Position numbers and translations under genes: made by a program | In this document: one piece after another, positions 1 through 40,353 of the stretch | Position numbering within the stretch: the first letter of the stretch is position 1 | Layout of the letters: each line of letters opens with the position of its first letter | The notes under the pieces: generated by a model | What the model was told of the DNA's origin: nothing | Databases searched by the model: none | The model's input: the letters and a program-made list of their open reading frames with translations, nothing else | Assembly (NCBI GenBank): GCA_024278935.1 | Contig: JAJRSF010000043.1 | Location: forward strand, 1 to 40,353 | Reading direction: 5' to 3' | Source: Candidatus Zixiibacteriota bacterium | GTDB lineage: Bacteria > Zixibacteria > MSB-5A5 > GN15 > FEB-12 | DNA length: 40,353 nt

Positions 1-532
1 CGTTGGCAAGATAATCAACTACCTGTTGAGTTATGTCATACGATTCTTTAATGTAACCTAAACCAGAACCAGCAACTGTAAAGATAACATCATAGTTGCC
101 TTCGATTGCTACAACTTCGATTGCTTTTGTGACCGCTTCAAGTACAGGGCGAGTGAGCAATTCTTGTTTTTTTTCAGCAGATCCACCAGGTCCGAAGATT
201 GTACGGGTGTACATATCTAGTGCTTCTTCTTTGGCTCTGATAGCAGCTTCTTTTTCTTTACGTTTGGTGTCTGAAAGAATTAGTTTTTGTTTCTCATATT
301 CAAGGTACAGGTCTTGGATTTCATTCTGTTTTTCCTGAGCTTCATCCTGCCACGCTTTGGATTCGATGTTCCAATCTTCTTGGGCTGTTTGCCATGCTTT
401 GTTTTCCATTAAGATCTTTTGGTCATCTACATATCCAATTTTAATCCCTTGAGCGTTGGTGTCATTTGCACCAAAGGAGAAAAGAGTGAAAATAAATAGT
501 GCTGTTGAAAATAGTTTTGCTAGTTGTTTCAT
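1..532 (-). CDS. OmpH/Skp-family periplasmic chaperone (3' end outside window)
   Basis: This gene runs off the left edge, so its C-terminus is missing. Reading the minus strand from the ATG at 532 gives a signal peptide (MKQLAKLFSTALFIFTLFSF, then residues ending NAQG). It is followed by the typical OmpH opening IKIGYVDDQKILMENKAW, then a long charged helical coiled-coil segment rich in Glu, Lys and Gln, and a C-terminal strand region (YDVIFTVAGSGLGYI). Skp/OmpH proteins are periplasmic holdases that deliver unfolded outer-membrane proteins to the BAM complex. It lies 32 nt downstream of bamA on the same strand, the usual bamA-ompH arrangement, which supports the call and suggests co-transcription. 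Only about 177 residues are visible. Confidence 0.85.
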   Translation of the reverse strand, partial: MKQLAKLFSTALFIFTLFSFGANDTNAQGIKIGYVDDQKILMENKAWQTAQEDWNIESKAWQDEAQEKQNEIQDLYLEYEKQKLILSDTKRKEKEAAIRAKEEALDMYTRTIFGPGGSAEKKQELLTRPVLEAVTKAIEVVAIEGNYDVIFTVAGSGLGYIKESYDITQQVVDYLAN

Positions 533-564
533 ATGCAACCTCTATGTTTAATCAATTTATAATT

Positions 565-3171
565 CTATTTAAATGTTGTCCCAATTTGGAAATGGGTTCG
601 CCAACCGTTCTCTTGATCTCGTATATTACTAAATGGTTTAGCAAAGTCAAATCCAATTGTTCCTATACCGGGAACTGCGACTCGGAAGCCGACCCCGCCC
701 GATGAATAAATTTTTGGTCTTGTGAATAGTTGTATGTCTGTGAAATCAAGCCAAGAGTTACCAGCATCAAAAAAGAGTATGCCATAGATAGACTGGCTGA
801 CAATCGGTACTTGTAGTTCTATGTTTGAGACGAGCATAAAGTTGCCTCGAACACGGGTATAGCCACCGTCTGTCTGATTGATTTCTGAAGAGTCAGCAAA
901 AGCAGGATCCAAGTCGCGACTAATAATCATTGCCGAGTCAGTTTCACTATTGTAAAAATATATAGTGTCTGCTCCGGCAGGAATCAATGTGTCAGGGGTA
1001 ATGGAACCATCATCATAACCACGAATGATGCCGTCATAGGCAACACCACCAGGGGTGAACCGATCAGAGAGCAGAGTATGTCTGGAGTTGTCATCTTTTC
1101 TGAAACTATATGGTTCAATGACTGCCCCAAATTGGGTTCTTACTGCCAAGGAAATGCTTTTATAAATTGGGAAAAATTTGGCGTATGAAATTTTATGTTT
1201 TGTGTACTCCCAAAACCCACCTAAAACACCACCAGTCTTTTCAATAGAGTATAAGAACTTGGAACCAGACGTAGCAAACTCGGGAAGGTTTCTTGAGTCT
1301 CTTGTAATCGTAAATGAAAAGCGTGATGCAGTATTCCATTGTTCATCGTAATTTAAAATTGAATTTGGGAATGGTTGGATTGGATCCTTTGCTGTAGCGG
1401 TCGTATCATAAATTGTTCCAAGAAAATCATATCTTACAGTAATAGTATCAATCTCTGTCTCAGTAGCATCTGTATATGTTGTATCTCTACCAAGATCACT
1501 GAATGTTTCAAAAGAGTGGAAATCTTTATATGATTGTGAGAAAATGAAGTTGTCGGAGAAATCTTCATATCTGTCACGTTCTAAACGGTAGGATGCAAAA
1601 ACTCTGAAGTAACTATCCGGCCAGCGAAGTCTTTTACCGAGACGAATCGAAGCACCTTGTTTAGATTCAGTGTAATCGTCAAACCATTGACGTTTGGTTG
1701 AATAGATGTCGGTTCCAAATAAAGTAGGGCGACCGTTGAGCCATGGTTCTGTGAACGAGATAGAGAAAGAATTTCGGCTACTTCCGAAGTCAGTATTAAA
1801 GGAAAGGTTTTGACCCATTCCTCTGAAATTTGGAATTCCAATACCGAGGTTGCCCACGATACCATCCTGGCTGTTATAGCCGGCACCTGCTGATGCCTGA
1901 GCGGTCTGTTTTTCTTCAACTTGAAATTCAACATTTACGTCACCGTTTGGTAAATCAAGTGGAACCGGATTGACGTTGGTGAAGAAATTGAGTGCCATAG
2001 CGTTTCGTACCGAGCGGATAAGAAGTTCGCGGTTGAACTTTTGACCCGGGAGGGTAGAGAGTTCACGTCGTATAACTTTGTCTTTCGTCTTGGTGTTGCC
2101 GACGATAGTTACTAAGTTAATTTTTGATGGAAGACCTTCGGTGATGTCATAGTTGACATCGATGAGGGAATCATCTCGAGTTGTTCGTTCATCAAGAAGT
2201 CTGATATGCAGATGACCAATGTCATAGTAGGCGGAATAGATTTCTGAGATAGAATTTTGATATTTTTCCATATCAAAGATATCACCTTCTCTATATTCAA
2301 TTTTTTTCTTGAGATATTTTTCAGGCATTTCTTCAAGATGAGTGAAAGTTGCTTTCCCAAAATAATATTGAGGACCTTCATATACATGCAGATATATTTT
2401 CATGCGATTGGTAGTCGTATCAATAGTCGATGAGTCCGAAATAAGATATGCGTCGATATATCCTTTTTTATGAAACTCGGTAATGATTTTTTCTAAATCT
2501 TCTTCGTATTTATCTTTTGCAAAGTCGGAGCTTTTTAGAAAGCCACGTTTACGGTTACGCATCTTTTTAATAATTTCGTTTGGTTCGACTCGTTCGACAC
2601 CGGTAAGGAAAACTTTTTCAACTTTAACTTTAGATTTTTCATTGATAGTGAAACGTAAAGTTGCAGTAGTGGAATCATCAGAAAAGATAGTTTCTGAATT
2701 TACTTCTGCTTGAAAATATCCTTGAGCTGCGTAAATATCTAGGATATCGTTTTTCTTTTTATTCGCTAAATAAGGCGAGATATAACCGCCGATACCTAAG
2801 TTGAGCTTATCTTTTAATTCATCGGTATTGACTTTTTTATTTCCATTGAATTCTAAAGCTGTAAGTTTAGGAAGTTCTTTTACTATGATATATACTTTTA
2901 TCCCTCCGGTTACAATCTCGGCATCGATTTGTATTTCGGTAAAAATACCGAGTGCATACAAACGTGAGATTGTTTCCGATGAAGCAGTTGGAGATAAAGG
3001 GGAGCCTAAATCAATAGCAGAAACGCCTAAGATGAGCGAGCGAGAGGCAACTTTGTTGCCCTCGACTACTATCTCAACAACTTTGTAATCACTTTGACCA
3101 AATGCAATCGGTACAAAGCAAACAGTGAAAATTAAAACCAGAAGAGCTATCCGTGCTCTGACATTTGTCAT
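565..3171 (-). CDS. bamA: BamA outer-membrane protein assembly factor (Omp85)
   Basis: The 868-residue product has an N-terminal signal peptide (hydrophobic stretch IALLVLIFTVCFVPIAFG). A run of POTRA domains covers roughly residues 28-430, each starting with a VxxVxxxGN-like strand (KVVEIVVEGNK, LTALEFNGNKK, KVEKVFLTGVER, INLVTIVGNTK). An Omp85 beta-barrel fills the rest. The barrel carries the loop-6 signature as IIRGYDDG (family form VRGF/Y), and the last strand ends GTTFK, one residue past the usual terminal aromatic. BamA is the core of the machine that inserts barrel proteins into the outer membrane. It starts only 7 nt after the rplU stop and is followed by the ompH-like gene, so the three are probably one operon. 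No strong Shine-Dalgarno is visible before its ATG, which fits coupling to rplU. Confidence 0.95.
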   Translation of the reverse strand: MTNVRARIALLVLIFTVCFVPIAFGQSDYKVVEIVVEGNKVASRSLILGVSAIDLGSPLSPTASSETISRLYALGIFTEIQIDAEIVTGGIKVYIIVKELPKLTALEFNGNKKVNTDELKDKLNLGIGGYISPYLANKKKNDILDIYAAQGYFQAEVNSETIFSDDSTTATLRFTINEKSKVKVEKVFLTGVERVEPNEIIKKMRNRKRGFLKSSDFAKDKYEEDLEKIITEFHKKGYIDAYLISDSSTIDTTTNRMKIYLHVYEGPQYYFGKATFTHLEEMPEKYLKKKIEYREGDIFDMEKYQNSISEIYSAYYDIGHLHIRLLDERTTRDDSLIDVNYDITEGLPSKINLVTIVGNTKTKDKVIRRELSTLPGQKFNRELLIRSVRNAMALNFFTNVNPVPLDLPNGDVNVEFQVEEKQTAQASAGAGYNSQDGIVGNLGIGIPNFRGMGQNLSFNTDFGSSRNSFSISFTEPWLNGRPTLFGTDIYSTKRQWFDDYTESKQGASIRLGKRLRWPDSYFRVFASYRLERDRYEDFSDNFIFSQSYKDFHSFETFSDLGRDTTYTDATETEIDTITVRYDFLGTIYDTTATAKDPIQPFPNSILNYDEQWNTASRFSFTITRDSRNLPEFATSGSKFLYSIEKTGGVLGGFWEYTKHKISYAKFFPIYKSISLAVRTQFGAVIEPYSFRKDDNSRHTLLSDRFTPGGVAYDGIIRGYDDGSITPDTLIPAGADTIYFYNSETDSAMIISRDLDPAFADSSEINQTDGGYTRVRGNFMLVSNIELQVPIVSQSIYGILFFDAGNSWLDFTDIQLFTRPKIYSSGGVGFRVAVPGIGTIGFDFAKPFSNIRDQENGWRTHFQIGTTFK

Positions 3172-3178
3172 GATTGTA

Positions 3179-3493
3179 CTAAGCGGTTACAATTTTATTA
3201 ATTTTGATTTCGCTATAGTCTTGACGGTGACCTTGGCGGCGACGGTATTTTGTACGACGTTTGTATTTATAAATCAATACTTTGTCTTGTTTACCGTGGC
3301 TGACAACTTCAGCTTCGATTTTTGCATTTTCAACAAATGGTGTACCAACAACGGCATCGTCGTTACCTTTAACAAGTAGAACTTCGCTTATGTCGATTTT
3401 ATCACCTTCGTTAACATCTTGTAACGGAATTTGTAATACATCGCCTTCTTTGGCTGAGTATTGGAAACCTGAAATTTGAAATACAGCGTACAT
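3179..3493 (-). CDS. rplU: 50S ribosomal protein L21
   Basis: The 104-residue product matches L21 in length and pattern. It opens MYAVFQISGFQYSAKEGD (family MYAVIxTGGKQYxVxxGD). Its centre is rich in Val, Ile and Gly, and it has the basic stretch KYKRRTKYRRRQGHRQDYSEIKI typical of the L21 C-terminal half. L21 binds 23S rRNA in the large subunit. GAGAGG lies about 11 nt before the ATG as a possible ribosome-binding site. In most bacteria rpmA (L27) follows rplU directly; here bamA follows after 7 nt and no L27 gene is seen. A TTGACT on the minus strand at 3577-3572 could be a -35 box, but no convincing -10 lies at the right distance. Confidence 0.95.
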   Translation of the reverse strand: MYAVFQISGFQYSAKEGDVLQIPLQDVNEGDKIDISEVLLVKGNDDAVVGTPFVENAKIEAEVVSHGKQDKVLIYKYKRRTKYRRRQGHRQDYSEIKINKIVTA

Positions 3494-3728
3494 ATTTAAT
3501 ATGTCCTCTCAATATAGAAATTACTTATTTACATAAAGTTAAGCTGTAAAAAGTAACAAAATCTCTGTTTAAGTCAAGGCAAATCTTTTATTTTTTAAGG
3601 AACTTTGCCCTCATTTCAACATTTAAACTAAAGAAAGCGGTGTTGGTTCCATAAAATTTGCTAAAATGCTGAAAAATAACCATTTGTGATTGCGATAAAT
3701 CCGATTTTTAAATATATTTGAATCCAAT

Positions 3729-5762
3729 ATGACAACAAAAAAAGAATCCAAAATTTATATTCCGAGAGCAAAATTTGATTTGCACTCCAAATTTGCTCCA
3801 AAAGGTGACCAACCCGAAGCAATCAAACAACTGTGCCAAGGTTTAGAGAGAGGTGATAAACACCAAACTCTTTTGGGGGTAACCGGGTCGGGGAAGACTT
3901 TTACCATTGCAAATGTTATCGCCCAGACCGGTCGACCTGCTTTGGTGATGTCGCACAACAAGACTTTGGCGGCACAACTATATGGGGAGTTGAAAGCGTT
4001 TTTCCCAAATAATGCGGTTGAGTTTTTTATCAGTTATTATGATTACTATCAGCCTGAAGCGTATGTGCCGACGACGGATACATTTATTGAAAAAGATACT
4101 GCTATTAATGATGACATTGACAGGCTTCGGCTACGGGCGACATCATCGCTGATTGAACGTGATGATGTGATTATCGTGGCATCGGTTTCATGTATTTATG
4201 GTTTAGGTTCTCCTGAAGAATATAAAAGTCAGAAGATTGATATAGTGCAGGGGTTGGAGATTGACCGTGATGAGTTGATACGGAAATTGATTTCTATACA
4301 TTATAATCGGAATGATATTTCGTTTACACGTGGTAATTTTCGTGTTCGTGGTGATACAATTGAATTGATACCATCGTATCATGAACATGCTTTCCGTATA
4401 GAATTTTTTGGTGATGAAGTAGAAAAAATTTCAGAAATTGACCCGCTTACCGGGGAGATATTTAAAGAACGTGATCGGATTTCGATATACCCAGCCAAAC
4501 ATTTTATAACATCAAAAGAGAATTTGAAATCTGCGATAAAACTTATTCAGACAGAACTCAAACAGACAGTGAATAATTTTGTCAAAGAGGATAAACTTCT
4601 AGAAGCACAACGTATAGAAAGTCGTACGAAGTATGATCTTGAGATGCTGAAAGAAATTGGCTATTGCTCCGGTGTAGAAAATTATTCACGTCATCTGACC
4701 GGTCGTAAAGAAGGGGAGCGTCCGTTTACGCTGATAGATTTTTTCCCTGATGATTTTATTACGATAATGGATGAGTCGCATCAGTCGATTCCGCAAGTGC
4801 GGGGGATGTTTGCCGGTGATCGGAGCCGTAAAGAGACGCTTGTTGCCCATGGGTTCAGGCTGCCATCGGCACTTGATAATCGTCCTGTGTTTTTTGAAGA
4901 ATTTGAATCGATGCAGAACCAGACGATATATATTTCTGCGACTCCTGCTGATTTTGAATTGGAAAAATCTGACGGAGTTATTGTTGAACAGGTTATTAGA
5001 CCGACCGGATTGCTTGACCCAAAGATTATTTTGAAACCGCTTGCGACGCAGGTTGACGATCTGCTTGAAGAGTGCAATATAAGAGCTGCCAAGGGTGAGA
5101 GGGTGTTGGTGACGACGCTTACCAAACGGATGTCTGAGGACCTCTGTGATTATTTCGCTAAGATGGGTGTGCGGGTCAGGTATTTGCATTCTGAAGTGAA
5201 GACTATTGATCGTACCGAGATTATTCGGGATTTGCGGTTGGGAGTGTTTGATGTGCTTATTGGGGTGAATCTGCTTCGTGAAGGTCTTGATCTGCCTGAG
5301 GTTTCTTTGGTTGCGATTTTGGATGCTGATAAAGAAGGATTCTTGCGGTCAGAGCGAGCATTGATTCAGACTGTTGGACGTGCGGCTCGGAATAAAAATG
5401 GAGAAGTAATTCTGTATGCGGACAAGATTACAAAGTCGATGCGGAAGACTATTGATGAAACCGATAGGCGTCGTGAGAAACAGCTTGAATACAATAAAGA
5501 GCATAATATCGATCCTGAAACTATTTTTAAGACGCGCGATGAAATTCTTCGGACGACAGAGTTTGCTGATTCTAAAACGATTGAAGCGAAGACATTTGCT
5601 AAGCCGACATCATTTGAATTAATGAGTGCCGAGGATCAGGTTGTCTTTATGATGAAAGCGATGAAAAATGCGGCTGAAAACCTTGATTTTGAAACTGCTA
5701 TGATGATTCGTGATGAAGTGAATGAGCTGAAAAAGAAATTGAAATCTCTTAAAAACAAATAG
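3729..5762 (+). CDS. uvrB: Excinuclease ABC subunit B
   Basis: The 677-residue product has the full UvrB architecture at the usual length of about 670. It shows Walker A GVTGSGKT (residues 50-57), the Tyr-rich damage-sensing beta-hairpin [12 protein letters not shown] (103-114), the Walker B/DExH motif DESH (348-351), C-terminal helicase motifs ([23 protein letters not shown]) and a C-terminal UVR domain ([21 protein letters not shown]) that binds UvrC. UvrB verifies lesions handed over by UvrA and positions UvrC for dual incision in nucleotide excision repair. It is divergent from rplU across 235 nt. No clear ribosome-binding site precedes the ATG. It probably stands alone, because the next gene has its own ribosome-binding site after a 52-nt gap. 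Confidence 0.97.
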
Positions 5763-5814
5763 CTATCATTGTTCGTCTATTGTTGTATAATTGTTTGAAC
5801 AAGAAAGGGATATT

Positions 5815-6666
5815 TTGAAAAATATATTTTTACTACTATTTGTGGTTGTACTCTTTTTAGGCTGCACAGAAGAAATTGATATTCTTATTATAAGTGATGT
5901 CGATGAAATTGAGCGATATGTGTATGATTCTGATTTAGGGCACGATTTCTTCCGCAACACCAATGTAATCTTAGAAACACCTTATGAGTATACTCTTGAT
6001 ACAGGTGCGATTTATAGTGATCATGTAGATTCAACAGATCGGTTTGTTCTAGCAAAGCTGTCATCGACAGATCAAAAGATAGGTACTGTAGTTGTTGCAG
6101 ATTATTTTTATGTTACGACAACTCGAGTAAAAAATTCTGATACAGCATTACTTAAACGGAAAAGAGAGCTAATCAGATATGGATATTTTGAGAAATTAGG
6201 AGATGACGGGCAACGATTTTCTGGTTGGCAAATCCGAGGTTTTAGTGGACTGATTAACAATAGCACCGGTGGTGTTACATTGTATCGTGAAGATAATACT
6301 GTTTTTAGAAATATCTATAGTTCAAGTTCAGACCCTAGATATACTTTTCTAACAAGTTCGACTTCATTGATTGGACGGATAAATAACGGAGAGACGTTAA
6401 GAGCTAAAATGAATGTATCTGGCGATTCATATAACCAAATATTGTCAGTGGAAACAAATACCGGACATATATATGAACAATTTAGCGAAAGTGATTCATC
6501 GGTGCAATTCAGAACGCCGACATTTCACCCGCAATCATGGAATCTTATTTTCTTTGAAGATTTCATTTTTTACTCGTTTGACTCATTAATAACTACTCCA
6601 CCATATGATAGCATTGGTTTTAGCTTATCCACAAGTTTGTGGTGTGAACCGTATCGGGTTGATTAA
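5815..6666 (+). CDS. Putative lipoprotein of unknown function
   Basis: I do not recognise this family. The start is placed at TTG 5815 because GAAAGGGA lies just upstream (5803-5810) and because this start gives a clean lipoprotein signal peptide: a Lys at residue 2, a hydrophobic core and the lipobox LFLGC with Cys17 as the lipidation site. An in-frame TTG at 5791 would add a charged segment before the signal and is less likely. The mature part (about 265 residues) is rich in Ser, Thr, Asp and Tyr with alternating hydrophobic residues, suggesting a beta-rich exported domain, and has no recognisable catalytic motif. It follows uvrB by 52 nt and is closed by a strong terminator at 6691. It is likely anchored to the inner or outer membrane facing the periplasm. 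Confidence 0.75.
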   Translation: MKNIFLLLFVVVLFLGCTEEIDILIISDVDEIERYVYDSDLGHDFFRNTNVILETPYEYTLDTGAIYSDHVDSTDRFVLAKLSSTDQKIGTVVVADYFYVTTTRVKNSDTALLKRKRELIRYGYFEKLGDDGQRFSGWQIRGFSGLINNSTGGVTLYREDNTVFRNIYSSSSDPRYTFLTSSTSLIGRINNGETLRAKMNVSGDSYNQILSVETNTGHIYEQFSESDSSVQFRTPTFHPQSWNLIFFEDFIFYSFDSLITTPPYDSIGFSLSTSLWCEPYRVD

Positions 6667-6690
6667 TCTCTGAATTAAATATTGATTATT

Positions 6691-6719
6691 AAAAAAACCG
6701 GTTGATACCGGTTTTTTTA
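6691..6719 (+). terminator. Rho-independent terminator after the lipoprotein gene
   Basis: The stem AAAAAAACCGG / CCGGTTTTTTT (6691-6701 with 6708-6718) closes on the 6-nt loop TTGATA and leads into a T run. It sits 24 nt after the lipoprotein stop. Because it is A-rich on one side and T-rich on the other it could act in both directions. Confidence 0.88.
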
Positions 6720-6749
6720 TTGAATACATTACCGCATATGAAGTATATA
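6720..6749 (+). promoter_or_regulatory. Candidate sigma70-type promoter for the SPFH gene
   Basis: TTGAAT (6720-6725) is followed after 18 nt by TATATA (6744-6749). It lies just after the terminator and about 50 nt before the next ATG, where a promoter would be expected. It was found by eye only. Confidence 0.35.
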
Positions 6750-6797
6750 TAGATATATGAAAATGGATTTTTAAACTAACTATACAAGGAGAAAAAA

Positions 6798-7604
6798 ATG
6801 AAAACAAAACAATTATTACCTCTTTTACTGCTGATGATTATGTCGGTCAGTATGATTGGTTGTGGCACACAAATTCCATCAGGGCATAAGGGTGTGTTCT
6901 ATTCTAAATTTGGTGCGGGTACTGAATTTGGAAATATCTACAGCGAAGGTTTTAACTGGCATATGCCTTATAACAATGTCTTTGTTTACAAAATTCAACT
7001 TCAAGAGAGCCAAGAGAACCTTACAGTTCTTTCAAATGATGGTGCATCAATTCGTATGGAAGTATCAATCATGTATCGTCCACTTGTAACCAAGCTTGAT
7101 TCTTTACAGTCAACTATTGGACAAAATTATTATGCTGTTGCTGTTGCTCCACAGATTCGTTCAATCGCTCGACAAGTAGCAGGTAATTATAAACCTGAAG
7201 AAATATATTCTACAAAACGGGATGTAATTGCTGCTGAAATTATTAAAGAGCTTTCGAAAGAATTATTGGATAAATATATTACGATAGAAAATATTTTGAT
7301 TCGTGATGTTGCGATTCCACCAAAAATTGCTGAAGCTATTAACTTTAAGCTAGCAGCTGAACAAGAAGCACTGCGCATGAAATTTACAATTGCCAAAGAA
7401 AGAAAAGAAGCTGAGCGTAAGAAAATCGAAGCGCAAGGTATTTCTGATTTCCAAAAAATCGTATCAGCCGGAATTACTTCTTCGTTGTTGCAATGGAAAG
7501 GTATCGAAGCAACTCTTAAAATTGCTGAATCACCAAATACAAAAGTTATTATTGTAGGTAATGATGCCGGGTCACTTCCTGTTATCTTAAGTGCCGGTAA
7601 ATAA
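6798..7604 (+). CDS. Prohibitin-like SPFH-domain lipoprotein
   Basis: The 268-residue product starts with a lipoprotein signal peptide whose lipobox is MIGC (Cys22). An SPFH/prohibitin domain follows (about 30-210) with typical stretches such as IPSGHKGV, GFNWHMP, the YRP strand, and IRDVAIPPKIAEAINFKLAAEQEA leading into the Glu/Lys-rich helix AKERKEAERKKIEAQG. The end is a prohibitin-like segment, LQWKGIEATLKIAESPNTKVIIVG. SPFH proteins assemble into membrane rings or scaffolds that often regulate membrane proteases such as FtsH. Most are anchored by a transmembrane helix, whereas the Cys lipobox here suggests lipid anchoring. AAGGAG sits about 7 nt before the ATG. It is flanked by terminators, so it appears monocistronic. 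The exact role is unknown. Confidence 0.88.
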   Translation: MKTKQLLPLLLLMIMSVSMIGCGTQIPSGHKGVFYSKFGAGTEFGNIYSEGFNWHMPYNNVFVYKIQLQESQENLTVLSNDGASIRMEVSIMYRPLVTKLDSLQSTIGQNYYAVAVAPQIRSIARQVAGNYKPEEIYSTKRDVIAAEIIKELSKELLDKYITIENILIRDVAIPPKIAEAINFKLAAEQEALRMKFTIAKERKEAERKKIEAQGISDFQKIVSAGITSSLLQWKGIEATLKIAESPNTKVIIVGNDAGSLPVILSAGK

Positions 7605-7633
7605 TAGTTTAGAATTGTAAAATAGTTTTTTCG

Positions 7634-7664
7634 AAGGGACTCAAGAGATTGGGTTCCTTTTTTT
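7634..7664 (+). terminator. Rho-independent terminator after the SPFH gene
   Basis: AAGGGACTC (7634-7642) pairs with GGGTTCCTT (7651-7659), including two G-T wobbles, around an 8-nt loop, and is followed by a T run. It lies 29 nt after the stop codon. Confidence 0.8.
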
Positions 7665-7755
7665 ATAGATAAAATACCCCTTCGTCTGCACTCCAATCCC
7701 CATACTATATCCCTACAAATTCTAACTATTTTATCATTTGTCATAACGTTCCTGT

Positions 7756-7791
7756 TCTGGACTCCGTGTCAAGCACGGAGAGGAGTTTCAG
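7756..7791. repeat. Palindromic hairpin element (REP-like)
   Basis: A perfect 7-bp inverted repeat CTCCGTG (7762-7768) / CACGGAG (7774-7780) closes on the loop TCAAG. Outer bases CTG and CAG, plus ACTCC and GGAGT, allow further or alternative pairing. It lies in the 339-nt non-coding gap between the SPFH gene and the ATP-grasp gene. The form resembles the short dispersed palindromes found in many bacterial genomes. Copy number cannot be judged from one window. Confidence 0.5.
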
Positions 7792-7847
7792 GTACAATGT
7801 AAATTGTCTTTTTAATAGTTCCCAACAAAAGATGTAAAACCGATAAA

Positions 7848-7871
7848 AGAGCGTTAACGAAACGCCCCTAC
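7848..7871. repeat. Short inverted-repeat element in the same gap
   Basis: GCGTT (7851-7855) pairs with AACGC (7861-7865) around a 5-nt loop, with GC-rich flanking bases and a T run just after. It stands out from the AT-rich surroundings and is the second of three hairpins in this gap. It could also be a weak terminator-like structure. Confidence 0.35.
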
Positions 7872-7892
7872 TTTTTTTATGTATCGAGTTTT

Positions 7893-7935
7893 GTCGGGTT
7901 ATGTATCCACCTGTCGGTGGTTGGGTGAACCCGAC
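7893..7935. repeat. Nested palindrome, REP-like
   Basis: GTCGGGTT (7893-7900) is the exact reverse complement of AACCCGAC (7928-7935). Inside it CCACC (7907-7911) pairs with GGTGG (7916-7920) around a 4-nt loop. This two-level palindrome is much richer in GC than its surroundings. It lies 8 nt beyond the stop of the ATP-grasp gene, so it could also serve as a 3'-end structure for that gene. Confidence 0.55.
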
Positions 7936-7943
7936 CTACAATA

Positions 7944-8864
7944 TTATTTTAGTTTTTTGAGTGCTAGTTTTTGGAAGGCTTTTTTTGCCATGTCGCCTGA
8001 TGCTTTTTCAACGTCAGGGGAATAGTTGGTTGTGCCGTTGATGTCGTAGGTGTAGATGGCTCCGTTGATTGCCTCGACAAATTCTATTCCTGCCATGTCG
8101 AAACCGGCATCGTTGCAGATTTCGATATATTTGGAAACTATCTGGTGAGTAAAGTCCGGGAGGTATGTGAACAATGAGTCACCTTCGGAAATTTCACATA
8201 CGGCTTGCGACTTCGCTTCGATTCGACAAGCATCAGCAGGACAGAGTTCGAATCCTTGTTCGGTTGATGAGTGGAAGGCGTAGACAAGTTTGCCATCGCA
8301 GATTTCTACTCGAGTGACACGGTCATTTTTTGGTTTGATATATTCTTGTAAAAGTAAAATGCCATCGGGCGATGGGATGTAAGCGTCAGAGTTTAAGTAT
8401 TCTTTAAGTTCGGCGACAGTGTTGCAGAGGGTGATGCCGAGACCTTTGCCGGAACAGTTATGCTTGGTTAAAAATGGAAGGGGCATTTGTGCGGCGGCTT
8501 TTATCAACTCCTCTTTTTCAGAACCAAAAACAGTTTGGGGGTAGGAGAGGCCATGACGTTTGAGAAGTTTAATCTGTTCAACTTTACTGAGTTCATAGTT
8601 GATAGTGCGGTAGTCGTTGATGACAGTCCGATTGTAGCTTGCTAAATATTCCAGATACTGCTCGCCGATTATGTAGGCGTGGTTATGTCCGCGAGTGTGC
8701 GACGATGGCGAGATGCGGTTGATGTATAAAATATTGTCGGGCGGTTGGTTTAAGTCGAGCTTGAGCTCGTCGATTTTATTCAAGCGATATTCAGCATCTA
8801 TTTCATCTAAGGCTTTTGTGAAAAAGGGAAGCCAGTCGGAATTTTCGTATATCAGTTCTACCAT
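7944..8864 (-). CDS. ATP-grasp domain protein (RimK/glutamate-ligase-like)
   Basis: The 306-residue product has the features of an ATP-grasp ligase. A pre-ATP-grasp region with ILYINRISPSS comes first, then a nucleotide-binding segment with the small-residue loop LTKHNCSGKGLGITL (about 133-147), LLLQEYIKPKNDRVTRVEICDG with its basic and acidic residues, and the Mg-binding region MAGIEFVEA...YTYDINGTTNYSPD near the C-terminus. ATP-grasp enzymes couple a carboxylate to an amine or thiol through an acyl-phosphate. The RimK-like subgroup adds amino acids to proteins or peptides. The substrate cannot be read from sequence. It is a single minus-strand gene between a hairpin-rich gap and a divergent secreted-protein gene, with no partner gene beside it. 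No strong ribosome-binding site precedes the ATG. Confidence 0.8.
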   Translation of the reverse strand: MVELIYENSDWLPFFTKALDEIDAEYRLNKIDELKLDLNQPPDNILYINRISPSSHTRGHNHAYIIGEQYLEYLASYNRTVINDYRTINYELSKVEQIKLLKRHGLSYPQTVFGSEKEELIKAAAQMPLPFLTKHNCSGKGLGITLCNTVAELKEYLNSDAYIPSPDGILLLQEYIKPKNDRVTRVEICDGKLVYAFHSSTEQGFELCPADACRIEAKSQAVCEISEGDSLFTYLPDFTHQIVSKYIEICNDAGFDMAGIEFVEAINGAIYTYDINGTTNYSPDVEKASGDMAKKAFQKLALKKLK

Positions 8865-8968
8865 TTTGACAATAACGGTTAAAAATTTGAAGAATACAAA
8901 TAAAATAATAAGTAGGTAAAACAGTCAATTATGTCAAAGTTTTTATGTTGCGAGGAAAAAGGCATATT

Positions 8969-8988
8969 CTTACTCTTTATAAAGTAAG
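8969..8988. promoter_or_regulatory. Palindromic operator-like site upstream of the FG-GAP gene
   Basis: CTTACT (8969-8974) and AGTAAG (8983-8988) form a perfect 6-bp inverted repeat around an AT-rich centre that includes TTTATAA. The position, 31 nt before the chosen start of the next gene, suits a repressor site or an RNA hairpin. No factor is known. Confidence 0.25.
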
Positions 8989-9019
8989 ATGTTGTTATTC
9001 AAAATGTAGGGAGATTGAA

Positions 9020-11380
9020 ATGTCATTTATCAAATTTACAACTTTTAATATATTGTTTTTGATGCTATCAGTTGTTTCAACAGTTGCTGGTGATAATCTT
9101 ATTTTAGAATCTCAAATAACAGTAGAAGAAGGCTCGTCAGATAAACTCATTCCATTATCAACTGAACATTGCTGGAGTTCTTCTTCAGAAAAGACAAGTA
9201 CAGCACATATGATTTGGAGGGATATTGATCTTGATGGGTATATCGATGGATGTTTTATCACAAATCGGTTTATTTCTTTAAATCTATTTAAGCTTGGACA
9301 GCAATACGAAAATGCATCGTGGTACGGAGCGTGGAACGGAAGTTCTTCTAACTATTTTACAGGAGGTTCTATAGGCGACGTTGACGATGATGGCTTTCCT
9401 GATTTTGTGGTTTGTACAGGTGGTTGGATTTGGTGGTTCCCTGAACATTCAGCTTCTAAAAGTTCAACATATATTTATTTTAGCAATAAAGGATTACCCG
9501 AGAGGTGGGCAACTTGGAGTTCTGCGAGTACATACTATAGTAATGCTTGTGATTTGGGAGATTATGATAATGATGGAGATCTTGATTTAGTCTGTGCAAC
9601 TGGGGTTGATACGTTACTTGTTTCATATAACGATTTGATTTATCAAAATAACGATGGAGCTATGACTGGTTTCCCAGTCTGGACATCAGCTACGATGACA
9701 TCGGCAAATGATATTGTTTGGGGTGATATTGATAACGATGGTGATCTTGATTTAGTCGCAGCAGTTCGTGGTTTTGGAGCAATTACCTATGAAAATTTGA
9801 ACGGAGCCATGGATACTATTGGCGATTATTCAAGCTTTAATAGTGGTAACGTAAAAAAAGTTGTTCTTGGTGATTTAAATAATGACAATTTTCTCGATGT
9901 TGTTGTCGGGTATAATGAAAACAATGGACGACAAGGGTATACTCAGGTTTATATAAATGATGGTACCGGTAGTTTTAAAACTGACGAGTCGTATCTGTCA
10001 TATACTAGAAAAGGAATAAAAGGGTTAGCATTATACGATTATGATTTTGATAACGATTTGGATTTAGCCATTTGTCAGGAAAGAGATAGCACTTTAGTTT
10101 TTGAAAACTTAGATGGTAAAATTTCGAAAGATGCTATTTGGGGAGTACGTTCAACAAATAAAGCGTCGAGCGTTGTGTGGGCTGATATTGATGGTGAGGG
10201 GGTAGAGAATTTTGTTGAAGAAATTAGGATTGATGCCAATAAAAAATTATACTATACCGAACTTATGCCACTATACTCAATTGACTCGGTGCAAGTAGAT
10301 GGAAAAATGTTGTCGCATAATGAATACTGTTTCAGTTTGTTAACTGGTTGGGTGTCATTAAAAGAAACTCCTGATTCTGAGCTGTTAGTATTCTATAAAT
10401 ATTCTTATACGAATGACCTAGTTGTTTCTAATGAGGATTCTTTAAACTTTGCATTTCAAAATTTGGTTAAGCCAAATATAAGTTTTACAGCTACTCAGTT
10501 AAAAGGAAATGCACCATTTTCTACCACTTTTAAAAGTGATACTCATCGATATGGTAATAGAAGTTGGAGTTTTGGAGATGGGGAGTTATCACGCAAGAAA
10601 GAGCCAACCCATGTGTATGATTCAGTAGGTATTTATAATGTAACTTTCGATATTAAAATGAAAAATATAAAACGTAGTCATACTGATTATAGTATGATTA
10701 TTATAACTGCGGATACTTTAAAAGGTAATAAAGTTTTTGGAAAAATAGGAGATACCGTTGAAGTTGAAATTTCAATGCGCAACCAATATTACGCACGAGA
10801 AATTATTATACCAGTTTCTTATGATGGTGATCTTGGTTTAACTCCTCTTTCAATTTCAGCCGAAGGGTGTCGAACTGAATATTTTGAGACAGTTCAACTA
10901 TGGCATGTTGACGATTTAGAAAAGAAACTTACGTTACGTTTGTCATATTCGACAGGTTTACCAGTAGCATATCTCCCGCCTGGAGATGGTCTTGTGGCAA
11001 AAATTCGTTTCATTGTAGTGGAAAATGGTGTTAATGGAAGTGCTACAACTTATAATTTTGATGGATATTCAATTTATCAGCCGACAATATATTCTGTACT
11101 GTTTTCATATAATCTTGCCTCAAAGGCAGGTTTGGTTTCTACATCGTGTTGTGAAAATTTGAGGGGGAATGTCGATGGTGACTTGGAGGATAAGGTGAGT
11201 ATTACAGATATTTTACACCTGAGCATGTTTATCTTCAAGCAACCTAGAAAAGTTACTCTGAATTGTTTTGATGAAGCAGATTTAACAGGTGATAACAAAG
11301 TCGACATCTCAGATATTGTATCGCTGGTTCAGTATGTTTTCTTCATGGATGAGAATTTAGAAGTTAAATCTTGTCCTTAA
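9020..11380 (+). CDS. Secreted FG-GAP/VCBS-repeat, PKD and dockerin-containing protein
   Basis: Translation is placed at ATG 9020 because GGGAG lies 7 nt upstream and the start is followed at once by a signal peptide (FTTFNILFLMLSVVSTVAG). An upstream in-frame ATG at 8945 has no signal behind it. In the 786 residues, at least five calcium-binding FG-GAP/VCBS loops follow (DVDDDGFPD, DYDNDGDLD, DIDNDGDLD, DLNNDNFLD, DYDFDNDLD). Next come a PKD domain (WSFGDGE...PTHVYDSVGIYNVTF), a cohesin-like beta domain (about 575-700), and a C-terminal dockerin-like pair (GNVDGDLEDKVSITDILHL and ADLTGDNKVDISDIVSL). No type IX sorting tail is present. FG-GAP arrays usually form extracellular beta-propellers that bind ligands or polysaccharide. 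The target is unknown. Confidence 0.85.
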   Translation: MSFIKFTTFNILFLMLSVVSTVAGDNLILESQITVEEGSSDKLIPLSTEHCWSSSSEKTSTAHMIWRDIDLDGYIDGCFITNRFISLNLFKLGQQYENASWYGAWNGSSSNYFTGGSIGDVDDDGFPDFVVCTGGWIWWFPEHSASKSSTYIYFSNKGLPERWATWSSASTYYSNACDLGDYDNDGDLDLVCATGVDTLLVSYNDLIYQNNDGAMTGFPVWTSATMTSANDIVWGDIDNDGDLDLVAAVRGFGAITYENLNGAMDTIGDYSSFNSGNVKKVVLGDLNNDNFLDVVVGYNENNGRQGYTQVYINDGTGSFKTDESYLSYTRKGIKGLALYDYDFDNDLDLAICQERDSTLVFENLDGKISKDAIWGVRSTNKASSVVWADIDGEGVENFVEEIRIDANKKLYYTELMPLYSIDSVQVDGKMLSHNEYCFSLLTGWVSLKETPDSELLVFYKYSYTNDLVVSNEDSLNFAFQNLVKPNISFTATQLKGNAPFSTTFKSDTHRYGNRSWSFGDGELSRKKEPTHVYDSVGIYNVTFDIKMKNIKRSHTDYSMIIITADTLKGNKVFGKIGDTVEVEISMRNQYYAREIIIPVSYDGDLGLTPLSISAEGCRTEYFETVQLWHVDDLEKKLTLRLSYSTGLPVAYLPPGDGLVAKIRFIVVENGVNGSATTYNFDGYSIYQPTIYSVLFSYNLASKAGLVSTSCCENLRGNVDGDLEDKVSITDILHLSMFIFKQPRKVTLNCFDEADLTGDNKVDISDIVSLVQYVFFMDENLEVKSCP

Positions 11381-11389
11381 ATTTAACCC

Positions 11390-13348
11390 CTAGTCTTCTT
11401 CGTAGCGTTGTTTTATTTTGTTGAGGACATCGGGGTCTGCCAATGTGGTTGTGTCACCCATGACTTTGCCCATTGCGATATCACGCAAAAGTCGACGCAT
11501 GATTTTTCCTGAACGAGTTTTTGGGAGGTCGCCTGTGAAAATAATTTTTTCAGGTTTGGCGATCGCTCCGATTTTACGAGCGACAAAATCTTTTAATAAT
11601 CTTTCATGTTTTTCACTTGCTTCAATTTTACCCCCCAATGTTACAAAGGCGATCATGCACTGACCTTTCATTTCGTGAGGCATCCCAACGATAGCTGCTT
11701 CGGCAACATCGGGATGGGCGACAAGGGTCGACTCGACTTCTGTTGTCGCAATGCGATGTCCAGAAATATTGAGTTCATCGTCGATACGTCCAAGTACCCA
11801 GAGGTATTTATCTTTGTCAATTTTGGCACCATCACCCGGGAAATAAATGTTATCCCATTTCGACCAATAGGTTTCGAGGAACCGTTTGCGGTCGCCCCAG
11901 ATTCCACGAAGCATACCCGGCCATGGTTTGGTGATTGCTAAAAGTCCGCCACCTTCTTTGACCTTCTTGCCATCTTCATCGAGGATGACTGATTCGGTCC
12001 CCGGGAAGGAGTGAGTTGCTGAACCCGGTTTTGTTGCAGTGACTCCCGGGAGAGGGGTGATCATGATATGACCAGTTTCGGTTTGCCACCATGTGTCGAC
12101 GATTGGGCATTTTTTGTTACCGATAACTTCGTTGTACCAAATCCACGCTTCGGGGTTTATCGGTTCACCAACGGAACCTAAGAGTCGTAAGGATGAGAGG
12201 TCATGTGTCTTTGGATGCTCGTTACCCCATTTCATGAAAGCGCGAATGGCAGTTGGGGCAGTATAGAAAATAGATACGCCGTAGTCTTCGACGATTTGCC
12301 AGAAGCGATCTTCTTCCGGCCAGTTTGGGGCACCTTCGTACATGACTTGGGTGGCTCCATTGGCGAGAGGTCCATAGGTGATGTATGAGTGACCGGTGAT
12401 CCATCCGCAGTCGGCGGTACACCAGTAGACATCGTCATCTTTTATATCGAAGACATATTTTGTAGTTGTATAGACACCAACTAAGTAACCGCCGGTTGTG
12501 TGCATGATTCCTTTTGGTTTGCCTGTTGTGCCAGAAGTGTAGAGGATGAAGAGCGGATGCTCGGCATCGACATAGGTTGGCTTGCAGAATGCGTCGGCAT
12601 CTTGCATAAGGCGGTGATACCAATGGTCACGTCCTTCTTTGACACGCAGGAGGAAATCACCACGTTTGACGATGACAACGTTTTCAATTGATGGGCAGTC
12701 GGCGATAGCGATATCGGCATCATGTTTGAGTGGGAGAATTTGTCCACGCCTGTAGGCACCATCGGATGTGATCAGCAGTTTACATTCGGAGTCATTGATA
12801 CGGTCACGAAGTGAGTCAGGGGAGAAACCACCGAAGATAACGGAGTGGATTGCACCGATTCTGGCACATGCTAGCATGCCGATGACCAGCTCGGGGATCA
12901 TTGGGAGATAGATAGCAACACGGTCACCTTTTTTGATGCCGAGAGATTTTAAGACGTTGGCAAATTTGTTGACATCGCGGTAGAGTTCGAAATAGGTGAT
13001 AGTTTTTTTGTCGCCCGGTTCACCTTCCCAAATGATAGCTGCTTTGTTTCGTCTGCCTTCTGCGATGTGACGGTCGAGACATGTTTCGGTGATGTTTAGT
13101 TTACCGCCGACAAACCATTTGGCATCGGGTGCTTTCCATTGGAGCGTTTTTGTCCAAGTTTTTTTCCATACGACTTCTTTTGCCATGGAGTCCCAAAATT
13201 TGATTGGGTCTTTTTTTGCTTGGGAATATATTGATTTTTTTGCGTTGGCTTGCTTGGTGAAAAGAGCAGAGGGTTTGAACTTTCGGTTTTCATGTAAGAG
13301 ATCACCGATATTTTCTTTATGTAATTTAGATGTCTTTTTCTTTGGCAT
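11390..13348 (-). CDS. acs: Acetyl-CoA synthetase (AMP-forming)
   Basis: The start at ATG 13348 is chosen because GGAG sits 8 nt upstream and because it gives 652 residues, the usual Acs length. An in-frame ATG at 13384 would add 12 residues. Visible motifs are the P-loop [11 protein letters not shown], the aromatic/acid motif WWQTETGH, the [13 protein letters not shown] hinge and CoA-binding region, and the C-terminal [12 protein letters not shown], whose Lys before IMRR is the lysine controlled by acetylation in the family. Acs activates acetate to acetyl-CoA via acetyl-AMP. The gene is monocistronic and convergent with the FG-GAP gene, with only 9 nt between their stop codons and no clear terminator. 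Confidence 0.96.
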
Positions 13349-13443
13349 ATATATTACTCCGATAAGAAATTTTCTTTTAGACAATATGCGAAAGTTTTAC
13401 AACTGTTGTCAAGTTGTCTCTTGAGAAAGTAGAGCATAGCAAT

Positions 13444-16400
13444 CTACTTGAGTAGAATCATTTTTTTACTGTAAGAGTTTTCTTCGGTTTGGATGCGGTA
13501 GAAATACAGACCAGTCGCAACAGCATCGTTTTGGTTGTTGGTTCCATCCCAGTAGAAATTATGGGTGCCTACATCGAGCATTGATGTGCTTAATAACGTT
13601 TTGATTTGTTGACCTAAAATATTGAAGAGTTTCACTGAGACTTTTTGTTGTGTTGGTAATGAGAAAGAGATTGTTGTGCCGGCGTTAAACGGGTTGGGGA
13701 AGTTTTGGTTTAAGGCAACTTCGTTTGGGAGAGTGTATGATGAAAAGTTTTGAGATTGTTTGGTCAGCAAATATGCGACGAGTTCTTGTGCCGATTGCAT
13801 TTCAATCGCCCAGAGGTGGAAGCCAAATGTGTAGACTTGATTGTTTCTGTTCTTTTTGACGATGCCAACAGGTTGACCTTGTTGGCGTGAACTTTGTGGA
13901 AAGGCTGACTGGAAAGTATACAGCACTTCGGCAGAATCTGTTGGTGAGAAAGTTGGTACAAATGGAACATGGTCATCGAATGAGAACAGTTCTCTTATAA
14001 AAGATTGGTAGATTGAAAGATTAGATTTGATGTGTAGTTCAGGCAGAGATGAATTGTTTGGGATGGCAGAGTTGAAACCACTTAAGCTGTCGATAGAATT
14101 AAACTCATTGTAGTTTTGAAACCATGACAGAATGTTGGTTTTGTCAAGCCCCATATATTCTCGTTCGAAAGAAGTTTCATTGTAAATTATTGAATCAAGG
14201 TTGTTAGCTAAGTTCATTTCATGGTCACCGGTTGGGATTCCAAAATAGGCGATGTTGTGCCGTAAGTCAGAAAGCTGAGTGAAAAGTTTTGTCTCTAATT
14301 CTGAGCTGTCAGTTAAAATATTTGGGTATGAAAATTCATTAACTAAAATAAGTTTGTATGAGGCGAGGGAGTTCCAGTCGACACATGATTTTGTCGAGCA
14401 GTTGACCAAAGTTCTGCCGCTGTCTAGCCATTTGTAAATATCGTAATTGTATCCTTGTAAGAGTTCATGGTAAAATGCTACTAGGGAATCGTCGGAGACA
14501 AATTCATGTTCTCCTCCTTGTGCGCCTATGACCGCAACGATGTCTTTTGTGATGATCGGAGTTTCGACTGCTTTTATAAGTGGGGAGAGTTGTGACTCGA
14601 CGCCATGATAATTTAAAGCTGTTATCCAATAGTAGTAGCCATCGTTTGTTAATGTGTCAGTATAATATTGTATGTTGCCTGTGACAGAATCGAACGCTTG
14701 CCATTCGTAATAACAGATAGAACTGTCAGCAAATTCATAACATTGCTTTGGTGCAAATGGTATTTCAAGAGTGTCGGAATATAAAAATGGGTTGTGTCGG
14801 GTGAGGGCAGTCATAGAATCTGATGTACGGTAGATTTTAAAATATTTGATGTCGGAATTGTCAGGGTGGTTCCATCTTAGAGACGTGTAGTTATATTCAC
14901 GGTCTATCGGGGTGAATAATTGAACTGGGGTGACTGGGGCAGGTCTTAAAAAGGGGGAGCCTACTCGAATAAGTATTGGGTCAGAGTTTTCGCTTTCACC
15001 GTTCTCTGTGATTTGCGTTACAATGGTGATATAGTTTTTTTCAGCCTGTAAGTTTTCAAATAAAAACTGATTCCGTTCAGTCGAATATATTGTGACAGGT
15101 GTTGGGATAGAATCAAAAGAAATATTCGGTTTTGCTTGGTTTAAGGGGAGCATGAACGCATCGGGGATTTTTTTGAGATATACATTGTATCCTGACACAT
15201 CGGGGAAGAGATGAGCGTCCCATCGGAGAAGAGTCGAATTGCTATCTTTGTATTCTGTGTGTAAGCCGATAGGTTTTGTCAGTGGGTTTAGATATTCTTC
15301 GGTAAGTAGTTTTGCGTAATATAGATTATCAAAAAATATATCAAAAAAGAGAGTGCTATAATATGTGGCATAGTTCTCTTGAATTAAATTTGTCAAATTG
15401 TCTTTATAGAGGTGAACCAGATCAACGCCAACTAAAGCAAAGATAGTTCTGACAGAGCTATCCGGTTTGATGTCGAATGGGCCAAGCGATAGGAGAAAGT
15501 TGGGGGCATCTCCTTTTGAGATTTTAGTAATTAGGGTGTCGTCAACTTGTAGCCAAGTTGTATCGGTCAGTGGGATTGATTTTGAAAAACATTGATCGTA
15601 ATCCCATTCTTTGTGGCTCATTATATAGTATCTGTTTGAATCTCCAACCGGGGTTCCGAAGTCTAAATCGCCTATGTTTCTGAAAGGGTCATCGGCGGTT
15701 CCTTTTTTCTGAGGAGCATAAAAATGCCAGGCGTTTGTCCACCAATTAAAATTTGTGTCGGATGGGGGAGGATAGGTAGCCATAGTCTTTAAGACCATGG
15801 CTCCCGTAGCTTGGTATTCCTGACAGTTCTGGGTGTTCAGGTCACCATCGTTATCCATTATATAGACGGCACCTTCCTCCTTAAAAGAGCCAACTAAATC
15901 ATCGAGGGAAATAGGAAAGGTAGAGCATTTTCCGCTCACTAAAGTATTGACATACATGCCGACATAGGCGGAATTGATTGTTTTGTCACTTATATTAGTG
16001 ATTATGAAATCAAGCAAAATTATATTTTTAAATGGGGGGCTGTCTTTTGTGAATGTTTTCATGGTGACATCTAGCCCTAGTGGTTTATGCTTGTTGATAT
16101 ATTTAGACCATTGATTGTAAATCGGGATTATAGTATCGGCAAAAGTTGTATGAAACAGTTCTGCGTCGGCTGTTGTGTATCTTGTTGTTGTGGCTGTATC
16201 ATTTTGGAATAAATTGGGGTGAAAATCATTGATGAGTTCAAATTTAAATTTGTTGATTTGGGTTGGTATCAGCTCTTTACAAATTGTTGTAGAAACAAGA
16301 GTGTCACCATCTACGATTCCACCTACCCATAAACCGGAATAGAACATATAGTTGACTCCTCGGTTGACCGGGAATTGGAAGCCTGATTGGAATTGACCCA

Positions 16401-16641
16401 ATTGTGCATCATAATAAGGAGTACCTATTATACCGTTGCTATGGACTGTTGTTCTGAGTTTTGATGTATGGGGAATAGCTCCGAAACTTGGGTAGATCGG
16501 TTTTGGAGGGTAATATTGGGTTGTGGATAGCTCTAAATCATCGGGGGAAAAGCCAGAGGACTGTGAACCAGCAGAAGTTGCGACAGAAATAGCCCATAAA
16601 AAGAGTATAATTATAGAAATATTAATATTAAATCGGTACAA
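13444..16641 (-). CDS. Secreted multidomain protein with type IX secretion sorting tail
   Basis: TTG 16641 is preferred because AGAGG lies 5 nt upstream and the signal peptide follows at once (SIIILFLWAISVATSAG). An ATG at 16704 would add 21 charged residues before it. The 1065-residue product has a long N-terminal region of unknown fold and two fibronectin-III-like domains (marked by STLLRWDAHL...VSGYNVYLK and YTSLRWNHPD...IKYFKIYR). A segment (about 725-980) opens with IVAVIGAQGGEHEF and could have a glutamine-amidotransferase-like or flavodoxin-like fold. The last 85 residues are a Por/type IX sorting domain (LNQNFPNPFNAGTTISF ... ILGQQIK ... GLYFYRIQ ... KKMILLK). It is likely exported across the outer membrane. 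It is divergent from the giant repeat protein, which has the same kind of tail. Its function is unknown. Confidence 0.82.
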   Translation of the reverse strand: MYRFNINISIIILFLWAISVATSAGSQSSGFSPDDLELSTTQYYPPKPIYPSFGAIPHTSKLRTTVHSNGIIGTPYYDAQLGQFQSGFQFPVNRGVNYMFYSGLWVGGIVDGDTLVSTTICKELIPTQINKFKFELINDFHPNLFQNDTATTTRYTTADAELFHTTFADTIIPIYNQWSKYINKHKPLGLDVTMKTFTKDSPPFKNIILLDFIITNISDKTINSAYVGMYVNTLVSGKCSTFPISLDDLVGSFKEEGAVYIMDNDGDLNTQNCQEYQATGAMVLKTMATYPPPSDTNFNWWTNAWHFYAPQKKGTADDPFRNIGDLDFGTPVGDSNRYYIMSHKEWDYDQCFSKSIPLTDTTWLQVDDTLITKISKGDAPNFLLSLGPFDIKPDSSVRTIFALVGVDLVHLYKDNLTNLIQENYATYYSTLFFDIFFDNLYYAKLLTEEYLNPLTKPIGLHTEYKDSNSTLLRWDAHLFPDVSGYNVYLKKIPDAFMLPLNQAKPNISFDSIPTPVTIYSTERNQFLFENLQAEKNYITIVTQITENGESENSDPILIRVGSPFLRPAPVTPVQLFTPIDREYNYTSLRWNHPDNSDIKYFKIYRTSDSMTALTRHNPFLYSDTLEIPFAPKQCYEFADSSICYYEWQAFDSVTGNIQYYTDTLTNDGYYYWITALNYHGVESQLSPLIKAVETPIITKDIVAVIGAQGGEHEFVSDDSLVAFYHELLQGYNYDIYKWLDSGRTLVNCSTKSCVDWNSLASYKLILVNEFSYPNILTDSSELETKLFTQLSDLRHNIAYFGIPTGDHEMNLANNLDSIIYNETSFEREYMGLDKTNILSWFQNYNEFNSIDSLSGFNSAIPNNSSLPELHIKSNLSIYQSFIRELFSFDDHVPFVPTFSPTDSAEVLYTFQSAFPQSSRQQGQPVGIVKKNRNNQVYTFGFHLWAIEMQSAQELVAYLLTKQSQNFSSYTLPNEVALNQNFPNPFNAGTTISFSLPTQQKVSVKLFNILGQQIKTLLSTSMLDVGTHNFYWDGTNNQNDAVATGLYFYRIQTEENSYSKKMILLK

Positions 16642-16707
16642 AATGACCTCTAATCTGTCTGTTCTTTTCTCTCTGTTTAATATAATGAACATCGAATGAG
16701 ACAAAAA

Positions 16708-16723
16708 GTGAAAAATGTTTCAC
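16708..16723. promoter_or_regulatory. Inverted repeat upstream of the minus-strand secreted gene
   Basis: GTGAAA / TTTCAC, a perfect 6-bp inverted repeat with a 4-nt spacer, lies about 67 nt upstream of the TTG start. It could be an operator for the divergent pair of secreted genes. Confidence 0.25.
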
Positions 16724-16740
16724 ACATTTGCAACTCTGGT

Positions 16741-16782
16741 TCATATTAAGAGACTTGTGAAAGCAGTAATCGTTTAATATGA
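16741..16782. repeat. Long-spaced 9-bp inverted repeat in the divergent promoter region
   Basis: TCATATTAA (16741-16749) is the exact reverse complement of TTAATATGA (16774-16782), with 24 nt between. It lies midway between the two divergent type IX cargo genes. The rest of the 440-nt gap from 16642 to 17081 is AT-rich, with one good plus-strand promoter and one terminator-like hairpin listed separately. I see no further gene in it. Confidence 0.35.
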
Positions 16783-16859
16783 GATATAATCTGTTCAGAC
16801 TTAGTCAGTTATCAGTTGGCAACGTTCTTGCTTTTAGGTTCTTCAGATAAAGCTACCTA

Positions 16860-16887
16860 TTGACAATTTTACCATTTGAGGTATATT
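16860..16887 (+). promoter_or_regulatory. Strong sigma70-type promoter for the giant repeat gene
   Basis: TTGACA (16860-16865) is a perfect -35 box, followed after 16 nt by TATATT (16882-16887), five of six matches to the -10 consensus. Transcription from here would leave a leader of about 185 nt before the ATG at 17082. A second -10-like TATAAT occurs at 17055-17060 without a good -35. Confidence 0.55.
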
Positions 16888-16985
16888 GGTTTGAATTTAG
16901 AACTTTACATAGATACTACATTAAGATACTTCCTTAATTCACCCTGTTTACTTTTTAAACATAAAAGTGACGAAAATTGCGTTGT

Positions 16986-17006
16986 AAAAGGGTATGCCCT
17001 TTTTTA
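16986..17006 (+). terminator. Terminator-like hairpin in the leader of the giant gene (possible attenuator)
   Basis: AAAAGGG and CCCTTTT pair around a short loop, followed by more T residues. It lies between the candidate promoter and the ribosome-binding site of the giant gene, so it could stop transcription early unless it is refolded. No known riboswitch consensus was recognised upstream of it. Confidence 0.4.
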
Positions 17007-17081
17007 CGCTCAAAAATGAGATGATGGATGATGGGTTTTTTAAGAAAAGTAATGTATAATACTTATCTCTTTGGAGGAAAG

Positions 17082-20000
17082 ATGAATCAAGCAGGGTATA
17101 AATACTTCGCAATTTTATCTTTACTATTATTACTTTCTTCAACAGTTTTTGCCGTAGAGACAGAAAAAGATGCTGATCATATTGTTAATACAACTAATTC
17201 CCAATTATTATTAGCTACTGCTACTCTACCAGTTATCGTCGATACGTTTTACGTATGTCCCGGCGATTCTATTTACGATACATTGTTTTATAGCTGCAAC
17301 CTCGTAACAGTTCCACCAGTAGAAATTAAAATCTGGAGTGGACCCGGGTCAATGACTAATGAAGTTGTTGCCACAGAGGATACACTCTTTGGATATTATT
17401 CATATCTTCCAGTAATAGAGGAAGATCTTGATGTTGTCTATTTGATTGTAGATGAATTTGGTGATACAACTTATTCACGACATTCTTATACGATAATTTT
17501 TGATGGTGATGCACCGGTTATAGATGACCAGTATTTTTCATCGGCTGCCTGTGAATTAACAACATTACGCTATCTACAGGTACAAGTTGCTGATACAACA
17601 AATGCTCAACTTACTTATTCGTTGTTGTCAAGCAATGGAACTATCGACGCATCTACCGGATTGATTTCGTATCAACCTGATACATCGGGTGTTTTTGAAT
17701 TTCTTGTAATGATAGAAAATGGATGTGGGTCTAATACTGCTTTAGTTGTTGACTCTGTGCATTTAAATACTCCTCCTCAAGTTTTCTGTTATGACTCTTT
17801 GGTTACTCTTTGTGCCGTTGAAGAAATTTGTTTTGATGTGTTTGGATTTGATGTTGATTCTGATCCAGTCGAATTGTTGATGCTTGAAGGTATTGGTAAT
17901 TTCACAATGACTTCTGATTCTAGTGGAACAGCCTGTTTTATTCCTGCCGATGTTGATTCTGCTGTGTACCGATTTATCTTCCGTGGAACTGACAGCTGTA
18001 CAACAACAAGTAAATTTGCTATAGAAGCCGGCGGAGAATGTTGTCGGGATACATCTTTGATAACTGTTGTCATTAATCGTCCTCCTGTTCTTGCTTGTCC
18101 TGAACCTCAGTCTGTTTTCTTATGTGACACCGGAACATTTTGTTTTGACCTTTCTGCTTATGATTATGAAAATGCTGATTTAACGTATAATATTTTATCA
18201 GGTAATGCTGTTGTAACTGACAGCACTGTTTGTGTAACTGCTACGACATCGGGAACTTTTGATGTTATTGTCGAAGCGGTTGATGACTGTGGTTATGCTG
18301 ATACATGTACGGTTCCTATAACTGTTAATATCAATGATGCTCCTATTGTCAATTCTGCTGAAGACTTTGCGATGAATCTTTGTTTACCTGAGCAAATTTG
18401 TTTTAATGCGACAGTTGATGATGCTGATTTTAATATTGCTGATATAACTGTGAACCTTGGAACTTATGACCAAGCTCTAAACCAAATCTGTTTTACACCT
18501 GATACATCGGGTGTTTATGCTGTTGTTATTACAGCGACTGATTCATGTGGCTTAGTTGATAGTTCTACTACATTGGTTACGGTTCACTTGAATGAAACAC
18601 CTACTATTGATTTAGGTGTTGACTATGCATTGTCGATTTGTGCTGAACAGCAAATTTGTATCGACCCTGTAATTGCTGATGACAATCTAAATCGTGTGAC
18701 TACAAACTTTAGCTTCTATAATGATCAAACTGAACAGATTTGTTTTGTTCCTGACACATCGGGAACTTATCAAATTATAGCTGAAGCATCTGATGATTGT
18801 GGACTTGTAGCTGTTGATACTATTACGATAGATGTGATTGTATTAGATAAACCAACCCTTACGCTAGGTGATTCACTTTTTTATTCAATGTGTACTCCTG
18901 AAGAAATCTGTGTTGATGTTGTCACTAATGGTGACTTCGCTGATGTTATGAATAATTTTGGTCAGATGAATACAGAGACCGGGCAAATTTGTTTTACGCC
19001 TGATACTGCCGGTGTATATGTTGTTGAAGCATCTCTCACTGATTCATGTGGCTTTACTGTTTCAGATATGCAAGTTATCACTGTTGAGTTTAAGTCTGAA
19101 CCTGTTATTGCGAATTTAGAAGATACACTAGTGTATCTCTGTCAGCCTGTTTCGATTTGTCTTCCTGTTTCAATTACTGATGCCGACAACGATATCGTTT
19201 CGATAACTACCAACCGTGGTTCTTATGCTGATGGTTCTATCTGTTTTGTTCCTTATGATTCAGGTATGTATGAAATTATTGTTACCGTAACTGATAGTTG
19301 TGGTAACGTTGCTGTTGATACTGCTAATGTTTCTGTGAAGACAGACCAAGCAGTTTCGATTATAGTTCCGAACGATACATCGTTCTTTACATGTGAACTT
19401 GATACTTTCTGTTTCCCTGTTTCGGGGATTCCAGTTGGTGCTGAAGTTTCTGTAACGGGTATCAATACTTGGTATGATGCTGAAAATTCTCAAGTTTGTT
19501 ATGTTGCTGAATGCTCGAATACAAATAAAATTACTCTCACTGTTACGACTGCTTGTAATACTTTCACTGAAGAGTTTAATGTAACGGTCTTATGTAATAC
19601 CAATCCATTAGTTATTCTTCCTCAAGATACTACAATCTTCTTATGTGAATTAGCTCCTATCAGTTTGCCGATTGGTGTTTCTGATGTTGATGGGAATCTT
19701 ATTGATGTTACCGCACTTGGTGGTAGCTATGATAATATTTTAAACCTGATGACATTTACGCCGGATACTGCCGGAACATATATGCTTTCTGCGTTGGCAA
19801 CTGACTCTTGTGGTGCTACTGATTACGATGAAATTGCTGTTACTATAGTAGTCAATGAAGCACCGGTTGTTGTGGTTGCTGAAGATGCATTGTTTAACTT
19901 GTGTGAACCTACACAACTTTCACTTCCGATTTATGCGACAGATATTGATAGTAATAATGTCGTTCTTGAAATTGTTTCAGGTGGCGGTCAGCTTATTGAT

Positions 20001-23000
20001 GGTAACTGGGTTTATAATGCGGTTGCTGATGATTCTATAACTGTTGTCATTCGTGCTACTGATGATTGTGGTGCTTTTAGTGAAGATAGTTGTACCATCT
20101 TAGTTCATATGAATAATGCTCCTGAATGGAGCGGGGAAGCATCATACAATTTTGTACAGTGCGAACCTACTGAAGTGTTTATTCCGTTCTCTGCTTTTGA
20201 TATTGATGGTGACTTGTTAACGTTTAGTTTGATGACTGACGTTGGAACTGTTTCTGATTCCGGTTGGTACTATACTCCGTTAGGTTCTGGAACAATTGAG
20301 TTTACAGCTCGTGTTGCTGACTCTTGTGGTGCTTTTGCTGATAAACTGTTTGATGTTACTTTTGTTATCAATGATGCTCCGATAGTTGTTGTGGCTGATG
20401 ATTTTGAAACGTTCCTTTGTGAACCTGCAGAAATCTGTTTTGATGCTACTATTACGGATGTCAACTTAGACTATTCAACTGTTTCTTTTGGAAATTATAA
20501 TTCTACTACAAATCAGTTCTGCTTTAATGCTGATACATCTGGTGTTTATGAAATAGAAGTTACCGCTACGGATTCATGTGGCGTGACATCATCTGATATG
20601 ATTGTTATAACAGTAACGATGAACACAGCTCCTGTCTGTGTTGTTCCTGCTGATACATCGTTTTTATTCTGTGATACTCCTCAGGTTATTAGCTTACCAT
20701 ATTCAGCAACTGATATTGATAACAATTTCGCTTCATGTGAAATTATCTCAGGACCTGGTTCTTTAGTAAATGGTAACTGGGAATACAATGCTTTACAAAG
20801 CGAAGATGTTACAGTGACTATTCGCTGTACTGACTCTTGTGGTGCGACTTGTGAATCAACGTTTAATGTTTCGATATACTTCAATCAACTTCCGGTTATA
20901 ATCGATCAAGGTTTTGCTCAAAATTATTGTGACCCAGGTGTTGAAAGAACCCTTGCTGTTTTAGCAAATGATGTTGATGACCTAAATTTAACATATGAAC
21001 TTATCTCTGGTATTGGTGTCATTGACGCTTCTACTGGTGTTATAACATATGCTCCTGATACATCGGGAACGTATCTCTTTACCGTTGCTGTCTCTGATGA
21101 ATGCGGAACTGTGACAGCCTTGATGACTGATGTTATCGGAATCAATAACTCTCCGGTTTTCAATCCGTTTGATTCAACTGTTTATCTTTGTGCTGTTGAA
21201 GATATCTGTTTTGATATTTCAGCTACAGACGCTGATGGTGATCGGATTATACTTTCACAGTTTGAAGGCTTAGGTAAATTTACACAACTTACTGACTCAA
21301 GCGGTCAAACTTGTTTCACTCCTGCTGATGTTGATTCAGCGACTTATACATTTGTATATTGTGTGACTGATTCATGTGGTGATTATCCTGAAGCATTTGT
21401 CCCACCAGTTTGTGCTGATACGGTTCGTATCACGGTTGTGATTAACCAAGCACCACAGATTGTTTGTCCTACTGATTTGAAATTCTTTACTTGTGAAACT
21501 GATACATTTAATTTTGATATTGATGCAAACGATCCTGAATTTGGTCCGTTGACATTTAACATACTTTCTGGAAACGCAACTTTAGAGAATAAGACTGTTA
21601 GTGTTATTGGTAATCAAGCCGATTCATTTGATGTTGTTATCGAAGTTGTTGATGACTGTGGTCATGCTGATACTTGTACAGTTCCTGTGGTTATCGAAAG
21701 TAACCGTGTGCCGTATGTTACATCTGCTGATGATTTCTTTATCGCTTTATGTGATGCTGAACCAATTTGTTTTGATGTGACTGCTGATGATTTAGACTTT
21801 AATCTACAAGATATATCTGTGAACTTTGGAACATATAATTCTGATAATGGAAGTGTATGTTTTGACATAGACACTTCTGGAATCTATACAATTATAACAA
21901 CTGCGACTGATTCATGTGGTGCGGTTGGGGTAGACACGACTGTTGTGACTGTCCAAGTTAATGAAGCTCCTGTTGTGAATGTTGGGGAAGACTTTGCGGT
22001 GGCTCTTTGTGTCGCCGGTGAAGTTTGTTTTGACGCTACTATAACTGATATCAATCTTGATTATGTAACGTTTGCTCAAGGCTTCTATAATGAAGCAAGC
22101 GAACAATACTGTTTTAACGCTGATACATCGGGTGTCTATGAACTTGAAATTTCAGCAACTGATTCATGTGGTATAACAACATCTGATATTCTTCTTGTGA
22201 CTGTTACAATCAGTGACGGACCATTTGTTGACTTAGGTGATGATTTGGATCTCTTTGTTTGTGACTTAGGTGAATATTGTATCGACGTAAGTACTATCGT
22301 AAATTATGATTCTATCATAGTAACCGGTGATGCAACATACGACCCAGTAACATCTCAACTTTGTGCGACTATCACAGCCGATGGCTCTTACTTCTTTGGA
22401 GTAGAGGTTATTGATACTTGTGGATTGTCCGCATACGATGAAATAACTGTAAATATAACAAGTAACAAAACACCAATTATTTCGCAGATGCCTGATACGA
22501 CAGTTTATCTTTGTAAGCCTACATCGATTTGCTTACCACTTGATATACAAGATGACAACTTAGCATCTCTGACTGTGAACCGTGGTTCGTATGAAAACTG
22601 TCAGGTTTGTTTTGTACCATATGATTCTGGGATGTATGAAATTATCGCAACTGCTGTTGATTCATGTGGAGTTATTGTTGCCGATACAGCAATGGTTCAT
22701 GTATTAACTGATCAAGGTATTGAAATAACTGGTCAGACAGATACAACAATCTTTGTTTGTGAACTTGATACGATGTGTTTCCCTGTCTATGGAATTCCTG
22801 ATGGTGCCGATGTTACGGTCACCGGAATAAACAGTTGGTATAATGCTGAAACGAAGCAAGTCTGTTATTTTGCTGAGTGTTCATCTGCTAATAAAATAAA
22901 AGTTACTGCGACTACCGAATGTGGTTCTTATGAATATAGCTTCACGGTAACTGTCGTTTGTAATACGGCTCCATTTGTTATACTTCCGCAAGATACAACT

Positions 23001-23693
23001 ATCACGGTTTGTGGACCGCAGGATATTTGTCTTCCTATTGGTGTTACCGATGTTGATAACAACTTAGGTGATGTTATCCCAAGTGGTAATGAAACGTATG
23101 ACCCAATCTTGGCTCAACTTTGTATCCCTGTTGATACTGCTGGTGTTTATCTTGTTGGCGTAACAGCAACTGATACATGTGGGGCGACTGATTATGATGA
23201 AATATTTGTAACGGTAAAAATAAATTCTGCACCTGTTATAACTTCTACTATTCCTGATTCAACTCTTATGAGTTGTTCTGGTGCTGAAGTTTGTTTCCCT
23301 GTTGATATAACTGATATTGATAATAATCTCTTAACTGTTATATCGTCGCTCGGTGCTTACTCAAGTGAAAACGGTCAGATCTGTTTCACTCCTGATACTA
23401 CCGGTATATATTGTGTTGTGATTACTGCTACTGATGACTGTGGTCTGGTAACTGTTGACACTGCTTGTATCGCTGTTGAAGTTGGCGGGTTTGTTCAGTT
23501 TGAATGTCCGACTGTTATAGTTGCTGACTCAATTTGTGGTGCTGATTCAATTTCTGTGCCTTTACAAATTGATGGGGAAGTGCTTTCGGTGGTTACATCG
23601 ATAGGAACATTTGAAAATGGTCAGCTTAGTTTCTTTGCTGATACAGCGGGTGTCTATACTGTCTCTGTGACAGCAACTGCTGACTGTAACTAA
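17082..23693 (+). CDS. Giant secreted Ig/cadherin-like repeat protein, N-terminal part up to an in-frame TAA
   Basis: ATG 17082 has GGAGG six nt upstream and starts a clear signal peptide (YFAILSLLLLLSSTVFA). An upstream in-frame ATG at 17028 lacks both. The 2203 visible residues are almost entirely tandem beta-sandwich-type repeats of about 80-95 residues. A typical unit reads LC-x-P-x-x-ICF ... QICFTPDTSGVY ... ATDSCG ... APVV, with cysteines at nearly fixed places, suggesting disulfide-stabilised Ig- or cadherin-like domains. The frame ends at TAA 23691-23693 inside a repeat, and the next codons continue the same repeat in the same frame. The true product is therefore probably about 3,145 residues, ending in a type IX sorting tail. 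This is likely a surface adhesin or fibre; the ligand is unknown. Confidence 0.85.
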   Translation: MNQAGYKYFAILSLLLLLSSTVFAVETEKDADHIVNTTNSQLLLATATLPVIVDTFYVCPGDSIYDTLFYSCNLVTVPPVEIKIWSGPGSMTNEVVATEDTLFGYYSYLPVIEEDLDVVYLIVDEFGDTTYSRHSYTIIFDGDAPVIDDQYFSSAACELTTLRYLQVQVADTTNAQLTYSLLSSNGTIDASTGLISYQPDTSGVFEFLVMIENGCGSNTALVVDSVHLNTPPQVFCYDSLVTLCAVEEICFDVFGFDVDSDPVELLMLEGIGNFTMTSDSSGTACFIPADVDSAVYRFIFRGTDSCTTTSKFAIEAGGECCRDTSLITVVINRPPVLACPEPQSVFLCDTGTFCFDLSAYDYENADLTYNILSGNAVVTDSTVCVTATTSGTFDVIVEAVDDCGYADTCTVPITVNINDAPIVNSAEDFAMNLCLPEQICFNATVDDADFNIADITVNLGTYDQALNQICFTPDTSGVYAVVITATDSCGLVDSSTTLVTVHLNETPTIDLGVDYALSICAEQQICIDPVIADDNLNRVTTNFSFYNDQTEQICFVPDTSGTYQIIAEASDDCGLVAVDTITIDVIVLDKPTLTLGDSLFYSMCTPEEICVDVVTNGDFADVMNNFGQMNTETGQICFTPDTAGVYVVEASLTDSCGFTVSDMQVITVEFKSEPVIANLEDTLVYLCQPVSICLPVSITDADNDIVSITTNRGSYADGSICFVPYDSGMYEIIVTVTDSCGNVAVDTANVSVKTDQAVSIIVPNDTSFFTCELDTFCFPVSGIPVGAEVSVTGINTWYDAENSQVCYVAECSNTNKITLTVTTACNTFTEEFNVTVLCNTNPLVILPQDTTIFLCELAPISLPIGVSDVDGNLIDVTALGGSYDNILNLMTFTPDTAGTYMLSALATDSCGATDYDEIAVTIVVNEAPVVVVAEDALFNLCEPTQLSLPIYATDIDSNNVVLEIVSGGGQLIDGNWVYNAVADDSITVVIRATDDCGAFSEDSCTILVHMNNAPEWSGEASYNFVQCEPTEVFIPFSAFDIDGDLLTFSLMTDVGTVSDSGWYYTPLGSGTIEFTARVADSCGAFADKLFDVTFVINDAPIVVVADDFETFLCEPAEICFDATITDVNLDYSTVSFGNYNSTTNQFCFNADTSGVYEIEVTATDSCGVTSSDMIVITVTMNTAPVCVVPADTSFLFCDTPQVISLPYSATDIDNNFASCEIISGPGSLVNGNWEYNALQSEDVTVTIRCTDSCGATCESTFNVSIYFNQLPVIIDQGFAQNYCDPGVERTLAVLANDVDDLNLTYELISGIGVIDASTGVITYAPDTSGTYLFTVAVSDECGTVTALMTDVIGINNSPVFNPFDSTVYLCAVEDICFDISATDADGDRIILSQFEGLGKFTQLTDSSGQTCFTPADVDSATYTFVYCVTDSCGDYPEAFVPPVCADTVRITVVINQAPQIVCPTDLKFFTCETDTFNFDIDANDPEFGPLTFNILSGNATLENKTVSVIGNQADSFDVVIEVVDDCGHADTCTVPVVIESNRVPYVTSADDFFIALCDAEPICFDVTADDLDFNLQDISVNFGTYNSDNGSVCFDIDTSGIYTIITTATDSCGAVGVDTTVVTVQVNEAPVVNVGEDFAVALCVAGEVCFDATITDINLDYVTFAQGFYNEASEQYCFNADTSGVYELEISATDSCGITTSDILLVTVTISDGPFVDLGDDLDLFVCDLGEYCIDVSTIVNYDSIIVTGDATYDPVTSQLCATITADGSYFFGVEVIDTCGLSAYDEITVNITSNKTPIISQMPDTTVYLCKPTSICLPLDIQDDNLASLTVNRGSYENCQVCFVPYDSGMYEIIATAVDSCGVIVADTAMVHVLTDQGIEITGQTDTTIFVCELDTMCFPVYGIPDGADVTVTGINSWYNAETKQVCYFAECSSANKIKVTATTECGSYEYSFTVTVVCNTAPFVILPQDTTITVCGPQDICLPIGVTDVDNNLGDVIPSGNETYDPILAQLCIPVDTAGVYLVGVTATDTCGATDYDEIFVTVKINSAPVITSTIPDSTLMSCSGAEVCFPVDITDIDNNLLTVISSLGAYSSENGQICFTPDTTGIYCVVITATDDCGLVTVDTACIAVEVGGFVQFECPTVIVADSICGADSISVPLQIDGEVLSVVTSIGTFENGQLSFFADTAGVYTVSVTATADCN
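17520..19872 (+). repeat. Higher-order duplicated block, copy A (9 repeats)
   Basis: Nine consecutive repeats here match, in order, nine repeats in 20898-23240. Paired landmarks include NGTIDASTGLISY with IGVIDASTGVITY, CAVEEICFD with CAVEDICFD, VPYDSGMYEI in both, GINTWYDAE with GINSWYNAE, and ILPQDTTI in both. The offset is 3378 nt at the start and 3366 nt near the end, a whole number of codons each time. Confidence 0.75.
20898..23240 (+). repeat. Higher-order duplicated block, copy B (9 repeats)
   Basis: Second copy of the nine-repeat block at 17520-19872. Four repeats (about 19873-20897) lie between the two copies, so the period is 13 repeats. Protein identity is clear but far from complete, showing an old segmental duplication with the order preserved. 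Confidence 0.75.
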
Positions 23694-26519
23694 ATAACTT
23701 GTGAATTTACAATAGAAGTAAATAATAAAATTGATGTTCAGTTAACATGTCCTGGTAGCCTAGATACTTTGCTTTGTGGAGTTGATACATTGTATTTTGA
23801 TTATACAGTTTCAAGCTCTGTTGAGTCTATCACGGTTACAGCACCTGCCTTTATTAGCAACAATCAGGTTGTATTGCCTGTTGCTGATGCCGGACTATAT
23901 GAGCTTGTTATGGTTGCTTCCGGTGCCTGTGGTGATGATACATGTAGCTTTACTGTCAATACAACTTTTAATACTCCTCCAGTTTTGACTGCGAAGGATA
24001 CAACGTTAACAGTTTGTGCTATTGATTCAATTTGTATTCCTTTTGTAGTCTCTGATATAGATTCTAATTTAGTCGAAGTGACTTCATCGATAGGCGTTGT
24101 TAATGGTAACACAATTTGTGTGAAACCTCTGACCTATGGTCAAACATCGGTAATCTTAACAGCTATCGACGAGTGTGGTGCTACTACAAAATATACAGTA
24201 AATGTCAATCTTACTCAAGGAGCGACAGCTTCTATAATTTGTCCTGAAGACCCATTTGCGAATCTTTGTGGACCTGATTCGGTTTGTGTTCTTATTCCGA
24301 TCACTCCATATAATGCTGATATGGTTATTCTTGACAATGGTGTTCCTGCCAATGCGAACTATGACTTTGATTCAGGTATGCTTTGTCTCTATGTTGAAGA
24401 GAGTGGCTTACATAATATGACTCTTATTGTAGAGGCAATGTGTGGAACTGATACGTGTGAATTCCAAATCACCGCTACTATGTCACAGCTTCCATCGGTA
24501 AGTACTCCAGCGAGCATTGACACGCTTATGTGTCTTGCTTCACCAACGACTTTATGCTTTGACGCTCAAACAAGTGGTACCGGCGTAACAGTAACAGTCA
24601 GCCCATCGGGTTCATTCTCTGCCGGTGTTGTCTGTGTTGATGTTGATACAGCCGGAACTTATAATGTTGAAATTATTGCTTCCAATGACTGTGGTGCCGA
24701 TACATCGTATACGACATTAGTAGTCACCGGAAATATTATGCCTGTACTCAATCTACCTGCAACTCAAACATTCTCATGGTGTCCTGATGATACCGATGCT
24801 ATTTGTATTCCTGGAATCTCAGCAATGGATGCAGTTCAGATAACATCGCTTGATATGATTTGTGGTGAAGGAACCTTTACGAAATTATTCTCAGATACCG
24901 GATTTGTCTGCTTCACTCCTGATACTGCTGGAATGTATATGTTCTGCTTCGAGACATCCGATGGTTGTCATGTTGTCAACGATACTTTCTATGTAGAAGT
25001 TGTCGAGCGAGAAGATTGTGATGTTTGTATACGTCTGACTATCGACGGCGGTGAACAGATTCCTGTCGGCGTTCAGCATGATGTTCTGTTGAATATCGAA
25101 ACTGCAACTATCATTGGTGGATTTGATGTCTTGATAAGCTATGACGCATCGGTGATGACTTTTAATACTGCGACAATAGTTGTAACAGCAATTGAAGAAT
25201 GGGAATACTTTACTATAAGAGCCGGTTCTGATGACTGTGGTGCGAATTGCCCATCAGGTGTTATTCGGTTTATCGGTCTTGCTGATATTAACAATGGCCC
25301 TTACCATCCATCTCCTGAATCATTTGAACCAAATGGTACTTTGATAAATATGAACTTCTTGGTTGCGAATAATCAGAACCTTGGAGATTTATTCTTACCG
25401 ATTAAATTTGCATGGTATGACTGTGGCGATAATACTTTCTCGAACACATTAGGTTCTATCTTATATATTGAATCACGAATCTTTGATGCTGAACTAAGAC
25501 TTTTATGGGATGAAGCGGATGATGTTTTATTCCCTGAATCTGAAAGAGTCTTTGGAATGGGTGCTAATGATCTTTGTATGGTAGGTGCTTCATCGGCTCC
25601 TGTCCGTTGTGTTGAATTTATCAACGGTGGTATAAAAGTTATTCATCCTGATTCTATTGACGCCCGCGGTGATATAAACTTAAACCATATTGCCTATGAA
25701 GTTGGTGATGCGGTGTTGTATTCCAATTACTTTATCTATGGATTATCAGTCTTTAATATAAATCTCGCCGGTCAAATTGCTGCCTCTGATGTAAACGCCG
25801 ATGGTCTTACTCTTTCGGTTGCTGATTTGGTGTTGTTGATTCGTATTATTGTTGGAGATGCCAACCCAATACCGAAGTTGGTACCATATACAGAAGAACT
25901 TACTCTTGTCAATGAACGATCGGGGACAGATATCTCTGTGACGACCAATGCTGTTTCTGAAATTGGTGGTATGCTCTTAGTTTACGACTTAGGCGATGAT
26001 GTGACAATCGACGGAATCATGCCGACCAACGAAGCATCTGAAATGCAGATGTCGTACAACGTGATTGATAATCAGTTACGCGTCCTGATATTTGATATGG
26101 GACGAAACTCGATTGCTGCCGGTAAGAATTCAATCCTAGAGATTGCGTTCTCAGGAGAAGGTGAAATTGCTCTTGCTGATGTCGAAGCGGTTGATTATCA
26201 GGGTAGACCTTATAAAGTGCTTTCGAAGCTGAACCTGCTTCCGAAAGGGTTTGCTTTGAGTCAGAACTATCCGAACCCGTTTAACCCGACGACAACAATC
26301 GAACTTGCTTTGCCGATTGCGACTGATTGGAGACTATCTGTCTACAATATCAATGGTCATCTGGTGCGTGAGTTTAATGGTGAAGATGCAGCCGGTATGG
26401 TAGTTATTGAATGGGACGGTAAGAACTTCTCAGGAGGACAAGTTGCCTCGGGAATGTATCTCTATCGAATCGAAGCTGCCGATTATTCAGCTACTAAAAA
26501 GATGATATTACTTAAATAA
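23694..26519 (+). CDS. Giant repeat protein, C-terminal part: repeats, cohesin-like and dockerin-like domains, type IX tail
   Basis: This continues in the same frame directly after the TAA at 23691. The first 25 codons (ITCEFTIEVNNK ... GSLDTL) complete the interrupted repeat, so the first start-like codon (TTG 23769) is not a natural beginning and no ribosome-binding site or signal peptide is present. About five more Cys-bearing repeats follow. A cohesin-like domain comes next (RLTIDGGEQIPVGVQHDV...GGFDVLISYD), then a dockerin-like segment (GDINLNHIAYEVGDAVLY ... SDVNADGLTLSVADLVLLI). A Por/type IX sorting domain ends the frame (LSQNYPNPFNPTTTIEL ... VYNINGHLVREF ... GMYLYRIE ... KKMILLK). 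Without readthrough or correction of the stop, the secretion tail would be lost from the giant protein. Confidence 0.8.
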   Translation: MTCEFTIEVNNKIDVQLTCPGSLDTLLCGVDTLYFDYTVSSSVESITVTAPAFISNNQVVLPVADAGLYELVMVASGACGDDTCSFTVNTTFNTPPVLTAKDTTLTVCAIDSICIPFVVSDIDSNLVEVTSSIGVVNGNTICVKPLTYGQTSVILTAIDECGATTKYTVNVNLTQGATASIICPEDPFANLCGPDSVCVLIPITPYNADMVILDNGVPANANYDFDSGMLCLYVEESGLHNMTLIVEAMCGTDTCEFQITATMSQLPSVSTPASIDTLMCLASPTTLCFDAQTSGTGVTVTVSPSGSFSAGVVCVDVDTAGTYNVEIIASNDCGADTSYTTLVVTGNIMPVLNLPATQTFSWCPDDTDAICIPGISAMDAVQITSLDMICGEGTFTKLFSDTGFVCFTPDTAGMYMFCFETSDGCHVVNDTFYVEVVEREDCDVCIRLTIDGGEQIPVGVQHDVLLNIETATIIGGFDVLISYDASVMTFNTATIVVTAIEEWEYFTIRAGSDDCGANCPSGVIRFIGLADINNGPYHPSPESFEPNGTLINMNFLVANNQNLGDLFLPIKFAWYDCGDNTFSNTLGSILYIESRIFDAELRLLWDEADDVLFPESERVFGMGANDLCMVGASSAPVRCVEFINGGIKVIHPDSIDARGDINLNHIAYEVGDAVLYSNYFIYGLSVFNINLAGQIAASDVNADGLTLSVADLVLLIRIIVGDANPIPKLVPYTEELTLVNERSGTDISVTTNAVSEIGGMLLVYDLGDDVTIDGIMPTNEASEMQMSYNVIDNQLRVLIFDMGRNSIAAGKNSILEIAFSGEGEIALADVEAVDYQGRPYKVLSKLNLLPKGFALSQNYPNPFNPTTTIELALPIATDWRLSVYNINGHLVREFNGEDAAGMVVIEWDGKNFSGGQVASGMYLYRIEAADYSATKKMILLK

Positions 26520-26545
26520 AAATACCCCATCTCTTATCTTTCCTC

Positions 26546-26580
26546 AAAACAGTCGTTGCTATATGTAACGACTGTTTTTT
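26546..26580. terminator. Strong terminator between the giant gene and rlmH
   Basis: AAAACAGTCGTT (26546-26557) is the exact complement of AACGACTGTTTT (26567-26578), a 12-bp stem with a 9-nt loop and a T run on the plus strand. The A run on the other side means it can also end the convergent minus-strand cluster, whose last gene stops at 26583. Confidence 0.92.
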
Positions 26581-26582
26581 AT

Positions 26583-27053
26583 TTATTTATGATAATCTGT
26601 ATTGTTGGCAATAGAGAATGCTCGATAGAGTTGTTCTAAGAGAACAAGTCGAACAAGTTGATGAGAAAATGTGAGAGGCGAGAGGGAGAGTTTAAACGAT
26701 GCCTTGTTCAGCAAAGTTTCATCAATGCCGTAAGCTCCACCGATAAGAAAAGTGAGTTGTCCTGCAGATGTTGAAATGAATTTTTCGAGCTGTCTTGAAA
26801 AAGCAATCGAATTATAATAAATCCCGCTGTCTATTAAAGCTATATATTTATTGCCAGCGATCTGTTTTATAAACAGTTCAGCTTCTTTCTTTTTGATTTC
26901 AGATGGTGAGAGTGCTGATGACAGTTTTGGTGATTGCAAATATACTGTTTCAATTTTTGCGAATCTAGATAAAAGTTTGGTAAAATGTTTCTGCCCTTCG
27001 GTGACCCATTTATCTTTATCTTTTCCGATAGCTATTACTTTGAGTTTAATCAA
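26583..27053 (-). CDS. rlmH: 23S rRNA (pseudouridine1915-N3)-methyltransferase RlmH
   Basis: The 156-residue product matches RlmH (SPOUT class) in length and signatures. It opens IKLKVIAIGK, has the SAM-binding knot LIGGAYGID (103-111), and ends with LSLSPLTFSHQLVRLVLLEQLYRAFSI and the terminal YHK. RlmH methylates pseudouridine 1915 in helix 69 of the large subunit. The start is TTG at 27053, overlapping the end of yjbQ by 8 nt, which points to translational coupling. It is the last gene of the dtd-to-rlmH cluster and is followed by a strong terminator. Confidence 0.95.
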   Translation of the reverse strand: MIKLKVIAIGKDKDKWVTEGQKHFTKLLSRFAKIETVYLQSPKLSSALSPSEIKKKEAELFIKQIAGNKYIALIDSGIYYNSIAFSRQLEKFISTSAGQLTFLIGGAYGIDETLLNKASFKLSLSPLTFSHQLVRLVLLEQLYRAFSIANNTDYHK

Positions 27054-27405
27054 AAGAATGTACTTTCACTATTAAGTTTCTGTTTCGGGGACCATCAAAT
27101 TCGCAAAAATAAATTCCCTGCCATGTTCCTAAAACAAGCTGTCCGTTTTCAATAAGGACTTGCTCAGAGAATCCAAAGAGCGATGCTTTAAGATGTGAAT
27201 CAGAGTTTCCTTCTGCATGATGGTAACCGTCTTCATTAGGTATTTCTTTATTTAATTTATATAGTAAATCTCTTTTTACATCAGGGTCAGCGTTTTCATT
27301 GATAGTCAAAGCAGCTGTTGTATGCGGTACAAAACAATAGACAATACCGCTTTGTATATGCGATTCTTGCACTTGTTTTTCGATTATCGACGTTATGTCA
27401 ACCAT
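27046..27405 (-). CDS. yjbQ: YjbQ/UPF0047 family protein, apparent 5' frameshift
   Basis: The 119 residues from ATG 27405 carry the family hallmarks: VPHTTAALTINENADPDV (26-43), YHHAEGNSDSHLKASLFG with its conserved histidines, and LGTWQGIYFCEFDGPRNR. Members have weak thiamine-phosphate synthase activity; the true role is not settled. The usual N-terminal strand of about 15 residues is missing from this frame but is readable one frame away: an ATG at 27443, overlapping the ftsY stop as TAATG, reads NNIQIKLIAETK and then goes out of frame at CCAAATGG. One extra A would join it to MVDIT. So this is either a 1-nt deletion, a sequencing error, or a shortened protein starting at 27405. It overlaps rlmH by 8 nt. 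Confidence 0.85.
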   Translation of the reverse strand: MVDITSIIEKQVQESHIQSGIVYCFVPHTTAALTINENADPDVKRDLLYKLNKEIPNEDGYHHAEGNSDSHLKASLFGFSEQVLIENGQLVLGTWQGIYFCEFDGPRNRNLIVKVHSFD

Positions 27406-27442
27406 TTGGTCTCGGCTATCAGTTTTATCTGAATGTTATTCA

Positions 27443-28354
27443 TTATGAAAACAGTGCTTCCGAAAATTGTTTAGAGTCAAAATGCTGTAAGTCTTCGATT
27501 CCTTCACCAATGCCAATATAGTCAACAGGGACACCGAGTTCTTCAGCAACTGCGATCATCACGCCACCTTTGGCGGTGCCATCCAGTTTGGTTACAATGA
27601 TTCCATCACATCCGACAGCTTCGGAGAAAACTTTTACCTGTGGGATAGCATTCTGTCCGGTGGAACCATCGATTATCAGTTTAGAATATATTGTTGCATC
27701 GGGGGCTGCTTTTTCGACAACCCGACGAATTTTTTTTAACTCATCCATAAGATGTAACTTGGTGTGCAGACGTCCGGCAGTATCAATTAAGAGAATGTCA
27801 ACATTGCGAGCTTTGGCAGCGGCGGCGGCATCGAATGCAACTGAAGCAGGGTCGGAGCCTTCTTCGGTTTTGATAATCTCAACATTGCTACGCTCTGCCC
27901 AGATAGCAATCTGGTCGATAGCGGCAGCACGGAATGTGTCGCAGGCGGCGATCATAACTTTTTTACCTTCTGATGAAAGCTTAGTTGCAAGTTTTCCTAT
28001 AGTGGTCGTTTTGCCAACCCCGTTTACGCCAACGATAAGCCAAATAACAGGCTTGGTGTCGGTGTCCGGGAAGAGAATTGAATCTTCACGCGAAAGAATC
28101 AGAGCGATTTCATCTTTGAGTAGGTTAATTAAATCTTCACCTTCGGTTAGTTTCTGCTCTTTTGCTTTTTTACGAAGCGTTTCTATAAGTCTCATTGTAG
28201 CCTGTACTCCAACATCAGCACCTATCAGGATTTCTTCAATCTCTTCAAGTAAGTCTTCGTCAATTTTTCTACGGCTGACGACATCTGAAATCTTGCCGAA
28301 AATATTATCTTTAGTTTTCGATAACGATTTTTTTAACTTGTCAAAAAATGCCAT
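27443..28354 (-). CDS. ftsY: Signal recognition particle receptor FtsY
   Basis: The 303-residue product has a short N-terminal helical (N) domain and the NG GTPase core. G1 is GVNGVGKTTTIGKL (109-122), then come CDTFRAAA (138-145), DTAGR (191-195), DGSTGQNA (229-236, family DATTGQNA) and TKLDGTAKGG (255-264). It lacks the long acidic A domain of the E. coli protein, as is common outside Proteobacteria. FtsY docks the SRP-ribosome complex at the membrane. It starts 2 nt after the smc stop, and its own stop overlaps the upstream ATG of yjbQ, so all are probably one transcript. A long open frame on the opposite strand is a shadow of this gene. Confidence 0.97.
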   Translation of the reverse strand: MAFFDKLKKSLSKTKDNIFGKISDVVSRRKIDEDLLEEIEEILIGADVGVQATMRLIETLRKKAKEQKLTEGEDLINLLKDEIALILSREDSILFPDTDTKPVIWLIVGVNGVGKTTTIGKLATKLSSEGKKVMIAACDTFRAAAIDQIAIWAERSNVEIIKTEEGSDPASVAFDAAAAAKARNVDILLIDTAGRLHTKLHLMDELKKIRRVVEKAAPDATIYSKLIIDGSTGQNAIPQVKVFSEAVGCDGIIVTKLDGTAKGGVMIAVAEELGVPVDYIGIGEGIEDLQHFDSKQFSEALFS

Positions 28355-28356
28355 TT

Positions 28357-31300
28357 CTATTCTTCGCTGTCTTCTGTTTTCTCGGTTGTGATAGAAACTG
28401 TTTCGCTTAATCGTTCAGCTATTTTCTCGGGCAACTCTTCAACGGTTTTAGGGATAGATGAATCATCTACTTCCGGTTCTTCTTCGACTACTTTTTCAGA
28501 GGTAGTTTCTTTATGCCCATTGTTACCATTGTTGCCGTTGTTTCCGTTGCCTTCATGAGGTTCGGGTGTAAACTCATTTATCATGTCAGCTTGTTCTTGT
28601 TCGAGCTCAGCTTTTTCAATGATTAAATTATTTTCATTCATATCTTGCGGTTCGAATTCAGAGAATTTAACTCCGACGAGTTTGGAAATTCCGAATTGTT
28701 CCATAGTAACACCATATAAGTTATGCGATGCTTCCATCGTAATTTTATTATGAGTAATCAAGATAAACTGTGTTTGTCTTGAGAATGTGTTGATGATTTT
28801 TAGGAACCGACGACAGTTGGCATCATCAAGTGGTGCATCGATTTCATCTAGGATACAGAATGGCGATGGTTTCACCATGTAGAGTGAGAAGAGGAGGGAG
28901 ATCGCTGTTAAGGCACGTTCGCCACCGGACATCATCGTGATAGAAATTAATTTTTTCCCTCTAGGACGGGCGATAATTTCGATGTCTGACTCTAGTGGAT
29001 CGGATGGGTCGGTGAGCGAGATACTTGCTTCGCCACCTGTGAATAATTCTGTAAATAGGTTCTTGAAATTGATTTTAACTTGCTCAAAAGTTTTTTCGAA
29101 TAATTCTTTTGCGGTGACATTTATTTTTGAGATAGTATCATTTAAATCTTTTTTCGCTGTAGAAAGATCTCGGAGCTGTTCGCCTAAGAATTCTTCACGT
29201 TCGCTTGCTGTTTTATATTCTTCTAAAGCTAGCAAGTTGACAGCACCGAATTTTTTAATCTGCTCTTTGATTTCATGCAGATGTTTGGATGCTTCTTTTG
29301 ACTCCATTGTCTCATCAGGGTTTGAAACTTCAACAGTGCGGATATCAAGAGTGTATTCTTCGTTGATACGTTCTGAAATTGTTGCCGATTCTGATTCTAA
29401 AGTATTAAGGCGAATATCAATTTGGTGAGAACTGTCATTGATTGTTTCTTTTTCGGAGCGAGTTTCGCGGAGTTCTTTTTCTTTGCCGGCAACTCTTTCT
29501 ATAATGCTGTTCTGTCTTTCGCGGAGTTCACTTTGTGAGTTGTTTAACTCCTGGCGATAGTTGAATTTGACACGAAGCGATTCTTCAAGTGAAACAGATT
29601 TTTCTTTTGCTGTTTCGATAACTTCTTTTGCCTGAGCAATCTCTTCGGATTTTCTGTTAACAGAATTTTCGAGCTCAACAACCAGTTCACCAACATATTT
29701 GTTTTTGCTCTCTGTTTGGTCGATAAGGGAGCGACATTCGACTAATTTGATTTGTAAACTAGAAACTAAAGCAAGTGACGAAGAAGCGTTTGATTCGTAC
29801 TCGGCTAATTGTTCGGAGCTTAGTGAAATAGATGAGACCAAGTTTTCTTTTTGGTCGGCAAGTTGGTTGAAGTCTAAGCTGAGAGAGTACTGACGATGTT
29901 TGATAGCACCTAGTTTGTCATTGAGGTTGCCGATAGTTTTTTCAAGGCGAATGATTTCGGAGTCTACCGTACGAAGTTGGAATTCTACTTCGTTGAATTC
30001 ATCTTGTGCTTGAGAATGGTCATCGGTGAGTGTTTCGATTTTGTCAGAAAGTGTGCCGAGGTCTGCTCTTGTTGAAGCAATGTTGGCAACTGTTCTGTTT
30101 TTCTCATCTTGCTTTTCAGTGAGTTCTTTGTTGAACTCTTCAATCATGGCAGCTTGTTCGTCGACTTTTTCCTGTCTTCTAAAGAGAGGGAAAGATTCGT
30201 CGGTTGACCCACCTGAAATTATATTTTTGCTAAACAATTCACCTGTTGTAGACACGGCTGTGAACCCATAAGGGAGACGTTCCAAAATTGCATCGGGTGA
30301 GTTGCCGCTTTTAAAAACTGCTGTGCGAGCAAGGACTGCTTGCATAAGAGGAGTTAGATGTTCTTCGGTATTGACAAAGCTATCCATCCAACCGAGAAAT
30401 TCATCGAATGGAAGTTCAGGGCGTTTGACTACCGGGTTGATTGTTCCTGAGTCAGGGACTAGGATGCCAACTTTTCCTTTTTCTTCATCTTTCAGATATT
30501 GGATAATTGCTTTGGCAGATTTTCTGTTGTCGCAAATAATGAACTTCGCCATTTCGCTGAGGGCTGCTTCAACGGCAGCTTCCATGCCATCGGATGGTAC
30601 AAATTTTTCAGCAACGGTGCCATAGATTCCAGGCCAGCGGTTTTTGAATTCCATGACAGACTTAACACCAGACTCGTAGCCTTCGTAGTGTAGAATCATC
30701 TCTTCTAAAAGAGTCATGCGTGCCTGGCTTGCTTCGACTGATGCGTTGATGTTACTTATTTCAGAATTTAGAAGTTCGTTGTTTTCAATAAGTGTTTCTA
30801 GAAGTTCAGTTTTTTGAGTAAGTTCGTTTTCGGTAGTTTCTTTTTGACGGTGTACTTCGTCTTTTGCGTCACGCTTATTGTTTCGTTCAACTAAGAGTTG
30901 TTCTTTGGATGAACTGTTTGTCTCTAGTTCGGTGGAGAATTTTGTGACATCGGTTGAGAGTTCTGTCTCTTGAACTTTTAAACTGGAATCTTCAGTTTTG
31001 CCTGAGGATAGTTTGCCTTCAAGTTCAATCATTTTTTGGTTATGATCTTCTTTGCTGGTACGAGCCGAGAGAAGTTTTTGGTCGGCGTTGGATTGTTCTG
31101 TGCGAGCCTTTTCAAGTTCTTCTGTAAGAGTAACGTTTTGTGGTTGCTGTTCTGCAAGTGCTTTTTCGTTCTCATCTGATTGTTCAGCTAACATTTGTAA
31201 TCGAATTTTGTGTGCTTCGATGTCAGATTGATTTCGTTCGGTCATCTCTTGTGCGTTGGACTTTTTCTCACGCAGGATAGTGATTTCATTTTCAAGAGTA

Positions 31301-32193
31301 TGGGCATCTTCGGTAGCATCGAATATATCAGAACCGATTTTTGAAATCGACTGTTCTAAATCTATCTGTTCTTTTCTTTCAACTTCAAGTTCGGAGGAGA
31401 GCTTGTTGATAGCAGTTTCAGAGGCAGAAATTTTATCGGTCATTTGGTCATGTTCTGCTTTAATCTCACGACGTTCCTGTTCGATTTCTTTCATGCGGGT
31501 AGAGGTAAGGAAGAGTTCCCAGCTTTTGATTTCATCGGAAATCTTTTGGTAGCGTTCGGCTTTATTCTGCTGACGTTTTAGAGAGCGAACCTGTGTCTGT
31601 ACTTCGGAGTAGATATCGTTGAGACGCAGGAAATCGTTTTCGGTTGCTTCAAGTTTTCTTAATGCAGCTTTTTTACGTTGTTTGTATTTAGTGATACCGG
31701 CTGCTTCTTCAAATAAGAAACGGCGTTCTTCGGCTTTGTCAGAAATAACCGCTTCAATCATATCTTGCTGAATTACAGAATAGGAGTGGGCGCCCATGCC
31801 AGTGTCAAAGAAAAGGTCGTTGATATCTTTGAGACGGCAAGGTACTTTGTTGATCAAATATTCTGATTCGCCTGAGCGAAACAAACGACGGGTGATCTGC
31901 ACTTCGTTATATTCAGTAGGAAGGACACCTTTGTCGTTGTCGAGAGTCAAAGTGATTTCTGACATTCCGAGCGGTTTTAAATCACGGGTGCCATTGAAGA
32001 TGACTTCTTCCATTTTGCTTCCGCGAAGCATACTGACTTTTTGTTCTCCAAGCACCCAGCGAAGGGCATCGAGGATGTTAGTTTTTCCACAACCGTTTGG
32101 ACCTACGATAGCGGTCATGCCACGTGAGAATTCAATGACAGTTTTATTGGCAAAAGACTTAAAGCCTAAAATTTCGAGTTTCTTTAAATTCAT
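28357..32193 (-). CDS. smc: Chromosome segregation protein SMC with extended C-terminal tail
   Basis: The 1278-residue product has the full SMC plan. Walker A is GPNGCGKT (31-38), the first coiled coil runs to about 500, and the hinge (about 505-690) includes GIYGTVAEKFVP and AAVEAALSEMAKFII. The second coiled coil runs to about 1040. The ABC signature MSGGERALTA lies around 1088-1097 and Walker B CILDEIDAPLDD around 1113-1124, followed by ILITHNK. SMC compacts and segregates the chromosome with ScpA/ScpB, which are not in this window. The family normally ends near SKLVGVKF; here about 100 extra acidic residues follow, with a GNN repeat. The gene starts 29 nt after the GT9-like gene and ends 2 nt before ftsY. 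Confidence 0.97.
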   Translation of the reverse strand: MNLKKLEILGFKSFANKTVIEFSRGMTAIVGPNGCGKTNILDALRWVLGEQKVSMLRGSKMEEVIFNGTRDLKPLGMSEITLTLDNDKGVLPTEYNEVQITRRLFRSGESEYLINKVPCRLKDINDLFFDTGMGAHSYSVIQQDMIEAVISDKAEERRFLFEEAAGITKYKQRKKAALRKLEATENDFLRLNDIYSEVQTQVRSLKRQQNKAERYQKISDEIKSWELFLTSTRMKEIEQERREIKAEHDQMTDKISASETAINKLSSELEVERKEQIDLEQSISKIGSDIFDATEDAHTLENEITILREKKSNAQEMTERNQSDIEAHKIRLQMLAEQSDENEKALAEQQPQNVTLTEELEKARTEQSNADQKLLSARTSKEDHNQKMIELEGKLSSGKTEDSSLKVQETELSTDVTKFSTELETNSSSKEQLLVERNNKRDAKDEVHRQKETTENELTQKTELLETLIENNELLNSEISNINASVEASQARMTLLEEMILHYEGYESGVKSVMEFKNRWPGIYGTVAEKFVPSDGMEAAVEAALSEMAKFIICDNRKSAKAIIQYLKDEEKGKVGILVPDSGTINPVVKRPELPFDEFLGWMDSFVNTEEHLTPLMQAVLARTAVFKSGNSPDAILERLPYGFTAVSTTGELFSKNIISGGSTDESFPLFRRQEKVDEQAAMIEEFNKELTEKQDEKNRTVANIASTRADLGTLSDKIETLTDDHSQAQDEFNEVEFQLRTVDSEIIRLEKTIGNLNDKLGAIKHRQYSLSLDFNQLADQKENLVSSISLSSEQLAEYESNASSSLALVSSLQIKLVECRSLIDQTESKNKYVGELVVELENSVNRKSEEIAQAKEVIETAKEKSVSLEESLRVKFNYRQELNNSQSELRERQNSIIERVAGKEKELRETRSEKETINDSSHQIDIRLNTLESESATISERINEEYTLDIRTVEVSNPDETMESKEASKHLHEIKEQIKKFGAVNLLALEEYKTASEREEFLGEQLRDLSTAKKDLNDTISKINVTAKELFEKTFEQVKINFKNLFTELFTGGEASISLTDPSDPLESDIEIIARPRGKKLISITMMSGGERALTAISLLFSLYMVKPSPFCILDEIDAPLDDANCRRFLKIINTFSRQTQFILITHNKITMEASHNLYGVTMEQFGISKLVGVKFSEFEPQDMNENNLIIEKAELEQEQADMINEFTPEPHEGNGNNGNNGNNGHKETTSEKVVEEEPEVDDSSIPKTVEELPEKIAERLSETVSITTEKTEDSEE
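28515..28551 (-). repeat. 9-bp coding repeat in the smc tail (GNN tract)
   Basis: Four near-copies of a 9-bp unit encode GNGNNGNNGNNG on the minus strand. Such short in-frame repeats change copy number by slippage without breaking the frame. It lies in the disordered acidic tail, outside the ATPase head. Confidence 0.6.
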
Positions 32194-32222
32194 AATTCCT
32201 CCGAGCTATTACACCCAAATTT

Positions 32223-32777
32223 TCATGCGACCTGCTGATTTTTCATAATACTGATTGTGTCAAGTATTGTACGGTAGATATTTCTTTCGTCGCGTAAATA
32301 TTTGGTCTTAATCTCTAAGTTATAAAATGGATTTCCCCTATGGTTGCCTCGTCCTATTCTGAGAGCTTCGGGGAAATTTAGTAATATTGATGATGTAAAA
32401 CTTGATGTCTGTAGATTTAGATCTAGGACAACATCTATTTTTAAATCTTTTAATTGTTTTATAAAAGCAGTTTTTGCAAGTCCTGACCAGCTGATCTGTT
32501 CGCCTGACGGTGATATAATTTGGAAACCTTTGCGGGGGAAGATGTCGGTGACTTTTATCCCCGGCATAGAAAGCAGAACGATATCTGCAGGTTTGAAAAG
32601 TTCTGCGATGTTTGGCAGGAACTGTTTTACTAAGGTAAGTTCACGGAGCCCATCGGGTAGACATACTAATATATGTTTTGGATTCTGCACAGCATCAGGA
32701 AAGACAAACTCTTGCGGTTCCATCTTTTTTCTCAGTTGCCGTATTTTTAAACTCGCAACAAAATTTTTAAAATTCAC
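32223..32777 (-). CDS. Conserved protein resembling the N-terminal half of a GT9 (heptosyltransferase-like) fold
   Basis: The 184-residue product starts at GTG 32777, with AAAGG upstream. It has Rossmann-like alternation: HILVCLPDGLRELTLVKQFLPNIAEL resembles the opening of GT9 glycosyltransferases, and KIDVVLDLN and ALRIGRGNHRGNPFYNLEI recall the GT9 N-lobe. It stops where the second, donor-binding lobe should begin, so it is either a half-domain relative or a truncated enzyme. Activity should not be assumed. It lies between rodZ and smc, with gaps of 17 and 29 nt, inside the packed minus-strand cluster, which suggests a role tied to envelope growth or the cell cycle. Its TGA stop is the only TGA used as a normal terminator in this window. 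Confidence 0.6.
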   Translation of the reverse strand: MNFKNFVASLKIRQLRKKMEPQEFVFPDAVQNPKHILVCLPDGLRELTLVKQFLPNIAELFKPADIVLLSMPGIKVTDIFPRKGFQIISPSGEQISWSGLAKTAFIKQLKDLKIDVVLDLNLQTSSFTSSILLNFPEALRIGRGNHRGNPFYNLEIKTKYLRDERNIYRTILDTISIMKNQQVA

Positions 32778-32794
32778 AATAAAAACCTTTGTTA

Positions 32795-33700
32795 TTAGTT
32801 TGTCTCATTGTTTTCATTTGAGACAGAATCAATGGTTGTTGCTACCGCCTGCACAGCCGTACTTGCTTGTGGGGCTGTTACTGTTGTCTTGCTGTCTGTA
32901 TCTTTTTGTAAATATTCATATATGTCCATTTGGTTAATTCTTACTCGAGTGATTCGTCTGGTATCTTTGTCACGGAGGTCAACTTCCTGTCCGTTTAATT
33001 TTACTGTGACAGAGAGTGGTTTACCGACCGAAACAGTCATACGGTAGTCTGCTTCGGCTGTGTAGGTTCGTCCTACTCGGAGGGTGCGGTAGATTGCGGT
33101 GTCGCCATCGGCAAATACTGCTGACCAGCTTTCCGCTCTTGGGGTCATGGTTAAGACAATTTTAGAAGGTTTGTCGTATGATTTATTGTCCCAATCGTAG
33201 TTGGCGTATGCTTCATCTTTCTCGATTGCTTCTTGAGATTTTTTTTCAGCTAGGATTTCTTCAGTTGTGGCTGTTGCTGTATCAGGTGAATCCGAGTTGA
33301 ATAAAAACTTATTTGCTCCAAAGTATAGGAGTGAAATCGCAACGATTGTGGCAATGATAATTGATGTTGTGCTGAAAGGTTTTTGTTCGTCTTCCGATTC
33401 ATCGGAGTTTTGTTTTTTGTTATTATTTTTTGATTTGGCTGAGACATCATTTGCTTCGGCAATATCAACTTTGATAGCTTCAACCGTTCTGGTGTAATCT
33501 ATCCCGAGAGCTTCGGCGTACGACTTAGCGAAGAGTGAGAAATATAAGTCAGAGGGGAGACCGTCGGTTGTCCCGTTTTCGATAGATTGTAAATTAGAGA
33601 TAGAAATTTTGAGACGTTCAGATAAATCTTCAATAGTGATTTTCTGAGTTTCTCGTTCTATCTTTAAAAGAGTTCCAAGTTTAATATTTAGTTCGCTCAT
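32795..33700 (-). CDS. rodZ: RodZ-like HTH/membrane protein with DUF4115 domain
   Basis: The 301-residue product has the RodZ plan. An N-terminal HTH_25 domain comes first (about 5-75: LGTLLKIERETQKITIEDLSERLKIS...IENG, ending in LPSDLYFSLFAKSYAEALGID). A charged linker and one transmembrane helix follow (about 110-132, TSIIIATIVAISLLYFG). A periplasmic DUF4115 domain comes last (ILTMTPRAESWSAVFADGD-like strands, then LSVTVKLNGQEVDL). RodZ links MreB filaments to the elongation machinery and helps keep rod shape. No mreB is in view. It starts 11 nt after maf and is followed 17 nt later by the GT9-like gene. A transcription-factor role for the HTH is less likely, because RodZ HTH domains mostly bind MreB. 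Confidence 0.85.
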   Translation of the reverse strand: MSELNIKLGTLLKIERETQKITIEDLSERLKISISNLQSIENGTTDGLPSDLYFSLFAKSYAEALGIDYTRTVEAIKVDIAEANDVSAKSKNNNKKQNSDESEDEQKPFSTTSIIIATIVAISLLYFGANKFLFNSDSPDTATATTEEILAEKKSQEAIEKDEAYANYDWDNKSYDKPSKIVLTMTPRAESWSAVFADGDTAIYRTLRVGRTYTAEADYRMTVSVGKPLSVTVKLNGQEVDLRDKDTRRITRVRINQMDIYEYLQKDTDSKTTVTAPQASTAVQAVATTIDSVSNENNETN

Positions 33701-33711
33701 ATTCTACTTTT

Positions 33712-34320
33712 TTAACAATTTCCTTTGTTGAGAATTTGTGATGCTAAATTATTTAGCAATGTTCGTGGTAAACCTATAACATTATCTAGGTTTCCATCGA
33801 TTCTGTCAACTAAAAAGGCACCCATTCCCTGGATTCCATATGCTCCTGCTTTGTCCATCGGTTCTTTGGTGGCGATGTAGTCCGAGATTTCGTCAGAAGT
33901 GACCGAATTGAAGAAGACTTGGGTCGATTCATAGTCGTTGAGCAGTAAGCCATCTTTGGTTGAGAATGCGACCGATGTTGCTACTTCATGCTGATTGCCT
34001 GAGAGGGAAGTGAGGATATTAAAAGCGTCGGACTGATCTTTTGGCTTGCCTAAGACTATTCCGTTTAAAATGACAATAGTGTCGCATGTGATAGCTAATT
34101 GGTTCTCTTTCAGCTGGTTTGCGAGTGCTTCCCCTTTTTGGGCAGACATCCGCAGGGCAAAAGTATGTGGAGCTTCGTTGGGCAGGATAGATTCATCGGT
34201 GTTCGGGATTATCTGCTTGAATGCGATATCGAGCTCTTTGAGAAGTTTGACCCGCCTTGGAGAACCGGAGCCGAGGATAATCTCGTATTGTTTGGCGATT
34301 GAATTCATATTGTTAGGCAT
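33712..34320 (-). CDS. maf: Maf-family nucleotide pyrophosphatase
   Basis: The 202-residue product shows the Maf motifs: ILGSGSPRR (15-23), NTDES (40-44), CDTIVILNGIVLGKP (79-93, with the catalytic Asp) and the later GAYGIQGMGAFLVDRIDGNLDNVIGLP. Maf proteins hydrolyse non-canonical or modified nucleoside triphosphates (dTTP/UTP, m7GTP) and have been linked to septum inhibition. The start ATG at 34320 overlaps the dtd stop by 8 nt; an ATG four codons later would also fit the family. It is the second gene of the dtd-to-rlmH cluster. Which substrate class it uses cannot be decided from sequence alone. Confidence 0.95.
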   Translation of the reverse strand: MPNNMNSIAKQYEIILGSGSPRRVKLLKELDIAFKQIIPNTDESILPNEAPHTFALRMSAQKGEALANQLKENQLAITCDTIVILNGIVLGKPKDQSDAFNILTSLSGNQHEVATSVAFSTKDGLLLNDYESTQVFFNSVTSDEISDYIATKEPMDKAGAYGIQGMGAFLVDRIDGNLDNVIGLPRTLLNNLASQILNKGNC

Positions 34321-34756
34321 CGAGGTCGATCATGATTGTTACAGGTCCATCGTTGTTAAATTGTATATCCATTTTGGCACCAAATTCACCTGTTGAAATT
34401 TTAAGTTCGGTTTCACGGCAAAGGGTGACAAATTTTTCATAGAGCATTTTGGCATCGGTCGGGTTTTGTGCTTCGTTGAAAGAAGGGCGACGACCTTTGG
34501 AAGTGTTGGCGTATAGGGTAAATTGGGAGACAAGCATCAGCTCGGCTTTGGTATCAATGGCGGAGAGGTTCATCTTGCCATCAAGGTCTTCAAATATTCG
34601 CAGATTCACAATTTTATCAACGAGTTTTGGGAGAAGCTGGTCACTATCGTTTTCTTTTGTACCAAATAAAACGAGCAATCCCTTTTGTGACTCTGAAAAT
34701 ATTTTATCATTTATAAAAAGTTTTACGCCTGAAGTTCTTTGTATCAATGCTCTCAT
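34313..34756 (-). CDS. dtd: D-aminoacyl-tRNA deacylase
   Basis: The start at ATG 34756 is chosen because AAGGA lies 4 nt upstream and it yields 147 residues beginning MRALIQRTSGVKLF, as in the family (about 145). A start farther out at 34816 would add 20 unrelated residues. The signatures are SQFTLYA (77-83) and NNDGPVTIMID (134-144), whose GPVT holds the chiral-selective cis-proline loop. Dtd removes D-amino acids (and glycine from tRNA-Ala) from mischarged tRNA. It is the first gene of the minus-strand cluster and overlaps maf by 8 nt. Confidence 0.95.
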   Translation of the reverse strand: MRALIQRTSGVKLFINDKIFSESQKGLLVLFGTKENDSDQLLPKLVDKIVNLRIFEDLDGKMNLSAIDTKAELMLVSQFTLYANTSKGRRPSFNEAQNPTDAKMLYEKFVTLCRETELKISTGEFGAKMDIQFNNDGPVTIMIDLDA

Positions 34757-35131
34757 TATATCCTTATAAGTTGCTTGAATATAATTGCTCTTTTGAGAAA
34801 TTTCAACCGAATTCAATTTTTTTATAAATAAATATAGGCTAGGCTAATTATTGGTTTGTAGTAGTGAGATAGTGCGGTTAGATAAACTGTTACTTTAAGG
34901 GGCGTTGGTCTTGTGCGGAGGTGGTTTTGAAGTGAAATAAAATCTTGATTATTATCTTCGTTTTCTAGCTGAAAAAATGTTAATAGTTGTAATGCTTGAC
35001 AATTTATAAAATATCCATTTTACTGATACAGTTATCTTGATAGGCAATAATTAGTTTTATTTATTGGAACTAATCATCTCTTTTGCTGTTGAGAGTATAA
35101 GATTTAATAATTAATTTGAATGGAGAAATAA
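34757..35131. other. Non-coding divergent region between dtd and trxA
   Basis: This gap of 375 nt is AT-rich. It holds a candidate trxA promoter (34997-35025) and a 7-bp inverted repeat, ATTAGTT (35050-35056) / AACTAAT (35068-35074), in the trxA leader. I see no RNA gene or credible short coding frame in the rest. Confidence 0.5.
34997..35025 (+). promoter_or_regulatory. Candidate trxA promoter
   Basis: TTGACA (34997-35002), a perfect -35 box, is followed after 17 nt by TTTACT (35020-35025), four of six matches to the -10 consensus. The leader would be about 100 nt and includes a small inverted repeat. Confidence 0.45.
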
Positions 35132-35455
35132 ATGAGTACACCTCTTAACATTACAGACGACCAATTTGAAAAAGAAGTTCTACAATCAGATGTACCTGTT
35201 GTGGTAGATTTTTGGGCAACTTGGTGTGGTCCATGTAAAATGATCGCCCCGATTTTAGAAGAAGTCGCTGGTGAGTATGCTGAAAAAGTGAAAATCGTCA
35301 AAATTGATGTTGATTCTAACAGCGAAACTGCTGCCAAACATAGTATCATGTCGATTCCGTCATTGTTATTCTTTAAAAATGGTGAAGTAGTCGAAAAAGT
35401 AGTAGGTGCTGTTCCTAAAGCAAAATTGACTTCTTTGATAGATGGTATTCTCTAA
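35132..35455 (+). CDS. trxA: Thioredoxin
   Basis: The 107-residue product is a classic thioredoxin. The active site WCGPCK occupies residues 31-36, the buried Asp and aromatic precede it in VVVDFWAT, the cis-proline is in SIPSLLFF (Pro76), and the C-terminus is FKNGEVVEKVVGAVPKAKL. It reduces disulfides in the cytoplasm and is the usual electron donor for DsbD, whose gene lies 2.6 kb downstream. GGAG sits 7 nt before the ATG. It has its own promoter candidate and terminator, so it is probably monocistronic. Confidence 0.97.
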   Translation: MSTPLNITDDQFEKEVLQSDVPVVVDFWATWCGPCKMIAPILEEVAGEYAEKVKIVKIDVDSNSETAAKHSIMSIPSLLFFKNGEVVEKVVGAVPKAKLTSLIDGIL

Positions 35456-35482
35456 GCTATTATTTGCGTAAAAATTGATTAC

Positions 35483-35510
35483 AAACCGGTGCAAGCCGGT
35501 TTTTTTTTTA
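35483..35510 (+). terminator. Rho-independent terminator after trxA
   Basis: AAACCGG (35483-35489) and CCGGTTT (35496-35502) form a 7-bp stem with a 6-nt loop, followed by a long T run. It separates trxA from the small membrane gene downstream. Confidence 0.92.
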
Positions 35511-35547
35511 GGTATATGAAATTATCTGAACTTATGGTTTGCTTTCC

Positions 35548-35556
35548 TGTTATAAG
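35548..35556 (+). promoter_or_regulatory. Candidate extended -10 promoter for the small TGA-containing gene
   Basis: TGT-TATAAG forms an extended -10 element (TGnTATAAt), about 40 nt before the ATG at 35596 and after the trxA terminator. No good -35 accompanies it, as is usual for extended -10 promoters. Confidence 0.35.
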
Positions 35557-35595
35557 AATTGCACTTTACTAATGAAAGAAAAATAAGGAATTCAA

Positions 35596-35784
35596 ATGAA
35601 TTTTACTGACATCTTATACCTCGGCTTATTTATAGTCGTGTGGCTGTTTTTGGTAACGAAAGTATTTCCAAAATTTGGTATACATTCCTGAGCAACTGCT
35701 CCTTGTGATCTCCCGGCGGGAGATAAGAAAAAGAAAGCTCAGGTTGAAATAACTGATAAATCAGATGAGCAGAATCTGACTTAG
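35596..35784 (+). CDS. Candidate small membrane selenoprotein (in-frame TGA, residue 32)
   Basis: AAGGA lies 7 nt before ATG 35596. The frame encodes a 31-residue membrane peptide (MNFTDILYLGLFIVVWLFLV, then TKVFPKFGIHS). It meets TGA at 35689-35691 and continues in the same frame for 30 codons to TAG 35782-35784. The continuation begins ATAPCDLPAGDKKKK and ends in a charged tail, giving a coherent membrane-anchored, soluble-tailed protein of 62 residues. If the TGA is read as selenocysteine, U32 and Cys37 form a U-x4-C pair. A perfect 7-bp hairpin follows at SECIS distance. The basic residues after the helix suggest the tail faces the cytoplasm, where thioredoxin acts. Alternatives are a Cys codon (TGC or TGT) mutated or misread as TGA, or a real 31-residue peptide. 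I do not recognise a named family. Confidence 0.55.
35708..35724 (+). promoter_or_regulatory. SECIS-like hairpin downstream of the in-frame TGA
   Basis: ATCTCCC (35708-35714) pairs perfectly with GGGAGAT (35718-35724) around a GGC loop, or 6 bp around CGGCG. The loop starts 23 nt after the TGA and begins with G. Bacterial SECIS elements generally have the apical loop about 16-37 nt after the UGA with a G in its first positions. It lies inside the coding frame, as bacterial SECIS elements must. A 5-bp repeat GAGCA/TGCTC directly at the TGA is also present. Confidence 0.5.
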
Positions 35785-35838
35785 ATAATTAAACGACAAA
35801 TTTTAATGTATTTGTCAAAATGTCCGATAGTAAATTAT

Positions 35839-36669
35839 ATGAGCTATTATCAACAACAAAGCGGTTCTAGTCGCCCCGGTTTCAACTTTGGCCCGGGGAC
35901 ATTATCGCCATTTATCAAAGTAATGATTATTGTGAATTTTGTTGTATTTTTGCTACAGCAAGATTACTTGATGCCTGGTTTGTCGGGTATCTTTGGGTTG
36001 ACCCCATATACATTTTTTAAAGATTTCCCAAACCAACTTTATCAACCGTTCAGCTATATGTTTTTGCATGGTGGCTTAGGCCATTTTTTCTTCAATATGC
36101 TCATCCTCTGGATGTTCGGTACTGAAATTGAATTGACTTGGGGAACCAAACGGTTTGCCAAATTTTATCTGCTTGGTGGACTGGCAGGTGCCGTTCTGAC
36201 TCTTATTGTAAAATCGTCACAGATTGCTCCTATGGTGGGGGCATCGGCTGCGATATATTCGGTGATGGTGGCATATTGGTTTTTGTATCCAAACCGTCAG
36301 TTGTATATCGCTTCGGTTTTACCTGTGCAAGTGAAGTGGGCGATTCCCGGAATGATGCTTCTAGGCTTTCTATTTGGTGGCGCCAATGTAGCACACTTTG
36401 CTCATTTAGGTGGGGCATTGTTCGGAATTTTATATATGAAAACTGATTTTGGTATGTTATCTTTTTCAAAGAAACTCAAAGAGCGTAAATATAAAAAGCA
36501 GGAAGCGAAGTTTGAGAAGAATCGCAAGAATGCTGAAAAAGTTATGAACCGTGTCGATGATGTGCTGGATCGTATCAATGAAGTCGGTATAGAAAATCTG
36601 ACTAAAGAAGAACGAAAAATATTAGATGACGCATCAAATGGTTTGTCTAAAAAAGATCAGTTAAAGTAA
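35839..36669 (+). CDS. Rhomboid-family intramembrane serine protease
   Basis: The start at ATG 35839 is preferred because MSYYQQQSGSSRPGFNFGPG leads directly into the first transmembrane helix, as in related proteins. An ATG at 35806 would add 11 residues, and neither has a strong ribosome-binding site. Rhomboid signatures are present: FLHGGLGHFFFN (H77, H82, N86), the catalytic serine in GASAAIY (Ser136) and the catalytic histidine in AHFAHLGG (His189). About six membrane helices precede a basic, charged cytoplasmic tail (about 205-276) rich in Lys, Asn and Glu. Rhomboids cut transmembrane segments of substrate proteins. It lies 54 nt after the small TGA-containing gene and 18 nt before the receiver gene, so these may be co-transcribed. 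Confidence 0.92.
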   Translation: MSYYQQQSGSSRPGFNFGPGTLSPFIKVMIIVNFVVFLLQQDYLMPGLSGIFGLTPYTFFKDFPNQLYQPFSYMFLHGGLGHFFFNMLILWMFGTEIELTWGTKRFAKFYLLGGLAGAVLTLIVKSSQIAPMVGASAAIYSVMVAYWFLYPNRQLYIASVLPVQVKWAIPGMMLLGFLFGGANVAHFAHLGGALFGILYMKTDFGMLSFSKKLKERKYKKQEAKFEKNRKNAEKVMNRVDDVLDRINEVGIENLTKEERKILDDASNGLSKKDQLK

Positions 36670-36687
36670 TGAAAGAACATCGCTGTT

Positions 36688-37896
36688 ATGCCTAAAAGAA
36701 TTTTATTAGCTGAAGAATCTGATACGATTAGAAAAATTGCTGAATCTCTGCTCAGACAAAATGGGTTTGAGGTTCTCTCGATGACTACCGGGGCAAAAGC
36801 TCTTGAAGTGCTCAATTTTACTTCTCCTGATTTGATTGTTGTCGCTTATGATATGAAGTTTAAAGGCGAAACAACTCTTTTTGAAAAACTTAAATCTGAT
36901 TCGAAAATTTCACAAATCCCTCTGGTATTGCTTGCTAATGAAGATGCGACTGATTTACCTCTGCCAACTGAAGCGGTGATTTCGAAACCATTTGACCCAA
37001 AAGAATTCATAGAAAAGATAAATCTATTTTCGGGGCAATCACAATCAACTCCTAATCCACTTGCGAATTCAGATTTAGGCAATGATGATGAGTTTTTAGA
37101 TATGGCTTTAGGGCTTGACCAACTCGATGTGACCGATTCGGAAGTCATGGGTAAAACGATTACGAAAAAAATTAAAAAGCAGCCATCTGTTGAGAAGATG
37201 ATCGGCTTTGAACATAAAGAAGATATAACAGATAACCAGTCTGATTCTGGCAGAATTGAATCGCTCATGATTACAGACGATCATACTGATATAAAACATA
37301 GCCAGCAGTCGACTCCTAACGCTCCTGAATTAACCGGGACAGGCAAGCTCGATATTTTGGATGATCAGTTTGGTATTGTCAATGCTAATTTAGGTGAAGA
37401 TTCAAAGGAAGATACTGATCATGATTACAACTGGTTTCTCGATGAATTAGCTAGTGATAATAATATTGATGCCGGTAAACCAAAATCAGGGTCTCAGTCA
37501 AATGGCTCATTGGATTCTCAAAGTTTGACGTTTGAAGATAACGCATCGAAGGTCAGCCCGTCAACTCCTGCGAATCAACAATCGGCAGTATCTCAGCCAT
37601 CATCGGTGGATAAATTTATAGATGAGTTCAAAAAAGAAGTTGAAAAATTTGGTTCTGATGAACCTGAGTCGATTACATTAAAAGATCCAAATCAGAAATT
37701 ATCTGAATCCGGGTCTGTCATGCAATGGACAGATTCCGTTGAAAATATAACACCTCAACAGATTCAAATATTCAAAAAAGAATTTGTTTCTGAACTTGCT
37801 GAAAAGCTGGCAGTTAAAATTGCTGATAAAATTGATGCGGAGAAACTTCTCCAGTTGCTCAAACAAGAAATTATCAATAAAGCAAAAAAAATCTAA
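36688..37896 (+). CDS. Receiver-domain protein with degenerate phosphorylation site and long linker
   Basis: The first 115 residues have the response-regulator fold (KRILLAEESDTIRKIAESLLRQNGFEVL ... ISKPFDPKEFIEKI). However, the position of the phospho-acceptor Asp is Ala53 in PDLIVVAYDMKFKG; the nearest Asp is residue 55. The acidic pair is EE/SD, the usual Thr/Ser is Ala84, and only Lys100 is kept. Phosphotransfer is therefore doubtful. Residues 116-330 form a low-complexity, acidic, Ser/Asn-rich linker. The last 60 residues are an amphipathic helical region (TPQQIQIFKKEFVSELAEKLAVKIADKIDAEKLL) that probably mediates binding. There is no DNA-binding output domain. It follows the rhomboid gene by 18 nt. 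Its role is unknown, perhaps as a scaffold. Confidence 0.7.
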   Translation: MPKRILLAEESDTIRKIAESLLRQNGFEVLSMTTGAKALEVLNFTSPDLIVVAYDMKFKGETTLFEKLKSDSKISQIPLVLLANEDATDLPLPTEAVISKPFDPKEFIEKINLFSGQSQSTPNPLANSDLGNDDEFLDMALGLDQLDVTDSEVMGKTITKKIKKQPSVEKMIGFEHKEDITDNQSDSGRIESLMITDDHTDIKHSQQSTPNAPELTGTGKLDILDDQFGIVNANLGEDSKEDTDHDYNWFLDELASDNNIDAGKPKSGSQSNGSLDSQSLTFEDNASKVSPSTPANQQSAVSQPSSVDKFIDEFKKEVEKFGSDEPESITLKDPNQKLSESGSVMQWTDSVENITPQQIQIFKKEFVSELAEKLAVKIADKIDAEKLLQLLKQEIINKAKKI

Positions 37897-37967
37897 AATT
37901 CTTCAAACTATTCAGTCCTCATACGGTTATACTATAAAACAACTAAGTTTTGCATGAGAAACAATCT

Positions 37968-37986
37968 TGACAAGTTAAGGTTGTCA
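37968..37986. promoter_or_regulatory. Palindromic site upstream of dsbD
   Basis: TGACAA (37968-37973) and TTGTCA (37981-37986) form a perfect inverted repeat with a 7-nt spacer, overlapping a TTGACA that could be the dsbD -35 box. No good -10 follows at 17 nt, so promoter assignment is weak. Confidence 0.25.
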
Positions 37987-38029
37987 GACTAATTTATGTG
38001 CTAAATATTGATTTGGAAGGATTACTATA

Positions 38030-38746
38030 ATGCCGTTAGATTTTCTAAAACAAACTAAGAACTCTTTTTTACTGACATGCTTGTTATTACTTATAGCAGT
38101 GACTCCAGTTTTTGCACAAACAGATTTTGGCGGAGGCGGCGATACTGAACCAATTGTAACTATCTCATCAGTTTTTTCAAGCTCCGAAGCAGAAGTAGGC
38201 AAGGCATATGATGCTGCCTTAATCGTGCATATTTTGGATCATTGGCATATCAACTCGGATGCTCCACTTCAAGACTTTCTCATTCCTGCTAAACTTACAA
38301 GTGGCGAGTTTACCGACTACACAATTTTAGATGTGAACTACCCGTCAGCATCTACTATTAATGTCGGTGGTAGTGATATGTTGGTATATAGTAATAAAGC
38401 AGTAGTGAAATTTAAAGTTTTGATAAATGAAAAATATAACGGTTCTACTATTGATATTCCGCTTTCCTTTTCTTTCCAACCATGTGATGATAAAACTTGT
38501 GTAGCTCCAGATGAATTAACACAAAATTTAAAAATAAAAATAGGTTCAAACGGCACAGCTCTGAATCAGGAATTGTTTGCTGCTCAAACAACACAAACTA
38601 AAACTGAAGTAATAGTAGAGGAAGCCGATCCTATAGTTTCGGCAGAGGCAAATGAACTACAACAAATTATAGATGAAAATGGTTTCTGGGGATATTTCTT
38701 AGTTCTTGGGATTGCATTTATCACCGGGCTTCTGCTTTCATTCTAG
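38030..38746 (+). CDS. dsbD: DsbD thiol:disulfide interchange protein, N-terminal part up to an in-frame TAG
   Basis: AAGGA lies 8 nt before ATG 38030. The 238 residues contain a signal peptide (FLLTCLLLLIAVTPVFAQ), the periplasmic DsbD alpha domain with its redox pair in FQPCDDKTCVAPD (Cys152 and Cys157), and the start of the first membrane helix (GYFLVLGIAFITGLLLSF). TAG at 38744-38746 stops the frame exactly where the family reads T/S in the motif FTPCVYPM. The next codons, still in frame, give PCTYPMIPITVS. DsbD moves electrons from cytoplasmic thioredoxin to periplasmic thiol proteins. The interruption is either a real mutation or a base error. Alone, this fragment would be a periplasmic domain with one membrane anchor and no electron source. 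Confidence 0.85.
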   Translation: MPLDFLKQTKNSFLLTCLLLLIAVTPVFAQTDFGGGGDTEPIVTISSVFSSSEAEVGKAYDAALIVHILDHWHINSDAPLQDFLIPAKLTSGEFTDYTILDVNYPSASTINVGGSDMLVYSNKAVVKFKVLINEKYNGSTIDIPLSFSFQPCDDKTCVAPDELTQNLKIKIGSNGTALNQELFAAQTTQTKTEVIVEEADPIVSAEANELQQIIDENGFWGYFLVLGIAFITGLLLSF

Positions 38747-39925
38747 CCATGTACTTATCCGATGATTCCGATTACGGTTTCGATATTTGCGGGTCAGTCA
38801 CGTTCGATGGGACGTGGATTTATTCTGTCATTATTTTATGTCGGGTCGATGGCGTTTGTCTATGGAATAATGGGGCTGATAGTTTCGCTTGTCGGTGGAG
38901 TCTTTGGGGCGTGGCTTGCGAACCCGATGGTCGTGATCGGCATGTCGGTTGTCTTTGTCATATTTGCACTTTCAATGTTTGGTTTATACAATCTTGAAGT
39001 ACCGATGGCACTCCGAAACAAATTAAGCTCATCAGGGAAAAAGAGTGGAGTTGGTGGGGTGATAATTTTAGGTGCTATTGCTGCTTTGGTAATCTCGCCA
39101 TGTGTCGGACCATTTGTCGCAGGAATTCTTGCATATATCTCGACTTTCCAAGACCCACTGTTTGGCTTTTTGATACTCTTCGTTTTTGCTATTGGGCTCG
39201 GAACGTTATACATTATTGTTGGTACATTTTCGTCGGCGATTACATCGCTTCCCGGTGCAGGGGGATGGATGGAGACTGTCAAGAAATTCTTCGGATTTGT
39301 ACTTCTTATGACGGCACTTTATTTCTTACGGACGATTTTACCTGAAAATATTTTGGTTCTTTTGACAGGTCTTCTGCTTTTAGCTCTTGCTGTTTTTGGC
39401 GGAGGGCTTGATAAGTTGACATCGGAATCACCATTTTTTGATCGGTTAAAGAAATTTATCGGCGTTATGTCGTTTCTTGTAGCGATCTATTTACTTGGTG
39501 GCTTGTTGCTTATGAACGGATTTATACTACCGGAAATGTCGTCGATTGGTGTAAGTTCATCTACTCATCAGGAAGCAGAAATTGACTGGAAAACTGATTT
39601 AAATGCAGGGCTTGCTCTTGCCAAAGAAACCGGTAAACCGGTGATGATTGATACTTGGGCAACATGGTGTGCAAATTGTAAAGTGCTCGATAAAAAAACT
39701 TTTCAGAATGCGTCGGTTGTCGATGAGTCCAAACGGTTTATAGCTTTGAAGATTCAACTTGAAACATCTGATTCACCGGAATCGAAACAGTTTATGAAAC
39801 AGTTTGGTATGAAATCATATTCACTTCCGACAGTTTTACTTTTAAGCCCGGATGGAAAAGTGAAAAAGATTTTAACCGGCGTTGTTGGTCCTGATAAAAT
39901 GATTGCGGAAATGCAAAAATTATAA
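38747..39925 (+). CDS. dsbD: DsbD, membrane and C-terminal thioredoxin domains (continues in frame after TAG)
   Basis: The frame continues without shift from the TAG at 38744. PCTYPMIPITVSIFAGQ, with the first membrane redox Cys, is followed by several membrane helices. A second conserved segment, LVISPCVGPFVAGIL, carries the partner Cys. The C-terminal gamma domain is thioredoxin-like, with DTWATWCANCKVLDKKTF (CANC) and the cis-proline in SYSLPTVLLLSPDG. The first ATG in this part (38762) lies inside the conserved motif after the catalytic Cys and has no ribosome-binding site, so it is not a natural start. Together with the upstream part the gene would encode about 631 residues, a normal DsbD length. 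It ends before a strong terminator. Confidence 0.85.
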   Translation, partial: PCTYPMIPITVSIFAGQSRSMGRGFILSLFYVGSMAFVYGIMGLIVSLVGGVFGAWLANPMVVIGMSVVFVIFALSMFGLYNLEVPMALRNKLSSSGKKSGVGGVIILGAIAALVISPCVGPFVAGILAYISTFQDPLFGFLILFVFAIGLGTLYIIVGTFSSAITSLPGAGGWMETVKKFFGFVLLMTALYFLRTILPENILVLLTGLLLLALAVFGGGLDKLTSESPFFDRLKKFIGVMSFLVAIYLLGGLLLMNGFILPEMSSIGVSSSTHQEAEIDWKTDLNAGLALAKETGKPVMIDTWATWCANCKVLDKKTFQNASVVDESKRFIALKIQLETSDSPESKQFMKQFGMKSYSLPTVLLLSPDGKVKKILTGVVGPDKMIAEMQKL

Positions 39926-39950
39926 AACGAAATATTTTAAATAAATTGTG

Positions 39951-39988
39951 AATAGTGTTCCTGTTTGAAACAGGTGCACTATTTTTTT
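39951..39988 (+). terminator. Rho-independent terminator after dsbD
   Basis: AATAGTG (39951-39957) pairs with CACTATT (39977-39983), and inside it CCTGT pairs with ACAGG around a TTTGAA-type loop, with a small internal loop and then a T run. It lies 26 nt after the dsbD stop. Confidence 0.88.
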
Positions 39989-40080
39989 GTAAAAAAATAT
40001 TTTTGAGACTTGACTGTAAAAATTCAACAAAGTATATTTGTTTTCATAAAAGAATAATCTCTTAGAATAGTGAAAAAAAT

Positions 40081-40353
40081 ATGTCAACCGAAAAAAATAA
40101 AACAGTAATCGCAGTTTGTATTCAAGAGCCTCAAGAAGATGGTTCCTCTATGGACTTTGGTGCTATCACCGGTGATAATCTTCGGTTTTTGCATCAAGCA
40201 TTTATTACCGATACTCTCATGGGAGCATCGACAATTCAGGAAGCTGATATTCGTTTGTATCATGTTGATTCTCCTGAACGAAAAAAATTAGTTAAAATAG
40301 TAACAGATTATATTACGAAACAGACCAAAGATGTTGAACCTACTTTTATAAAA
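40081..40353 (+). CDS. Partial gene, possibly DUF2064 / TIGR04282 glycosyltransferase-like
   Basis: The frame opens at ATG 40081 and runs off the right edge, showing 91 residues. It begins MSTEKNKTVIAVCIQEPQED, with a strand that fits a Rossmann or GT-A opening. The helix NLRFLHQAFITDTLMGASTI and the strand ADIRLYHVDSPERKKL follow. The order strand, AFxxDTL helix, then a strand ending in a short acidic loop recalls the DUF2064 nucleotide-sugar-transferase-like family. The usual opening K(Y/A)PxPGxVKTRL is not present in standard form, so the call is tentative. It has no strong ribosome-binding site and lies after the dsbD terminator. Confidence 0.4.
   Translation, partial: MSTEKNKTVIAVCIQEPQEDGSSMDFGAITGDNLRFLHQAFITDTLMGASTIQEADIRLYHVDSPERKKLVKIVTDYITKQTKDVEPTFIK

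Follow-up and report, generated by a model that had tools for sequence, protein, structure and literature searches.

The eukaryotic selenoproteins SELENOK and SELENOS bind derlins, which are relatives of the rhomboids. Nearly all selenoproteins have Cys homologues, as stated in a review (PMC13188914), and since cysteine versions are so common, the reason for keeping selenium is hard to tell. For the bacterial SECIS element (bSECIS) the published limits are a loop of 3–9 nt, a stem of 4–16 bp, a minimum free energy (MFE) of at most −7.5, a G within the first two loop positions and a distance of 16–37 nt from the UGA (PMC13188914). Among detection methods, deep-Sep requires a minimum of one known homologue with Sec or of two with Cys. 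The gene described here lies in a stretch of 40,353 nt from a Candidatus Zixiibacteriota bacterium (the window). Judging from its sequence and that of its relatives, it is best read as belonging to a new selenoprotein family that spans the membrane once, is linked to thioredoxin and apparently occurs with Sec only. We put the probability that it is one of a conserved family of membrane selenoproteins into which Sec is inserted at roughly 0.93, a figure that excludes the chemistry; the support for Sec insertion is comparative and comes mostly from metagenome-assembled genomes.

The gene occupies positions 35596–35784 of the plus strand, on which all window features given below are found, and comprises 62 codons including Sec, followed by a TAG stop, as seen in the sequence and its homologues. 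Its translation reads MNFTDILYLGLFIVVWLFLVTKVFPKFGIHS-U-ATAPCDLPAGDKKKKAQVEITDKSDEQNLT. A ribosome-binding site AAGGA (35585–35589) precedes the ATG by 6 nt. Hydrophobicity, charge and an AlphaFold helix point to a single transmembrane segment with its hydrophobic core at residues 5–22 (35608–35661, approximate codons). Immediately past this core the family alignment places the motif P-K-F-G-I-H-S-U (35668–35691), closing with the TGA of codon 32 (35689–35691), and a Cys follows at codon 37 (U+5, 35704–35706). The frame with ribosome-binding site, membrane helix, TGA, Cys 37, charged tail and TAG, which an earlier note had drawn from the DNA alone, was confirmed in all its elements.

Homologues with one in-frame TGA were found in more than 50 of 98 relatives searched. 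In the window's phylum, a profile search of 132 genomes returned 65 carriers, and a later profile added G121, bringing the phylum total to 66/132 with TGA at codon 32. With a profile search of 386 genomes the family was seen to extend to other phyla, where 32 genomes from 27 families possess TGA members (24 plus eight, the loci being read singly) in a sample of 254 genomes. In total, the Sec codon is TGA in 98 genomes and Arg in one. No Cys form was detected in the 386 genomes with two profiles carrying C in the Sec column, so that the term Sec-only refers to these genomes plus a few more. The earlier note had asked for homologues with TGA or Cys at this position; TGA was found and Cys was not. 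Because the TGA is common to close and distant relatives, it can be regarded as safe from assembly error. Weak matches in G272, G154, G127, G025 and G055 were partial, lacked the motif and were discarded as chance. A single-sequence search of genome contigs gave two close relatives only, and a plasmid search gave no match.

Two of the loci deserve separate mention. In the copy of the SelB-positive genome G376 (L191), CGA (Arg) stands in place of the Sec codon and the frame stops eight codons further on; it is a degenerate or non-Sec copy. For the other locus (L047, G001:C228), a contig deposited as Calditrichaeota bacterium CLD4 matches one placed in the genus of the window's genome. The second named relative of the same genus is a Zixiibacteriota MAG, and the deposited name of the CLD4 contig may be outdated.

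Conservation does not end at the TGA, as the frame and the hairpin are both kept beyond it. None of 89 members has a stop within 16 codons past the TGA in frame 0; the same test in the other two frames gave a stop in 18 and 67 of the 89 sequences. In the 15 nt following the TGA, 52 of 105 changes between near-relative pairs fall on third positions, a bias that is weaker than in the N-terminal part and, since the pairs are not independent, counts as support and not as proof. The tail past Sec measures 17–43 residues.

The relatives share frame, TGA and hairpin with the window gene. In the window, the hairpin ATCTCCC-ggc-GGGAGAT (35708–35724) was characterized by folding, covariation and background comparison. 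Its MFE ranges from −8.7 to −9.8 kcal mol−1, with −9.8 kcal mol−1 and a z score of −2.5 for a 26-nt segment. The 7-bp stem and the G-first loop reported in the earlier note are present, the loop starting 23 nt past the TGA, and with a loop of 3 nt, a stem of 7 bp and G in first position the hairpin lies within every published bSECIS limit, which also answers the proposal to score it. At −5 kcal mol−1 or better, a bSECIS-like hairpin occurs in 81/96 members (84 %) compared to 12 % of 5,721 other TGA triplets from the same loci; at −7.5 the numbers are 46/96 members and 5 %, respectively. Compared with shuffles, the folding energy was lowest in the 40-nt stretch 12–52 nt past the TGA, where the mean z was −1.32, with weaker values on both sides. 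Stems show compensatory changes, in a search that chose the best hairpin and is biased towards structure, and the loop G is found in 86/89 members. With an unfitted pairing in fixed register, 75 % of cells were paired in the phylum members, compared to a maximum of 65 % in 1,000 shuffles. Rfam returned no SECIS match, only sub-threshold chance matches. On this comparative record the hairpin is under selection.

The genome of the window encodes a tRNA-Sec with anticodon TCA as well as SelB and SelA above cut-offs, so that selA, selB and selC, for which the earlier note had suggested a search, are all in place. SelB is above cut-off in 113/132 phylum genomes. As it is near-universal there, the association outside the phylum is the sharper test. 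Among the outside genomes, all 31 sampled carriers possess SelB compared to 114/254 genomes overall (hypergeometric P = 1.2e−12), with the reservation that the genomes, though from different families, are not fully independent. With the first profile alone, SelB was found in 25/25 outside carriers (P = 4e−10). The note's suggestion that the gene encodes a small, hitherto undescribed membrane selenoprotein with a SECIS element is thereby supported by the conserved TGA and frame, the covarying hairpin, the sel genes of the genome and the strict SelB association in other phyla. Two outcomes that the note had named as refuting it, a lack of conservation past the TGA and a genome devoid of selB/selC, did not materialise. 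Sec insertion at codon 32 appears nearly certain by this comparison.

Two nonsense codons were noticed in the same genome. Its selA (L215, G000:C64:9741–11075) shows an in-frame TGA at a codon that specifies Leu or Val in nine relatives; a real TGA there would impair Sec synthesis or call for read-through, and otherwise it is a base error. In dsbD, a TAG at 38744–38746 (LLLSF*PCTYP) replaces the Ser (TCT) found in G002 and G003 and represents a nonsense mutation or an assembly error. With both of these codons in view, bases of the window assembly may be wrong, or the functions may be lost in the organism.

The family is defined by the motif P-[KR]-x-G-[VI]-x-[TSG]-U, in which Pro at −7, Gly at −4 and Sec are invariant or nearly so; a Trp in the helix is present in most members. 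Flanking charges predict an N-out/C-in orientation for 87/88, and Sec is predicted about 9 residues beyond the hydrophobic core. For the window protein, whose 30-residue tail contains one Gly, AlphaFold gave a single confident helix at residues 3–28 followed by a disordered tail (mean pLDDT 65.5). The predicted topology is that of a single-pass protein with the N-terminus outside and a disordered tail, bearing Sec, in the cytoplasm. The earlier note had also proposed a U-x4-C redox pair. The Cys at codon 37 is indeed there, and 40/65 phylum members (about 60 %) share it, but the other 25 carry various residues at this position, and the pair can accordingly be neither essential nor the defining motif.

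Two known protein types were considered on account of partial resemblance. FeoB-associated Cys-rich membrane proteins (PF12669) are short, with a single helix and thiols after it, as in the present family, but the match was not significant (best E value 0.1, in 3/30 members). PrxQ/BCP shares the Pro seven residues ahead of the catalytic residue and a C-x4-C-like spacing; here, a single member matched with an E value of 0.11 and 12.5 bits vs. a cut-off of 260, and the family has one helix and no thioredoxin fold. The PrxQ resemblance is probably due to convergence or chance.

Throughout the phylum the gene order trxA, selenoprotein gene, rhomboid gene, receiver-domain gene, and ccdA or dsbD is strongly conserved. 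In the window, trxA (35132–35455, WCGPC, Pfam PF00085, assigned with the aid of synteny) is parted from the selenoprotein gene by a terminator-like hairpin (35483–35502), and the rhomboid protease gene (35806–36669, PF01694) adjoins on the 3′ side, as in most of the phylum, where it usually starts within 100 nt. A response-regulator receiver domain protein (36688–37896, profile match) and dsbD follow (38030–39925, profile match and relatives; ccdA in most relatives). The placement between trxA and dsbD given in the earlier note was therefore correct on the upstream side only; downstream the next gene encodes the rhomboid, and dsbD comes two genes later. In the receiver-domain protein, a long stretch without recognised output domain follows the receiver.

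trxA adjoins the selenoprotein gene in most of the phylum. In two families of the order (L095, L099, L104–L111 and others), a CoA-binding-like gene lies between the two. In two class-level relatives (L112 in G122, L113 in G088) the gene has an acyl-CoA dehydrogenase-like gene directly upstream and sits apart from trxA and rhomboid, with TGA and hairpin retained. Three genomes of the same family as the window's (G020, G018, G023) are without the gene and keep trxA and rhomboid. Their trxA–rhomboid spacers were examined for Cys orthologues and contained no family frame, which suggests that the gene was lost rather than turned into a Cys form.

Outside the phylum, neither rhomboid nor ccdA/dsbD was detected near the gene, and most loci have no thioredoxin gene beside it. 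A thioredoxin-like gene is nevertheless found within 1 kb on the same strand at 7/32 outside loci, upstream in L169, L172 and L173 and downstream in L180, L198, L200 and L205; some of these are related, leaving about four independent lineages. The genome-wide background of thioredoxin genes should be below 1 % per neighbour.

Taken as a mechanism, these observations could be arranged as follows. Decoding of the UGA by SelB and tRNA-Sec with the aid of the hairpin 16–33 nt downstream has strong comparative support and would yield a predicted single-pass inner-membrane protein with the N-terminus outside and a short disordered cytoplasmic tail. In the reading that we favour among those considered, its selenol would be a redox centre on the cytoplasmic side of the membrane and might react with an oxidant or a membrane-borne disulfide; candidate substrates are peroxides, lipid hydroperoxides and membrane-protein disulfides. 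A selenenylsulfide would then form with the Cys at U+5 where present, otherwise with a partner, and the oxidised selenol would be reduced by the neighbouring thioredoxin. The earlier note had inferred electron exchange with thioredoxin, which gains support from the recurrent linkage to thioredoxin genes; a link to DsbD in particular has little behind it, as DsbD/CcdA is encoded two genes downstream and in this phylum only. We give the thioredoxin-linked selenol mechanism somewhat less than an even chance.

Instead, the protein might act as an adaptor of the SELENOK/SELENOS kind, its cytoplasmic Sec tail serving the quality control of membrane proteins, jointly with the rhomboid in this phylum, and thioredoxin acting as reductant. 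The predicted architecture is the same (single N-terminal helix, N-out/C-in, disordered cytoplasmic Sec tail), the rhomboid gene adjoins downstream at most phylum loci, and SELENOS has been called a probable thioredoxin-linked reductase (PMC10650576). However, no rhomboid gene was seen close to the gene in other phyla, same-family genomes keep trxA and rhomboid without the selenoprotein, and 17–43 residues of a tail that is not Gly-rich follow Sec instead of one or two, making such a role unlikely. An electron relay from thioredoxin to DsbD/CcdA, carrying cytoplasmic reducing power into the membrane thiol–disulfide pathway, would fit the phylum order, in which trxA precedes the gene and ccdA or dsbD lies two genes further on. 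DsbD and CcdA take electrons from thioredoxin directly, two other genes intervene, and outside the phylum ccdA/dsbD was not detected in the vicinity, all of which renders the relay quite improbable. Similarly low is our estimate for a metal or metalloid ligand, in which the selenol would bind a soft metal (Hg, As, Cu) at the membrane with no electron cycling. Several Sec transport proteins in the catalogue of families are thought to bind metals (PMC13188914), and genes that by their sequence look like ArsR-type regulators precede L180 and L192, but a second ligand Cys is not conserved, the thioredoxin linkage recurs and a recurrent metal gene was not noticed. Finally, a true stop, giving a 31-residue single-helix membrane peptide that as such would be a plausible small protein, with the hairpin acting on the mRNA or on downstream expression, is practically negligible in view of the frame open past the TGA in 89/89, the hairpin at bSECIS distance, the codon that is always TGA and never TAA or TAG, the perfect SelB co-occurrence outside the phylum and the preference for third codon positions in the changes just past the TGA.

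Returning to the selenoprotein family with its putative thioredoxin-linked selenol, Pfam, NCBIfam and PHROG models gave no credible match. The protein P0001 matched no model of the three collections, for NCBIfam not even at E 10, while the other members tested gave chance-level matches only. No obvious equivalent appears in Table 1 of the 2026 catalogue of 119 bacterial selenoprotein families (PMC13188914), and no report on membrane or rhomboid-linked bacterial selenoproteins was found in the openly available literature. As far as these resources reach, the family is undescribed; an earlier unnamed listing may exist. The family was probably overlooked on account of the reliance of established methods on Cys/Sec pairs: filters for Cys homologues such as that of deep-Sep would discard such genes, and standard gene calling would cut them at the UGA to 31-residue peptides. 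In a wider and rather doubtful reading, the family would be a widespread, ancient, obligate-Sec membrane micro-protein with no Cys counterpart in nature, a bacterial analogue of SELENOK/SELENOS with no substitute for its selenium, and it would have escaped notice since Cys homologues are a requirement in most discovery methods. A family encountered only in the Sec form, and missing instead of Cys-converted in several same-family genomes, offers a direct test of Sec irreplaceability.

Similar to the catalogued bacterial selenoproteins (PMC13188914), the family combines a UGA, a bSECIS within limits and dependence on SelB and tRNA-Sec with a likely redox use. It differs from them by having neither a Trx-like or other known fold nor Cys homologues found. 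GOS_A is likewise an uncharacterised predicted selenoprotein, but is reported with 155 Cys homologues (PMC2398784) compared to none found here, and is set apart by its description. In SELENOK and SELENOS, Sec is second or third from the C-terminus, whereas 17–43 residues follow it in the family, the tail of which is not Gly-rich; no sequence relation is shown and the decoding is bacterial. Since two defining features fail, the analogy makes no claim of membership. What the family would have in common with SELENOK and SELENOS, as predicted, is the single N-terminal helix in N-out/C-in orientation, the disordered cytoplasmic tail bearing Sec and thioredoxin as a possible reductant.
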